Source: Lentimicrobiaceae bacterium
GTDB taxonomy: Bacteria > Bacteroidota > Bacteroidia > Bacteroidales > F082
Direction of reading: 5' to 3'
NCBI GenBank assembly: GCA_031262365.1
Contig: JAISHW010000068.1
Span: 1-60,368 of the forward strand
Length of the DNA: 60,368 bases
The notes beneath the pieces were generated by a model. That model did no database searches, was not told where the DNA came from, and saw nothing but the letters and a program-made list of their open reading frames with translations. A program made the position numbers and the translations under genes. The first letter of the stretch is position 1. Every line of letters begins with the position of its first letter. Below are positions 1-60,368 of the stretch, in pieces.

Positions 1-99
1 GGTAATTGCTAATAACTCACGCATTTTGCACGTCAAAAGCCGATTTATCTTTTCGATAAACAAACTAAAAATAAGACTTCGTTTTGCACAAAAATCCAT
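1..99 (-). CDS. possible 5' part of a gene running off the left edge
   Basis: On the minus strand an ATG at 99 opens a frame that stays open for 33 codons to the window edge. It begins MDFCAKRSLIFSLFIEK. A second in-frame ATG 25 codons later gives MRELLAIT and could be the real start. I do not recognise the product. The support is an open frame plus a plausible Bacteroidota promoter just upstream (154-182), reading the same way. It is too short to judge coding quality, and the leftmost bases could instead be untranslated leader. Confidence 0.25.
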   Translation of the reverse strand, partial: MDFCAKRSLIFSLFIEKINRLLTCKMRELLAIT

Positions 100-113
100 G
101 ACGAGCGGCTTTA

Positions 114-182
114 ATGCGGTATAAAAAAACTATTTTTTTTGTTTATACCGCATCAAAGGTAAAAAAAGATTATCAAAAACAA
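114..182 (-). promoter_or_regulatory. minus-strand promoter with palindrome at the start site
   Basis: Read on the minus strand, 161-154 is TACCTTTG, a match to the Bacteroidota -7 element TAnnTTTG. A TTG lies 18 bp upstream (182-180). Just downstream, 114-125 (ATGCGGTATAAA) and 142-153 form a perfect 12-bp inverted repeat around an AT-rich loop, where the transcript would start. It could be an operator or a 5' hairpin. It points to a gene left of the window. The rest of the 317-bp gap holds only a short imperfect hairpin, 262-272 with 288-298, whose sequence recurs directly at 300-310; this may end pdxJ transcription. Confidence 0.4.
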
Positions 183-317
183 GTTTTACGCACGAAAAAA
201 ATGATAAAATTTGATGTTATTTGACATTTTGGTATTGGGAAATAAAAAGAAAAAACTGTCCAAACGATGGGTTGTAGGTAAAGATATACCCCTCGTTTCA
301 AACGATGGGTAGTGTGA

Positions 318-1031
318 TTATTTTAATGCTCTTCGGTACATTTGAATGGTATTTTCCAAACCGTAATAAAGCGTGTCGGCGATGAGTGCGTGTCCAATCG
401 AAACTTCGAGTAAGTTCGGAATATTTTGTGCGAAAAATTGCAAATTATCCAAGTTTAAATCGTGTCCGGCATTGATGCCTAAACCGACTTTGTTTGCCGT
501 TTCGGCTGCCAAAACGAAAGGGGAGAGGGCTTGTTGGCGATTGTTTGTGTATTGTGAGGCATAACTTTCGGTATAAAGTTCGATGCGATCGGTGTAGGTA
601 TCAGCAGCATGACAAATCATTTCCGCATCAGGATCGACAAAAATCGATGTGCGGATTCCAGATTCATGAAAACGTTTGATAAGATTCTTCAAAAGTGTTT
701 TGTTTGTTTTTGTGTCCCAACCGTGGTCGGAAGTTAATTGTCCGGGTTTGTCGGGCACTAATGTAACTTGATCGGCTTTGTTCGTGATGACTAATCGAAT
801 GAATTTTTCGTCGGGATACCCTTCAATGTTGAATTCGGTTTTGACTAACGGGCGCAATAGCTCGACATCGTGGTATGTGATGTGGCGTTCGTCGGGGCGC
901 GGATGTACGGTAATTCCTTCGGCTCCGAAACGTTCGCAGTCGACCGCCATTTGTTGCACATTGGGGACATTGCTGCCGCGAGCGTTTCGTAATGTCGCTA
1001 TTTTATTGATATTTACGCTTAAACGTGTCAT
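318..1031 (-). CDS. pdxJ: pyridoxine 5'-phosphate synthase PdxJ
   Basis: PdxJ condenses 1-deoxy-D-xylulose 5-phosphate with 3-amino-1-hydroxyacetone phosphate to make pyridoxine 5'-phosphate, the last step of the DXP-dependent vitamin B6 pathway in the cytosol. The 237-residue product begins [19 protein letters not shown], as the family does, and has the normal length (about 240). The conserved active-site neighbourhoods are all visible: VHPRPDERH around His43, NIEGYP with Glu70, and [11 protein letters not shown] with the late catalytic histidine. The frame continues upstream to 1340, but that extension overlaps dtd on the other strand and is not PdxJ-like, so the start at 1031 is preferred. 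It is divergent from dtd, with 63 bp between the starts. Confidence 0.95.
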
Positions 1032-1094
1032 TTTCTTTGAAGATAAATTTGCTGTAAAAATACTACATTTGCCGTGTTTATTACATAAGTATTT

Positions 1095-1547
1095 ATGCGA
1101 ATTGTTGTACAGCGTGTTTCGAAAGCTTCGGTTTGTATTGATGGTGTTTCGAAAGCCGCGATCGGAAAAGGAATGTTGATTCTGTTGGGAATCGAAACTT
1201 CCGATGAACAAAGTGATGTCGATTGGCTTTGTGAAAAATTGGTGCGTTTGCGTATTTTCGAAGACGAAAATGGCTTGATGAACAATGATATCAGCCAAAT
1301 TGAAGGTGATTTTTTGGTTGTCAGTCAGTTTACGTTGCATGCGAGTACGAAAAAAGGTAATCGTCCGAGTTTCATTCGCGCAGCACGACCTGAAACGGCG
1401 ATTCCGTTGTACGAAAGTTTTTTGGAAACGTTGAAACGTGTTTCGGGAAGAAATGTGTTGAATGGCGAATTTGGTGCCGACATGAAAGTAACACTGACCA
1501 ACGATGGTCCTGTAACGATTCTTATCGACTCAAAGAATCGGGAGTAG
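1095..1547 (+). CDS. dtd: D-aminoacyl-tRNA deacylase
   Basis: Dtd hydrolyses the ester bond between tRNA and D-amino acids (and glycine mischarged on tRNA-Ala), protecting translation from wrong chirality. The 150-residue length matches the family exactly. It starts [13 protein letters not shown]. It carries both active-site signatures: SQFTLHAS at residues 77-84 and the Gly-cisPro motif NDGPVT at 136-141. A TACATTTG promoter-like element sits at 1064-1071. The 3' end overlaps the end of the convergent uvrC gene by 26 bp. Confidence 0.95.
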
Positions 1548-3369
1548 CATCGTTGTTGTGATAGAAATCGTATACGATTTTCGCCTTTGCTTTTCCTATT
1601 ACGGAAGCAATTTCTTCGAACGTAGCTTCTTTTATTTTTTTGACCGATTTGAGTTCTAACAGCAGTTTCTGACTTGTTTGTTTTCCGATACCTTTAATAT
1701 CAGAAAGTTCTGTTCGTATCAATCCTTTTTCAAATTTTTTTCGGTGATGCGTAATGCCGAAACGGTGTGCTTCGTCGCGCAGTTGTTGAATAATTTTCAA
1801 AGTTTCCGAGCGTTTGTCGATATACAGTGGTATCGAATCGTCCGGAAAATAAATTTCTTCCAAACGTTTGGCAATGCCGATGATGGTAATTTTTCCTCTT
1901 AATTGAAGTTTTTCGAGCGATTTGAGTGCGGCACCCAGTTGTCCTTTCCCGCCATCGATGACAATCAGTTGCGGAAGTGGTTTGTTTTCGTTCAAAAGTC
2001 GTTGATAGCGTCTGAAAATAATTTCTTCCATCGAAGCAAAATCATCGGGACCTGAAACGGTTTTGATATTAAAATGACGGTAACCGTTTTTATTGGGCTT
2101 GGCGTTTACAAATTGAACCATTGCTGCTACGGCATAATCGCCCTGAAAATTCGAATTATCGAAACATTCGATTACTTCGGGCAAAACAGGCATGCGCAAA
2201 TCGTCTTTCATCTGATTTAAGATGCGTTTTTGATGTCTTTCGGGATCGACAAGATTGCGGCGTTTTTCGATTTCAATGCGAAAATGTTTGGCATTGCGTA
2301 TCGATAAATCTAAAAGTGTACGCTTATCGCCTTTTCTAGGAATAGTAAAACAGACGTTTTCCAATTTGAACTCCGGTTCGAAAGGCACGATAATTTCAGT
2401 TGCGTTGCTCAAAAAACGTTGGCGAATTTCGACAATCGCCGTCGCGAACAGCTCAGTTTCTGATTCTTCGAGTTTGCGTTTCATCTCTACTGTATGTGAT
2501 TGTACAATAGCACCTTCGATGACTTTTAAGTAGTTGACGTAAACACAGGTTCCGGTATCTTCGGTCGAAAACACGTCTACGTTGTGTATTGATGAATGTA
2601 CAACAGCTGACTTACTGCGGTAATGTTCGAGTATTTCGCGTTTTTCTTTGACGGCTTGTGCTTTTTCGAATTCCATTGTTTCGGCAAAACGCATCATGCG
2701 ATCGCGAAGTTGACGCAATACGGTTTGAAGATTCCCTTTGACGATGTCTCTGATTTCCTGAATCATCTGGTCGTATTCTTCTTTTGATTGAAGTCCCTGA
2801 CAGGGTCCTTTACAGTTACCGATATGGTATTCGAGGCATAATTTGTATTTTTTTGCTTTAATATTTTCCGGAGTCAAATTGTGCTTGCAGGTACGAATAG
2901 GATACAATTGCCGAATAAGTTCGAGCAAGGTGTTCATTGTGCGTATCGAAGCATAAGGTCCTAAGTATTCGGAACCGTCGCGAACGATTCTTCGTATCGG
3001 GAAAATACGCGGAAAATTTTCGTGTTTGATACAAATCCAAGGATAGGTTTTGTCGTCTTTTAACAAGATGTTGTAACGTGGCTGGTATTGTTTTATCAGA
3101 TTGTTTTCGAGCAACAGCGCATCTTGTTCGGTTTCGACAACAATAAATTGAATGTTGTGAATGCGCCGTGTGAGCATCAGTAGTTTGCCCGACTGATTTT
3201 TGTTGAAATAGCTCGAAACACGTTTTTTGAGGTTTTTTGCTTTTCCGATGTAGATAATCGTTCCTTTTTCGTCGAAATATTGATACACGCCCGGATTGTG
3301 CGGTATGGCAGCAAGAAGCTGTTTTAAATGCTTTTCGCGTTCGCTCGGTTTATGCTGATTTTCGTTCAA
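1522..3369 (-). CDS. uvrC: excinuclease ABC subunit C
   Basis: UvrC makes both incisions around a DNA lesion marked by UvrAB in nucleotide excision repair. Domains in order are: an N-terminal GIY-YIG nuclease (GVYQYFDE then [14 protein letters not shown], residues about 27-50); a cysteine-containing segment ([13 protein letters not shown]); a UvrB-interacting UVR motif around residues 218-250; the RNase H-like C-terminal nuclease ([18 protein letters not shown], then VIDGGKGQL); and a final helix-hairpin-helix segment ([16 protein letters not shown]). The 615-residue length is typical. It lies 12 bp downstream of thiL on the same strand, so the two are probably co-transcribed. Confidence 0.97.
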
Positions 3370-3381
3370 AATGAGAATGTT

Positions 3382-4434
3382 TTATGCGCTGTTTGTTCGC
3401 AGAGCGTCCCAACCTTGGGCGCGGAGTGTGATGGCTTGTCCGTCGTTGCTTATCATTATGGCTTCGTCTTTTTCTGCAGTTATATGTCCGATAATATGGA
3501 TACCGTCAATTGCTTGAATTTTCTCGAAATCACTTTGTTTAATCGTGAAGAGCAATTCGTAATCTTCGCCGCCATTCAATGCTGCTACACTTGGAATGAT
3601 GTGGAACGCTTCAGCTGCTTGAACCGTCGCTATGTCGATCGGGATTTTTTCTTCGTAAATCCGACATCCAACGCTCGATTCTTTGCACAGATGCAATATT
3701 TCGGAAGCCAATCCGTCTGAAATATCAATCATTGATGTAGGTTTGACGTCGTTTTTTCGGAGTATTTCGATGATATCTATTCGCGCTTCGGGTTTTAGCT
3801 GGCGTTCAAGAATATAATCGTTTCCTTGCAAATCGGGTTGCATATTTGGATTTGCGATAAAAGCCGCTTTTTCGCGTTCGAGCAATAGAAGTCCCATGTA
3901 TGCAGCACCCAAATCGCCACTGACACAGAGCAAATCGTGTTCCGATGCGCCGCTACGATACACAATATCAGTTGATTTGGCTTTTCCGATTGCTGTAATG
4001 GAAAGCATCAAGCCGCTTTTGCTACTTGTTGTGTCGCCGCCAACCAAATCGACATGATATTGTTGGCAAGCGAGTTTGATGCCGGCATAAAGTTCGTCGA
4101 GTGCTTCTATCGAGAAACGATTTGAAACAGCAATTCCGACAACAATTTGTGTAGGTGTGCCGTTCATGGCAACGATGTCCGAAAAGTTGACTACAGCTGC
4201 TTTGTAACCGAGATGTTTCAATGGCGTGTAAGTCAGGTCGAAATGAACACCTTCGACGAGCAAATCGACCGATACGAGTGTTTCTTCGTCTTTGTGATCA
4301 ATCACAGCAGCATCATCGCCTGCTGCTTTGATGGTTGATGGGTTTGTTGCTGTAATATCTTTCAATAGGTGATCTATCAATCCGAATTCGCCAAGTTCGG
4401 ACAAGTCGGTTCGGCTTATTTTTTCATCGTTCAT
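3382..4434 (-). CDS. thiL: thiamine-monophosphate kinase
   Basis: ThiL phosphorylates thiamine monophosphate to the active cofactor thiamine diphosphate with ATP. The 350-residue protein has the PurM/ThiL/SelD fold signatures: an N-terminal GDDAAVID metal/ATP segment, SVDLLVEGVHFD, the VGGDTTSSKSGLMLSITAIG strand, and MIDISDGLASEILHLC followed by NGGEDYELLFTI. It is the upstream gene of a likely thiL-uvrC pair. No TPP riboswitch is apparent in the 617-bp gap upstream, so regulation by thiamine is not visible here. Confidence 0.95.
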   Translation of the reverse strand: MNDEKISRTDLSELGEFGLIDHLLKDITATNPSTIKAAGDDAAVIDHKDEETLVSVDLLVEGVHFDLTYTPLKHLGYKAAVVNFSDIVAMNGTPTQIVVGIAVSNRFSIEALDELYAGIKLACQQYHVDLVGGDTTSSKSGLMLSITAIGKAKSTDIVYRSGASEHDLLCVSGDLGAAYMGLLLLEREKAAFIANPNMQPDLQGNDYILERQLKPEARIDIIEILRKNDVKPTSMIDISDGLASEILHLCKESSVGCRIYEEKIPIDIATVQAAEAFHIIPSVAALNGGEDYELLFTIKQSDFEKIQAIDGIHIIGHITAEKDEAIMISNDGQAITLRAQGWDALRTNSA

Positions 4435-4668
4435 TGCGGTCTTTTTAGAAAGTTCAAAGATACGATTTCTATAAAAACAAGAATCAACGCCATTTGTACT
4501 TATAACAAAAACGAAGTTTTTCTGTGTTTTAAAGAAATCTTATTTTTAATTATTTGATTTTCAAAAAAAACTCATGCCGACCTGAGTTCGATTCTTGTTT
4601 TTTTTAAAATCTTTTGATTAATAATTATTTATCAATTTTCTTTCTATACTGATTGCTTCAGGATTGTC

Positions 4669-4747
4669 TCTATATTGCTTCGGCACTCCGTGCCTCGCGA
4701 TGACGCACAGAAAAGCGTCACTGCGAGTGATAGCGAAGCAATATAGA
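4669..4747. repeat. long imperfect palindrome (REP-like)
   Basis: The two arms, each about 33-37 nt and beginning TCTATATTGCTTCGG on the left, are near-perfect reverse complements around a short loop (ACAGAAAA). The left arm also has an internal hairpin (GGCACTCCGTGCC). Similar TTGCTTCG / CGATGACG palindromes are widespread between genes in unrelated bacteria. It is non-coding and could act as a transcription barrier. It lies in the 617-bp gap between thiL and secDF; apart from the secDF promoter, the rest of that gap is AT-rich DNA in which I see nothing. Confidence 0.7.
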
Positions 4748-4961
4748 ATAAGTAAAGTTTTTATAACATTAAAAATCAGCATGTTAATAATCTAACTCGG
4801 ATTTATACCAAAGTGAATTATATTTTATTCCAAATAGTTTCAAAAAAGACATACTTGTAAGCGCAAGTAGCTATTGCGCTACTACTATTGATTTTCTTTT
4901 ATCGGACAACAATAAAAAACTTTTTTTTTGCACAATTGCATATCAATTCTGATTTGAAATA

Positions 4962-4992
4962 TTGGTTGTTATCAAATAAAACCCTACTTTTG
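4962..4992 (+). promoter_or_regulatory. secDF promoter
   Basis: A TTG at 4962-4964 and TACTTTTG at 4985-4992 are separated by 20 bp, a close fit to the Bacteroidota housekeeping promoter (TTTG, about 19-21 bp, TAnnTTTG). The predicted start lies about 50 bp upstream of the secDF ATG. Confidence 0.6.
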
Positions 4993-5051
4993 CACCTCTT
5001 AAAATTAAAAGAACGTAGGAATAAATAAAAAATAATTAAATTTTATCTACA

Positions 5052-8000
5052 ATGCAAAATAAAGGAGTCATTAAGGTCTTTGCCATAGCGTTAGCAATTG
5101 TATCGCTTTACCAACTTTCTTTCACTTTTGTGGGAAGTAATGTGGAAAAGAAAGCCAAGAAATACGCTACGAACGAACAAGCTGTGAATTTGGCAAAAGA
5201 ACAGGCAAATGGGAATGAATTAAAAGAGGTGTATATTTTCGACTCAATCCAAAGAGTACGCGAAAATCGATATCTTGATTCGATGGAAAATCAGGTTGTG
5301 TACAACATCTTAATTGATAAATACACCTATCGCGAAGTAAAAGAACGCACGTTGAATTTGGGTCTTGACCTTAAAGGAGGTATGAATGTTGTGATCGAAG
5401 TATCCGTAAAAGACATCATCATCGCCTTGTCGCAAAACAGCAAAGATCCTGTATTTACGCAAGCTATCGAAATGGCTTCGCAAAGACAAAAAAACAGTCA
5501 AAGCGATTACTTGACACTTTTTGGACAAGCATTTGACGAAATTGACCCGAACGCACGTTTGGCTTCTATTTTTATTTACGAATTTAAAGACGATGGAATC
5601 GATGTAAATTCGACGAACATCCAAGTTCTTGATGTGTTACGGACAGAATGTGAAGGTGCTATCGACCGTTCGTTTCAAATTTTGAGAACACGTATCGACC
5701 GTTTTGGTGTTACACAACCAAATATTCAAAAATTAGCCACCTCAGGTCGTATCCTTGTCGAATTGCCCGGCATCAAAGACCCAAAACGTGTTCGCAAACT
5801 TCTTCAAGGAACAGCACAACTCGAGTTTTGGGAAACATACAATTTTAATGAAGAAGGCGTTTTGCAAGCTTTTATCGATGCTAATGATAAAATAGCCGAA
5901 GCAAACAAAGCAGCTAAACTTGAAAAAGAAAAAAACACGGTTGTTGAAGAAGCTCCCGTTACAGAAGAAATAATTACTGAAGAAGTAATCACTGAAGAAG
6001 TAATCACTGAAGAAACAACTACAGAAGAAGGAGAAAAAGAAAGCTCGTTAATTGACCAAATCACCGAAACCGATTTGTCGGCTTCAAAAGAAGACGATGT
6101 TGTTTCGTTATTTACCTACTTAATGCCTTCGGTCGATCAAAACGGACAACCAATACCTTCTGCACGTGTTGGTACAGCTGCTGTTAAAGACACGGCAACG
6201 ATCAACAGTATGTTGAAACGCGTTTATGCTTCGCCCTTTTCGAGTAAAAATTTAAAACTTGCTTGGACAGTTAAACCACGTATTGTTGAAAACCAAGAAT
6301 ATGTCGACCTTATCGCATTGAAAGCTTCACGCGATGGCGGTGCTGTTTTGGGTGGTGATGTGATTGATGATGCCCGTCAAGATTACAACTATACCGGACA
6401 AGTTGAGGTAATGATCCAGATGAATAGTGTAGGCGCAAAAAATTGGAAACGCGTTACGGCTGATAACATCGGACGCCAAGTAGCCGTTGTTCTCGATGGT
6501 TATGTGTATTCATATCCTGTTGTAAACGACGAAATTCCGAACGGACGTTCTTCTATCTCAGGCGGTGAAATGAATATAGAAGAAGCAAAAGATTTAGCAA
6601 ACATTTTGAAAACAGGTAAACTTCCGGCTCCTTCGCGTATTGTTGAAGAAAACGTTGTTGGTCCGTCGTTAGGACAAGAAGCTGTAAACTCCGGTATGTG
6701 GTCGTTCGTACTTGCTTTTATGTTGGTTATCGTTTACATGGTATTCTTTTATAATAAAGCCGGTATTGTAGCTAGTATAAGTTTAATTGTTAATGTGTTT
6801 TTCATGTTTGGTGTACTTGCTTCTTTTGGAGCTGTACTTACCTTGCCGGGTATTGCCGGTATTGTACTCACGCTCGGTATGGCTGTAGATGCCAACGTAA
6901 TCATTTATGAACGTATTAAAGAAGAAGTTCGTGCCGGAAAAGGCTTAGGATTAGCAATTACAGATGGTTACAAAAACGCATATTCGGCAATCATCGACGG
7001 ACAGGTAACAACCTTATTAACAGCTATTGTACTTTATGTTTTCGGAACGGGTCCTGTTCAGGGATTTGCTACAACATTGATCATCGGTATCTTAACATCG
7101 TTATTCACGGCGATCTTTATTTCTCGTTTGATTTTCGACTTCATGTTAAGTAAAAACAGAAAAATTACTTTCTCGAGAAATATTACGCGCAATTTTATGT
7201 CGAATGTAAAATTTGACTTCATTAAGAACGGTAAAAAAGCATATATCATTTCAGGAATTGTTATATTGCTTGGCGTTGGCTCATTGGTATTACGCGGATT
7301 AAACTACGGTATTGATTTCACGGGAGGTCGTACTTATCTCGTTCGTTTCGATCAAGATGTTGCAATTAGTGAAGTGCGTAAGAATTTAGCTGAATATTTT
7401 ACCGATGCAACACCTGAAGTAAAAACTTTCGGACCAAACCGTCAAGTGAAAATTACGACGAAATATTTAATCGAAGACGATGGTCCTGCTGTTGACTCTA
7501 CCATTCAAACAATGCTGTATCAAAGTTTGGAAAACTTGTATCAGGATAAATTATCGTATAACGAATTTACGGCAGATGATGAAAGCGGCAACAAAATGAT
7601 TGGTATTTTAAGCTCACAAAAAGTAGGTCCGTCGATTGCTGTTGACATTCGCAACAAGGCTATATTAGCGGTCGTACTTTCGTTGGTTATCATGTTTATC
7701 TACATCCTTATTCGATTCAAAAAATGGCAATATGGTATGTCAAGTGTTATTGCGTTGGCTCACGATGCCCTTGTTGTTATTGGAGTATTCTCGCTGTTTT
7801 ATAGCATTTTGCCTTTCAGCATGGAAGTCGACCAATCGTTTATTGCAGCAATTCTTACCGTTATCGGATATTCGATCAATAGTACAGTGGTTATTTTCGA
7901 CCGTATTCGTGAAAACACAGTAACACATCCAAAAAGATCCATGTTAAACAACATCAATGACGGTGTCAATAGTACGCTTGTCCGTACCATAAACACATCT

Positions 8001-8192
8001 ATTACAACACTCGTCGTATTGCTTGCTATTTTCTTGTTTGGTGGCGAAGTAATCAGAGGTTTCGTATTTGCCTTGCTCGTAGGTATCCTTGCCGGTATAT
8101 TCTCGTCTTTATTTATAGCTTCTCCGTTGGCGTATGACACAATGAAAGGTGGCAAAAAAGAAGAAGGCGTTGATAAATCAAAGAAAAAATAA
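5052..8192 (+). CDS. secDF: protein translocase subunit SecDF (fused)
   Basis: SecD and SecF use the proton gradient to complete protein export through SecYEG. Here both are one 1046-residue membrane protein, the usual Bacteroidota form. The SecD half starts with a membrane segment (residues about 7-26), then LGLDLKGGMNVVIEV, a large periplasmic region, GGAVLGGDVIDDARQD, and a multi-helix block (from about 555). The SecF half starts near residue 720 with its own first helix, then GIDFTGGRTYLVRF, and a second helix block ending in a lysine-rich tail. Residues about 295-330 are an acidic Glu/Thr-rich insert built partly from 15-nt tandem repeats encoding EEVIT. It is a single-gene unit with its own promoter and terminator. 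Confidence 0.96.
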   Translation: MQNKGVIKVFAIALAIVSLYQLSFTFVGSNVEKKAKKYATNEQAVNLAKEQANGNELKEVYIFDSIQRVRENRYLDSMENQVVYNILIDKYTYREVKERTLNLGLDLKGGMNVVIEVSVKDIIIALSQNSKDPVFTQAIEMASQRQKNSQSDYLTLFGQAFDEIDPNARLASIFIYEFKDDGIDVNSTNIQVLDVLRTECEGAIDRSFQILRTRIDRFGVTQPNIQKLATSGRILVELPGIKDPKRVRKLLQGTAQLEFWETYNFNEEGVLQAFIDANDKIAEANKAAKLEKEKNTVVEEAPVTEEIITEEVITEEVITEETTTEEGEKESSLIDQITETDLSASKEDDVVSLFTYLMPSVDQNGQPIPSARVGTAAVKDTATINSMLKRVYASPFSSKNLKLAWTVKPRIVENQEYVDLIALKASRDGGAVLGGDVIDDARQDYNYTGQVEVMIQMNSVGAKNWKRVTADNIGRQVAVVLDGYVYSYPVVNDEIPNGRSSISGGEMNIEEAKDLANILKTGKLPAPSRIVEENVVGPSLGQEAVNSGMWSFVLAFMLVIVYMVFFYNKAGIVASISLIVNVFFMFGVLASFGAVLTLPGIAGIVLTLGMAVDANVIIYERIKEEVRAGKGLGLAITDGYKNAYSAIIDGQVTTLLTAIVLYVFGTGPVQGFATTLIIGILTSLFTAIFISRLIFDFMLSKNRKITFSRNITRNFMSNVKFDFIKNGKKAYIISGIVILLGVGSLVLRGLNYGIDFTGGRTYLVRFDQDVAISEVRKNLAEYFTDATPEVKTFGPNRQVKITTKYLIEDDGPAVDSTIQTMLYQSLENLYQDKLSYNEFTADDESGNKMIGILSSQKVGPSIAVDIRNKAILAVVLSLVIMFIYILIRFKKWQYGMSSVIALAHDALVVIGVFSLFYSILPFSMEVDQSFIAAILTVIGYSINSTVVIFDRIRENTVTHPKRSMLNNINDGVNSTLVRTINTSITTLVVLLAIFLFGGEVIRGFVFALLVGILAGIFSSLFIASPLAYDTMKGGKKEEGVDKSKKK

Positions 8193-8218
8193 GTCAGACT
8201 GACTTCATACAACCTAAG

Positions 8219-8253
8219 TCCCGTTTGAAAAGTTATTCAGACGGGATTTTTTT
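8219..8253 (+). terminator. rho-independent terminator of secDF
   Basis: The arms 8219-8229 (TCCCGTTTGAA) and 8236-8246 pair almost perfectly over a 6-nt loop and are followed at once by a run of seven T residues. It lies 27 bp after the secDF stop. Confidence 0.75.
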
Positions 8254-8401
8254 GTAAAATGCGATTCTAAAGTCATGGAATCCGACTATATTTTTTAATT
8301 TTGACAAGCTCAATCAAATCAAAGAAAAACAACGACAAAGAAGCAAACACATTCAATAATTTTCACGCTTTGACGTTATAAAATGAATTAAGTACATACG
8401 A

Positions 8402-10894
8402 ATGAAAACACGTTTTTCAATTATTCTAATCATCATTCTTTCGAGTATTCAACTGACGGCTTTCGGTCAACGGCGAAGTCCGGCACGAAACGCTGATAAT
8501 GCTTTCGAAAGAAAACAATATACCATAGCAGCCGAACGCTATAAAAAAGCATACAAACGCGTTAAGAAAAACCCCGACGAACGCGATCGCATCAACTATC
8601 AAATTGCCGAATGCTATCGTTTGACAGGATTATACAAAAAAGCAGAACCGCTATACCGAAGAGTGGTCAAATCGGAATTTCCGAAAAATAAACCAATCTT
8701 CTATTTGCATTATGCCGATGTGTTAAAAGCTATTGGAAAATACAACGCTGCCATTGAAAATTATGCTAAGTACGCCGAACTTGCACCCGACGATCCTCGT
8801 GGTATACTTGGTGTCGAATCGACCAAATTAGTAGAACAGTGGATAGCCAATCCATCACGATACGAAATAACCTTATTAAAAAAAGTAAACTCAAAAGAGT
8901 CGAGTTATGCGGCTGCATGGTCGGCATCATCGTTCAACGAAATTATTTTCACATCGAATCGTGCCAAATCTTTTGGCAAAGAAAAAGACGGACTCACCGG
9001 TTATAAATTTACCGACTTGTTTATCTCAAAATACGATCGCAAAAACGGATGGAGCGAAGCCGAGCCGTTAGACGAAGATGAAGTCGTGAATACCAAAGCC
9101 AGCGAAGGAACACCTTTTATCAATAGTACGTTCAATACGATGTATTTTACACGGTGTAAAAATGACCCTAAACGTCGTTCGGGCTGTCAAATCATGACTT
9201 CGACACGTTCGGGACGTATGTGGGCAGAGCCTGTTCCGGTAGAAATTCAAGGAATCGACACGCTTGATGTGGTCGGTCAACCAACGTTAGACGAAGGCGA
9301 GCTTGTGATGTATTTTGCAACCGATAGAAAAGGCGGATTTGGGCAAAATGATATTTGGGTAACATCGCGTAAAAGCAGAAAAGAAAAATTTGGTCGCCCA
9401 ATGAATATAGGACAGCAGATTAATACCAAAGGAAACGAACGCTTCCCTTTTTTACGCAACGATACCACACTCTATTTCGCTTCTGACGGACACGGCGGTA
9501 TGGGCGGACTTGATATTTTTGTTTCGACACGTGATACTTCAGGAAACTGGGGAACACCACAAAACCTGAAATCGCCGGTCAACTCAACATCCGATGACTT
9601 CGGCATTGTATTTCATCCCGAAGATGAACGCGGTTTTTTTGCCAGCAACAGAAACAGCAACAAAGGAACCGATAACTTGTATTATTTTATCGAACCGCCG
9701 GTTATTTTCTGCATCAACGGAACCGTTATCAACACAAACACATTGCAGCATATTGCAGGTGTTCAAGTTAGCCTAATCGGTTCTGACGGGTCGTCAATCA
9801 ATACACGTACAAACGAAAAAGGATTTTTCCAATTTGGAATCGAGCCCGACAAAGCGGACGACGAATCGAATCGCACATTAAGAAAACAAATAAAAAAGAA
9901 TACAACCTATCAAATCGTAATCGAAAATCCTGCTTTTTTCACAACAGCCGATACCGTTTCGACAAAAGGAATGGAATTCAGTCGCGTATTCACGACAGAT
10001 TTCCGTTTAGACCCAATGCCTGAAGAACCAATCGTTTTGCCTGATATTCTATACGATCTCGGTCGTTGGGAACTCAAACCACAATACGAAGATTCCTTAC
10101 AAGGCTTGATCGAAACATTGCAACTGAATCCGAACATTACAATCGAATTGGCAGCACATACCGATAACCGCGACACAGAAGAGAAAAACGACATTTTATC
10201 GCAACGCCGTGCCCAATCGGTTGTCGATTACCTGATTATTCGTGGCATTGATGCCGAACGTTTGGTAGCAAAAGGTTATGGAGAACGTGCGCCGCGAACA
10301 CTTTATAAAGATTATATAGTCGGCAGAACAAAACTTCCGACAGGAACAAAATTGACCGAAGAGTACATCGATAAATTACCAAGCGAAGCAAAAGAAACGG
10401 CTCATCAACTAAACCGACGCACCGAATTTCGCGTGTTGAGAAAAGATTACGTACCGAAAGCGACGGAAAGCGGCGACGGACAAGTAGCAATCAGCATCAA
10501 TCCGGACGACAACAAAGTTGGTTTTGCGCAAAACCGCGAAGGTCTTTTTGTTATTCGAGCACTCGTCAACAGTTTCACGGAAGATGTTACATACGATCGC
10601 ACGGGCGAAACAAGCGTATCACCAGATAAAGCAATACAAATGCTCAAAGACGGCATTATTACAAAAGACGATTTCTTAGGCGATGATGTCGACAAAATCT
10701 TGAGTGCCGGAAACGTTGCCAACAATGCCGAATTTATCATCAAAGAAATACGTATTGCCAACCGCACGATAAAAGATGTAAAAGTGGTCGTTTACCGCAA
10801 TTTACGACACAGTTTTGTAATCGATCAGGCAACATTGAAAAAGTTTGGCGATTTTGAATTCGATACGAAAGCACACAAACTCATATTCAAATAA
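8402..10894 (+). CDS. PorE-like TPR / PD40 / OmpA-family envelope protein with extra C-terminal domain
   Basis: An exported 830-residue protein whose domain order resembles PorE of the type IX secretion apparatus and related peptidoglycan-binding outer-membrane proteins. A signal peptide (residues 1-22, ending TAFGQ) precedes TPR-type helices (about 30-150). PD40/WD40-like propeller repeats follow (about 160-430, with repeated LYFASDG-type and GFFASNR strands). Next are a carboxypeptidase-regulatory-like domain (about 435-520, INGTVINTNT) and an OmpA_C domain (about 545-685) with IELAAHTDNRDTEEKND and NRRTEFRVL for peptidoglycan binding. Unlike the second protein of this type in the window, it has about 130 more residues whose pattern resembles a retropepsin-like domain but with DRTG in place of DTG (see findings). 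Unlike PorE it has no lipobox cysteine. Only 3 bp separate it from purM. Confidence 0.85.
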   Translation: MKTRFSIILIIILSSIQLTAFGQRRSPARNADNAFERKQYTIAAERYKKAYKRVKKNPDERDRINYQIAECYRLTGLYKKAEPLYRRVVKSEFPKNKPIFYLHYADVLKAIGKYNAAIENYAKYAELAPDDPRGILGVESTKLVEQWIANPSRYEITLLKKVNSKESSYAAAWSASSFNEIIFTSNRAKSFGKEKDGLTGYKFTDLFISKYDRKNGWSEAEPLDEDEVVNTKASEGTPFINSTFNTMYFTRCKNDPKRRSGCQIMTSTRSGRMWAEPVPVEIQGIDTLDVVGQPTLDEGELVMYFATDRKGGFGQNDIWVTSRKSRKEKFGRPMNIGQQINTKGNERFPFLRNDTTLYFASDGHGGMGGLDIFVSTRDTSGNWGTPQNLKSPVNSTSDDFGIVFHPEDERGFFASNRNSNKGTDNLYYFIEPPVIFCINGTVINTNTLQHIAGVQVSLIGSDGSSINTRTNEKGFFQFGIEPDKADDESNRTLRKQIKKNTTYQIVIENPAFFTTADTVSTKGMEFSRVFTTDFRLDPMPEEPIVLPDILYDLGRWELKPQYEDSLQGLIETLQLNPNITIELAAHTDNRDTEEKNDILSQRRAQSVVDYLIIRGIDAERLVAKGYGERAPRTLYKDYIVGRTKLPTGTKLTEEYIDKLPSEAKETAHQLNRRTEFRVLRKDYVPKATESGDGQVAISINPDDNKVGFAQNREGLFVIRALVNSFTEDVTYDRTGETSVSPDKAIQMLKDGIITKDDFLGDDVDKILSAGNVANNAEFIIKEIRIANRTIKDVKVVVYRNLRHSFVIDQATLKKFGDFEFDTKAHKLIFK

Positions 10895-10897
10895 ACG

Positions 10898-12061
10898 ATG
10901 AGCGATCAACGATACCAAAAACGAGGCGTATCGGCCGGGAAAGAAGACATTCATAAAGCCATTAGTAAACTCGATAAAGGATTGTTTCCTAACGCATTTT
11001 GTAAAATCATTCCCGATATTCTCGGAAATGATCCGCACTATTGCAACGTCATGCACGCCGATGGTGCCGGAACAAAATCTTCTTTAGCCTATCTTTATTG
11101 GAAAGAAACAGGCGATATGAGTGTTTGGGAAGGCATCGCGCAAGATGCCGTGGTAATGAATACCGACGACCTGATTTGCGTTGGTGCCACCAATAATATG
11201 TTGCTTTCGTCGACAATCGGTCGCAACAAAAACCTGATTCAGGGAGAAGTCATTTCAGCACTGATCAACGGTACCGAAAACTTTTTGGAAAAAATGCGTT
11301 CGTATGGCGTTAACATCCATCTTACAGGCGGCGAAACAGCCGATGTTGGCGATTTAGTCAGAACGGTTATTGTCGATAGTACCGTAACAGCACGTATGAA
11401 ACGTACCGATGTTATCGAAAACAACATCCAACCGAACAATTGTATTGTTGCTTTTGCATCGTACGGAAAAGCAACTTACGAAGATATTTACAATGGCGGC
11501 ATGGGAAGCAATGGCTTGACTTCTGCAAGGCACGATATGTTTGGACATTATTTAGCCGAAAAATATCCCGAAAGTTTCGACCCAAACATTCCCAAACAAT
11601 TTGTTTATTCAGGGACTTACAAACTGACCGATGCAACGCCCGTTGCAGGTGTCGATGCCGGAAAATTGGTTTTGTCGCCGACACGCACCTACGCACCTTT
11701 GATGCTCGTTTTGTTGAAAGAATTTCGCTCGAAAATCAGCGGAATCATTCATTGCAGCGGTGGCGCACAAACAAAAGTACTTCATTTTATCAAAAATCTG
11801 CACATTGTAAAAGACAACATGCTTACTGTTCCGCCTTTGTTTCAGATGATTCAACGAGCTTCGGGAACAAGTTGGGACGAAATGTATAAAGTATTCAACA
11901 TGGGACATCGTCTCGAAATTTATACCGACCAACAGACCGCCAACGAAATGATTGCCATCGCGAAAACTTTCGAAATCGACACACAAATCATTGGTCATGT
12001 CGAAGCCTCCGAAACAAAAAAACTGACAATAAAAAGTCCGTATGGTATGTTTGAGTATTAG
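10898..12061 (+). CDS. purM: phosphoribosylformylglycinamidine cyclo-ligase (AIR synthase)
   Basis: PurM closes the imidazole ring of AIR from FGAM with ATP, step five of purine synthesis. The 387-residue product has the long Bacteroidota form. Visible motifs are YQKRGVSAGKEDIHKAI at the start, HADGAGTKSSLAYLYW, DAVVMNTDDLICVGA, LTGGETADVGDLVRT and MGHRLEIY, all belonging to the ATP and metal sites of the PurM fold. The ATG lies 3 bp after the stop of the preceding envelope-protein gene, so the two are almost certainly one transcript. That pairing is odd by function. Confidence 0.93.
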   Translation: MSDQRYQKRGVSAGKEDIHKAISKLDKGLFPNAFCKIIPDILGNDPHYCNVMHADGAGTKSSLAYLYWKETGDMSVWEGIAQDAVVMNTDDLICVGATNNMLLSSTIGRNKNLIQGEVISALINGTENFLEKMRSYGVNIHLTGGETADVGDLVRTVIVDSTVTARMKRTDVIENNIQPNNCIVAFASYGKATYEDIYNGGMGSNGLTSARHDMFGHYLAEKYPESFDPNIPKQFVYSGTYKLTDATPVAGVDAGKLVLSPTRTYAPLMLVLLKEFRSKISGIIHCSGGAQTKVLHFIKNLHIVKDNMLTVPPLFQMIQRASGTSWDEMYKVFNMGHRLEIYTDQQTANEMIAIAKTFEIDTQIIGHVEASETKKLTIKSPYGMFEY

Positions 12062-12278
12062 GACGATAAAAGAAAAGTGCGAACAATAAAAGTGAAAGTT
12101 TACAAAAACTTGTTGTCATTCTCACACACTTAAAGCGTGCCGCGCCACCAAAGAAATCGGAATTTGTGTTTATTAACCAGACGTTAATTAATCGATAATA
12201 TCAAGAAACATAATTCGCTTAATATAAACGTATTATATGTAAATAAAATACGTTTTAATGAACGTCGGGTTAATATTA

Positions 12279-12348
12279 CAATGGATGCCGTCCTTCGACG
12301 GCATGACAAGGACGAAAAAGTCATTCCGTCGAAGGACGGAATCCATTG
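12279..12348. repeat. double-hairpin palindrome
   Basis: Two 29-nt arms, beginning CAATGGATGCCGTCC and GTCATTCCGTCGAAG, are reverse complements apart from two positions. Each arm is also a hairpin by itself (ATGCCGTC/GACGGCAT and ATTCCGTC/GACGGAAT). The two differences keep each small hairpin paired, so selection or copying has maintained the structure. It fills part of the 360-bp gap between purM and the ABC-F gene; the remainder is AT-rich and, apart from the downstream promoter, shows nothing else. Confidence 0.75.
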
Positions 12349-12371
12349 TACAAGGAACACTTTACACACTT

Positions 12372-12403
12372 TTTGGGATAGTATCTAATCTTCCCTACTT
12401 TTG
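12372..12403 (+). promoter_or_regulatory. promoter of the ABC-F gene
   Basis: TTTG at 12372-12375, a 20-bp spacer and TACTTTTG at 12396-12403 match the Bacteroidota promoter consensus. The start codon follows 18 bp after the -7 element, so the leader is very short. Confidence 0.65.
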
Positions 12404-12421
12404 CAGTCTTAAAGTAAGTTC

Positions 12422-14371
12422 ATGGTTTCGATACAAAATCTTTCGATGCATTTTACCGGTGACGACCTTTTCACCAACATCACTTTTCTGATTCGCGAAA
12501 AAGACCGCATTGGTCTCGTCGGGAAAAATGGTGCCGGAAAAACGACTTTGATTCGTCTGATTTGTGGTTTCGAACAGCCACACAAAGGCGACATCATCAT
12601 TCCCGACGAAGTATCGATTGGCTATTTGCCGCAAGAAAAAGACATCAGTAGCACCAAAACAGTGCGCGAAGAAGCGTTGACGGCTTTCGAGGAGCTGCGG
12701 CAAATCGAAAAACAAGTCGAGCAACTGCAAATCGAACTGACCGAACGCGATGATTATGAAAGCGATTCGTATAACAAACTGATCGAGAAACTGAGCTTCT
12801 TGAACGAACGTTTGGTTTTGCTCGGCGGTTCGTCGATCGAAGGTGAAACCGAACGTATATTGGTTGGTCTTGGATTCGACCACACAGATATGGAGCGTCC
12901 GATGTGCGAATTTAGCAACGGATGGCAGATGCGCGTTGAATTAGCGAAAATCTTATTGCAAAAACCATCGTTACTGTTACTCGACGAGCCGACAAATCAC
13001 CTTGATATCGAGGCGATTCAGTGGTTTGAGTCGTTTTTACAATCGTACTATGGTGCGGTGTTGATGGTTTCGCACGACAGGGCTTTTCTCGACAATGTAA
13101 CCAATCGTACCATCGAAATTTCGAAAGGAAAAATCTACGATTACAAAGGATCGTATTCCGATTATTTGGCGTTGCGCGAAGCGAGAATCGACACGCAAAT
13201 GGCGGCTTACAGCAACCAGCAGCGCGAACAGAAACAAATCGAAGATTTTATCGAACGTTTTCGTTACAAAGCTTCGAAAGCCCGTCAGGTGCAATCGCGC
13301 GTGAAAATGCTCGAACGCATGGAAGAAATTGTTGTCGACGATTTGGAAAAAGCATCGATTCATTTTAAATTTCCTCCGGCTCCTCATTCGGGAAAAATAA
13401 CGCTCAAAACGATTAATGTCTCAAAACATTACGGCGAAAAAGAAATTCTTCGGAATATCAATATTTTGATTCCGCGAGGCGAAAAAATCGCTTTTGTTGG
13501 TCGCAACGGCGAAGGGAAATCGACCTTAACAAAAATCATTAGCGGTGTTTTGAATCATGAAGGCGAACTGGAACTCGGACATCAAGTGAAAATTGGCTAT
13601 TATGCGCAAAATCAGCACGAAATGCTCGACATGGAAAAAACAGTTTTCGAAACCTTAGACGAAGTGGCGACGGGCGAAATGCGCACAAAAGTAAAATCGC
13701 TGTTGGGTTCGTTTTTGTTTAGCGGCGAAGCAATCGACAAAAAAGTGAAAGTGCTTTCGGGAGGCGAAAAAGCGAGGCTTTCGTTGGCACGTATGTTGTT
13801 GTTTCCGACCAATTTATTGCTTCTTGACGAGCCGACAAACCATCTTGACATGCAGTCGAAAGATATTTTGAAAAACGCGCTTTTACAATTCGATGGAACC
13901 CTGATTATTGTATCGCACGACCGCGATTTCTTGCAAGGATTGACCAATAAAGTGTACGAATTTCGCAAACCTTCGATTAAAGAATACATCGGTGATATCT
14001 ATAATTTCTTGGAAACAAAACAACTTACGCATCTTAAGGAGTTGGAAAGCACTCAGAAACAGCAGAAATCAATCGAATCAAATCAAGTTTCGCAAAACAA
14101 ATCGCTTTGGGAAAAGAAAAAACAAGTAGAAAAAGAATTGCGAAAGATCGATCGTCAGATTCAAGATATTGAACAACAAATAGCGCAATTGGAAGCGCAA
14201 ATAGCTACTTGTGATACAATTATGTCGAACCCCGAACAGCATCTCAATGTCGATTTAAACGCGCAATGGTATGCCGATTACGGAAACAAAAAAGAACAAT
14301 TGCAACAATTGATGAAGCAATGGGAAATCAAGCATGATGAGCGTGAAACCGTTGAAAACGGCACGAATTAA
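12422..14371 (+). CDS. ABC-F family ATPase (ribosome-associated)
   Basis: ABC-F proteins are soluble twin-ATPase factors that bind the ribosomal E site and relieve stalled translation; some protect against antibiotics. This 649-residue protein has two ABC domains and no membrane segments. The first has GKNGAGKTT near residue 37 and LLLLDEPTNHLD. The second has GRNGEGKST, LSGGEKARLSLARMLL and again LLLLDEPTNHLDMQSK. The linker between them (about 240-300) is charged and helical. The C-terminal 90 residues are a Gln/Lys/Glu-rich coiled coil of the Uup/YheS kind. I cannot assign an exact subfamily. The 3' end overlaps the convergent prenyl synthase gene by 4 bp. Confidence 0.9.
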   Translation: MVSIQNLSMHFTGDDLFTNITFLIREKDRIGLVGKNGAGKTTLIRLICGFEQPHKGDIIIPDEVSIGYLPQEKDISSTKTVREEALTAFEELRQIEKQVEQLQIELTERDDYESDSYNKLIEKLSFLNERLVLLGGSSIEGETERILVGLGFDHTDMERPMCEFSNGWQMRVELAKILLQKPSLLLLDEPTNHLDIEAIQWFESFLQSYYGAVLMVSHDRAFLDNVTNRTIEISKGKIYDYKGSYSDYLALREARIDTQMAAYSNQQREQKQIEDFIERFRYKASKARQVQSRVKMLERMEEIVVDDLEKASIHFKFPPAPHSGKITLKTINVSKHYGEKEILRNINILIPRGEKIAFVGRNGEGKSTLTKIISGVLNHEGELELGHQVKIGYYAQNQHEMLDMEKTVFETLDEVATGEMRTKVKSLLGSFLFSGEAIDKKVKVLSGGEKARLSLARMLLFPTNLLLLDEPTNHLDMQSKDILKNALLQFDGTLIIVSHDRDFLQGLTNKVYEFRKPSIKEYIGDIYNFLETKQLTHLKELESTQKQQKSIESNQVSQNKSLWEKKKQVEKELRKIDRQIQDIEQQIAQLEAQIATCDTIMSNPEQHLNVDLNAQWYADYGNKKEQLQQLMKQWEIKHDERETVENGTN

Positions 14372-15345
14372 TGATCTCTCGAATACAAAATGTTGACGTA
14401 TTTGAGTAAGGTTTCTTTTTTGTCTTCTGAAACCGAAATCCGGTTGAGTCTTTCGATGCCTTTATTGTAGTAATCGTTCATTACCTGTTCAACCAATTCT
14501 TTTACGCCTAATTTATTGAAAATTGCTGTTACTTCCTGAATTTTATTTTCGAAATGAAGTGGATAATTGTCCGAATAAAAGTCGAGCAATTGCTGACGTG
14601 TTGCATCATCGGCAACTTCGAGTGCTTGCAAGTATAAATAGGTTTTCTTGTTGGTCGTGATATCGCCTCCGGTTATTTTTCCAAAAACATCGTAATTGCC
14701 ATATACATCTAATAAATCATCTTGCAACTGGAACGCGATTCCAATTGTAACGCCAAATTCGTAAATTGCTTGCAGGGTTGTGTCGTCGACATTGGCAATA
14801 GTAGCTCCAATTTCGAGACTTCCGCCTAAAAGAACGGCTGTTTTAAGGCGTATCATTTCGAGATAATCAGCTATCGAAACATTTTCTTGTTGTTCGAAAT
14901 TCAAATCAAGTTGTTGACCTTCACAAACTTGTATCGCTACACGGCTTAACGTATTTAGAACTTTTCGAATATTTTTATAATCAGTTTGCATTGCCAATTG
15001 GTAAGCCATCGCAAACATGGTATCGCCGGCAAGAATAGCAATATCTTGGTTCCACTTTTTATAAACCGTTTCAACACCGCGGCGCAAAGGTGCTCTGTCC
15101 ATAATATCATCGTGTATCAACGTGAAATTGTGAAATACTTCTGCCGCTAAAGCCGGATATTCAACTTTTTTTACATCGCCGCCGAACAGATCGCAAGCAA
15201 GCATACACAACAAAGGGCGCAGGCGTTTGCCTTTTTGTTTCATGGTATAAACAATCGGATCGTAAAGTTCTTTCGGCGTGCCACTGAAATTATAATTTTC
15301 GATGAGTGTTTCGATGCGTTCTTTAAAAAGCTGAATTTTATCCAT
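14368..15345 (-). CDS. trans-polyprenyl diphosphate synthase
   Basis: It elongates allylic diphosphates with isopentenyl diphosphate, probably to the C40-type chain used for menaquinone. The 325-residue protein has both aspartate-rich motifs: HDDIMDRAPLRRG (first, residues about 93-105) and FQLQDDLLDVYG (second), with KGKRLRPLLCMLA near the N-terminus. Product length cannot be read safely; octaprenyl or geranylgeranyl synthases look alike. It lies 8 bp downstream of rmlA on the same strand. Confidence 0.92.
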   Translation of the reverse strand: MDKIQLFKERIETLIENYNFSGTPKELYDPIVYTMKQKGKRLRPLLCMLACDLFGGDVKKVEYPALAAEVFHNFTLIHDDIMDRAPLRRGVETVYKKWNQDIAILAGDTMFAMAYQLAMQTDYKNIRKVLNTLSRVAIQVCEGQQLDLNFEQQENVSIADYLEMIRLKTAVLLGGSLEIGATIANVDDTTLQAIYEFGVTIGIAFQLQDDLLDVYGNYDVFGKITGGDITTNKKTYLYLQALEVADDATRQQLLDFYSDNYPLHFENKIQEVTAIFNKLGVKELVEQVMNDYYNKGIERLNRISVSEDKKETLLKYVNILYSRDH

Positions 15346-15353
15346 TTTCGAAA

Positions 15354-16217
15354 TTATTTGTTGAGTAAGTTAAGCAAATAAACGCCATAACCGCTTTTGA
15401 CAAGTGGTTGTGCAATTACTGAAAGTTGTTCGGCATCGATAAATCCTTTATGGTAAGCAACTTCTTCGATGCAACCGATTTTCAAACCTTGACGACTCTC
15501 AATTGCTTCGACAAATTGTGAAGCTTGAAGTAGTGATTCGAACGTGCCTGTGTCTAACCATGCTGTTCCACGACCTAAAATTCCGACATTCAATTTGTTG
15601 TTTTCGAGATAATAACGATTCACATCGGTGATCTCGTATTCGCCTCGCGCACTTGGTTTGATCGATTTGGCAACTTCAACAACGCTGTTATCGTAGAAAT
15701 AAAGTCCCGGAACGGCAAAATTCGATTTCGGATGCACAGGCTTTTCTTCGATAGAAATTGCTTTGTTGTTTTTGTCGAATTCGACCACGCCATAGCGTTC
15801 CGGATCGAGAACATGGTAAGCAAAAACAACACCGCCTTGAGGGTCGTTATTTTGGATGAGCAAGTTTTGAAGTCCGCTTCCGTAAAAAATATTATCGCCC
15901 AAAACCAAGGCTACTTTATCTTTTCCTATAAATTTCTCGCCAATCACAAAAGCTTGTGCCAAGCCATTAGGAACAGCTTGTTCGGCGTATTCAAAACGAC
16001 AACCGAGTCGCTCTCCATTTCCGAGCAAACGTTCGAAATGCGGCAAGTCTTGAGGTGTTGAGATAATTAAAATTTCTCTGATTTCTGCCATCATCAAAAC
16101 CGACAACGGATAATAAATCATCGGTTTGTCGTAGATAGGCATCAATTGCTTGCTGATAGCAAGTGTAAGCGGATGAAGGCGCGTGCCCGAACCTCCGGCA
16201 AGAATAATTCCTTTCAT
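15354..16217 (-). CDS. rmlA: glucose-1-phosphate thymidylyltransferase
   Basis: RmlA joins glucose 1-phosphate and dTTP to dTDP-glucose, the first step to dTDP-rhamnose and other deoxysugars of surface polysaccharide. The 287-residue length is normal. It has the nucleotide-binding start [18 protein letters not shown], the [18 protein letters not shown] segment, and [12 protein letters not shown] with the metal-binding aspartate. [20 protein letters not shown] and the late [16 protein letters not shown] are also typical of the short RmlA form. The rest of the rml pathway is not in the window. It is paired with the prenyl synthase gene and follows the MMPL exporter gene by 42 bp. Confidence 0.95.
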
Positions 16218-16259
16218 GATAGGTGATTTTTATAAGGCGTTAAATTTACGATTTCTTTT

Positions 16260-18656
16260 TTATTTTTGTATGGTTTCCGAAATAATTTTTTCGGCTTCGA
16301 TAGCGTCTTCGTCGTCGATATTGACATCGACAGTCGTTTCTTTGAATCTTTTGGTGGTTACCCATTTATCTAACGATAATAACAAAGCCGGAAATAAGAA
16401 TAAATTCGAAAGCATGGCGATAAAAAGCGTAAATGGTACTAAATAGCCAATTGTTTCAATGCCACCAAATGAGGACAGCATAAAAATTCCAAAACCGAAA
16501 AACAATACAATAGCCGAATAAATCATGCTGTATCCTGTTTCGCGTAAAGCGGCAATAACCGAGTCTTTAATATTTCCGTTATGATATTTTAATTGCAAAC
16601 GATAGTGCGACAAAAAGTGAATCGTATTGTCGACACTGATACCTAATGCGATGCTGAAAATAAGTATGGTCGATGGTTTTATCGAAATTCCCGCGTAACC
16701 CATCAAAGCAGCCGTAAGTAATTGTGGAATCAGGTTTGGGATGAGCGCGATAAGAACCATTTTGAACGATGAAAATGTGATCAGCATCAAAATGGCGATA
16801 ATGACTAATGCCAACAACAGCGACGAAAGCAGGTTCTTTACCATGTAATTTGTTCCTTCTAAGAAAACCAAGCTACTTCCTGTCAGTGTAACATCGTATT
16901 CTTCAGAAGGAAAAATATGTTTTATTTTTGGCTGCAACGATTTTTGAATGCTATCAATTTCGGGTGTTGTAACGTTTGCCATTTGTACGCTGACTCGCGT
17001 TCTCTGCATTTCAGAATCGAAAAACGAATTGACAATCGGAATATTGCTTTTTTCTTGTATATCAGGTAAATACGACAACATAAATTGTAATTCCTGATGG
17101 CTGGGTAAGGTGTAATATTTTTTGTTGCCTTGATAAAATGCTTGTTTTGAAAATTTCAATACTTCGACAATCGATAATGGTTTGCTAAATTGCGTGTATT
17201 CGGCTAACGAATCTTGTAATTGCTGGATTTTGGATATTGTTGTTGTGCGCAAAATTCCTTTTTTCTTGTGTGTATCGATTACAATTTCGAATGGCATTAC
17301 GCCATTAAAGTTTTTTTCGAAAAAAACAAGATCTTTGTATAAGCGGTCTTTATGCGAAATATCATCGACCATTCGACCGGTAGTGCGTAATTTCGCCACA
17401 CCAAAACCACCGATGAGCAACACAATAACTGTAAGTACATAGACTGCATTACGGCGGTTGCTGACAACCCGTATGATTTTGTTAAGTAAATTATGAATCC
17501 ATCCTTTTTCGAAATATTGGTATTGTGACGTTTTCGGACTTTTTAAATAACTGAAAATGATTGGAATAAGAAATAAACTAAACAAATAAACTGCTAAAAT
17601 ATTAATCGAAGCCAAAATACCAAATTCAACTAATGTCTGGTTTTTGGTAATGGTAAAAGCGGCAAAACCGGCAGCTGTGGTGGCGTTGGTAAGCAAATTT
17701 GCCAATCCAATATGTCGAATCATGCGACTTAACGCCTTGATTTTGTTTTGATGAGAATGAAACTCGCTATAATATTTATTGAGTAAAAAAATGGAGTTTT
17801 CGACACCGATAATAATCAACAAAGGCGGAAGAACAGCGGTATAAATCGTGATTTGATAGCCTAAAAGTGCCATGGTTCCGAACATGAAAATAACAGAAAG
17901 CAGCACAATCGTTATGATGAAAAGCACTGTTTTTTTCGATCGGAAAAAGGCGTAAAGAATTAGAGCCGCTACAAAAACCGAAAAACACACAAACAAAATC
18001 AATTCGTCTTGAATTTTTTTTGTGGTCATTGTTCGGATGTATGGCATTCCGGAAATATGAACTTTGATATTTTTTGTTTCGGAATAAGCGTCTAAAATAT
18101 CTTTGATTTCGTAAATTAATCCGATTCGATTTTTGGTGTTCAATACGTCTTTATCGAGCGTAATCATCATGATCGACACCTTATTTTCGTCGTTGAAAAG
18201 AAATTCGTCGTAAAAAGCAAGTTGGTCAATTTGCTTCTTAATCGAATCAACTTCAGCTTGTGTTTGTGGTTTTTCAGGCGCAATCGACAAAAAATCGAAT
18301 TTTTTGATCGAATCGTTTCGCTTCAGATAAAATATATTTGTTACCGAAAGCACACCTTCGATGCCTTCAAGGTTGCGTAATTGGCAAGTCAGATCGTACC
18401 ACGCGTTGAAACGATTTAATTGAAAAAGCAGCGAATCTTGAATGCCGACAAAAATAACCGATCCGTCTTGTCCGAATTCTTTTAGAAATTTTTCATAAAC
18501 GATAATTGTCGAATCGGTGTCAGGCAACATACGCGCCATTTCGTACGACATTTTTGTTTTTGTTCCTTGCCATCCCATAAAGATGGTAATCAACCCGATA
18601 ACGACTAAATTGAAAGCACGGTTCCGTAAAATTAATCGCGTAAATTTAGTCCACAT
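16260..18656 (-). CDS. MMPL/RND-superfamily membrane transporter
   Basis: A 798-residue inner-membrane protein of the RND superfamily, in the MMPL/hopanoid-exporter-like group found next to lipid or cell-envelope genes. The layout is one N-terminal helix, a large periplasmic loop (about 40-215), five or six helices (about 218-385), a second helix start near 405, a second periplasmic loop (about 430-625), and a second block of helices. ALGISVDNTIHFLSHY in the second block and GVENSIFLLNKY in the first are the paired, sterol-sensing-domain-like motifs of the family. The substrate is unknown, though lipid export is plausible from the family. The C-terminal tail is acidic. Confidence 0.85.
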   Translation of the reverse strand: MWTKFTRLILRNRAFNLVVIGLITIFMGWQGTKTKMSYEMARMLPDTDSTIIVYEKFLKEFGQDGSVIFVGIQDSLLFQLNRFNAWYDLTCQLRNLEGIEGVLSVTNIFYLKRNDSIKKFDFLSIAPEKPQTQAEVDSIKKQIDQLAFYDEFLFNDENKVSIMMITLDKDVLNTKNRIGLIYEIKDILDAYSETKNIKVHISGMPYIRTMTTKKIQDELILFVCFSVFVAALILYAFFRSKKTVLFIITIVLLSVIFMFGTMALLGYQITIYTAVLPPLLIIIGVENSIFLLNKYYSEFHSHQNKIKALSRMIRHIGLANLLTNATTAAGFAAFTITKNQTLVEFGILASINILAVYLFSLFLIPIIFSYLKSPKTSQYQYFEKGWIHNLLNKIIRVVSNRRNAVYVLTVIVLLIGGFGVAKLRTTGRMVDDISHKDRLYKDLVFFEKNFNGVMPFEIVIDTHKKKGILRTTTISKIQQLQDSLAEYTQFSKPLSIVEVLKFSKQAFYQGNKKYYTLPSHQELQFMLSYLPDIQEKSNIPIVNSFFDSEMQRTRVSVQMANVTTPEIDSIQKSLQPKIKHIFPSEEYDVTLTGSSLVFLEGTNYMVKNLLSSLLLALVIIAILMLITFSSFKMVLIALIPNLIPQLLTAALMGYAGISIKPSTILIFSIALGISVDNTIHFLSHYRLQLKYHNGNIKDSVIAALRETGYSMIYSAIVLFFGFGIFMLSSFGGIETIGYLVPFTLFIAMLSNLFLFPALLLSLDKWVTTKRFKETTVDVNIDDEDAIEAEKIISETIQK

Positions 18657-18817
18657 AATAAATCGAGTTCATGTTTGTTTGTTATCTTTGAGCGGTCGGT
18701 TGAAAAAAACACCGGCAAAGGTAATATTTCTTCGCCGAATTGAAGAAAATGGTGCGAAATTTGCAATTTTTAACACGCTAAAAAATCGTTCGTTTTTAAA
18801 TTTTAAAAAAGAATAAA

Positions 18818-19870
18818 ATGAAAAAGAAACAAGTTATCATAGTGATTTTGAGTATTTTGATGTTTTCGTGTGCGCCCTCCGAAAACTTAGTCAAACGTCA
18901 GGCTTACAATCAGGCAATCGATGATCTGGTTCCCCGAATCCTGCAAGGAAAGGATAACGACAAAAATATCTCATTGCTGAAAACGGCTTATCACGAATCA
19001 AATCAGATTGACCACGAGCGTATTATGGAATTGAAGCAAAGTGGTGAAGCTGATATTTGGCCCGAAATATACCGCCGTTTGCAAAATATTCAAACACGCG
19101 AAGAACGCCTCAAACCACTTTCGAACGAAATAAAAGAGCGCGTGGGATACAACAATATTGATTTGTCGACTGATATTGCGGCGGCGAAAAATAAATCGGA
19201 ATTATATCTCAAAGCGCAAATCAACAGGTTGCTCGCAACAAACAACAAAAACGATGCTGTCGAAGCGCAAAAATTGATTCATCATCTCGAACAAATGAAT
19301 CCGTCGTATATGCAACTGAAAGAAATGAAATTTCGGGCAACACTGCAAAGTGCTGATTACATATTGATTCGTTTTGATAATGCTTCTGAAAAACCGATTC
19401 CAAAAGGCTTTACGGCAGAAATTTTAGATTTTTACCGCGAAGAAATCGACCAAAATTACATCAATTACGACATCGAATCGTTATCGGGAAAACAATACAA
19501 TTTGTTTATTTGGCTGATAATCGACAACATTGACGTTACACCCGAGCGTTTGCAATCGGCTTCTTTCGACGAAACAAACGAAGGTTTTACAGCAAAAGTT
19601 ACCGAGTTTATAGCTTCGAAAACAGCTTCTTTGACAGGAAGATTGGTTTTGACCGACAAAAATGGGAACATCAAATACACACAAAATATCGAATCGTCGT
19701 CGGCATTTAGCCATTCGTATGCAACTATCGAAGGCGATAAACGTGCTTGTTCGGAACAAACACTGGCACTTTTAAATGTAAAACCGGTACGCCTTCCACA
19801 AGACGAAATATTGATTCTTGATGCCGCCAAACAATTCAATCGCAAGGCACGTCAAATTATTTGGAAATAA
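18818..19870 (+). CDS. lipoprotein of unknown function
   Basis: The first 18 residues form a lipoprotein signal peptide ending at the lipobox (ILMFSC, cysteine 18), so the 350-residue protein should be anchored to a membrane. I recognise no family. The body is mostly charged helical sequence up to about residue 165 (for example KNKSELYLKAQINRLLATNN), then a strand-rich region with YILIRFDNASEKPIPKGF and LTGRLVLTDKNGNIKYTQ. The gene ends 13 bp before the dehydrogenase gene, so they may share a transcript. A TATCTTTG element at 18683-18690 could be its promoter, but the -33 part is weak. Confidence 0.75.
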   Translation: MKKKQVIIVILSILMFSCAPSENLVKRQAYNQAIDDLVPRILQGKDNDKNISLLKTAYHESNQIDHERIMELKQSGEADIWPEIYRRLQNIQTREERLKPLSNEIKERVGYNNIDLSTDIAAAKNKSELYLKAQINRLLATNNKNDAVEAQKLIHHLEQMNPSYMQLKEMKFRATLQSADYILIRFDNASEKPIPKGFTAEILDFYREEIDQNYINYDIESLSGKQYNLFIWLIIDNIDVTPERLQSASFDETNEGFTAKVTEFIASKTASLTGRLVLTDKNGNIKYTQNIESSSAFSHSYATIEGDKRACSEQTLALLNVKPVRLPQDEILILDAAKQFNRKARQIIWK

Positions 19871-19883
19871 CGTTAAAAACAAA

Positions 19884-20858
19884 ATGCAAACACCCCCAAA
19901 AGTTTTATTTATCGATACGGCACATCCTGTTCTTACCGAACGTTTGGAACAAATGGGTTATCAGTGTGATTATTTTCTTGATTATAAAAAATCTGATTAT
20001 CAACAAATTATTAAAGATTATGAAGGTGTTGTTGTTCGAAGTAAAATTCCATTAGACAAAACAATTCTGCCTTTTGCCGAAAAACTTTGCTGGATTGCAC
20101 GTGTAGGAGCCGGAATGGAAAATATTGATGTTGCTTTAGCCGAAAAACTGGGAATTGTTTGTTTGAACGCACCTGAAGGCAATCGCGATGCCGTTGGCGA
20201 ACATGCTTTGGCAATGTTGCTGGCTTTAATGAACCGTTTGCTAATTGCCGATCGTGAAGTGCGAAAAGGAATTTGGCTTCGAGCCGAAAACAGAGGTTTC
20301 GAAATCAAAGGAAAAACAGTTGGAATTATTGGTTACGGAAATACAGGAAGTGCTTTTGTACGCAAACTTTCGGGGTTCGAATGTCGCGTTCTTGCTTATG
20401 ACAAATATAAAACGGGTTTTTCGAATACGTATGTTGAAGAATCGGATATGGAAACGATTTTTCGCGAAGCCGATATTTTGAGCCTTCATCTGCCGCTTAC
20501 CGACGAAACCCATTTTATGGTCGATGCCGCTTATTTAGAGCAATTCAAAAAACCGATTTTTTTTGTTAATACATCGCGAGGACAGATTGTAAGAACAGAC
20601 GATTTGGTTCGAGCAATCGAATTTGGAAAAGTCAGGGGAGCTTGTTTAGATGTGCTCGAATTTGAAAAGTTTTCGTTCGAAGCCATTCGAAACGATGAAT
20701 TGCCTGATGCTTTTCGTAAGTTGATACAGCTGGATCAAGTCATTCTGAGCCCGCACATTGCCGGATGGACACACGAATCGAACTTGAAAATGGCAAATGT
20801 GATTGCCGATAAAGTAGCAACATTGAAGCAAAAGCCAAATTTAAAGCATTCAAGATAA
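19884..20858 (+). CDS. D-isomer-specific 2-hydroxyacid dehydrogenase
   Basis: An NAD-dependent oxidoreductase of the phosphoglycerate dehydrogenase family, 324 residues. The Rossmann motif is VGIIGYGNTGSAF. The catalytic triad regions are VNTSRGQIVRTDD (Arg), CLDVLEFE (Glu) and ILSPHIAGWTHES (His), and VARVGAG-like IARVGAGMENID lies in the substrate domain. It lacks the ACT regulatory domain of some SerA proteins, so 3-phosphoglycerate is possible but not proven as substrate. The frame is open back to 19818, inside the preceding gene, but homology and gene spacing favour the ATG at 19884. Confidence 0.88.
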   Translation: MQTPPKVLFIDTAHPVLTERLEQMGYQCDYFLDYKKSDYQQIIKDYEGVVVRSKIPLDKTILPFAEKLCWIARVGAGMENIDVALAEKLGIVCLNAPEGNRDAVGEHALAMLLALMNRLLIADREVRKGIWLRAENRGFEIKGKTVGIIGYGNTGSAFVRKLSGFECRVLAYDKYKTGFSNTYVEESDMETIFREADILSLHLPLTDETHFMVDAAYLEQFKKPIFFVNTSRGQIVRTDDLVRAIEFGKVRGACLDVLEFEKFSFEAIRNDELPDAFRKLIQLDQVILSPHIAGWTHESNLKMANVIADKVATLKQKPNLKHSR

Positions 20859-20937
20859 AAGATTACGAAATTTAGGTAAAAAAGATTTAACAGCGAAAGT
20901 GCTTAAATCAAATGCATCGTTTTTTTTTTGCTAACTT

Positions 20938-21033
20938 TGGAGCTTAGCTGAAACACCTCGTTGTCTAATCCGCAACGATCCAGCACGTTTGGCGAGGGAA
21001 CGTAACGCAGTATTTTTGATTTTAGACACTCCC
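20938..21033. repeat. diverged copy of the 120-bp terminal-inverted-repeat element
   Basis: The right half (about 20987-21033) matches the complete copies at 22635 and 28245 in the core GGCGAGGGAACGTAACGCAG and in the following T-rich end. The left end keeps only GGAGCTTA, and the centre is different, containing a small hairpin (CGTTG...CAACG). It lies in the 480-bp gap between the dehydrogenase and purA; the only other item seen there is the purA promoter candidate. Confidence 0.55.
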
Positions 21034-21104
21034 TAAAGCATAACATACAGACTTCTTAAAAACTTCCTTTTACTTGTTGAAAACAAGTGATAACAATCTG
21101 TTTT

Positions 21105-21139
21105 TTTGATGGGATTACACAGATAATTCACTACCTTTG
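21105..21139 (+). promoter_or_regulatory. candidate purA promoter
   Basis: TACCTTTG at 21132-21139 fits the Bacteroidota -7 element. A TTTG lies at 21105-21108, 23 bp upstream, slightly farther than the usual 19-21 bp. This would give a leader of about 190 nt before purA; I recognise no riboswitch in it. Confidence 0.4.
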
Positions 21140-21320
21140 AAAAACATCTATTCGATGTTTTAAAACTAAGTAATCATCTGAATCACAATAAAATCTATTA
21201 TGAAACGAAGCATGTTCCTTAGAAACGCCGAAGGCAATGAAAATATCATGCGAGTTTATTCATAAATAAAAAAAATAATAAGGTGTTCATGAATCCTTAC
21301 GGAATTCATACGACCTTTAA

Positions 21321-22622
<1,302 letters not shown>

Positions 22623-22634
22623 GAATCAAGAAAA

Positions 22635-22756
22635 GGGAGCTTCTAAAAATTCAAAAGACAAGGCTTGCGACCGAGACAAAAGCGGAGTTTACTTGGTGTA
22701 AATGAGCATTTTGGCGAGGGAGCGTAACGCAGTATTTTGGATTTTTAGAAGCTCCC
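22635..22756. repeat. 120-bp element with terminal inverted repeats, copy A
   Basis: A 122-bp copy that begins GGGAGCTTCTAAAAATTC and ends with its reverse complement, with one mismatch over about 20 nt. Its core (GGCGAGGGAGCGTAACGCAG) and the GTAAATGAGCATTTTGG segment are shared with the copies at 28245 and 46811. It is flanked by AAAA on both sides. It contains no gene, so it resembles a miniature non-autonomous element or a structured intergenic repeat. Confidence 0.75.
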
Positions 22757-22762
22757 AAAAAT

Positions 22763-24772
22763 CTAAAACAGTGTACGCAATAGCTCGTCATCAGCAACAT
22801 TCTGCAAAGTTACTTTCAGCAGCGGTTCGTTTGCCATTGCGCGCTTGATTGCAAACGCGGCTCCTTCGTTTCCTGCCCACGAACGGCGTGCGATTCCATT
22901 GTTTACGTCCCAGTGCAACATCGAAAGCAAACGACGGTCTGCATCGTCGGAGCCATCGATAAGCATTCCGAATCCGCCGTTGATGACTTCGCCCCAGCCA
23001 ACGCCTCCACCATTGTGAATCGAAACCCAAGTAGCACCACGGAACGAATCGCCAATTACGTTGTGAATTGCCATGTCGGCTGTAAAACTCGAACCATCGT
23101 AAATATTCGATGTTTCGCGGAAAGGCGAGTCGGTTCCCGATACATCGTGATGATCGCGACCCAGTACAATAGGTCCTGAAATAGCACCATTTTTTATTGC
23201 CTCATTGAATGCGCGCGCAATTTTGATACGACCTTCAGCATCAGCATATAAAATACGTGCTTGCGACCCAACAACAAGTTTGTTTTTTTGTGCTTCTTTA
23301 ATCCAATGGATATTATCAACCATTTGTTGTTTGATTTCTTGAGGTGCTTGATCTGCAATTGTTTCCAAAACTTTGCAAGCAATGTGATCGGAAGTTTCCA
23401 GATCTTTCGGGTCGGACGATGTGCAAACCCATCTGAATGGACCGAATCCGTAATCGAAGCACATAGGTCCCATGATTTCTTGAACGTATGAAGGGTATTT
23501 GAATTTTCCATTTTCGTTCATGATGTCGGCACCGGCACGCGAACTTTCGAGTAAAAAGGCATTTCCATAATCGAAAAAATACATGCCTTTTGCTGTAAGT
23601 TTGTTGATTGCTTCAACTTGTCGACACAAGGATTCTTGTACTTTTTGTTTAAATTTTCCGGGTTCATTTACCATCATATCAACCGATTGCTCGTAACTTA
23701 ATCCGGCAGGATAGTAACCGCCTGCCCAAGGATTGTGTAAGGATGTTTGGTCGGAGCCTAAATCAATATCAATGTTACGTTCGACAAGGCGTTCCCACAA
23801 ATCGACGATATTTCCAAGATAGGCAATCGAATGTGGCGTGTTTTTTGCTTTCCAAGCCAAAGCGGCATCGATTGTTTTATCAACGTCGTCAATTACTTCG
23901 TCGACCCATCCTTGTTCGTAACGTTTGTAAGCTGCTTTTGGATTGATTTCAGCCGTGATGCTTACAACACCGGCAATGTTTCCCGCTTTAGGTTGTGCGC
24001 CACTCATACCGCCAAGTCCGGATGTTACAAAGAGTTTAATACCACCTTTGTAGTTCGGATGTTGGTGTAAACGACTTGCATTTAAAACGGTAATAGTTGT
24101 TCCATGAACGATTCCTTGCGGTCCGATATACATGAACGAACCGGCGGTCATCTGTCCGTATTGCGATACACCCAACGCATTGAAGCGTTCCCAATCGTCA
24201 GGTTTTGAGTAATTTGGAATGACCATTCCGTTTGTTACAACAACACGAGGTGCGTCTTTATGCGATGGAAACAAACCAAGCGGGTGTCCCGAATAGAGTA
24301 TCAATGTTTGTTCGTCGGTCATGGTTGCTAAATACTGCATTGTGAGCAGGTATTGCGCCCAGTTTTGAAAAGCAGCACCATTTCCTCCGTAAACAATCAG
24401 TTCGTGCGGATGTTGCGCGATAGCGTTGTCGAGATTATTGCTGAGCATCAACATAATAGCACCTGCTTGACGCGATTTAAACGGAAAATTGTCGAGTTTG
24501 CGTGCGCTGATGGTATAGTCGGGGCGGAAACGATACATGTAAATACGTCCGTATTTTTCGAGTTCTTCGGCAAATTCAGGAGCTAAAACCGCATGATGTT
24601 TTTGTGGAAAATAACGTAATGCGTTTTTTAAAGCCAATCGCTTTTCTTCTTTCGAAAGAATATCTTTACGTTTTGGCGCATGATTAATATTTTTATCGTA
24701 AGGTTTCGGTTGTGGCAATTTGTCAGGAATACCCACTAAAACCTGTTTCTGAAATTCGGTTAAGTTATTCAT
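22763..24772 (-). CDS. hutU: urocanate hydratase
   Basis: Urocanase adds water to urocanate to give imidazolone propionate, the second step of histidine degradation, using tightly bound NAD as electrophile. The 669-residue product has the long form seen in Bacteroidota. Motifs include VYGGNGAAFQNWAQYLLTM, LYSGHPLGLFPSHKDAPR, QYGQMTAGSFMYIGPQG, VTSGLGGMSGAQPKA (the NAD-site glycine cluster) and FRWVCTSSDPKDL near the active site. The frame extends nine codons farther (24799), but MNNLTEFQKQVLVGIP looks like the true start. The other hut genes are not in this window. Confidence 0.93.
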   Translation of the reverse strand: MNNLTEFQKQVLVGIPDKLPQPKPYDKNINHAPKRKDILSKEEKRLALKNALRYFPQKHHAVLAPEFAEELEKYGRIYMYRFRPDYTISARKLDNFPFKSRQAGAIMLMLSNNLDNAIAQHPHELIVYGGNGAAFQNWAQYLLTMQYLATMTDEQTLILYSGHPLGLFPSHKDAPRVVVTNGMVIPNYSKPDDWERFNALGVSQYGQMTAGSFMYIGPQGIVHGTTITVLNASRLHQHPNYKGGIKLFVTSGLGGMSGAQPKAGNIAGVVSITAEINPKAAYKRYEQGWVDEVIDDVDKTIDAALAWKAKNTPHSIAYLGNIVDLWERLVERNIDIDLGSDQTSLHNPWAGGYYPAGLSYEQSVDMMVNEPGKFKQKVQESLCRQVEAINKLTAKGMYFFDYGNAFLLESSRAGADIMNENGKFKYPSYVQEIMGPMCFDYGFGPFRWVCTSSDPKDLETSDHIACKVLETIADQAPQEIKQQMVDNIHWIKEAQKNKLVVGSQARILYADAEGRIKIARAFNEAIKNGAISGPIVLGRDHHDVSGTDSPFRETSNIYDGSSFTADMAIHNVIGDSFRGATWVSIHNGGGVGWGEVINGGFGMLIDGSDDADRRLLSMLHWDVNNGIARRSWAGNEGAAFAIKRAMANEPLLKVTLQNVADDELLRTLF

Positions 24773-24889
24773 AATGTGTCTAATTGAAAAGATCGACATC
24801 GAAAAAAATGTCAGGTTACAAAGTTAGTAATAAAGGCTATATGAGGCACATGAATTTTGATGGGCGAAATCAGTAACGGAGATGATTTG

Positions 24890-25900
24890 TTAGCACGAAT
24901 TTCGGATAATCAGTTTTGTTTTGATAGCACGTTTTATTGGTTTAAAGTTTTCTTTGTGTGTTTCTTCGATACGTTTAAGTAGCAGTATGCACGCTTCACG
25001 TCCCAATTCGAAACCAAATTGGTCGACTGTTGTAAGTTCGGGTTCACTTATAGAAGCTACAACGCTATTTTCGAATCCGACAACTTTGATGTCTTCGGGT
25101 ACTTTAATGCCAAGATAGCGAGCCGCTTTCATAATCGCAATGGCAGCCATATCGTTTACGGCAAAAAATCCGGTAGGATGATTCGGTCGTTTTAAGATTT
25201 CTAAAGCTGCTTTGTAAGCTGTTTTGTAGGTGTCGGCTAACATCACAAGATTTGGGTCGTAAGGGATATTGTGATTGAGTAAGGCATCGTGGTAGCCTAA
25301 AAGGCGGTTTTTGCCAATATCAAGATGTTGAGGAGCTGCAAAGTGCGCTATGGAAGTGCATCCTTTTTCGATTATATGGTTCACGGCTACATAAGCACCG
25401 TGATAATCATCTGCAATAATTTGATCTGTATGAAGTTCGTCGGTTACGCGATCGAAAAAAACAACCGGAATTTCATTATCAATGAGTTTCTGAAAATGAG
25501 AGAAATCTTTTGTTTCTTTAGAAAATGAAATTAAAGCACCATCGACACGATTGGCTAAAACGGTATGTACATTAATTACTTCGCGTTTGTACGATTCGTT
25601 CGATTGAAAAACCATAACGCTGTAATCGTTTTTATAAGCGATTTCTTCTACTCCATTGATGATTGCCGAAAAGAAGTTGTGTTCTATCTCAGGAATAATG
25701 AGCCCGATCATACGTGTTGAATTGTTACGCAGGTTGAGTGCAATTTTATTTGGACGGTAGCCCAAAATAGCAGCCAATTCTTTTACAACAGATCGTGTTT
25801 TAGGACTAATATCGGGATGGTCTTTTAAAGCTCTTGATACAGTTGAGGTTGATAATCCAAGTTTAATAGCAATGTCTTTGATCGTCGTTTGTCGCTTCAT
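24890..25900 (-). CDS. LacI-family transcriptional regulator
   Basis: A 336-residue DNA-binding repressor or activator with a sugar-type sensor domain. The N-terminal helix-turn-helix is TIKDIAIKLGLSTSTVSRAL (residues 5-24), followed by the hinge region GYRPNKIALNLRN. The periplasmic-binding-protein fold then starts at IGLIIPEIEHNFFSAIINGVEE and includes VDGALISFSKET, VVFFDRVTDE, GFFAVNDMAAIAIMKAARYLGIKVPEDIKVVGFEN and the QFGFELGREA segment. Two genes away are a sugar MFS porter and a GH92 mannosidase, which makes control of mannoside use a reasonable guess. Confidence 0.92.
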   Translation of the reverse strand: MKRQTTIKDIAIKLGLSTSTVSRALKDHPDISPKTRSVVKELAAILGYRPNKIALNLRNNSTRMIGLIIPEIEHNFFSAIINGVEEIAYKNDYSVMVFQSNESYKREVINVHTVLANRVDGALISFSKETKDFSHFQKLIDNEIPVVFFDRVTDELHTDQIIADDYHGAYVAVNHIIEKGCTSIAHFAAPQHLDIGKNRLLGYHDALLNHNIPYDPNLVMLADTYKTAYKAALEILKRPNHPTGFFAVNDMAAIAIMKAARYLGIKVPEDIKVVGFENSVVASISEPELTTVDQFGFELGREACILLLKRIEETHKENFKPIKRAIKTKLIIRNSC

Positions 25901-25971
25901 TATGTCGAAATAGCTAATGATTTTCTAAAAAGAAATTCTTTTTCTTTGCTAAAGAAAGCGCAAGGTAATAA

Positions 25972-26043
25972 AAAAATCTCTGATTGCAATTGTTTGTAAT
26001 CAGAGATTTTTATTAAAAAAGGTGCCCAATTTGGACACCTTTT
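25972..26043 (-). terminator. two tandem hairpins after the T9SS-cargo gene
   Basis: Hairpin one pairs 25972-25985 with 25998-26011 (AAAAATCTCTGATT, perfect 14-bp stem). Hairpin two pairs 26017-26027 with 26033-26043 (AAAGGTG core). Both are flanked by A/T runs so that each could terminate transcripts from either strand. They lie directly downstream of the minus-strand gene that ends at 26065. Confidence 0.7.
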
Positions 26044-26064
26044 AGTAGGTATGTTATCTTAAAA

Positions 26065-28014
26065 TTATTTTACGATAACTTTTTTGGTTTCTTTATAGTT
26101 ATTAACTTCTACCGTGCAGAAATAAACGCCTGTTTCCAAGTTCGTTGTTGAAACTTCGAATGCATTAACGCCAATGCCTGCTGCATAAACTTGCGATGAA
26201 ACTACTTGTCCGGTAATGTTGAACATTGAAACAGTAACATTGTCGCTTTTTTGAGCTAAGTTAACTTCTACAGTTACTTTATCTGTAGCCGGATTCGGAT
26301 ATGTTTTAACGGCGGTCATGATGTTAGCGACTTCTCCTACACCTACTTCCACTGGCGGCACTACGCGAACAGCATATTCATAATTATTTGAAGGAGATTG
26401 TTGTGGTTCTTTGCTTTGGTCTGTAGCTGTAGTATAAGTTACATAATTTCCTACAAACTCATCTGCCGAATACAAAAACCAGAACGCATTGTTGTAAGCT
26501 ACAGGAGCTGCTGTTGTGTTTACACATTCTTCTACTAAGTGCATCCAGCTTGTACACAAGTTGTCTGCATTAATGAACCATTTGCCATAGTCGGTTCTAT
26601 AGCTTACCATAATTGTTCTAAGATAGTAACTATTACCATCTTGTCTAGTTTCGTCCCAAGTAGAGTAAGCTAATGCGACCGTTCCGTAGTTGTCTATAGA
26701 AAGAGCAGGGAAAGTAGACATTCCAAGACAACGGTATGCATAATAACTTTCATCAACATCGTAAGTAACCACTCCGTCGCCATCTATATCAGGACACTCT
26801 CCCACAAGCATTCCTAAACTTCTAAGATAGCTCGGTAATAAAGTACGGTAAGGATTTGCTGGATTTTCAGGAATTTGTCCCATGTCTTCGTTCCAATAGA
26901 CAATTCCTTCTTCCCTAAGAGGGAAGTAATTGTAGCTTGATTCTCCAATAGTTTCATGATAAACACTTGTTAATCCGAAAGCAACATGAACTTTTCCGTC
27001 AGGTCCAATAGCGATGGTTGCGGAGTTGTCTACAGCGGAGCACATGGTATCTGCAGCTAGGTCAGGTGGAATTATTTCATTTGTCCAATCATTAAACGGA
27101 AAATCGTAAATCATAATTTTTTCCCAGGTTGCACCATTATCTTCTGATTTAACAACAAATGTATCCCAGAAAGTAGCTGAGAAAAGAACAGCAACGACAT
27201 CACCTCTGGTTGCGATTGAATAGTCGTCAGCTGAGTAGTAAACTTTATCGAAGTAAAGTTCTGTTTCAAGCTCCGGAAAGAGTATCATTGGTTCAAAAGT
27301 AGCACCACCATCAGTCGAACGAGTATAATAAACCCAAGTTTCATTAGTAGCACTGTTGTTTTGCTCACAAGCAATAACATGTACATATTGGTTATTGTCA
27401 CCCGATGTAGCCACGCGGGGCCAAGTTAAGCCGCTAGCACCGGCACCGCCTTCTGTAGTTTCTCCTACAGAACCATGATCAATCCATTCGCCGGTACCTT
27501 TAGTTTCTCTTGTGTAATAATTGGTACGAGATGGATCTCCGCCATGAGAAACCATGATTTCGCCATTAGTTCCTAGTGGTGCAATTGAAGGCCAACCGGA
27601 TCTAAACGATTCTACACGGGTTGTCGGAACCTCTCCCCAGTTGGTACCGTCATAGTAGTTGTAACCCGTACCACGATCAGGAAAACTCGGAGCACTTTGG
27701 TTACCCATTGTGTGGGTAGCGGCGACTGTTCCATCGGGCCAAGCCCAGATTCTGTTACTAACCGAATTATTCGACTGAAGGTCGTATAAGGTAGCCAGAA
27801 TTTGAGTTTCAAATAAATCTTGATAACGATTCGTTACAGGGGCTTTAGTTGGAGCAACAGTGAAAGCTGTTTCTTCAACTAAAGGATCTTGAACAACGCC
27901 TTTGTGCGCCGTAAGAACAGTTGTTTTTGCCTTTTCGCTGATAACTCTTTTTGTTTGGGCGAAAGTCGTCAGCCCAAATGCAAGAACAAATGAAAGTAGT
28001 AATACTTTTTTCAT
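26065..28014 (-). CDS. type IX secretion cargo protein with BNR/sialidase-like repeats
   Basis: A secreted 649-residue protein. The signal peptide is MKKVLLLSFVLAFGLTTFAQ. The body has repeated short motifs of the Asp-box/BNR propeller kind (STDGGATFEP, SEDNGATWEK), and long aromatic- and Asp-rich loops. The last 80 residues are a type IX sorting domain: VKTYPNPATDKVTVEVN, then MFNITGQVV, then LETGVYFCTVEVNN and the basic end KKVIVK. The frame extends 20 codons upstream, but the start at 28014 gives a proper signal peptide. Enzymatic activity is not shown; the propeller may bind glycans or act as a surface protein. Confidence 0.85.
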   Translation of the reverse strand: MKKVLLLSFVLAFGLTTFAQTKRVISEKAKTTVLTAHKGVVQDPLVEETAFTVAPTKAPVTNRYQDLFETQILATLYDLQSNNSVSNRIWAWPDGTVAATHTMGNQSAPSFPDRGTGYNYYDGTNWGEVPTTRVESFRSGWPSIAPLGTNGEIMVSHGGDPSRTNYYTRETKGTGEWIDHGSVGETTEGGAGASGLTWPRVATSGDNNQYVHVIACEQNNSATNETWVYYTRSTDGGATFEPMILFPELETELYFDKVYYSADDYSIATRGDVVAVLFSATFWDTFVVKSEDNGATWEKIMIYDFPFNDWTNEIIPPDLAADTMCSAVDNSATIAIGPDGKVHVAFGLTSVYHETIGESSYNYFPLREEGIVYWNEDMGQIPENPANPYRTLLPSYLRSLGMLVGECPDIDGDGVVTYDVDESYYAYRCLGMSTFPALSIDNYGTVALAYSTWDETRQDGNSYYLRTIMVSYRTDYGKWFINADNLCTSWMHLVEECVNTTAAPVAYNNAFWFLYSADEFVGNYVTYTTATDQSKEPQQSPSNNYEYAVRVVPPVEVGVGEVANIMTAVKTYPNPATDKVTVEVNLAQKSDNVTVSMFNITGQVVSSQVYAAGIGVNAFEVSTTNLETGVYFCTVEVNNYKETKKVIVK

Positions 28015-28085
28015 AACTAAAAATTTTAATTTGATTAATAAAGAACTTTTAAAAATAGTCAATTTTGTTTTCACTTAAGAAAGCA

Positions 28086-28115
28086 CAAAGATAAAAAAAA
28101 TCATATAAAATGCAA
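28086..28115 (-). promoter_or_regulatory. promoter of the T9SS-cargo gene
   Basis: On the minus strand TTG (28115-28113), a 19-bp spacer and TATCTTTG (28093-28086) make a near-consensus Bacteroidota promoter, giving a leader of about 65 nt. Confidence 0.65.
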
Positions 28116-28244
28116 GCAAAATTTTTTGAAAGTTTTTTGATGTCCCTGTTTTTGAAATTAAAAAGGCTCAAAATAATTCATGAGGAATGTTTTGAAGAGA
28201 CGTTTTTTTAACGAAATTCGCAACAACTTAAATATTGAAGCATA

Positions 28245-28365
28245 GGGAGCTTCTAAAATTCAAAAGACGAGGCTTTCGACCGAGATAAAAGTGACGTTTA
28301 TTTGGCGTAAATGAGCATTTTGGCGAGGGTGTGTAACGCGGTATTTTGGATTTTTAGAAGTTCCC
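28245..28365. repeat. 120-bp element with terminal inverted repeats, copy B
   Basis: A 121-bp copy beginning GGGAGCTTCTAAAATTC and ending TTAGAAGTTCCC. It aligns to copy A along its whole length with about a dozen substitutions. It occupies most of the space between the divergent T9SS-cargo promoter and the MFS gene; nothing else is seen in that 394-bp gap. Confidence 0.75.
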
Positions 28366-28408
28366 GATAGCTATTGAAATTTAGTTGACCTTATAACATA
28401 GATTTACT

Positions 28409-29611
28409 ATGGAAAGAAAATCAAACACAAAAGCAGTAACAGCTATCATGCTGGTTTTTTTGGCAATGGGATTCGGAGATGCTGCCGGACAATTAGTTTC
28501 TATCATAGAAGAAGCGTTTCATGTTTCGCCTTTTATGGCATCATTAGTGTCGTTTTCAGGAATGATTATGTTTGGCGTATTGTCGGTGCCAATGGGTGTG
28601 CAACAATCAAAAATTGGCAAGAAGAAAATGCTTATTGTTGGCTTGCTGCTCTTTTTAATGGGGGCAATTCTTCCAATCATTGCTTTTAATTTCGTTATAA
28701 TATTAGTGGCAGTTTTGTTGATGGGAGCTGGAGCAACAATTTTGCAAGTGTCAGGAAATCCTATTTTAAGAGATGTTGCTTCGCCCGAAAAATATTCAAG
28801 TAATCTTTCGTTTGCGCAATCAATCAAAGCAATTGGCACGCTTTCTACTTCGCTGATTATTGCCCTTGTCGGTGTCTCGCTGATGCAATACGGTTGGTTC
28901 AGTTTGCCTTCTGTCGAAACAGGCGAAACAATAAATATTGGTTTCCGTATCTTGTTTCCGATTTTTGCGGTGGTTTTGTTTATCACCTTATTATTTGTAA
29001 TGATTTTTGTGCCGAACGTGAATAAAAAAGTTGTTACGAAACCAACAACACTATCGCAATGTCTCAAAGCACTGGGGAATCCGTACATCTTAATGATGTT
29101 TTTGGCTATTTTTTTTTATTGCGGAGCCGAAGCTTCGATGTTCAATCGGATTCCTTCTATTTTGATCGAAAACAATCCTGAAATTACGCCTACAATGGGC
29201 AACATTGTGTTGATTGTCGCACTTTTTGTCGGACGTTTTTTAGGCGGTATCGCATTGCGTTACATCAAACCGAAAACATTTTTATTTACGACCATCGCTA
29301 TTTCTATCTTAGGAAACCTGATGCTTTTTTTGCCATACAACAGCATTACAACTTGGATGAGTTTTATTTTAATAGGTATTGGTTTCGCAAATATTTTTCC
29401 ATTGATATTTTCGATGTGTATCGATCGTTATCCCGAAAAAAGCAACGAAATTTCAGGTTTGATGACCACTGCAATAGTTGGTGCCGCATTCGTTCCTATG
29501 CTTACAGGTTTAGCGGCTAACGCAAATCCGAAATATGCATTTTTTGTTACTTTGGGCTGTTTGGTTTACCTGACTTTTGTGGCAATAGTCAACAATAAAA
29601 AACAGGCTTAA
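28409..29611 (+). CDS. MFS sugar transporter (FucP/GluP-like)
   Basis: A 400-residue inner-membrane porter with about twelve hydrophobic segments in two halves. The first half has AAGQLVSIIEEAFHVSPFMASLV and PMGVQQSKIGKKKMLIVG, the usual family loop between helices 2 and 3. GAGATILQVSGNPILRDVASPEK in helices 4-5 is characteristic of the fucose/glucose/galactose:proton symporter branch. It lies 36 bp before the GH92 gene, so it probably imports the sugar that enzyme releases. Mannose is inferred, not shown. Confidence 0.85.
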   Translation: MERKSNTKAVTAIMLVFLAMGFGDAAGQLVSIIEEAFHVSPFMASLVSFSGMIMFGVLSVPMGVQQSKIGKKKMLIVGLLLFLMGAILPIIAFNFVIILVAVLLMGAGATILQVSGNPILRDVASPEKYSSNLSFAQSIKAIGTLSTSLIIALVGVSLMQYGWFSLPSVETGETINIGFRILFPIFAVVLFITLLFVMIFVPNVNKKVVTKPTTLSQCLKALGNPYILMMFLAIFFYCGAEASMFNRIPSILIENNPEITPTMGNIVLIVALFVGRFLGGIALRYIKPKTFLFTTIAISILGNLMLFLPYNSITTWMSFILIGIGFANIFPLIFSMCIDRYPEKSNEISGLMTTAIVGAAFVPMLTGLAANANPKYAFFVTLGCLVYLTFVAIVNNKKQA

Positions 29612-29647
29612 ATTTTTCAAAAAAAACACTTCAAATATTGAAAAGAA

Positions 29648-32600
29648 ATGAAACAAAAACAAAATTTTATCTTATTACTGTTCATAAGCGTTGCGCTTGT
29701 TGGTTGCAACAACTTATCAAAAAACGAAAAATTAGCACAAGCAATTTATCAACCGAATGAAGCCGAACTGGTAACAGGATTTGGATCATCGGAAATTGGA
29801 GCCTTGTATGATTCGATACACTATCTGGCTAATTATATTGATCCGTTGATTGGAACGGGAGGACACGGACATACATTTCCGGGCGCAACAATGCCGTTCG
29901 GAATGGTACAGCTAAGTCCCGACACACGAAAAGATTCATGGGATGGATGCTCTGGTTATCACGAATCGGACGCAACTATTATAGGATTTAGTCACACGCA
30001 TTTGAGTGGTACCGGAGTGGGCGATTATGGTGATGTACGCTTGATGCCGACTATAGGAAAAGTACAATTGATTCCGTGTGACGAAAAAGCAACCGAAACA
30101 GGATACCGTTCAAAATTCAGCCATGAAAACGAATTTGTCCGCGCCGGTTATTACCGTGTTCATCTCAATGATTACAATATAAAAGCAGAATTGACAGCAG
30201 GCGAACGTTATGGTTTTCACCGGTATACATTTCCAGAAAGTAAAGAAGCACACATTATTCTTGATTTATTCGAAGCCGTTACGACAGAATATATTTATGA
30301 ATCGTCAATCAAGGTCGAAAGCAATACTGTTGTAAGCGGTTCGCGCCGGAGCAAAGGCTGGGCAAACGACCAACACCTTTATTTTTATGCCGAATTTTCG
30401 AAACCATTCAAATCGTACGGAATCAGTGTAGACGATAAAATGACGAAAACAGCGGAAGTCTCGTCGAAAAACCTGAAAGCACATTTCGATTTCGACACCG
30501 AAAACGGCGAGCAAATTTTGGTGAAAGTCGGGATTTCGGCTGTTGATGCCGAAGGCGCACGTAAAAACCTTGAAGCTGAAATGGATGCTTGGGATTTTGA
30601 CACACAACGAATCAAAACATTTGCCGCTTGGAACGACGAAATGAAACGAGTTGTGGTAGAAGGAACGAGCGAAGCCGACAAAACGATTTTCTATTCGGCA
30701 ATGTATCATACCATGATTGCACCTAATTTATATTCCGATGCCGATGGACGTTATCGCGGACACGATTTGAAAGTGCATCAAACAGCTGACGATAGGCGTT
30801 ATACTGTTTTTTCGCTTTGGGACACCTTCCGCGCTTTGCATCCGTTGTTCACAATCACGCAACGCGAATGCACAGCAGAAATGATTCGCACGTTTCTGGA
30901 TATTGCCGATAAAGGAACCGGTTTGCTTCCTGTTTGGGAATTGGCGGCAAACGAAACGGACTGCATGATCGGTTATCATGCCATTCCGGTAATTGTCGAT
31001 GCGTGGTTCAACGGCATTCGCGACTTTGATGCTGAAAAAGCGTTGGAAGCCATGCTTAAAAATGCACGACACGATCGTCTGGGATTGCAATATTATAAAA
31101 ACGAAGGACTGATTCCTTCCGATGGCGAAGGCGAATCGGTTTCCAAAACATTGGAATACGCTTACGACGATTGGTGTATTGCGCGTTTTGCCGAAGATTT
31201 AGGGAAACAAGATATTGCTGCCGAATTTTACCAACGTGCGCAGTATTACAAAAATTTGTACGATTCCGAAACCAAATTTTTCCGTGGACGCTTGAATGGC
31301 GGATTTATTCATCCGTTCGATCCGACACAAGTGAACTTCATGCTGACCGAAGCAAACAGTTGGCAATACAACTTTTTTGTTCCGCAAGATGTAAACGGAC
31401 ACATCGAAATCATGGGAGGAAATAAAGTGTACGAAACCATGCTCGACGAACTTTTCGAATCGAAAACCGCACTTACCGGACGGCAACAGTCCGATATTAC
31501 CGGATTGATTGGTCAATATGCGCACGGAAACGAACCGAGTCATCACATGGTTTATTTGTACAATTTTATTGGAAAACCAACAAAAACACAAAAGTTGGTG
31601 CGCCAAATTATGAACGAGCTTTATACAACCGAAAAAGATGGTTTGATCGGCAACGAAGACTGCGGACAAATGTCGGCGTGGTACGTCATGTCGGCACTTG
31701 GCTTTTATCCTGTTACACCGGGATCATCGCAATATATTATTGGTGCGCCACGATTTGACAACGCCACGATTCAACTCGAAAATGGAAAAACATTTGTTGT
31801 CAAAGCAAAAGAGTTGAATGAGGAAAATATATATGTTAAAAAAATCAAGTTAAATGGAAAAGAATTGAAAAACAGCTATCTGTCGCATCAAGATATTATC
31901 AATGGAGGCGAGTTGCTTTTCGAAATGACTTCAGATCCGAATACAGAATGGGGAACAAAGGAAACGTATTTTCCGGTTGCGCATATTACAAAAGAATTCA
32001 TTACAGCGGTTCCTTCGATTAACGCTTCATCGCAAACATTTACAGATACTTTGATTGTTAAAATGTGTCATTTCGACCCGAAAGCGACAATCCATTTCAC
32101 GCTCGATGGAACAATTCCTACTGCCGAAAGTGCTGTTTATACAAGCCCGATTACAATTGATCAAACAACACAAGTAAATGCAGTTGCTGTTGCCGATGGA
32201 AAAGAAAGCAAATTGGTACAGGCAAAATTTTGGAAAAACCACCAAAACTGGACAATCAAACTCGATTCGAAATACGACCTGCAATACCACGCCGGTGGCG
32301 ATTACGCACTGATTGATAAACTTCGCGGTGGCAGCGATTTTCGTACAGGATCGTGGCAAGGCTATCAAGGTCAAGATTTGATTGTAACAATTGATTTTGG
32401 GAAAACCGAACAAATCAAGCGCATTGCGGGTAGTTTTCTGCAAGATGTCCGATCGTGGATTTTGATGCCGAAAGCATTGGAATTTTATGTTTCGACAGAT
32501 GGAAAATCGTTTGAGAAAATAGGAACGGTAAAAAATACTGTTTTGCCAAGTCTTCACGGAAATATCACGCAGGAAATGGAACTAAAGACGAATGTGAAAG

Positions 32601-32710
32601 CACGCAGCGTAAAAATCGTAGCCGAAAGTTTTGGTTTACTTCCCGAAGATCACATTTCGGCAGGAAATCTTTCGTGGATTTTCGCCGACGAAATTATTTT
32701 GGATTTTTAG
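29648..32710 (+). CDS. GH92 family alpha-mannosidase lipoprotein with C-terminal carbohydrate-binding domains
   Basis: A predicted surface or periplasmic lipoprotein (lipobox VALVGCNN, cysteine about 20) of 1020 residues. GH92 enzymes are calcium-dependent exo-alpha-mannosidases acting on N-glycans or mannan. Family sequences are IDPLIGTGGHGHTFPGATMP, FSHTHLSGTGVGDYGD, FSLWDTFRALHPLF and GNEDCGQMSAWYVMSALGFYP. After the catalytic region (to about 770) come a chitobiase-type C-terminal domain (ATIHFTLDGTIPTAESAVYT, about 800-860) and an F5/8-type C discoidin-like domain (about 880-1020). The final codons lie inside a repeat-derived sequence (see findings). It is transcribed with the MFS porter. 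Confidence 0.92.
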   Translation: MKQKQNFILLLFISVALVGCNNLSKNEKLAQAIYQPNEAELVTGFGSSEIGALYDSIHYLANYIDPLIGTGGHGHTFPGATMPFGMVQLSPDTRKDSWDGCSGYHESDATIIGFSHTHLSGTGVGDYGDVRLMPTIGKVQLIPCDEKATETGYRSKFSHENEFVRAGYYRVHLNDYNIKAELTAGERYGFHRYTFPESKEAHIILDLFEAVTTEYIYESSIKVESNTVVSGSRRSKGWANDQHLYFYAEFSKPFKSYGISVDDKMTKTAEVSSKNLKAHFDFDTENGEQILVKVGISAVDAEGARKNLEAEMDAWDFDTQRIKTFAAWNDEMKRVVVEGTSEADKTIFYSAMYHTMIAPNLYSDADGRYRGHDLKVHQTADDRRYTVFSLWDTFRALHPLFTITQRECTAEMIRTFLDIADKGTGLLPVWELAANETDCMIGYHAIPVIVDAWFNGIRDFDAEKALEAMLKNARHDRLGLQYYKNEGLIPSDGEGESVSKTLEYAYDDWCIARFAEDLGKQDIAAEFYQRAQYYKNLYDSETKFFRGRLNGGFIHPFDPTQVNFMLTEANSWQYNFFVPQDVNGHIEIMGGNKVYETMLDELFESKTALTGRQQSDITGLIGQYAHGNEPSHHMVYLYNFIGKPTKTQKLVRQIMNELYTTEKDGLIGNEDCGQMSAWYVMSALGFYPVTPGSSQYIIGAPRFDNATIQLENGKTFVVKAKELNEENIYVKKIKLNGKELKNSYLSHQDIINGGELLFEMTSDPNTEWGTKETYFPVAHITKEFITAVPSINASSQTFTDTLIVKMCHFDPKATIHFTLDGTIPTAESAVYTSPITIDQTTQVNAVAVADGKESKLVQAKFWKNHQNWTIKLDSKYDLQYHAGGDYALIDKLRGGSDFRTGSWQGYQGQDLIVTIDFGKTEQIKRIAGSFLQDVRSWILMPKALEFYVSTDGKSFEKIGTVKNTVLPSLHGNITQEMELKTNVKARSVKIVAESFGLLPEDHISAGNLSWIFADEIILDF

Positions 32711-32717
32711 AAGCTCC
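32696..32717. repeat. terminal remnant of the 120-bp element at the GH92 stop codon
   Basis: 22 bases ending TTAGAAGCTCC are identical to the right end of copy A (22734-22755). They encode the last four residues and the TAG stop of the GH92 gene. No other part of the element is present. Confidence 0.5.
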
Positions 32718-32815
32718 TATAAATTTTATATTTCGTACTTTGACCTTTCCTCTTTTCCTTGTTTTTTTTAAATGAGGTTAACTTTTTTTAACGACTTACT
32801 TCGATTGGTTTTCTT

Positions 32816-32823
32816 TATTTTTG
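32816..32823 (+). promoter_or_regulatory. -7 element of the moxR/bat operon
   Basis: TATTTTTG, 25 bp before the moxR ATG, fits the Bacteroidota -7 consensus. No convincing TTTG lies 19-21 bp upstream, so the promoter is tentative. It is the only candidate seen ahead of the eight-gene operon. Confidence 0.4.
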
Positions 32824-32848
32824 CACGAACGAACAAAAATAAATTAAA

Positions 32849-33841
32849 ATGATTGGAACAGACATTCGCGAATTGAATGAGAAGATTCAAAAGGAAAGTC
32901 AATTTGTCGATCTGATAAACATGGAAATGAACAAGGTTATCGTTGGACAAAAAATGATGACCGAACGTTTGCTGATTGGGCTTTTGGCTAACGGACATAT
33001 TTTGTTGGAAGGCGTTCCCGGATTAGCAAAAACACTGGCAATTAAATCGTTAGCAAAAATTATCGATGCCGACTTTAGTCGCATTCAGTTTACGCCTGAT
33101 TTACTCCCTGCCGACTTGATTGGGACGTTGATATACAGCCAGAAAACAGAAGAATTTATTGTTCGCAAAGGTCCGATATTTGCCAACTTCATTCTTGCCG
33201 ACGAAATCAACCGCTCGCCCGCAAAAGTGCAAAGTGCCTTGCTCGAAGCCATGCAGGAGCATCAAGTAACGATTGGCGAACAAACATTTGTGCTGCCACA
33301 TCCATTTTTGGTTATGGCTACGCAAAACCCGATCGAACAAGAAGGAACCTATCCGCTTCCCGAAGCGCAAGTCGACCGTTTCATGCTCAAAGTGGTAATC
33401 AATTATCCGAAAAAAGAAGAAGAGAAGTTGATTTTGCGTCAGAATGTCGTATCAGAAAACGTAGAATTGAAACCTGTAATGACAACAAAAGAAATTCTTC
33501 GCGCACGCGAAGTAATGCGCGAAGTGTACCTTGACGAAAAAATCGAAAATTATATTACCGATATTGTTTTTGCAACACGTTATCCGGCTGATTACAAACT
33601 GAAACGTTTTACCGGAATGATCAATTATGGTGGTTCGCCACGCGCAACCATCAACTTGGCTTTGGCAGCCAAGGCTTATGCTTTCATCAAACGTCGTGGC
33701 TATGTCATTCCCGAAGATATTCGTGCCGTAGCAACCGATGTATTGCGTCATCGTATTGGTTTGACTTACGAAGCTGAAGCCGAAAACATCACGACGGAAG
33801 CTATTATCAGTGAAATATTGAACACCGTCGAAGTGCCGTAA
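32849..33841 (+). CDS. moxR: MoxR-family AAA+ ATPase
   Basis: MoxR AAA+ ATPases act as chaperones for von Willebrand factor type A proteins encoded next to them. The 330-residue protein has Walker A LLEGVPGLAKTLAIKSLAK (residues about 52-70), Walker B FILADEINRSPAKVQSALLEAMQE, sensor 1 VMATQNPIEQEGTYPLPEAQVDRFM and the C-terminal lid with YGGSPRATINLALAAKA. It is the first gene of the Bat aerotolerance cluster, 45 bp before the DUF58 gene. Confidence 0.95.
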   Translation: MIGTDIRELNEKIQKESQFVDLINMEMNKVIVGQKMMTERLLIGLLANGHILLEGVPGLAKTLAIKSLAKIIDADFSRIQFTPDLLPADLIGTLIYSQKTEEFIVRKGPIFANFILADEINRSPAKVQSALLEAMQEHQVTIGEQTFVLPHPFLVMATQNPIEQEGTYPLPEAQVDRFMLKVVINYPKKEEEKLILRQNVVSENVELKPVMTTKEILRAREVMREVYLDEKIENYITDIVFATRYPADYKLKRFTGMINYGGSPRATINLALAAKAYAFIKRRGYVIPEDIRAVATDVLRHRIGLTYEAEAENITTEAIISEILNTVEVP

Positions 33842-33886
33842 AAACGTTGAAAAACAGCAAGTTTTTCTAAGATAAAAACTGTATCA

Positions 33887-34765
33887 GTGGAAACTACGGA
33901 TATTTTTAAGAAGGTTCGAAAAATCGAAATCAAAACACGTGGACTGTCGAATCATATTTTTTCGGGACAGTATCATACAGCATTTAAAGGGCGTGGTATG
34001 ACTTTCAGCGAAGTGCGCGAATACCAATATGGCGATGACATCCGCAACATCGACTGGAATGTTACGGCACGTTTCAATCATCCTTACGTTAAAGTGTTCG
34101 AAGAAGAACGTGAAATGACCGTTATGTTGCTGATAGATGTTTCAGGATCGAACGATTTCGGATCAGGATCACAACTCAAACGTATGCTTTCAGCTGAATT
34201 GGCTGCTGTATTGGCTTTTTCGGCTATTCAAAACAACGATAAAGTCGGCGTGATTTTTTTTAGCGATCAAGTCGAAAGTTTTATTCCGCCTAAAAAAGGA
34301 GTAAGTCACATATTGCGAATTATTTGCGAAGTGCTAACGTTTGTGCCGAAACAAAGAGGTACCGACATCGGACAAGGATTACGTTTTTTAACCAGCGCAA
34401 TAAAAAAACGAACCGTTGCTTTTTTGATTTCCGATTTTATGACCGACAAATCGTTTGAACAACCTATGCGGATTGCTGCGCGCAAACACGATTTGGTAGC
34501 ACTCCGGATTACCGATAAACGCGAAATCGCTATCCCGAAAATCGGTTTGGTAAAATTTCAAGATGCCGAAACAGGTCGCGATATTTGGGTCGATACCTCG
34601 CGAAACAATTGGCACCACGCTTACCAAAAAATGATTCGTGAAAAATCGAACGCACTAAACGCATCGTTTTTGCGTTTAGGTATCGATAATACATTGATAT
34701 ACACGGACGAAGACTATGTGCGTCCGCTCATGAAACTGTTCAAACAGCGAGGAGCGAGAAGATGA
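33887..34765 (+). CDS. DUF58 domain protein of the Bat operon
   Basis: A 292-residue cytosolic protein of the DUF58 family, a VWA-like fold that is the standard partner of MoxR ATPases. The family signature GRGMTFSEVREYQYGDDIRNIDWNVTARF is split here across residues about 39-66. MTVMLLIDVSGSNDFGSG is the VWA MIDAS-like strand. The start is a GTG at 33887 (METTDIFKKVRK); no upstream ATG fits. The stop overlaps the next start by 4 bp (ATGA), so translation is probably coupled. Confidence 0.9.
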   Translation: METTDIFKKVRKIEIKTRGLSNHIFSGQYHTAFKGRGMTFSEVREYQYGDDIRNIDWNVTARFNHPYVKVFEEEREMTVMLLIDVSGSNDFGSGSQLKRMLSAELAAVLAFSAIQNNDKVGVIFFSDQVESFIPPKKGVSHILRIICEVLTFVPKQRGTDIGQGLRFLTSAIKKRTVAFLISDFMTDKSFEQPMRIAARKHDLVALRITDKREIAIPKIGLVKFQDAETGRDIWVDTSRNNWHHAYQKMIREKSNALNASFLRLGIDNTLIYTDEDYVRPLMKLFKQRGARR

Positions 34766-35796
34766 AAAAAAGATTGCTGCAACATTTTTTGATCCTACAA
34801 CTTTTGTTGCTGACTTTAGTCGCCGAGTCGCAACAAGTCGAAGCAATAAGCAAAATTGATCGCGATTCGATTCTTGTCGGGCAACCTATATGCTACGAGT
34901 TGAGCATGCGCGTGCCGAACGGATTTAAAATTCAATGGCCGCTTTTCGAAGACACGCTTTCGAAATATTTCGAAATCATCGAAGCCGGCGAAATCAAACA
35001 AATGCCTTACGATGCCGATAGCAATGTATTGATTCAACAAGTATTGAATATCACATCGTTCGAAACCGGAAATATAGAAATTCCGCCGACAAAATTACCG
35101 TTTCTTCCGGCAAATGCCGACAGTTTGTTTTTTACAGTCGAAACGCAGGCACACCCTGTTTTTGTGCATACGGTGGCAGTCGATACAACGGAAGTTTTCA
35201 AAACGATAAAAGCACCGCTGACGGTCTCGAATTTCGAAGTCTTTGCCGAATTTATCTTGGCAAATTATCTCTATATTTTGTTGGCTTTGCTCGTTATCGC
35301 TTCGCTAATTACTGGAATACATTATTATAGGAAAAAGCAAAAAACAGCAGGCAAGCAGGAACCGAAAAAACCGAAAATTCCGCCACATATCACCGCTTTG
35401 GAAGCTCTAAACGAACTGAAAGAGCGCAAACTGTGGCAACAAGGAAAAACAAAAGAATATTACACCGAATTGACCGAAATTGTCCGTTTATACATCGAGG
35501 CACAGTTCGACATTGAGGCAATCGAGATGACGACCGACGAAATTCTTTCGGAAATTGAAACTTTGAATTTTGGTGCCGAAATCAACAACGAACTCGCCAA
35601 TATGCTTCATACAGCCGACTTGGTGAAATTTGCCAAATTGGATCCGTCACCTCAAGAAAACGACATCAGTTTTGAGTCTTCTGTCGGTTTTATCAACAAA
35701 ACAACCGCCTTGAAAGAGCAACAAGAAACGGAAGCAAAAAAAATAAAAGCAGCACAAGAAATACAAATCGAACCAACAACGGAGGAACAGCCATGA
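34762..35796 (+). CDS. membrane-anchored Bat-operon protein of unknown role
   Basis: A 344-residue protein with a signal peptide (residues 1-22, ending AESQ), a beta-rich periplasmic part (about 25-150, DSILVGQPICYELSMRV), one membrane helix (about 167-190, ANYLYILLALLVIASLITGI) and a basic then acidic cytosolic tail. The tail segment ITALEALNELKERKLWQQGKTKEYYTEL has the pattern of the C-terminal domain in BatD-like proteins, so this may be a short BatD paralogue. It overlaps both neighbours by 4 bp. Its exact family was not recognised. Confidence 0.75.
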   Translation: MKKRLLQHFLILQLLLLTLVAESQQVEAISKIDRDSILVGQPICYELSMRVPNGFKIQWPLFEDTLSKYFEIIEAGEIKQMPYDADSNVLIQQVLNITSFETGNIEIPPTKLPFLPANADSLFFTVETQAHPVFVHTVAVDTTEVFKTIKAPLTVSNFEVFAEFILANYLYILLALLVIASLITGIHYYRKKQKTAGKQEPKKPKIPPHITALEALNELKERKLWQQGKTKEYYTELTEIVRLYIEAQFDIEAIEMTTDEILSEIETLNFGAEINNELANMLHTADLVKFAKLDPSPQENDISFESSVGFINKTTALKEQQETEAKKIKAAQEIQIEPTTEEQP

Positions 35797-36791
35797 TGTC
35801 CGATATAACATTTGCAAATCAGGCTTTTCTTTATGGATTGCTTGTGGTTCCAGTGCTTATTATTTGGTACATTTTTCGCCAAAAAAAACAACAGCCTTAT
35901 ATGCGGTTTTCCGAAGCGTCCGATTTTTCAAAATTGCCACACAGCTGGAAAATCTATTTACGACATCTGCTTTTTGCATTGAAAATGATTGCTTTAGCTT
36001 TGTTGATCGTAGCTATTGCCCGTCCGCAAAGCAGTTCGACCGGACAAAATGTTTCGATCGAAGGAATTGACATCATAATTTCGCTCGACGTGTCGGGAAG
36101 TATGCTCGCACGCGACTTGAAACCTGACCGTTTAGATGCTTCGAAAGCTGTTGCTGCCGAATTTATCGACGGACGCCCGACCGACCGAATCGGATTGGTG
36201 GTGTTTAGCGGCGAATCGTTCACGCAAGTGCCTCTGACAACTGATCAGGCAATCATCAAAAACATATTTAAAGATATCAAAAGTGGTATGATAGAAGACG
36301 GAACGGCTATTGGCGACGGCTTGGCAACAGCCGTGAGCCGTTTGAAAGATAGCAAAGCCATTTCGAAAGTCGTTATTTTGCTGACCGATGGCGTAAATAA
36401 TGCCGGTTCGGTCGATCCACTCACAGCTGCCGAAATAGCTAAACTTTATGGCATTCGTGTTTATACGATTGGCGTTGGAACGTATGGCGTTGCACCTTAT
36501 CCTGTTCAAACGCCTTTCGGAATTCAATTGCGCGATATGCAAGTCGAAATCGACGAACCGCTGTTGAAACAAATTGCGCAAGAAACCGATGGACGTTATT
36601 TTCGTGCTACTTCAAACCAAAAATTAGCCGAAATCTATAAAGAAATTGATCAGCTCGAACGCTCGAAAATTGATGTAACCGAATTTAAAAACATGCACGA
36701 AGAATTTCTCCCATTTGTGTTGCTCGCGATAGCACTATTGCTGTTCGAATTTATTTTGTGTCAAACATTATTCAGATCCATCAACGACTAA
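35793..36791 (+). CDS. batA: BatA, von Willebrand factor A membrane protein
   Basis: BatA is a membrane-bound VWA protein of the aerotolerance complex. The 332-residue product has two N-terminal hydrophobic segments (about 10-25 and 55-75), a VWA domain with the complete metal-ion site IISLDVSGSMLARDLKPDRL, a later VPLTTDQAI and VVILLTDGVNNAGS, and a C-terminal membrane helix (LPFVLLAIALLLFEFILC). It is translationally coupled to the gene before it by a 4-bp overlap. Confidence 0.93.
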   Translation: MMSDITFANQAFLYGLLVVPVLIIWYIFRQKKQQPYMRFSEASDFSKLPHSWKIYLRHLLFALKMIALALLIVAIARPQSSSTGQNVSIEGIDIIISLDVSGSMLARDLKPDRLDASKAVAAEFIDGRPTDRIGLVVFSGESFTQVPLTTDQAIIKNIFKDIKSGMIEDGTAIGDGLATAVSRLKDSKAISKVVILLTDGVNNAGSVDPLTAAEIAKLYGIRVYTIGVGTYGVAPYPVQTPFGIQLRDMQVEIDEPLLKQIAQETDGRYFRATSNQKLAEIYKEIDQLERSKIDVTEFKNMHEEFLPFVLLAIALLLFEFILCQTLFRSIND

Positions 36792-36796
36792 AGACT

Positions 36797-37858
36797 ATGG
36801 AAACAAACGTCATGCAATTTGAACACATCGAATACCTTTACTGGTTGTTTGCTATTCCGGTAATGATTCTGATTTACATTGTTGTACGTTATCTGAATAA
36901 TAGAAGATTCAATCGTTTTTCGTCTGAAGAAATGCGTTTTTATTTGATGCCGCTCAAGTCGAAAACGCGCCCGATACTCAAATTTTCGCTCATGCTTCTG
37001 GTTTTTGCTTCGTTGATTTTTGCCGCAGCAAATCCGCAAACAGGATCGAAAATGGAAGAAGTCAAACGCGAAGGAATCGACTTGTTTTTGGCTGTCGATA
37101 TATCCAATTCGATGCTTGCCGAAGATATTGCACCGAATCGTTTGTCGCGTGCGAAACAAGCAATCAATCGGCTGATTGATAAATTGCAAGGCGACCGAAT
37201 AGGGATTATTGTTTTTGCCGGAACGGCTTATGTGCAACTGCCGATTACGACCGATTACGCGTCGGCGCGCATGTTTTTATCAACCTTAAACACCGAGCTG
37301 ATCAACGCGCAAGGCACCGAAATCGGCGCAGCGATACAAACCGCCTTGAAATCGTTCGATCAAGACAAACGTAACAAAGCCATCATTGTTATTTCCGACG
37401 GCGAAGATCATGAAAACGAAGCTGCAATAAAAGCTGCCAAAGAAGCGTTGGATAAAGGTGTACACGTATATACAATAGGAATGGGACTGCCCGAAGGAAG
37501 CCCGATCCCGATTTACGGTCGAAACGGCGTGCGGACAGGCTACCGCAAAGATGCCAACAACACGACCGTTATCACGCGTTTGAACGAAAAAGTGCTTCAA
37601 CAAATCGCCGAAGTAGGTGGTGGTGTATATGTCAGAGCAAGCAATTCGAATGTCGGATTGGAACAAATATTCAACGAAATAAACAAAATGGAAAAATCGG
37701 AAATCGAGACCAAAGTGTTTACCGACTACGAAGACCAATTTCAATGGTTTATTGCGCTGGCATTATTGTTTTTACTACTCGAAATACTTATTGCTTCGGG
37801 TAAAAGACCTTGGCAATTGAAAATGAATTTTTTTGACAGAAGAGATGAAACAAATTAA
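36797..37858 (+). CDS. batB: BatB, von Willebrand factor A membrane protein
   Basis: A 353-residue paralogue of BatA with the same plan: two N-terminal helices, a VWA domain and a C-terminal helix (FQWFIALALLFLLLEILIAS). The metal-ion site reads FLAVDISNSMLAEDIAPNRL, with Asn in place of the Gly of BatA, which still satisfies DxSxS. The frame is open 13 codons upstream into batA, but the ATG at 36797 gives normal spacing (5 bp after batA). The end overlaps batC by 14 bp. Confidence 0.92.
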   Translation: METNVMQFEHIEYLYWLFAIPVMILIYIVVRYLNNRRFNRFSSEEMRFYLMPLKSKTRPILKFSLMLLVFASLIFAAANPQTGSKMEEVKREGIDLFLAVDISNSMLAEDIAPNRLSRAKQAINRLIDKLQGDRIGIIVFAGTAYVQLPITTDYASARMFLSTLNTELINAQGTEIGAAIQTALKSFDQDKRNKAIIVISDGEDHENEAAIKAAKEALDKGVHVYTIGMGLPEGSPIPIYGRNGVRTGYRKDANNTTVITRLNEKVLQQIAEVGGGVYVRASNSNVGLEQIFNEINKMEKSEIETKVFTDYEDQFQWFIALALLFLLLEILIASGKRPWQLKMNFFDRRDETN

Positions 37859-38579
37859 GTATTTATTGGTTATACTATTGCTGTTTGGTTCGTTGGTTTC
37901 TTTTTCACAAAACGAAAAACGCACCATTCGCCGCGGTTTAAGCGACTACGAAAAAGGCGATTTTGCGGAAGCAGAAGTAAACTTCAAAAAAGTTTTGGAT
38001 AAAGATCCTTTGAACGAAAAAGCGCAATTTAACTTGGGAAATACACATTACAATCAGGAAAATTTTGAAGAAGCAACTACTGATTTTAAAAATGTAATAC
38101 AAAATAGCACCGACAAACAAGTTGCCTCGAAAGCGTTTTACAACATAGGAAACGCCTTGATGAGCCAAGAAAAATACAACGAAAGTTTTCAAGCATATAA
38201 AAATGCTTTAAAATTGAATCCCGACGACGACGATGCGCGCTACAACTTAGAATATGCACGCCTGAAAATGATGAATGAGCAAAACCAACAGCAAGATCAG
38301 CAAAATCAAGATCAGCAACAAGATCAAGACAATCAGGAAAATCAAGATAAAAAGGATCAGGAACAAAAACAAGACGAACAACAGCAAAACGAACAAAATC
38401 AACAGCAAGAACAGCAACAAGAACAGCAAAACCAAGAGCAAAAAGAACAACAAATGTCGAAAGAAGATGCTGAACGAATGTTGCAAGCACTTCAAAATGA
38501 AGAAAAAGAAACGTTAGAAAAAGTAACGAAGCAAAAAATGGAGGCAATGCCGAAACAAAGAAACCAAAAGGATTGGTAA
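37845..38579 (+). CDS. batC: BatC, TPR protein with Gln-rich tail
   Basis: A 244-residue exported or membrane-tethered TPR protein (signal peptide to about residue 20, VSFSQNEKR). TPR helices cover about 25-140 (GDFAEAEVNFKKVLDKDPLNEKAQFNLGN and two more units). Residues about 145-210 are almost only Gln, Asn, Asp, Glu and Lys, and the last 35 residues are a charged helix. The ATG at 37845 is preferred over a TTG at 37833. The overlap with batB suggests coupled translation. Confidence 0.9.
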   Translation: MKQIKYLLVILLLFGSLVSFSQNEKRTIRRGLSDYEKGDFAEAEVNFKKVLDKDPLNEKAQFNLGNTHYNQENFEEATTDFKNVIQNSTDKQVASKAFYNIGNALMSQEKYNESFQAYKNALKLNPDDDDARYNLEYARLKMMNEQNQQQDQQNQDQQQDQDNQENQDKKDQEQKQDEQQQNEQNQQQEQQQEQQNQEQKEQQMSKEDAERMLQALQNEEKETLEKVTKQKMEAMPKQRNQKDW

Positions 38580-38640
38580 AAAGGTAAAAATAAAAAATTA
38601 AGATTGTATATTTGTAACGGAAAAATTAGGTATATTAAGA

Positions 38641-40485
38641 ATGAGAATAAAGTTTAGGCTTTTTTTATTTCTACTATTGATAGTTCCACTTTCGCTTGTC
38701 GCACAGGATATTACACTAACTGTAAAATCGAAAAAACAAGTTCGGGTAGGCGAACAATTTCAGCTGATTTTTGAATTGAATGCCGAAGGAAATAATTTTC
38801 AAGTGCCGACAATCGAAAATGCACAAATAATTAGTGGGCCCATGTCGTCGACAAGCTCGAATGTACAAATCGTTAATGGTGCTGTAACACGTTCATTCAC
38901 GCAATCTTATACTTATTATTTACAAGCTTCTAAAGAAGGAGAAATAAAAATAGGGGAGGCTTTTGCAACCGTTCAAGGGAAAAAAATTAAAAGCGAACCT
39001 GCAACAATTAAAGTTGTAGCCGGAAACACACAAACGCAAAACAATTCGAACGCTTCCGGAAACGCATCAACAACAGGAATCAACAACGACGATTTGTTCT
39101 TCAGAGCCGTTGTGAACAAGAAAAATGCCTTTGTAGGCGAACAACTTACCATCACATATAAACTTTACACCAAAGTACAGGTTTCTTCGATAAATGTTTC
39201 TAAATCATCAAATTTTGGCGGTTTTTGGACAAAAAATTTGACCGACAACAGTAGTAATTTTGTGCAAACAACAGAAATTATTAACGGCGAAGAATATGTT
39301 GTTGCCGAAATTCAGCAATATGCCTTGTTTCCGCAACGTTCGGGAAAATTAACCATCGATCCAATGGAAATCGAATGTACGGCAGTCGTTCGCTCACAAA
39401 GCAGCAATAACCGAAGAAGTTACGATCCATTCGAAAGTTTCTTTAACGATCCGTTTTTCAATAGAAACTATACGAATGTGCAGAAAAAGCTGACAGCAAA
39501 TACGATTGATATAGACGTACAGCAGTTGCCATTGGCAAACAAACCAATTTCTTTCAATGGTGCTGTCGGACAATTTGATTTTCGCGCATCGATCGATCAA
39601 GACAATCTGAAAACAAATGAAGCCTTCACCCTCGTGATGACCATTAGCGGAAAAGGAAACATCGAATTAGTCGATTTTCCAAGTCCGAACTTTCCTCCTG
39701 ACTTCGAAGTTTATGATCCGAAAATCACATCTAATGTAAAACCTTCTGCTTCAGGAATTAGCGGAACAAAAAAAGCAGAATACTTAGTCATTCCACGTGT
39801 TCATGGCGATTTCACAATCGATTCGCTTGTATTTTCGTACTTTGACCCTGTTGATAAAAAATACAAATCGACAGCATCAAACGTATTTCAAATTCATGTA
39901 ACTAAAGGAACGCAATCTTCCGATTCGGACATTAGTTATAATGCTAACCAAGAGGGAATCAAATATTTGGGTAGTGATATTCACCATATTAAAACAGAAA
40001 AATTAGCTTTAAGAAAGAAACAGACGGTGTTTTTCCTTTCGACACCTTATTTTGTAACAATAACGGTTATTGTGATCATTTTCTTCGTTGTGTTGTTTTA
40101 TTATGCGAAGAAAATGAAACTAAACAAAAACCAAATGTTGATGCACAACAAGAAAGCAACGAAAATTGCACGCAAGCGTCTCAAAAATGCACGCCAATAC
40201 CTGAAACAACGTCAACAAAACGAATTTTATATCGAAATGTCGCAAGCACTTTGGGGCTATATTGTTGATAAATTCAGTATTGCACGATCCGACCTTTCGA
40301 TGGACACGGTGCGCAAAATTTTATTTGAAAAAAATATGCCGGAAGAGTTGATCAATAAATTTATAGCGACCTTAGAAAATTGCGAATTTGCACGTTTTGC
40401 TCCCGGCGACACCAACAAAAAAATGGACGACCTTTATACACAAGGTATTGATGTGATAACGAAAGTCGAAAAACGGATCAAATAA
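38641..40485 (+). CDS. batD: BatD, oxygen-tolerance protein
   Basis: BatD is the large extracytoplasmic component of the Bat system. This 614-residue protein has a signal peptide ending LVAQ (residue 21). Several beta-sandwich modules follow, including VRVGEQFQLIFELNAEG, VNKKNAFVGEQLTITYKLYT, and LKTNEAFTLVMTISGKGNIELVDFPSP in two pieces. A single membrane helix at about 463-485 and a cytosolic helical tail with ARKRLKNARQYLKQRQQNEFY complete it. It follows batC after 61 bp and precedes batE by 7 bp. Confidence 0.92.
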   Translation: MRIKFRLFLFLLLIVPLSLVAQDITLTVKSKKQVRVGEQFQLIFELNAEGNNFQVPTIENAQIISGPMSSTSSNVQIVNGAVTRSFTQSYTYYLQASKEGEIKIGEAFATVQGKKIKSEPATIKVVAGNTQTQNNSNASGNASTTGINNDDLFFRAVVNKKNAFVGEQLTITYKLYTKVQVSSINVSKSSNFGGFWTKNLTDNSSNFVQTTEIINGEEYVVAEIQQYALFPQRSGKLTIDPMEIECTAVVRSQSSNNRRSYDPFESFFNDPFFNRNYTNVQKKLTANTIDIDVQQLPLANKPISFNGAVGQFDFRASIDQDNLKTNEAFTLVMTISGKGNIELVDFPSPNFPPDFEVYDPKITSNVKPSASGISGTKKAEYLVIPRVHGDFTIDSLVFSYFDPVDKKYKSTASNVFQIHVTKGTQSSDSDISYNANQEGIKYLGSDIHHIKTEKLALRKKQTVFFLSTPYFVTITVIVIIFFVVLFYYAKKMKLNKNQMLMHNKKATKIARKRLKNARQYLKQRQQNEFYIEMSQALWGYIVDKFSIARSDLSMDTVRKILFEKNMPEELINKFIATLENCEFARFAPGDTNKKMDDLYTQGIDVITKVEKRIK

Positions 40486-40492
40486 TAACAAT

Positions 40493-41290
40493 ATGAACAC
40501 AAAAATCAATTCGGCATTTTTTGACTGGAAAATGAAAAGCGGTTTTATAACGTTCGTTTTGTTGACGTTTTCGGTTATAATACAAGCACAAACAACTTTC
40601 GAAGAAAAATTCGAGTTGGCAAACACCCTATATACGCAAGCGCAATATGATTCGGCAGCACTTATTTATGAAGGTATTTTGGAATCTAATTTAGAATCGG
40701 CAGCACTTTATTACAATTTAGCGAACACCTACTTTAAATTAAGAAACTACCCGAAATCGATTCTTTATTTCGAGAAAGCCTTGAAATTAGCACCAAACGA
40801 CAATGATATTCTTGAAAACTTGCAAATTGCCAATTCGCGAATCGTAGATAAAATCGAACCGATGCCCGAATTGTTTTTCAAAACATGGTGGCGCAATTTC
40901 TGTAATATTTTTCACCCCGACGCTTGGGCTTTCTTGTCGATAGTTGCCTTAATCATACTATTGGCTTTGGTATTTTGGTTTTTAGTATCGCGAAATCATG
41001 TTGTACGAAAAGCAACATTCTTCTTCGGAATCTTATTTATAGTTGTTTTTGCCGGCACACTTGCGATAGCCACTCAAGGAAGAACATCGCTCAAACAAAA
41101 AAACCAAGCAATAATTTTTTCTCCGACAATAACCGTAAAAAGTGCTCCCGGAATTTCAAGTGTCGATCTATTTATTTTACACGAAGGTGCTAAAGTAACG
41201 ATATTGGACAATGTAAGTGGTTGGAATAGAATTAGAATAGCAAATGGAAGCGTCGGTTGGCTTCCCGAAAATTCGATGATAAATATTTAG
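40493..41290 (+). CDS. batE: BatE, TPR and SH3-like membrane protein
   Basis: A 265-residue protein with an N-terminal hydrophobic signal (FITFVLLTFSVIIQAQ), two or three TPR units (about 35-115, SAALYYNLANTYFKLRNYPKSI), two membrane helices (about 145-195) and a C-terminal bacterial SH3-like domain (about 205-265, VKSAPGISSVDLFILHEGAKV, quoted only in part here). This is the standard last gene of the Bat operon. A 24-codon open frame follows 4 bp after its stop. Confidence 0.9.
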   Translation: MNTKINSAFFDWKMKSGFITFVLLTFSVIIQAQTTFEEKFELANTLYTQAQYDSAALIYEGILESNLESAALYYNLANTYFKLRNYPKSILYFEKALKLAPNDNDILENLQIANSRIVDKIEPMPELFFKTWWRNFCNIFHPDAWAFLSIVALIILLALVFWFLVSRNHVVRKATFFFGILFIVVFAGTLAIATQGRTSLKQKNQAIIFSPTITVKSAPGISSVDLFILHEGAKVTILDNVSGWNRIRIANGSVGWLPENSMINI

Positions 41291-41294
41291 CACG

Positions 41295-41369
41295 ATGCAA
41301 CTGGTTCGAACCTCCCGTCCCGCAACTTTTTTCTTACGACTATTACTATTGACGCTGATTTCGTGTTAG
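41295..41369 (+). CDS. 24-codon ORF ending at a lipobox-like cysteine
   Basis: It starts 4 bp after batE and reads MQLVRTSRPATFFLRLLLL and then TLISC before TAG. The peptide has a basic start and a hydrophobic core, and it stops exactly where a lipoprotein signal peptide would meet its cysteine. It could be a tiny membrane peptide, the remnant of a lost lipoprotein gene, or chance. There is no similar sequence in the 330 bp after it. In the rest of the 408-bp gap (41291-41698) I see only the next two items. Confidence 0.3.
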   Translation: MQLVRTSRPATFFLRLLLLTLISC

Positions 41370-41544
41370 AAATTATTAGTGTCTGGAAACATCGCACATC
41401 ATATTGTTTGTCAAATGTTTATATTTTAACACGACCCTATTATTTAGTTTTTACAGTATCCCATTGTTAGAGATCAATCAAAAGCCCACTTACATTTTTT
41501 ACCGGACAGCAATATTTTTGAAGCAATATTTCTGAGAGAATGCT

Positions 41545-41552
41545 TATATTTG
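41545..41552 (+). promoter_or_regulatory. candidate -7 element ahead of the second T9SS-cargo gene
   Basis: TATATTTG matches the consensus; a TTTG at 41517-41520 is 24 bp upstream, somewhat far. It would give a leader of about 140 nt containing a 30-codon ORF. Confidence 0.35.
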
Positions 41553-41590
41553 TACACTTTAGTATGTGTGTATAAAGAAAAGGTTAAGCT

Positions 41591-41683
41591 ATGTTAAATA
41601 AAATATTAGCAAAGTTGTTGTATGTTTTATTTTTTAACGTAACTTGTGCCCCTTTAAGGAAGGTTAAAAAACTTAAAATATAA
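41591..41683 (+). CDS. 30-codon leader ORF
   Basis: The frame reads MLNKILAKLLYVLFF then NVTCAPLRKVKKLKI and stops 15 bp before the start of the T9SS-cargo gene. It has a hydrophobic half and a basic half. No family was recognised. It might be a leader peptide or simply non-coding leader. Confidence 0.2.
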   Translation: MLNKILAKLLYVLFFNVTCAPLRKVKKLKI

Positions 41684-41698
41684 TCAAAATTACATGAT

Positions 41699-44644
41699 AT
41701 GAAAAGAGGATTTTTACAATTAAGTTTCCTGCTGGTAATCATTACTTTAACTCAATCGAGTCTCTTAGCTACCGGAGAAGAAACCAAAGGCAAGTACACT
41801 GCCAGAACGGATGCAGATCAAGCAACTGCATCGTATTTTTATAATCTTCGTGCAAACCAAAAAACGGGATTGATCGATCCAATGCTAGCGGCAAAAGTTT
41901 CGGAACAGGTTAAAGCAACAGCCGAATCAAGAGCTGATTTAAGTTGGGTAGAGTTGGGTCCGAATAATTTTGCAGGACAAGTAAATGCTATTATTGTCGA
42001 CAATCAGACGGCAAGTGGAAAAACTTTATTTGCCGGAACATTAGGCGGTGGTATTTACAAATCAACAGATGAAGCCGTTACTTGGACTAAAGTTAGTGAA
42101 AACATGATGGTTAGCGATATGATTCAAGCCGCTGACGGAACAATTTATGTTGCAACAGGTTTAGGTCTTAACAGTCAGAGTTACAGCGGACTTTCTGAAA
42201 TTTCTTACTCCTCAGGCTTGATTGGTCAAGGACTTTTTAAGTCGACGGATGGTGGAAATACATTTTTGCAAATAGGAAGTACAGTTCCTGCCATAAATGA
42301 CAATGCGGCTACTTGGGCGTATATTAATGAACTAGCTTTGACAGCAGACGGAACCCTTTTAGTGGCTACAGGTAGTGCCCTGATGGTTAGTACAAATGGT
42401 GGAGAAACATGGGAAAAAGCAAAAGATATTGAATCGAATGAACTTAATGGAAACGTTGTCAATGTAAAAGTAGCAAGTGATGGAACACTTATTGCTTCAG
42501 TTGATGGTGAATTTTATATTTCGACAAGTGGAAATATTAATGAATTTGAAAACCGTTCTACTGGGGAAGAAGGTATGTTGCCAACGCAAGTTACTTCCGT
42601 TCATCTAATAATTGCAGTAGCACCTACAGATCCAAATGTAATGTATGCTGCTAGTATACAATCTTCAGGAACACAAAATAGCATCTATGTATCGAAAGAT
42701 AAAGGGAGTTCTTGGCGTGTAATACTTCCTTCATCAACGACAATAAAACCTTACGATGGAGATGGATTAAACTACAATAAAATAATAGTTGATCCAGAAA
42801 ATACTGACAAAATTATTCTTTGTGCAAAAGATTTATGGACGGCAAAAGGTGTGGATAATACAGGTTTATATTCATGGGAGGTAAGTTCTATATCAAGCTA
42901 TTCGCCTTATGACCCGCTATACATACATCCGGGAATCCATTCTTTAACATATAGTGCCACTAGCAATAATAAGTTTTATATTGGAACAGAAGGCGGGGTG
43001 TTTAAAGCTACCATTGCCGCTGGTAATTATTCATTTGCTCAATGCAATAGAAATCTTATCTCAGGTCGTTTTTGGAATGTGGGAGTTTCTCATAAATTAA
43101 ACAGAGTGATTGGTGGTTCGGTTGATAACGGAACAGTCTTTATCTTAGGTAGTGAGACCGAAAATAATTTAAAATATGGAAAGAAAATTCAAGTAGGATT
43201 AGATAACTTTGTAGGAGGACAATCTGCCATTTCTGTAATTGATCCGGATGTGTTTATAATTACAGCAAAGGGAAATATTGTAAGACGTACCAATGAAATG
43301 GGAACAGAACTTTCACAAAATTTTAGCGAATCACAATTTTTAACAGGTTTAACGAGTAATACTTCGTTTAAAACGCCTATTGTGTTATGGGAAAGTGATA
43401 AAGATTTCAGAAGTTACGATTCCGTTTGGTTTAAATCTAAAGACACTTTAGTGGCAGGAGAAAAAATTCAAGTAATCAGCAATAATGGAGGACATCCATT
43501 TGAGCATGTTTTAACTGAAGACTTAAATCCGGGAGACTCTATTCTTGTACAAGATATTATTAGTTCGAAATTATTTGTAGCAGCTAAGGACAACTTAGTT
43601 GTTACAAGAGAAATATTACAGTTTGGCAAAGTACCAGTAATATATACGATATCTAAAAAAACAGCAGCAGGTGTATCTGGAACACCTCAATCGTTAGCTG
43701 TTTCTGCTGATGCAGATCATGCTTTTGTAGGCACAACAGATGGTAAACTTTATCGTGTATCAAATATTGCAGATGCTTATGTTGATTCGCTTGCCACAGC
43801 AGGTGGTGCCGCTTGTATTATTACTACAACAGAAATTGCACTTAATACACCTGAAGGAGCAAATTCACAAGCAATTACCTCTATTTCGGTAGACCAAAAA
43901 GATGCAAATAAAGTAATTGTTACACTTGCTAACTATGGAAATCAAACCTATGTATATTATTCGACAAACGCGCTTTCGGAAAATCCTATATTTGTACAAA
44001 AACAAGGCGATCTTCCTTTGATGCCTGTTTATGCTTCGTTAATTGAAATGTCGAATACGAATGTCGTTATTTTAGGTACAGAACATGGTATATATATGAC
44101 TGACGACATTACAATTGAAAATCCTGTTTGGTACAAATCACAAAACGCAATGGAAGATATACCGGTGTTCGAACTGAAACAACAAACCTTTGAAAAAGGT
44201 TGGGCTGAAGTAATTCTACCGCCTGCTTCACCCACCGATCCTGAGATAATTGTCAGTTATCAAGGTGTTGATAATTACGGAAGTATCTATGCTGCAACTT
44301 ATGGAAGAGGCTTGTTTAGATGCGACGAATACCGTATTGTAGGGTTAGACGAAAATCCGGGTAATGCGTTAGGCGGTTCTGCAACAAAACTACCAATGAG
44401 TTTGTATCCAAATCCTGTTTCAAACCAAACAAGAGTAGCGTTTGAAGTAATTGGAAACACTGCTCAAATTAATTGCCACGTTTATGACTTAAGCGGTCGC
44501 GTGGTTTACTCCGAAATATTAGGTCAGTTTGCAAACGGAAAACATGAAGTTCAGTTGCCATTATCTAATTTGAATTCAGGTGCATACATTTTGCATGTTC
44601 AAGATGGTCAGCGTTCGAATGCATGTAAATTTATGGTCTATTAA
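41699..44644 (+). CDS. type IX secretion cargo protein with sortilin/BNR-like propellers
   Basis: A secreted 981-residue protein. The signal peptide is residues 1-26. The body is a long beta-propeller with repeated GGGIYKSTDEAVTWTKV, GLFKSTDGGNTFLQIG, LMVSTNGGETWEKA and IYVSKDKGSSWRVI units, the Asp-box/Vps10 pattern of exo-sialidase-like and sortilin-like domains. Tyr- and Ser-rich linkers follow. The last 85 residues are a type IX sorting domain (SLYPNPVSNQTRVAFEV, YDLSGRVVYSE, LNSGAYILHVQDGQRSN). Function is unknown; adhesion or glycan binding fits the fold. It is monocistronic, with a terminator after it. Confidence 0.85.
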   Translation: MKRGFLQLSFLLVIITLTQSSLLATGEETKGKYTARTDADQATASYFYNLRANQKTGLIDPMLAAKVSEQVKATAESRADLSWVELGPNNFAGQVNAIIVDNQTASGKTLFAGTLGGGIYKSTDEAVTWTKVSENMMVSDMIQAADGTIYVATGLGLNSQSYSGLSEISYSSGLIGQGLFKSTDGGNTFLQIGSTVPAINDNAATWAYINELALTADGTLLVATGSALMVSTNGGETWEKAKDIESNELNGNVVNVKVASDGTLIASVDGEFYISTSGNINEFENRSTGEEGMLPTQVTSVHLIIAVAPTDPNVMYAASIQSSGTQNSIYVSKDKGSSWRVILPSSTTIKPYDGDGLNYNKIIVDPENTDKIILCAKDLWTAKGVDNTGLYSWEVSSISSYSPYDPLYIHPGIHSLTYSATSNNKFYIGTEGGVFKATIAAGNYSFAQCNRNLISGRFWNVGVSHKLNRVIGGSVDNGTVFILGSETENNLKYGKKIQVGLDNFVGGQSAISVIDPDVFIITAKGNIVRRTNEMGTELSQNFSESQFLTGLTSNTSFKTPIVLWESDKDFRSYDSVWFKSKDTLVAGEKIQVISNNGGHPFEHVLTEDLNPGDSILVQDIISSKLFVAAKDNLVVTREILQFGKVPVIYTISKKTAAGVSGTPQSLAVSADADHAFVGTTDGKLYRVSNIADAYVDSLATAGGAACIITTTEIALNTPEGANSQAITSISVDQKDANKVIVTLANYGNQTYVYYSTNALSENPIFVQKQGDLPLMPVYASLIEMSNTNVVILGTEHGIYMTDDITIENPVWYKSQNAMEDIPVFELKQQTFEKGWAEVILPPASPTDPEIIVSYQGVDNYGSIYAATYGRGLFRCDEYRIVGLDENPGNALGGSATKLPMSLYPNPVSNQTRVAFEVIGNTAQINCHVYDLSGRVVYSEILGQFANGKHEVQLPLSNLNSGAYILHVQDGQRSNACKFMVY

Positions 44645-44671
44645 TTACATCTATTTACGCATAATGAATCG

Positions 44672-44706
44672 GAGCCTTCGGAGTTTTCTTCGGAGGCTCT
44701 TTGTTT
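44672..44706 (+). terminator. terminator after the T9SS-cargo gene
   Basis: GAGCCTTCGGAG (44672-44683) pairs with 44688-44699 over a four-T loop, with two G-T pairs, and is followed by a T-rich run. Confidence 0.7.
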
Positions 44707-44764
44707 TGTAAGAGCGATTTCTGCCGGAACAGATTTCTTTGTAATTTTGTGAAAAAAGAATGTC

Positions 44765-45730
44765 ATGATTGTAGTAACTGGGGCAGCAGGATTTATAGCA
44801 AGTGTTGTAGTTGGGTTTTTAAATCAAAATGGTTTCAACGACTTAATCTTAGTAGATGACTTCTCGAAAAAAGAGAAAGAACCGAATTTTATCAAAAAAA
44901 AATACACAAAACTAGTCGAACGAACTGATTTTATTGATTGGTTCGAGGCAAACCATGACGGTATTGACTTTGTTATTCATCTTGGGGCGCGTACCGATAC
45001 GACAGTGTTTGATTATACCATTCTCGAACAATTAAATGTTGTTTACTCGAAAGCTATTTGGAATAGTTGTGCTAAATATGCTATTCCGCTGATTTACGCT
45101 TCTTCGGCGGCTACATACGGTTTAGGAGAATTTGGTTACGAAGACAATCACGACATTGTAGAAAAATTAAAACCGTTAAATCCTTATGGTGTTTCGAAAA
45201 ATGAATTCGACAAATGGGTTTTGAAGCAATCGAAACAACCGCCATTTTGGGCAGGTCTGAAATTTTTTAATGTATATGGACCAAACGAATTTCATAAAGG
45301 ACGTATGGCTTCTGTTATCATGCACGCATACAAACAGATAGTAGAAAAAGGTCAAGTTCAGCTATTTCGTTCGCACCGTCCTGATTATGAAGACGGCAAG
45401 CAACTTCGCGATTTTATTTATGTAAAAGATGTAGCAAATGTTATTTTATTTCTAATGCTAAAGAAGCCTAAAAGCGGAATCTATAATCTTGGAACAGGAA
45501 AAGCACGCACGTTTCTGTCGTTAGTTGAAAGTACATTTCACGCCATGAATCAAACACCTATTATCGTTTTTGTTGATACGCCGATTGATATTCGCGATAA
45601 ATACCAATACTTTACGGAGGCAAACATAACGAAATTGCTTGCCGCCGGATACGACAAAGCATTTACAACTTTAGAAGAAGGCGTAAGTGATTATGTCAAA
45701 AATTATTTAGAGAAACAGCAATGCTTTTAA
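44765..45730 (+). CDS. hldD: ADP-L-glycero-D-manno-heptose 6-epimerase
   Basis: HldD inverts C6 of ADP-D-glycero-D-manno-heptose to supply L,D-heptose for the lipopolysaccharide core. The 321-residue SDR-extended protein has MIVVTGAAGFIASVVVGFLN (NAD site), IHLGARTDTT, YASSAATYG and the catalytic Tyr-Lys pair in NPYGVSKNEFDKWVL. GLKFFNVYGPNEFHKGRMAS follows, as in HldD rather than other epimerases. A weak promoter element TAATTTTG lies at 44742-44749. The 3' end touches a small gene on the other strand. Confidence 0.9.
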   Translation: MIVVTGAAGFIASVVVGFLNQNGFNDLILVDDFSKKEKEPNFIKKKYTKLVERTDFIDWFEANHDGIDFVIHLGARTDTTVFDYTILEQLNVVYSKAIWNSCAKYAIPLIYASSAATYGLGEFGYEDNHDIVEKLKPLNPYGVSKNEFDKWVLKQSKQPPFWAGLKFFNVYGPNEFHKGRMASVIMHAYKQIVEKGQVQLFRSHRPDYEDGKQLRDFIYVKDVANVILFLMLKKPKSGIYNLGTGKARTFLSLVESTFHAMNQTPIIVFVDTPIDIRDKYQYFTEANITKLLAAGYDKAFTTLEEGVSDYVKNYLEKQQCF

Positions 45731-45870
45731 GTGGATTGAGAAGCAAGTTTTGCTTCGATACTGAGTAAAAAAGCACGTGTTTTATTTAAAGTTCCAAGCA
45801 GTAAATAGGCTTCTTCGATTTTGTCGAAACCGTTCTTCAAGTGCTTCTTTAGCCCCTTAAAATGCGTCAT
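45727..45870 (-). CDS. 47-residue protein of unknown function
   Basis: On the minus strand the ATG at 45870 opens MTHFKGLKKHLKNGFDKIEE and ends ASQST with TAA at 45729-45727. The peptide is helical and amphipathic (AYLLLGTLNKTRAFLLSIEAK in part). Codon use resembles the chromosome genes (GAA, AAA, TTA, GCT). It fills the whole gap between hldD and the SDR gene, overlapping hldD by 4 bp. I do not recognise a family. Confidence 0.45.
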   Translation of the reverse strand: MTHFKGLKKHLKNGFDKIEEAYLLLGTLNKTRAFLLSIEAKLASQST

Positions 45871-45894
45871 TAAAATATAAAAACAAACACATAC

Positions 45895-46662
45895 ATGAAA
45901 ACAGCTCTCGTTACCGGTGCTTCGGGTGGTATTGGTTTGGAAATAGCCCGTTTATTTGCCAAAGACGGTAATAATCTTTTGTTGATATCCCGTAGTGAAG
46001 ATAAACTTTTGAATATTAAGCAGGAAATAGAACAACAATATTCCGTAACAGTCAATTATTTGTCGCTTGATTTGAGCAAAACAGAAAGTGTTCAAATTAT
46101 TGAAAATTACGTGGAACACAATGGTTTGCACATTGAATACTTGGTTAATAATGCCGGATTTGGCGATTTCGGACGTTTTGTCGAACGCGATGTGCAGAAA
46201 TACCACGAAATGATAGCGTTAAATATCGTTACCGTAATGGAATTGACGCAGAGGTATGCCCAAAAAATGCTCAAACAAGGGCACGGACAAATTTTGAATG
46301 TTGCATCAATTGCCGCACTGCAACCGGTTCCGCTCATGGCGGTGTATGGTGCTACCAAAGCTTTTGTGCTTTCGTTTTCGGAAGCAATTCGCCAAGAATT
46401 ACGAAACACGGGTGTAACCGTTACTACGCTTTTGCCGGGTCCTGCGGCTACCAATTTTTTCAATCGAGCCGAGGCAAACAATGTGCCGCTGTTTCGGTTT
46501 ATGATGTCGCCTGCAAAAGTTGCGTTGGACGGCTATAAGGCAATGTTGAAAGGAAAAAGACGGGCTATACCGGGCTTTCTTAATAAATGTTTGGCTTTCG
46601 TTGTCAGAGTTTTACCTGGTGGATTTGTTCTGAATATGGCGGTTAAGCTCATGGATAAATAA
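45895..46662 (+). CDS. short-chain dehydrogenase/reductase
   Basis: A classical SDR of 255 residues. It has the NAD(P) loop LVTGASGGIGLEIARLFAKDG, the NNAGFGDFG motif, and the catalytic Ser-Tyr-Lys set in ILNVASIAALQPVP and VYGATKAFVLSFSEAIR. TTLLPGPAATNFFNRAEA follows. The arginine after the first strand (ISRSEDKLL) suggests NADP. The substrate is unknown. Close sequence types are often annotated as DltE/YqjQ-like oxidoreductases. Confidence 0.88.
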   Translation: MKTALVTGASGGIGLEIARLFAKDGNNLLLISRSEDKLLNIKQEIEQQYSVTVNYLSLDLSKTESVQIIENYVEHNGLHIEYLVNNAGFGDFGRFVERDVQKYHEMIALNIVTVMELTQRYAQKMLKQGHGQILNVASIAALQPVPLMAVYGATKAFVLSFSEAIRQELRNTGVTVTTLLPGPAATNFFNRAEANNVPLFRFMMSPAKVALDGYKAMLKGKRRAIPGFLNKCLAFVVRVLPGGFVLNMAVKLMDK

Positions 46663-46810
46663 GAAAAGCAAAGATTGTCGCATTTACTAATTGAACTTAA
46701 GACTTCTAAAATAAAAATTGCATATATCAGTTATTCAACTTTCGCAAGTTCGTTCTAAGCCGCACTGGCGGGGGACAAAATTGAACAGGTTTTTAGAGAG
46801 AACATTAAAA

Positions 46811-46975
46811 GGGGGACTTCTAAAAATTTCAATATCAAGGCTTGCGACTGAAACAAAAGCGGAGTTTACTTGGCGTAAATGAGCATTTTTGTTGAAGAAG
46901 CGTAACGCAGAGATTGGGATTTTTAGTGAAAAATCGACTCAAAGACTCAACATCTTTTGAATTTTAGAAGCTCCC
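46811..46975. repeat. 120-bp element with terminal inverted repeats, copy C (expanded)
   Basis: The left end (GGGGGACTTCTAAAAATTTC), the GGAGTTTACTTGGCGTAAAT block and the CGTAACGCAG core match copy A, but about 45 extra bases lie between the first ATTTTTAG and the right end TTAGAAGCTCCC. It is flanked by AAAA on both sides, as copy A is. Elsewhere in the 375-bp gap ahead of ffh only a weak -7-like TAATTTCG shortly upstream of ffh is seen. Confidence 0.65.
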
Positions 46976-47037
46976 AAAAGATGAGTGGACAGTAGTGGCT
47001 AAATTTTGTAATTTCGCCGCTGAAAAATTTAATTGCT

Positions 47038-48375
47038 ATGTTTGAAGGCTTAAGCGAAAAATTAGAACGTTCATTCAAGATCCTAAAAGGACAAGGACAC
47101 ATTAGCGAAATCAATGTTGCTGAGACACTTAAAGAAGTCAGAAAAGCACTTCTTGATGCCGATGTCAGTTTTAAAATAGCAAAAGATTTCACCAACTCGG
47201 TCAAAGAAAAAGCACTCGGACAAAAGATTCTTACCTCAGTTTCGCCCGGACAACTCATGGTCAAAATCGTTCACGACGAGCTGACACAGTTGATGGGAGG
47301 CGGTCATGTCGATTTGGAACTCAAAGGAAATCCGACTGTTATTCTCATTGCCGGTTTACAAGGTTCGGGTAAAACAACTTTTTCGGGAAAACTTGCTAAT
47401 TACTTAAAAAGAAAAAAAGGTCGACAAGTATTGCTTGTTGCCGGCGACGTGTACCGTCCGGCTGCGATCGACCAATTAAAAGTGCTTGGCGAACAAATCG
47501 AAGTCGATGTTTACACCGAAGAAGGCAGCAAAGATCCTGTTGGAATTGCTTCGAACGCCATTGCTTTTGCCAAACAAAATGCGAAAAATGTCGTCATCAT
47601 TGATACAGCCGGACGTTTGGCTGTTGACGAAGAAATGATGAATGAAATAGCAGCAGTCAAACAAAAAGTACAACCAAACGAAATTCTTTTTGTTGTCGAC
47701 TCGATGACCGGTCAAGATGCCGTAAATACCGCTAAAGCTTTCAATGACCGGCTCGATTATGATGGTGTTGTACTTACAAAACTCGATGGCGACACACGTG
47801 GCGGTGCCGCTTTAACCATTCGGTCGGTTGTCGAAAAACCAATCAAATTCGTTGGTATCGGCGAAAAAATGGACGCTTTAGATGTCTTTTATCCGAAACG
47901 TATGGCCGATCGTATTTTGGGAATGGGCGATATTGTTTCGTTGGTTGAACGCGCACAAGAACAATTCGATGCCGAAGAAGCACAAAAATTACAACGTAAA
48001 CTCGCTAAAAACGAATTTAATTTCAACGATTTTATGAAACAAATCCAACAAATCAAAAAGATGGGAAATATTAAAGATTTGGTTGGCATGATTCCCGGAA
48101 TGGGTAAAGCGTTGAAAGATACCGAGATTGACGACGATGCATTTAAAAGCATCGAAGCTATTATTCAATCCATGACACCTGCCGAGCGCGAAAATCCGAA
48201 AATTCTCAACGGAACGCGCCGCAAACGTATTGCCGATGGCAGTGGAAACAGCATTGCTGAAGTAAACCGGATGATCAAACAATTCGAAGAAACATCGAAA
48301 ATGATGCGTATGATGACTTCAGGAGGCGGAAAAAAAATGATGCAAATGGCAGCGAATGCCAAAAAAAGGAGATAA
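47038..48375 (+). CDS. ffh: signal recognition particle protein Ffh
   Basis: Ffh binds 4.5S RNA and nascent signal sequences and delivers ribosomes to FtsY and SecYEG. The 445-residue protein has an N domain (residues 1-85), a GTPase domain with IAGLQGSGKTTFSGKLA, AGDVYRPAAIDQL, VVIIDTAGRLAVDEEMM and TKLDGDTRGGAAL, and a methionine-rich M domain (about 300-445) ending MRMMTSGGGKKMMQMAANAKKR. It is 9 bp ahead of folD and probably co-transcribed with it. Confidence 0.97.
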   Translation: MFEGLSEKLERSFKILKGQGHISEINVAETLKEVRKALLDADVSFKIAKDFTNSVKEKALGQKILTSVSPGQLMVKIVHDELTQLMGGGHVDLELKGNPTVILIAGLQGSGKTTFSGKLANYLKRKKGRQVLLVAGDVYRPAAIDQLKVLGEQIEVDVYTEEGSKDPVGIASNAIAFAKQNAKNVVIIDTAGRLAVDEEMMNEIAAVKQKVQPNEILFVVDSMTGQDAVNTAKAFNDRLDYDGVVLTKLDGDTRGGAALTIRSVVEKPIKFVGIGEKMDALDVFYPKRMADRILGMGDIVSLVERAQEQFDAEEAQKLQRKLAKNEFNFNDFMKQIQQIKKMGNIKDLVGMIPGMGKALKDTEIDDDAFKSIEAIIQSMTPAERENPKILNGTRRKRIADGSGNSIAEVNRMIKQFEETSKMMRMMTSGGGKKMMQMAANAKKRR

Positions 48376-48384
48376 CGACACACC

Positions 48385-49275
48385 ATGATGGAAAATAAAA
48401 TTATTGACGGTAAAGCCATTGCAGCTGAACTGAAAAAAGAAATTGCACAAGAAGTAGCGCAAATAATCGACAAGAACCAAAAAGCACCACATTTGGCAGC
48501 TGTTTTGGTAGGAAACGATCCCGCCAGCAAAACATACGTTAGTTCAAAAGAAAAAGCGTGTAAAGCTGTCGGAATCACTTCGTCGGTATACCAACTGAGC
48601 GAAAATACAACCGAAAAAGAACTCATCGACGTGATTCAGTTTTTGAACAACGATGATGAAATCGACGGGTTTATCGTACAACTTCCGCTACCAAAACACA
48701 TCAATCCTGATCGAGTTATCGAAACCATTCATCCGGCAAAAGACGTTGACGGATTTACACCGACAAACGTAGGTCGTATGCAACTTGGAATGCCTTGTTA
48801 CGTTCCGGCAACACCATTCGGAATTGTTGAATTGCTCAAACGCAGCAACGTAGAAGTCGAAGGCAAACATGTTGTCGTACTCGGTCGCTCGAACATTGTC
48901 GGCACACCGATAAGTATTTTGCTTTCGCGCAAAGCCGAAGGAGCAAACGCCACCGTAACTCTTTGCCACAGTCGTTCGAACGATTTGATTTCGTTTACAA
49001 AACAAGCTGATATTCTGATTGCTGCAATCGGTCAGAAAGAATTTGTAAAAGCCGATATGGTAAAAAAAGGCGTTGTTATTATTGATGTGGGCATTCATCG
49101 AGTTGCTGATTCGAGCAACGAAAAAGGATACAAAATTGTTGGCGATGTCGATTATGAACCGGTTTCGAAAATGGCATCGAAAATCACGCCCGTTCCGGGT
49201 GGTGTAGGACCGATGACGATTGTTTCGTTGCTTTACAACACGTTATTAGCATCGAAAAAAGCAATTTACAAATAG
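48385..49275 (+). CDS. folD: methylenetetrahydrofolate dehydrogenase / methenyl-THF cyclohydrolase
   Basis: FolD interconverts methylene-, methenyl- and formyl-tetrahydrofolate with NADP, feeding purine and formyl-methionine synthesis. The 296-residue product has TYVSSKEKACKAVGI with the catalytic lysine, GFIVQLPLPKHIN, PATPFGIVELLKRS, VVLGRSNIVGTPISILL and PVPGGVGPMTIVSLLYNT. It is the last chromosomal gene before the cassette-like insertion, which begins 74 bp after its stop. Confidence 0.97.
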   Translation: MMENKIIDGKAIAAELKKEIAQEVAQIIDKNQKAPHLAAVLVGNDPASKTYVSSKEKACKAVGITSSVYQLSENTTEKELIDVIQFLNNDDEIDGFIVQLPLPKHINPDRVIETIHPAKDVDGFTPTNVGRMQLGMPCYVPATPFGIVELLKRSNVEVEGKHVVVLGRSNIVGTPISILLSRKAEGANATVTLCHSRSNDLISFTKQADILIAAIGQKEFVKADMVKKGVVIIDVGIHRVADSSNEKGYKIVGDVDYEPVSKMASKITPVPGGVGPMTIVSLLYNTLLASKKAIYK

Positions 49276-49435
49276 TTTGAAATTTACGACACGTATAGGA
49301 TTTATTCCGAAAACGAACTTTGGATACTCTTGTTTGGCAACGAAGAACGTTGGCGGTAATTTTAACGGATAGTGCAAAAGATGAACGACACACCTTGTGA
49401 CATTCAAAAAAATAAGAAGACAAAACTTTGCAAGA

Positions 49436-49975
49436 ATGGAATTTGACATAACACAACTTGACAAAAAAATTTTAGTACAGGCTTTATTTGCTCATTCCGC
49501 ACCCCTTAACTTAGGACAAGCAGAATATGATTATAAAAAAAAACTTGGCGACAATGTTGACGGCTTGTCGGACGAAGAATGTGAAATGATTTTATATGAG
49601 TTTAAGCACTTTAATACAGGTGGATTAAGAATTCTTGACTATCACAAAGGGAAACCAATTAAGTTAGTTTTCTACAAAAATAGAAATGGACGAGTTTTGG
49701 TAGACACAGGAAGTTATGATGCAAGAAATGGAAAGTATAGATTTTTTGAAGCCCTCTTAAATATTTTTTCAATTGACGAAATTCTAATAACAAAGAAAGG
49801 TTATAAACACTATGAAATGACAGATTTGCCAGAGCATTTAGTAAGACCAAAAGAACAAGAAGAAATGTTCAAAAATATATTGAAGAATACTATCGAGCGA
49901 GAAAATGAATATGGAAAATATTGGTCTATTGACGAAAATAAAGTTTCATATACACTACCATTTATGCGACTATGA
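49436..49975 (+). CDS. first cassette protein, unknown function
   Basis: A 179-residue soluble protein starting MEFDITQLDKKILVQALFAH; a GTG 13 codons earlier is open but less likely. I recognise no family. A short helical start (SAPLNLGQAEYDYKKKLGDN) leads to a strand-rich centre (LRILDYHKGKPIKLVFYKN, VLVDTGSYDARNGKYRFFEA) and a charged helical end (EEMFKNILKNTIEREN). The stop overlaps the next start (ATGAG, 4 bp), so the two proteins are probably made together and may interact. Codons are AT-rich, unlike the flanking genes. Confidence 0.7.
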   Translation: MEFDITQLDKKILVQALFAHSAPLNLGQAEYDYKKKLGDNVDGLSDEECEMILYEFKHFNTGGLRILDYHKGKPIKLVFYKNRNGRVLVDTGSYDARNGKYRFFEALLNIFSIDEILITKKGYKHYEMTDLPEHLVRPKEQEEMFKNILKNTIERENEYGKYWSIDENKVSYTLPFMRL

Positions 49976-51042
49976 GTAATTACAATTTTTATTACCCAAA
50001 CAGATTTCGTGAAAAAACACGAAATTTTGATAACTTGTTCAATGAGTGGAAATCCATTGAAAATGCTTGGGGACGTGCGTTAAAACAAGAGCAAGTAATA
50101 GATAAGTATTTTGGTAAAGACCAACCTAATGAAATAAAGAACTCCAAACTTTTCAGCATTTTAGAATATCGTAGATTTGAAAAGGCAGGCTCAAATATTT
50201 TTCATTTAAAAAAAGAATTATTAGAGCTATTAGAAAAAACGGATGTTTCTGATATACAAATTGGACAAATCAAGTTTCCATTTGATAATTTTTATATTTC
50301 GCTTAGAGAGCTTGGAAAACCATTGCCGACAAACATTTCTAAAGATGCGATAATTGATGGTGTTTACGTTTCGTTTACGGACGACTCCAAAGAAGAACTG
50401 ATTTACAAATACCATATTAATTTTCATATTTGCGGATATTCTGAAAGCAAAAAAGACGTTGAGTTCAAGTTAAATGTTCAAGACATTATGGAGCTTCCTT
50501 CAGGTTTAACATTTACCAATGAAACTGCAACAATCACAGATGCAATTGCAGAAGTTCATAAAATAATGACTGACACTCTTGAAAGTAAAACAAGAGACCA
50601 GAAAGAGATTGAAAAGGAAATTAATTACCAACTTGAAGAGTATAAACTTTTAAAAGACAATTTGAACTTAATGGTTAATTGTCTTCTTTATCTCTCGTCC
50701 GAAAAGCCCGACATTGAAATCAAATTTGCAGACGGGTTGCCCGTTAACATTAAAAACAAAATAGAAAAGGCGAATACAAAACATAGGAGAGAATTAGCTG
50801 AAAGTGAAGCGAAAAAATTTGGTTACTCAAAAATTAAACTTGTTGGAAATTCTTTTACAAAAATATCTTCAAAGAATAATTCAAACACAAATGAAGTTGC
50901 TCCCCATTGGAGAAGAGGACATTGGAGAAATCAACCTTTTGGGAAAGAACTAACAGAGACAAAAATAATTTGGATAAAACCGACAATAGTAAATAAAGAA
51001 AAAGGTGAACCAACAAAAGGACACATTTACACAACAGAATGA
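49972..51042 (+). CDS. second cassette protein with C-terminal HWRRGHWR motif
   Basis: A 356-residue soluble protein. The first 100 residues are charged and helical. The middle is strand-rich (AIIDGVYVSFTDDSKEELIY), and a coiled-coil-like stretch at about 205-235 (SKTRDQKEIEKEINYQLEEY) follows. The C-terminus has the motif APHWRRGHWRNQPFGKE then IIWIKPTIVNK. I recall this motif from proteins of plasmids, phages and integrons, AcrVA2-like proteins among them; that is memory of a family pattern, not a search. It ends 14 bp before the attC-like palindrome, as expected for a cassette gene. Confidence 0.7.
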   Translation: MSNYNFYYPNRFREKTRNFDNLFNEWKSIENAWGRALKQEQVIDKYFGKDQPNEIKNSKLFSILEYRRFEKAGSNIFHLKKELLELLEKTDVSDIQIGQIKFPFDNFYISLRELGKPLPTNISKDAIIDGVYVSFTDDSKEELIYKYHINFHICGYSESKKDVEFKLNVQDIMELPSGLTFTNETATITDAIAEVHKIMTDTLESKTRDQKEIEKEINYQLEEYKLLKDNLNLMVNCLLYLSSEKPDIEIKFADGLPVNIKNKIEKANTKHRRELAESEAKKFGYSKIKLVGNSFTKISSKNNSNTNEVAPHWRRGHWRNQPFGKELTETKIIWIKPTIVNKEKGEPTKGHIYTTE

Positions 51043-51055
51043 AAAGAAAAACTAT

Positions 51056-51184
51056 CGCCAACACGGGTTTTGCGTCAGGCGGGGTGACGTGCAAACTTGG
51101 AGCTTTGTGCTTCGTAACAAGTTCAGTGCTGGTTGACAGTTTTGTGCTCCGAAACCCGCTCGAACGCAAAGCCCGAAAACGTTA
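51056..51184 (+). repeat. attC-like recombination site of the cassette
   Basis: A roughly 130-nt imperfect palindrome. The outer cores are CGCCAAC (51056-51062) and CGTT (51180-51183). Inner arms are GGGTTTTGCGT (51065-51075) against 51164-51174 (10 of 11 paired) and GCGGG (51079-51083) against CCCGC (51155-51159). Unpaired bases bulge on one side, as in attC sites. The centre contains further imperfect pairing around GGAGC/GCTCC. A long open frame runs through it into queE but is not coding. Confidence 0.65.
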
Positions 51185-51200
51185 CCGCTCAAAATCGTGT

Positions 51201-51830
51201 ATGATGAAAACGAGTGATATTTTACAAAACGGTCGCATGCTTCCGCTGATGGAAGAATTTTATACGCTGCAAGGCGAAGGACACAACATGGGATTGGCTG
51301 CCTATTTCATTCGCGTTGGTGGCTGCGATGTGGGGTGTCGTTGGTGCGATTCGAAAGCATCGTGGAACGCCGATTTATTTCCGCCCGTTTCAGCCGACGA
51401 AATTGCTGATCGCGCTGCTGCGTTTCCGGCAAAAACAGTTGTTGTTACCGGCGGTGAACCTTCGCTTTATCCGCTCGATTATTTCACCGAATTGCTTCAT
51501 TCGAAAGGCGTTAAAACAATGATCGAAACATCAGGAGCTTATTTGTTGAGTGGTAAATGGGATTGGATTTGTTTGTCGCCAAAAAAAAATGCACCGCCCA
51601 AAATGCAAGTTTTGCAAGCGGCACACGAGCTCAAAGTAATTATTCAAGAACAAAACGATTTAATTTGGGCAGAAGAAAATGCTTCGTTGGTAAATGAACG
51701 TTGTTTGTTATATTTACAACCCGAATGGCGTGTTTCAGAAAAAATTATGTCATGGCTAACCGATTATGTAATGCAATATCCAAAATGGCGCATCAGCTTG
51801 CAAAGCCACAAATACATGCATATTCCATAG
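51201..51830 (+). CDS. queE: 7-carboxy-7-deazaguanine synthase (radical SAM)
   Basis: QueE makes 7-carboxy-7-deazaguanine in the synthesis of queuosine. The 209-residue product has MEEFYTLQGEGHNMG, the radical SAM iron-sulfur motif in GGCDVGCRWCDSKASW (CxxxCxxC), VVTGGEPSLYPL, METSGAYL-like MIETSGAYLLSG and the C-terminal ISLQSHKYMHIP. The frame is open upstream to 51039, but those residues come from the attC-like palindrome; the start is at 51201 (or the adjacent ATG at 51204). The 3' end overlaps the following OmpA-family gene. Confidence 0.94.
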   Translation: MMKTSDILQNGRMLPLMEEFYTLQGEGHNMGLAAYFIRVGGCDVGCRWCDSKASWNADLFPPVSADEIADRAAAFPAKTVVVTGGEPSLYPLDYFTELLHSKGVKTMIETSGAYLLSGKWDWICLSPKKNAPPKMQVLQAAHELKVIIQEQNDLIWAEENASLVNERCLLYLQPEWRVSEKIMSWLTDYVMQYPKWRISLQSHKYMHIP

Positions 51831-53731
51831 CATTATGTTTGATTTTGGCTTTGTTGTTTCCTGCTCAAGCACAAAATTTAACATCGCAATCGAAAAAAGC
51901 AACAAAAGCCTATTTGAAAGCCGAAGAAGCATTCCGGAAATCGGATTTCGAAACGGCTAAAAAAAACCTCAATGAAGCCTTAAAAACTGACAGCACGTTC
52001 ATCGAAGCATGGTTGCTACTTGCTGATTATGCCGCCGAAAAAAACGATGTGTTGCTGGGAATCGAATCGCTCGAAAATGCGTTAGCCATTGACACTTTAT
52101 TTTTCCCTTACGCCAGCATTGCGTTGGCACGGTTTTACAATCAGGCAATGCAATACGAATCGGCTTTAACGCTTTTAAGCAACTTTCTAAAAAACAAGAA
52201 TTTAAATCCTCTTGTCGTAAAAAGCGCGACCGAATTGTACCAATTAGCTGTTTTTCGCGATTCGTTAGTCCGTTTTCCGGTGCAATTCGACCCAATGAAT
52301 GTCGGAAAAACTATCAACACAGCTTCCGACGAATACATCAACGTGTTGCGGCTCGAAGGCAATCAGCTAATTTTCACACGACGTTCGAACGAATCTTCCG
52401 AAACAGCTCTTATTGAACGTTTTTATCACAGCAAACTCATTGATGGCGTTTGGCAAGAAGCTGAACAATTCGAGCTAAACTGGCCGAACGAAATGCATTT
52501 AGGCGCGATGTCGGTTCGTGCCGATGGTCTTGAAATGTATTTTTCGGCATGTGGTTGGGACGATGGCTTCGGCAGTTGCGATTTGTACGTTTCGTATTTT
52601 GAAAATGGAAAATGGACAATTCCTTACAATTTAGGAAATGCGATAAACAGCATTTCGTGGGAATCGCAACCGTGCATTTCAGCTGATGGTAAAGAGCTTT
52701 ATTTCAGTTCGAAACGTAAAGGTGGAGAAGGCGGAGCTGATATCTGGAAAAGTGAAAAAGCGGAAAATGGAAAATGGAAAATGCCTGTCAATTTAGGCAA
52801 AACCATCAACACGTCGGGTAACGAAATGGCTCCATTCATGCATTCTGATGGAAAAACATTGTATTTTTCGTCGGACGGACATTTTGGAATGGGAAATTAC
52901 GACTTGTTTGTCGTGCGAAAAAATATAGATGGGACGTGGGGAAAGCCCGTAAACCTTGGATTTCCTGTTAATACACCGGACGACGAAATTAATTTCGTTG
53001 TCGAAGCCTCCGGCGAAAAAGCGTGGATTTCGGCAAACAAAGCGGATAGTTTTGGCGGTTTCGATAGTTACACTTTCGAATTAGATGCGCATTTTCGTCC
53101 CGATCCTGTCAGCTACATTAAGGGTTTTGTTTATGATAAAGAAACGCAGAAACCGCTTCAGGCGCAACTCACACTTGCCGATCCTTACACGGAAGAAGTT
53201 TTGATTGCTACAGAAAGTAATGCCGACGGCTCGTTTTTCGTAGCGTTACCATCGAAAACTTCGTATGCACTTGAAATTCGAAAACAAACGTATTTGTTTT
53301 ACCAAGAAGCAATTTTCCCAACCTCAACTTCCGAAACAAAACCATTCGAACTACACGTATATTTAGAACCTATTGCCGAAGGAAAAAGCGTTTTGTTGCG
53401 AAACATCCACTTTGAATTTAATAGCGCAATGCTTTCCGAAAGTTCGAATGCCGGAATAGCCATGCTCAAAACGTTTCTCGAAAATAATTCGTTGCTGACA
53501 ATCGAACTTTCGGGGCATACCGACAATATTGGCGATGAAGATTTCAATCTCAAACTTTCCGAAAACCGAGCAAAAGTTGTCAAAGAAGCCCTTGTTAAAC
53601 TCGGTATCGACCCCAATCGAATCGCAACGAAAGGCTACGGAAGTTCACAGCCCATCGCGCCAAACGATTCGGAAGCAAACCGCGCACTGAACAGACGGAC
53701 GGATATGAAAATTTGTCTTGTCCTAAAATAG
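51785..53731 (+). CDS. PorE-like TPR / PD40 / OmpA-family envelope protein
   Basis: A 648-residue exported protein with the same plan as the protein encoded at 8402. It has a signal peptide (IALCLILALLFPAQAQ), TPR helices (about 35-150, KATKAYLKAEEAFRKSDFET), PD40 propeller strands (about 175-420, ELYFSSKRKGGEGGADIW and TLYFSSDGHFGMGNYDLF), and a carboxypeptidase-regulatory-like domain (about 440-520, GFVYDKETQKPLQAQLT). An OmpA_C domain ends it (about 530-645, IELSGHTDNIGDEDFNLKL, NRRTDMKI). It lacks the extra domain of the other. The ATG at 51785 lies 46 bp inside queE; earlier starts are possible but would weaken the signal peptide. It may belong to the type IX apparatus or to general peptidoglycan anchoring. 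Confidence 0.83.
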   Translation: MAHQLAKPQIHAYSIALCLILALLFPAQAQNLTSQSKKATKAYLKAEEAFRKSDFETAKKNLNEALKTDSTFIEAWLLLADYAAEKNDVLLGIESLENALAIDTLFFPYASIALARFYNQAMQYESALTLLSNFLKNKNLNPLVVKSATELYQLAVFRDSLVRFPVQFDPMNVGKTINTASDEYINVLRLEGNQLIFTRRSNESSETALIERFYHSKLIDGVWQEAEQFELNWPNEMHLGAMSVRADGLEMYFSACGWDDGFGSCDLYVSYFENGKWTIPYNLGNAINSISWESQPCISADGKELYFSSKRKGGEGGADIWKSEKAENGKWKMPVNLGKTINTSGNEMAPFMHSDGKTLYFSSDGHFGMGNYDLFVVRKNIDGTWGKPVNLGFPVNTPDDEINFVVEASGEKAWISANKADSFGGFDSYTFELDAHFRPDPVSYIKGFVYDKETQKPLQAQLTLADPYTEEVLIATESNADGSFFVALPSKTSYALEIRKQTYLFYQEAIFPTSTSETKPFELHVYLEPIAEGKSVLLRNIHFEFNSAMLSESSNAGIAMLKTFLENNSLLTIELSGHTDNIGDEDFNLKLSENRAKVVKEALVKLGIDPNRIATKGYGSSQPIAPNDSEANRALNRRTDMKICLVLK

Positions 53732-53790
53732 GTTTACACCAAAAAGAGTAAAAATGGCTCAAAAGAGTAAACTTATTTTAGAACAAGACA
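53714..53790. repeat. 23-bp inverted repeat at the edge of the defence island
   Basis: The left arm 53714-53736 covers the last codons and stop of the OmpA-family gene. The right arm 53768-53790 is its reverse complement at 21 of 23 positions. The loop contains AAAGAGTAAA twice. It could act as a bidirectional terminator, but neither arm is followed by a clear T run. Confidence 0.65.
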
Positions 53791-53850
53791 TCCGCCTTCA
53801 CGGGAGAGGTAATCGCCAATGTCATGATAGAATATTTGCGCTTTTGTTAT
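53773..53850 (-). pseudogene. fragment of a type ISP restriction-modification gene
   Basis: On the minus strand the frame reads ITKAQIFYHDIGDYLSREGG and then CLVLK stop. YHDIGDYLSRE is identical to residues 8-18 of the larger remnant at 59158-59811. There is no start codon and no downstream remainder; the last five codons come from the inverted repeat. It is a broken duplicate of the restriction gene. Confidence 0.65.
53796..53820. repeat. 25-bp direct repeat, left copy
   Basis: Identical over 25 bases (beginning CTTCACGGGAGAGG) to 59757-59781. Both copies lie in the same stretch of restriction-gene coding sequence, with lower similarity continuing about 30 bp to the right. Together they bracket the AAA ATPase and the helicase and nuclease genes. 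Confidence 0.75.
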
Positions 53851-53859
53851 ATTGCTATT

Positions 53860-55164
53860 TTAATTTTGTGTGTGTTCCAATAACCAATCTATCACGTTCA
53901 ATTTGCGTATCCCGTCATAGACGGGGTTAAGGTCGTAGTCCATCGTAAGCAGATACTTAGGATTGGAGTCGTTGATGGCTTTCAGTGAAGCGAGTTCCCT
54001 GTCAAGGGTGGAAGGTTCCATCGTGGAATAGGCAACTTGGTAATACGAAATGTAGCCCTTGATGTCTTCGACAACGAAGTCGACTTCTTTGTCTCGCACC
54101 TTGCCGATATAGACACGTTCGTAGCGGCGAAGTAGTTCCAAATAGATGACGTTTTCTAATAGACGACCTATATCCACCTGCATGCGTTTGGGCAAACGGG
54201 ATTGGCGGAAGCCTGTATCGGACAAATAATATTTCTCAAATGTCCTTAGAAAGCCTTTGCCTTTGAGGTCGTAACGAGGTACTCGGAAGAGGAGGAAGGC
54301 GTCGCATAAGATATTCAAGTATCTGGATACGGTCTTATTATCAATCACGACTTTCTCGCTCTTGAAGGTGTTAACGATTGAGTTTGGAGAAATCGGTGCA
54401 CCGATAGCATCAAAGAGGAAGTCTATTGTCTTGTTGAAAGCCATTTTGTTATAGACCTCTTGTCTTGTGAAGACATCCTTCTCTATAATGGTGCTCAGTA
54501 TGGCTTTGAGAATCTTCTCCGGGCGCTTATCCTCCTTATAACGCGAGGAAACGGCTTGCGGTATGCCGCCCTCATGCAAATAATCATCGAATATAGTCCT
54601 TGCATAAGCCTTTATTTCAGATTGTTGAGCTAATGTAATATCGCTTAAATTCCTAAAACTTTCACTTTGTGAGTTGTTTTTGGAATTTACAGCATACTCC
54701 AAGTACTCTGCAAAGGAGAAAGGTAAAATGCTTATCTCAATATAACGCCCTGTAAGCAAGGTTGCTAACTCTCCTGAAAGTAGGTAGGCATTGGAGCCGG
54801 TGATGTACAAATCCACATTCTCTTTGATAAAAAGGCTGTCTGCCATGCGCTCAAAGCTGGCAATGTTTTGAACCTCGTCCAAGAAGATGTAGTTCATTTT
54901 GTCCGGCACCAGCTTCGCATCAATGTGCAGGTATATCTGAACGTAATCCCCAATGGCAAGCGTCTTGATGTCCTCAAAGTTATAGAACTGGATTTGCGCT
55001 TCGTCCACATCGGGGCGTATCTCGTCCGCCAGCATCTTCAGCATGGTGGACTTCCCGCTACGACGCATACCGGTCACAACCTTGATGATATGTTGGTCTT
55101 TCCATTCACGCAGTTGCTGCATGTAGGGCTTGCGCTCAATGAGGAGGCTTCTATTATTTCCCAT
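53860..55164 (-). CDS. AAA ATPase with DUF4143 domain
   Basis: A 434-residue protein of the AAA_14/DUF4143 family, common in Bacteroidota and often next to mobile or defence genes; its role is poorly known. It has Walker A VVTGMRRSGKSTMLKML (residues about 30-46), Walker B YIFLDEVQNIASFERM, sensor LYITGSNAYLLSGELAT and LLTGRYIEISILPFSFAEYL. The C-terminal DUF4143 region has RLLENVIYLELLRRYERVYIG followed by KVRDKEVDFVVED and YYQVAYS, a PDDEXK-nuclease-like pattern. It starts one base after the helicase stop and so is the third gene of the module. Confidence 0.9.
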   Translation of the reverse strand: MGNNRSLLIERKPYMQQLREWKDQHIIKVVTGMRRSGKSTMLKMLADEIRPDVDEAQIQFYNFEDIKTLAIGDYVQIYLHIDAKLVPDKMNYIFLDEVQNIASFERMADSLFIKENVDLYITGSNAYLLSGELATLLTGRYIEISILPFSFAEYLEYAVNSKNNSQSESFRNLSDITLAQQSEIKAYARTIFDDYLHEGGIPQAVSSRYKEDKRPEKILKAILSTIIEKDVFTRQEVYNKMAFNKTIDFLFDAIGAPISPNSIVNTFKSEKVVIDNKTVSRYLNILCDAFLLFRVPRYDLKGKGFLRTFEKYYLSDTGFRQSRLPKRMQVDIGRLLENVIYLELLRRYERVYIGKVRDKEVDFVVEDIKGYISYYQVAYSTMEPSTLDRELASLKAINDSNPKYLLTMDYDLNPVYDGIRKLNVIDWLLEHTQN

Positions 55165-55165
55165 C

Positions 55166-57094
55166 TTATACTCGGTCTAAGGGTATAACATTTTCTGTTC
55201 CGAACCATTGTCTGGCCACATCAAGTACTTGGTTACTTGGAGCATGATAGAAAACTGCTAAATTTTCTTTTGCTCTGGTACAACAAACATAGAAAATTTT
55301 TTGCGTACGTTCTAAGACACTTGGTGTACCATTTCTTAAAAAGAGGTTTTCAAAATTATAATCGTTCCATTTCCCATTATCCAAAATGACTAATACATTA
55401 TTAAATTCTGTTCCTTTTGTCTTATGCTGTGTGGAAAAAGGAGTCCTGCCTTCCAAATATTCATATAATAGTTGAAACTCTTTAAAAGGGGCTTTGCGCA
55501 TACGATTCCATAAATACTCTTTATCATGAATAAATTGTTCCAATTTGTCATCTCTGAAAACGATATGATATTCATCAGCTTTATTTATAATATCTTCTAT
55601 TGTATTGGAATCAGCATGAATCAGACTATTAATGTTTTTAAGGAGATCATTCTTATCCTCAATATTAGTAATTTTGTAATCTACTTTCTTTAAGAAGTCA
55701 TGATATAATTCATTCTCATATAAATAAAGAACATCTTGTATCTTGAAGAGATGTCTTATGAGATAATCTCTTTTTGAGCCTTTTTTGTTTTCATCTTCTT
55801 CATCTTGCTTTTTGTCATCAAGCAATTGATCCTTATCCACATACACTTTAGAGAAAGTGGAGTAATCATAATTTAGTGCCATATTGTATAAATCAAGATG
55901 CTGATCAATAAAGGTCTGCATAGCATTGGTTGGCAGAATAGCTTTTAAATCCTGCCCCGTCTTCCCCAATTTTAAGATTTCTATAACTTGTCCAAAAGTA
56001 TTTGCAGAAAAATCAGTTCCTATGCTATGGCTTTTTATGTAATCTTTTATTCGCTTCTTATATGCTAAAATATAATCTTTATCGTAAATATCCATCAATG
56101 TTCTAAAGCCTGCTTTATCTGCAATTAAATTATGAGTAAGATTCAATTCTTTTGTAACCTTAGAATTATTAAAATCCCAATTATATTGTGCTGATAGAAA
56201 TTCTCTACAAGATTCAATATCTCCATCATTTGCATATAGGAACAGTATATGTCCATCTTTTATATTTCCCATAAGCATATTCGGGGCAGTATTATCGTTT
56301 GATGCTTGTTGTTGTAGCCTATCAGTTCTCAACTTATTAGCTAAATCAATGACAGATTGAGGGTTTCTTCTGTTTTGCTGTTTAAGCACTTCTTTAACAC
56401 TTCCTGTATCAATGTAGCTTTTCAAATCTCCTATACCATCTGCATATATAGATTGCATAGCATCGCCGAAAAAGCCAATAATACTTCGTTTACGCCCATT
56501 AGCGAAGTGCTCTAAAAATATCTTCACTACGTAAGGGCTTGTATCTTGGTATTCATCTATGAAAATGAACGGGTATCTATCTTTTACAATGTCACACAGC
56601 TTTGTGTATTTTCGGAACATATGCTCTGCAATAACGATAAGCTCATCATGGGATATAATGCCATTGCGAAGTCTCACATACTCCTTATACTGTATTTCTG
56701 TGACAGGTTCTTCACGATTATCATAAAAATCATCTTGCACTTCCAAAGTATCTTCTATGCGAATGCTGGCAACGTCAGCATCATTTAAAAGTTCTATGAG
56801 AGCCGTTTTCAATTCTTTCTGGAAATGTTTTATATTGTCCCACAAGAAGTCATGTATAGTAGAGACATGCAAGTTCTCATGATTAACACGCTCTTCAATC
56901 TCTTTGACCGCCGCATTGGTATAAGTCATACATGCTATCTGACGAAGAGGATTATCATTAATAACTTGTCTGATAATATTAACCAAGGAATATGTTTTGC
57001 CACTTCCGGCACCACCGCTCAATAAGAAGTTTTCTCGATTGGCAATGTGCCTCATAATTTGTTGCTCTTCAACACCTAATCTTGCTTCAACCAT
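55166..57094 (-). CDS. UvrD/PcrA-like helicase, GajB-like
   Basis: A 642-residue superfamily 1 helicase. It has motif I FLLSGGAGSGKTYSLVNII (residues about 18-36), motif Ia IACMTYTNAAVKEIEERV, motif II PFIFIDEYQDTSPYVVK, and motif III-like IIGFFGDAMQSIYADG. Motif V is FSTQHKTKGTEFNNVLVI and motif VI IFYVCCTRAKENLAVF. It overlaps the OLD nuclease gene by 19 bp. An OLD nuclease plus UvrD-like helicase pair is the composition of the Gabija anti-phage system (GajA and GajB), so GajB-like is the best name. It is longer than the best-known GajB. Confidence 0.82.
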   Translation of the reverse strand: MVEARLGVEEQQIMRHIANRENFLLSGGAGSGKTYSLVNIIRQVINDNPLRQIACMTYTNAAVKEIEERVNHENLHVSTIHDFLWDNIKHFQKELKTALIELLNDADVASIRIEDTLEVQDDFYDNREEPVTEIQYKEYVRLRNGIISHDELIVIAEHMFRKYTKLCDIVKDRYPFIFIDEYQDTSPYVVKIFLEHFANGRKRSIIGFFGDAMQSIYADGIGDLKSYIDTGSVKEVLKQQNRRNPQSVIDLANKLRTDRLQQQASNDNTAPNMLMGNIKDGHILFLYANDGDIESCREFLSAQYNWDFNNSKVTKELNLTHNLIADKAGFRTLMDIYDKDYILAYKKRIKDYIKSHSIGTDFSANTFGQVIEILKLGKTGQDLKAILPTNAMQTFIDQHLDLYNMALNYDYSTFSKVYVDKDQLLDDKKQDEEDENKKGSKRDYLIRHLFKIQDVLYLYENELYHDFLKKVDYKITNIEDKNDLLKNINSLIHADSNTIEDIINKADEYHIVFRDDKLEQFIHDKEYLWNRMRKAPFKEFQLLYEYLEGRTPFSTQHKTKGTEFNNVLVILDNGKWNDYNFENLFLRNGTPSVLERTQKIFYVCCTRAKENLAVFYHAPSNQVLDVARQWFGTENVIPLDRV

Positions 57095-59145
57095 AATAAC
57101 CCCTCCTTAATATATTCAGGTACTTGCCAATTGTCTAAGTTTTCTGTACTATGATACAGTATATCCAATGCAAAATAGGTCTTTTTCTCAATACATTCAG
57201 TAGCTAAACAAAAAGTATCCTTACTCGCATCATCAAAATATCTGCGATTCTTTAAACCTCTGAAATCGTCTTTATGCTCAGATATAAAATTCTTATTCAG
57301 ATTGATAAAAGCATCTTCAAAGCTACGAGCATTATATTCGTTTTCCAACGTTTGATAAACTACACATAGTTTTCCATTACGGTCTTTCACACATTGAGTA
57401 TTTTTAATACTAAAACATTTGTTTTCAAATGAATATGTTGTCAAATCATTCAGACTTGGATGATTAAAATAGTGTGCTATTGCTGTATTCGACGAAGACG
57501 TACCTTCAGATACACGACAAGCGCAGTTTCTACCATTATCGTTAGGCTTAACTGAATCAATATCCGTTATTATTAATGTCTTTATGCCAGTAAACTCTAT
57601 AAACTTATCGAATATTTGCGAATATGCCCCGATTTCTATAATTGATATATTTTGAGATAATAGGGGTTGGCATCCATCTTCATTGCACTCGATGTCCATT
57701 TTCTTCATAATAGTTGGAAGCAAAATCCTCTCTGTATCTCCCTCTATTAGAATTACCTTATCTGCAAAGAATATCTCTGCACGACTAATCGTCAAATATT
57801 GTTTGAGAAATTGATACTGATTAGCATCATCATAGACATTACTTAGTTCGTGCAAATTTCTAGCCACGACATTATTACTATCTACCTTTCGCAGATATTT
57901 TATATCGTCAAAATCGCTATCTGCAACGATATGAGAAGAATGAGTCGTAATAATGTACTGCAAGTTTCTACGCATTCCATCCTCTCTCACTATGCCTTCT
58001 GACAGCAATTTCTTTATGTTTTTAATAAAGATATATTGCATCTGTGGATGAGTATGCGCCTCTGGTTCTTCAATAAATAAAAGATTAATATCTGCTGGTT
58101 TTTCGGCTTTATCACGTTTAAAGACTTGAATAAGTATTTCTATCTGAAATATCATACTAATTAAATTCATATACCCTAAGCCATTGTAATATTCAGGTAA
58201 TTTATTAACTGCATCATGTTTATAAACAACAGTTGTATTCCCTTTTAGCAGCTCTCTGTGTTGTAAATCTGATATTATTTCAATTTCTGATTCATTGGGT
58301 CTAATTCCACCAAATAATTGTATTTTGGATATGGTATCACTAAACAAATCCTTATAAACATCGTTCAACTTATTATCTGTCTCGCTCAATCGATCCTTGA
58401 ATTTTTCAATAGCGTCATTTTCTTCTTCATTCGCTATTGTTTTATCATAAATCTCCGATGTTTGAGCTGACAATATTTTATTTCCATCTTTATTCGCTAC
58501 TTCTCTTTTCGCACTAATATATTGGAAATTCAAAATGGCATCAAAATTTACACCTTCTTTATCAGCATCAATATAATTATCAGCATTAATTATACCATCT
58601 TTGCTAATTTCAATGGTTTTACGACATCTTCTGAAATATTTCTGATGGTTATGAACAAGAAAATCATATATATCCTTTGCGACATAGTCACTATTTTCTC
58701 TATGTTTACCTTGTTCCTTTTGGTCAAATTCTATCCAATCATTTTTCAAATTCACATATTTGTTATAAGGTAAAGTATAGTCATATTCTAATGCAACATA
58801 AAAATTATTGGGGTCCAAATCCATCATTACCTTGGCAATGTTCTCTAAGTTGTCATCTTGAAAGTATTGAATAAACAATCGGAGAATGATACCTTTTTCT
58901 TTATAGTTATCCTCAGAAATATCTTCTCCATTCATCATCTCAACAACTTCTCGTTTGAAGTCAATATTGAAATCATCAAAATAGAAATTTTTCTTATCTT
59001 TGTTTAGGAATTTGTCCAATATAGATAAGATTGAGGTCTTACCAGTGTTATTTTTCCCTATTACCAAGGATAATTCATCTTCAATATCCATACAGAAATC
59101 TTTTAGAAGTCTGTAATTCTCGACCTGAATCTTAAATATCTTCAT
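57076..59145 (-). CDS. OLD-family ATPase/TOPRIM nuclease, GajA-like
   Basis: A 689-residue protein with an ABC-type ATPase domain split by an insert. Walker A is VIGKNNTGKTSILSIL (residues about 28-43), Walker B LLFIEEPEAHTHPQM (about 355), and the histidine switch is TTHSSHIV. A TOPRIM nuclease domain follows, with VILIEGDTERILLPTIM (about 467) and TLIITDIDSVKPN (about 525) supplying the metal-binding Glu and Asp residues. This is the class 2 OLD arrangement, followed directly by a helicase gene as in Gabija. GajA cuts DNA when nucleotide levels fall during phage replication (known for the family, inferred here). The gene is AT-rich relative to the chromosome. Confidence 0.82.
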   Translation of the reverse strand: MKIFKIQVENYRLLKDFCMDIEDELSLVIGKNNTGKTSILSILDKFLNKDKKNFYFDDFNIDFKREVVEMMNGEDISEDNYKEKGIILRLFIQYFQDDNLENIAKVMMDLDPNNFYVALEYDYTLPYNKYVNLKNDWIEFDQKEQGKHRENSDYVAKDIYDFLVHNHQKYFRRCRKTIEISKDGIINADNYIDADKEGVNFDAILNFQYISAKREVANKDGNKILSAQTSEIYDKTIANEEENDAIEKFKDRLSETDNKLNDVYKDLFSDTISKIQLFGGIRPNESEIEIISDLQHRELLKGNTTVVYKHDAVNKLPEYYNGLGYMNLISMIFQIEILIQVFKRDKAEKPADINLLFIEEPEAHTHPQMQYIFIKNIKKLLSEGIVREDGMRRNLQYIITTHSSHIVADSDFDDIKYLRKVDSNNVVARNLHELSNVYDDANQYQFLKQYLTISRAEIFFADKVILIEGDTERILLPTIMKKMDIECNEDGCQPLLSQNISIIEIGAYSQIFDKFIEFTGIKTLIITDIDSVKPNDNGRNCACRVSEGTSSSNTAIAHYFNHPSLNDLTTYSFENKCFSIKNTQCVKDRNGKLCVVYQTLENEYNARSFEDAFINLNKNFISEHKDDFRGLKNRRYFDDASKDTFCLATECIEKKTYFALDILYHSTENLDNWQVPEYIKEGLLWLKQD

Positions 59146-59157
59146 GAACTTAATTGT

Positions 59158-59811
59158 TTATAGTTTCACTTTCGGTAAATTCTTCACGATTTCCACCGTT
59201 CGGAGGCTGATGGCGATGACAGAGCGGAGCAAATCAAGGATGTAACGAGGTTGGTTGTGTTCGCGTGCCCAGTCGTTGGGGTCGTTCACGATGCCGCTGT
59301 CCTTATTGGTAGTCACTTGATAACGTTCCATCACCCATTCGATGGCGGACTTGCCGTTGACTACATATTCGTAAGCTTCGGCGGGGATGTCGCTGATAGT
59401 GATGAACGGGTTATAGATGATGCGGCTCTTGTCGCCTTTGGAGGGAAAGCGCATCTTCGTTACCTCGTAGTTGGCTGTGCCGAGCTCTACCGTGACGGGG
59501 AATTCATCGGCATGGTCTTCGTAGTGGAGGTGGAGGTCGGCGAGTTCTCGACCAGCTTTAACGTACTTCCAGAAGTCAACGGAATCATCCAACAATGGGA
59601 TGCGCGGCAACTGTTTCTTCAAGTCGGAAGCGAACTGCTCATTAAACCCTTCGTTGCGTTGATTTATCCAGTCGTTATGCTTGTTGTGATGGAGGATTTC
59701 CCATTGCATGGCAGGGTTCTCTATCGATCCCATTTTATGCAGTATCTCCAGTTTATCTTCACGGGAGAGGTAATCGCCAATATCGTGATAATATATCGTT
59801 GCCTTGCTCAT
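59158..59811 (-). pseudogene. internally deleted remnant of a type ISP restriction-modification enzyme
   Basis: An intact 217-residue frame (MSKATIYYHDIGDYLSREDK...) made of two parts of a much larger enzyme. The first (residues 1-57) has the YHDIGDYLSREDKLEIL and DWINQRNEGF pattern from the middle of type ISP helicase-methyltransferases. From FASDLKKQLPRIPLLDDSVDF to the end (SAIEWVMERYQV, NDPNDWAREH, PRYILDLLRSV) it is the C-terminal specificity/target-recognition end of the same family. The normal long stretch between them is absent. It overlaps the DUF1016 gene by 4 bp and is 12 bp from the OLD gene. A small folded protein cannot be excluded. Confidence 0.7.
59757..59781. repeat. 25-bp direct repeat, right copy
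   Basis: The partner of 53796-53820, in the 5' part of the restriction-gene remnant. The 5.96-kb spacing between the copies contains the complete nuclease, helicase and AAA genes. Confidence 0.75.
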
Positions 59812-60368
59812 TCCTTATCTACATTATTGATTGGTTCCAATTCTTTTTCAATCTCTTCGATAGTTGGCAGACTACCTCGATAGTCTTTGGGCAATGCTTG
59901 CCCAAGTTCATAGTCCGAAACGCCTATGGGCTTTTGTATGTCACGGAGGGCGTATTCTGCCTTGATGCGGTCTTTGGTTTTACACAGCAAAAGACCGATA
60001 GTTCGATTGTCGCCTTCTCGACAAAGGGTATCATCTATTGCCGAACAATAGAAGTTTAGTTTACCTATATACTCCGGCTTAAAGTCTGTATCTTTCAGTT
60101 CCACGACCATGTATCTATGCAAGAAGGTATTGTACATCAGCATATCAACATAGTAATCGCTTCCGGATACCTCCAAATGATATTGCCGTCCCATGAAAGC
60201 GAAGCCTTCCCCCATTTCAACCAAAAACTTCTCCACATGTTTCACCAGTCCGATTTCCACGTCACGTTCGTTGTATGGGTCGGTAAAAGTGAGCATGTCA
60301 AAGATGTATGGGTCTTTCAACAACATCTTTACTTCTTTGGCTTCTGATGCGGGAAGTGTTTCAGAAAA
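59808..60368 (-). CDS. DUF1016 (YhcG) PDDEXK nuclease, partial
   Basis: The C-terminal part of a DUF1016/YhcG-family protein; the 5' end lies beyond the window. Upstream of the first internal ATG (60326) the frame continues as FSETLPASEAKEVK, matching the linker that precedes this domain, so the true start is outside. The PDDEXK nuclease pattern is YYVDMLMYNTFLHRYMVVELK (shown in part: DMLMY and VVELK), followed by EYIGKLNFYCSAIDD, IGLLLCKTKDR and ALRDIQKPIGVSDYEL. These nucleases travel with restriction-modification genes in defence islands. Its stop overlaps the start of the restriction remnant. Confidence 0.9.
   Translation of the reverse strand, partial: FSETLPASEAKEVKMLLKDPYIFDMLTFTDPYNERDVEIGLVKHVEKFLVEMGEGFAFMGRQYHLEVSGSDYYVDMLMYNTFLHRYMVVELKDTDFKPEYIGKLNFYCSAIDDTLCREGDNRTIGLLLCKTKDRIKAEYALRDIQKPIGVSDYELGQALPKDYRGSLPTIEEIEKELEPINNVDKE

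Follow-up and report, generated by a model that had tools for sequence, protein, structure and literature searches.

We found that a two-gene block at positions 49349 to 51180 (plus strand) of a 60,368-nucleotide contig of a Lentimicrobiaceae bacterium (JAISHW010000068.1; the whole stretch is called the window here) is very probably a gene cassette belonging to an integron-like system of Bacteroidota, made up of a tyrosine recombinase lineage without the IntI insert, an attI-like point, and attC-like cassette ends of about 125 bp. Since its recombinase lacks the IntI insert, the system is not a classical integron, but it works like one. The initial annotation of the window had offered two origins for the block, insertion by an integron-type integrase or by an unknown recombinase that relies on the same principle of folded strands; our results favor the second. 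Four findings go beyond what that annotation contained, namely, the true arrays, the dedicated recombinase devoid of the IntI insert, the attI-like site, and the similar cassettes that carry resistance genes.

The cassette extends from GTT to the C of ...GAAAAC; its boundaries were read directly, and its layout is shared with 75 array cassettes. It opens with a start box, GTTGGCGGTAATT (49349 to 49361), which is complementary at 11 of 13 positions to the cassette's own R'' box and carries an A at position 11. ORF1 (49397 to 49975) encodes 192 amino acids from a GTG codon, or 178 from the ATG at 49439, and ORF2 (49972 to 51042; 356 amino acids) overlaps it by ATGA. The attC-like site comprises the R'' box, AACTATCGCCAAC (51050 to 51062), and the body of an imperfect palindrome (51063 to 51180), which folds with an outer arm of 12 bp (51064 to 51075 with 51164 to 51175); the assignment draws on the fold, on covariation, and on the covariance model R1 described below. 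All these features, as well as the host genes folD (48385 to 49275) and queE (51201 to 51830), lie on the plus strand. The left host flank (49276 to 49348), ending in GGCAACGAAGAAC, would be a secondary, attG-like insertion point. The right host junction, GTTACCGCTCAAA (51181 to 51193), occupies the R' position; of the 10 bases that follow its GTT, only 3 match R'', which marks it as host sequence and not the cassette's own.

The boundary marks pointed out earlier are present, namely, AACGTT at 49346 to 49351 and 51178 to 51183, and GTTGGCG (49349 to 49355) with its reverse complement CGCCAAC at the opposite end (51056 to 51062). The two co-oriented genes are also AT rich relative to their neighbors, with a GC content of 31% versus 42% for folD and 43% for queE (block, 33%; palindrome, 54%; window, 39%). 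Taken alone, the marks in the window are close to chance. The window contains AACGTT 33 times, GTTGGCG 8 times, and CGCCAAC 3 times, the fold energy of the palindrome is ordinary (z score of -1.6; -1.1 for the other strand), and in a best-match test the window cassette by itself scored 10.0, which did not exceed the shuffled-barcode maximum of 10.0. They stand far above chance because of the family to which the site belongs and of the complementarity recurring in 75 cassettes, 18 standard deviations (SD) over shuffles.

A BLAST search with the palindrome gave matches in 21 of 100 related genomes, several of which had clusters. From 35 palindrome copies we then built a covariance model (R1), which had matches in 246 of the 393 genomes of the order; in the window it found one site only, that of the cassette (143.7 bits). 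Both searches returned many copies with different genes in front, as would be expected from the initial annotation. Twelve pairs were kept by RNAalifold, 11 of them with compensatory changes; the stem is therefore maintained, and the failure to fold that had been named as grounds for rejecting the block did not occur. In named genomes, an exact 26-base core pattern occurred in at least 119 stretches, almost all of them from Bacteroidota, including Flavobacterium, Chryseobacterium, Runella, Spirosoma, Belliella, Dyadobacter, Niastella, Bacteroidales, and others. The same pattern was seen in metagenome-assembled contigs labelled Candidatus Competibacteraceae (JACSSC010000034.1) and Clostridium sp. 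(JAAYTS010000255.1), which represent either spread beyond Bacteroidota or mis-binned contigs.

In several genomes the sites form arrays. Contig C10 of genome G018 carries about 18 to 20 of them, head to tail on one strand and spaced by about 1 kb, and co-oriented arrays of about 15 and 30 sites are present in G281 and G359, respectively. The sites are separated mostly by single genes, and most of the ten such genes tested had no Pfam family. In integrons, R'' is expected to match the start of its own cassette and not the next start. For the first 25 testable cassettes we counted 152 matches between R'' and the own start, against a shuffle mean of 82 (SD, 8), and none of 20,000 shuffles reached this value; for 75 cassettes the count was 404 versus 193 (SD, 11) after shuffling. 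Complementarity at 6 or more of the 7 variable bases was found for 49 of 75 own pairs but, when R'' was compared with the start that comes next, in only 3 of 67 cases. R'' mirrors approximately the first 10 to 13 bases of its cassette. In the 56 good pairs, the start always had A at position 11 and the R'' complement never agreed with it (0 of 56), while the flanking positions did agree; we infer that the invariant mismatch serves to mark strand or orientation. Positions 5 to 9 vary freely in these 56 cassettes, and the cores, including GTTGGCG/CGCCAAC of the window, do not conform to RYYYAAC/GTTRRRY, a deviation already seen in the initial annotation. The window site forms a longer stem, by about 5 kcal/mol on either strand, with its own start than with the sequence now adjoining it.

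The ordinary fold energy of a single site and the frequency of AACGTT in the window would suit a mere terminator or RNA element lying after unrelated genes, with a boundary match due to chance. This explanation is extremely improbable in the face of the own-start complementarity, the absence of a matching Rfam family for the palindrome, the strict strand and position linkage of the sites to a recombinase, and the occurrence of the same tet(X) cassette with exact edges between different flanks (see below). The complementarity and the exact edges already refute it, unless both are artifacts.

In G271, G281, and G359 the array is immediately preceded by an intact tyrosine recombinase gene of the same orientation, and G018, G253, and G368 retain fragments of such a gene. 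Relatives of an alignment of six array-head recombinases (A2) were detected in 149 of 295 genomes, although matches near the threshold may be Xer proteins. We then sampled 60 recombinase loci with up to 9 kb on each side. Fifty-two sites lay downstream on the same strand, none upstream on the same strand, none downstream on the opposite strand, and one upstream on the opposite strand. In 37 of the loci the sequence continued for 1.5 kb or more downstream; 26 of these had a site (for one locus, solely upstream and on the opposite strand) and the other 11 had none. Twenty contigs end within 760 bp downstream of the recombinase, as expected if arrays vary. The surroundings of 20 Xer-type control genes from site-bearing genomes (337 kb) contained no site. 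This constancy of genomic position suggests that the recombinase and the sites belong to one system. Tyrosine recombinases adjoining IS91-type transposases at five loci (L072, L233, L367, L368, and L375) were considered as movers of the cassettes and rejected, because they accompany those transposases and fall on separate branches.

The array-head recombinases have Phage_int_SAM_4 and Phage_integrase domains, often preceded by an N-terminal extension. In the long representatives (L236, 3819 to 5630, and L083, 70 to 1767) the extensions gave weak DUF5710 and HARP-like matches; we know of no IntI with these domains. Judged by its sequence, the recombinase is related to IntI. The top NCBIfam model for the G359 protein (L236) was the integron integrase TIGR02249, with 215 bits against a cut-off of 265, and members of the lineage scored 167 to 215 bits with this model, all below the cut-off; the best structural match of the G359 protein in the PDB was VchIntIA (2A3V; 8e-42). 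The match to both TIGR02249 and 2A3V is split, and with a six-row profile of the recombinases archaeal Xer proteins scored slightly higher. The spacing between the KGxKDR and HxLRH motifs is 58 to 62 residues in every member measured, versus 100 in IntI1 and IntI3, so an IntI-specific insert of about 40 residues, in the patch III region, is absent. This insert is regarded as a defining trait of IntI (PMC9668308) and as essential for integron function, though it is incompletely conserved across a wider integron-like subgroup (PMC8138268). In a tree with mobile IntI1, IntI2, and IntI3 as the IntI sequences, Xer stood apart (100/100), IntI formed one clade (99/99), and the array-head lineage was a separate group (89/86).

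The resemblance to IntI, together with the varied attC sites that IntI accepts, could be taken to mean that a classical integron with a true IntI located elsewhere had made the cassettes, the arrays being clusters of attC sites lacking integrases (CALINs) with unusual attC sites. We regard this as very improbable. The search for intI suggested by the initial annotation yielded no protein over the IntI model cut-off in 21 site-bearing genomes. The insert of about 40 residues is missing from every linked recombinase measured, the cores violate RYYYAAC/GTTRRRY, and the arrays are headed by a dedicated recombinase of their own.

In 31 loci, complementarity to its own R'' allowed us to locate the start of the first cassette. 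In most of them it lay 0 to 240 bp past the recombinase stop codon, and in most of the remaining ones it sat behind an attC-like end, as later cassettes do. The point of entry after the recombinase, called attI-like here, is often preceded by an inverted repeat and a TATAA-rich stretch. It has no similarity to the palindromes, yet it accepts the same cassette ends.

Cassettes of this kind carry known resistance genes in named records. A Chryseobacterium plasmid (NZ_CP041688.1) contains the recombinase, the attI-like point, and cassettes. Two Empedobacter plasmids and one Sphingobacterium plasmid have complete sites on both sides of tet(X) or tet(X2). The similarity among four tet(X) records starts at one identical base, GTTATGTGCCATTTTTGAATGACAATGCG, and this is exactly the base predicted by the cassette boundary rule, which was thereby verified. 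The left neighbors of these four cassettes are one attI-like end and three different palindromes. The tet(X2) cassette is common to two records in which the next cassettes differ. In an Empedobacter plasmid lnu(H) is followed by a site of the family, and blaOXA-347 and estT-floR lie between such sites; the records NZ_CP043636.1 and NZ_CP123862.1, with lnu(H), tet(X2), blaOXA-347, and estT-floR, resemble a resistance cassette array. The xerD gene of the Acinetobacter tet(X3) plasmids is a truncated member of the recombinase family, nested in the array-head lineage in the tree, and it is followed by an attI-like motif, tet(X3), and the first part of an attC-like site. In NZ_CP104735.1 (1495 to 3645), xerD precedes a tet(X3) with a cassette start and a shortened end site. 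Thus, xerD-tet(X3)-res-ISCR2 shares these four elements with the system, with both the recombinase and the end site truncated; in the literature xerD-tet(X3) is treated as an ISCR2 structure and is not described as an integron (PMC8635130).

Because ISCR2 and IS91-like elements do flank some tet(X) copies (PMC8635130), and since the similarity of the palindromes would permit occasional homologous recombination, we considered whether the cassettes move by another route (IS91/ISCR rolling circle, another transposase, or homologous recombination between palindromes), with the recombinase a passenger. Such a route is very improbable: palindromes that otherwise differ share a single junction base, C|GTT, the recombinase consistently heads the array in the same orientation, and the attI-like point takes the same cassette ends without any palindrome similarity.

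Within this system, the window copy is probably an off-array insertion between folD and queE, made by a recombinase that acted in trans or was lost afterwards. No member of the array-head lineage (A2) was found in the window genome (assembly 92% complete, 119 contigs), in which the matches of about 300 amino acids to the IntI model look Xer-like by size. About 14 further sites are scattered on its other contigs, some in a short form of about 112 bp; this scatter and the lack of a detected recombinase give the copy its off-array appearance. For the other scattered sites, no convincing own start was detected within about 1.5 kb upstream, and these sites may be decayed. The left flank of the window cassette has no likeness to an attI or attC end, and secondary-site (attG) insertions are known for integrons. 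Both window genes are absent from the gap in relatives with folD near queE, so that the fixed arrangement named by the initial annotation as contrary evidence was not encountered. An empty site at base level was not obtained among the relatives, whose gap usually holds another gene (the gap of L054 is 177 bp); in most of them (L033 to L061) a conserved gene apparently lies between folD and queE, where the window genome has the cassette instead.

Neither window protein could be given a function with Pfam, PADLOC, NCBIfam, or PHROGs. ORF1 had no family in the first three and no relatives among viral contigs, and ORF2 matched phrog_6160 (unknown function) weakly. One partial homologue of ORF2 (46%) was present in the 392 other genomes of the order, and its short flank contained no site of the family. 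Elsewhere in the window (53860 to 57094, minus strand), an ORF of 434 residues adjoins one of 642 residues; judged by eye, the first is ATPase-like and the second a UvrD-like helicase, possibly a small defense or accessory pair.

From genome sequences we could establish the site family, the arrays, the self-complementary ends, the linkage to the recombinase, the attI-like point, and the exact tet(X) boundaries, and we infer circular intermediates, single-strand folding, and catalysis. The excised cassette would be a circle with a junction of the type AAAAC|GTTGGCGG, in which the own start (GTTRNNNNNNA) would pair with R'' and rebuild the long hairpin. The recombinase would bind the folded single strand and carry out a single-strand exchange at C|GTT, the partner being attI or another site, and the resulting junction would be resolved by replication. 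The mismatch at position 11 would set strand and orientation, like the extrahelical bases of attC.

The system shares with integrons its head-to-tail cassettes of one or two genes, the imperfect palindrome at their 3' end, the complementarity of R'' to the own start, the GTT crossover triplet, an attI-like point by a tyrosine recombinase, and a cargo of mostly unknown genes plus resistance genes. It differs from them in that the recombinase, which often bears an N-terminal extension, lacks the IntI insert, the recombinase gene points in the direction of the cassettes and has the attI-like point beyond its 3' end, the cores consist of GTTR and a free barcode instead of GTTRRRY, with an invariant mismatch at position 11, and its distribution is so far confined almost wholly to Bacteroidota. 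Arrays or lone cassettes without a nearby integrase, as in the window genome, recall CALINs, from which the system is set apart by the recombinase at the array head in many genomes. To our knowledge, Bacteroidota are generally considered almost free of integrons, and this presumption stems from detection tools that require the IntI insert and canonical cores. The only complete integron in Bacteroidetes reported with IntegronFinder 2.0 is that of Salinibacter ruber (PMC9024848), and a study of attC taxonomy models includes no Bacteroidota class (PMC8352920). The resistance genes aph(3')-IVb, lnu(H), and blaRATA of Riemerella anatipestifer show homology-free insertion; in a published experiment aph(3')-IVb brought along 27 bp from its 5' side and 140 bp from its 3' side, the latter noted to fold like attC, and no recombinase, array, or attI was named (PMC13148043, 2026). 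Our literature search, which covered open-licence papers, found no description of the whole system.

We consider it likely that Bacteroidota have an integron lineage of their own, with a recombinase devoid of the domain that IntI is considered to need for recombining folded sites and with hairpin ends bearing a different strand mark, and that this lineage has stocked the phylum with very many cassettes and supplied the plasmids of pathogens with tet(X), blaOXA-347, lnu(H), and other genes. If so, a major platform of gene capture, most of whose cassette genes have no known function, would have been overlooked in one of the most abundant bacterial phyla. It would explain the packaging of tet(X) and several other resistance genes as cassettes before their spread by ISCR2 and plasmids, as well as the attC-like, homology-free insertions in Riemerella, and would offer a natural test of whether recombination of folded DNA needs the IntI insert.
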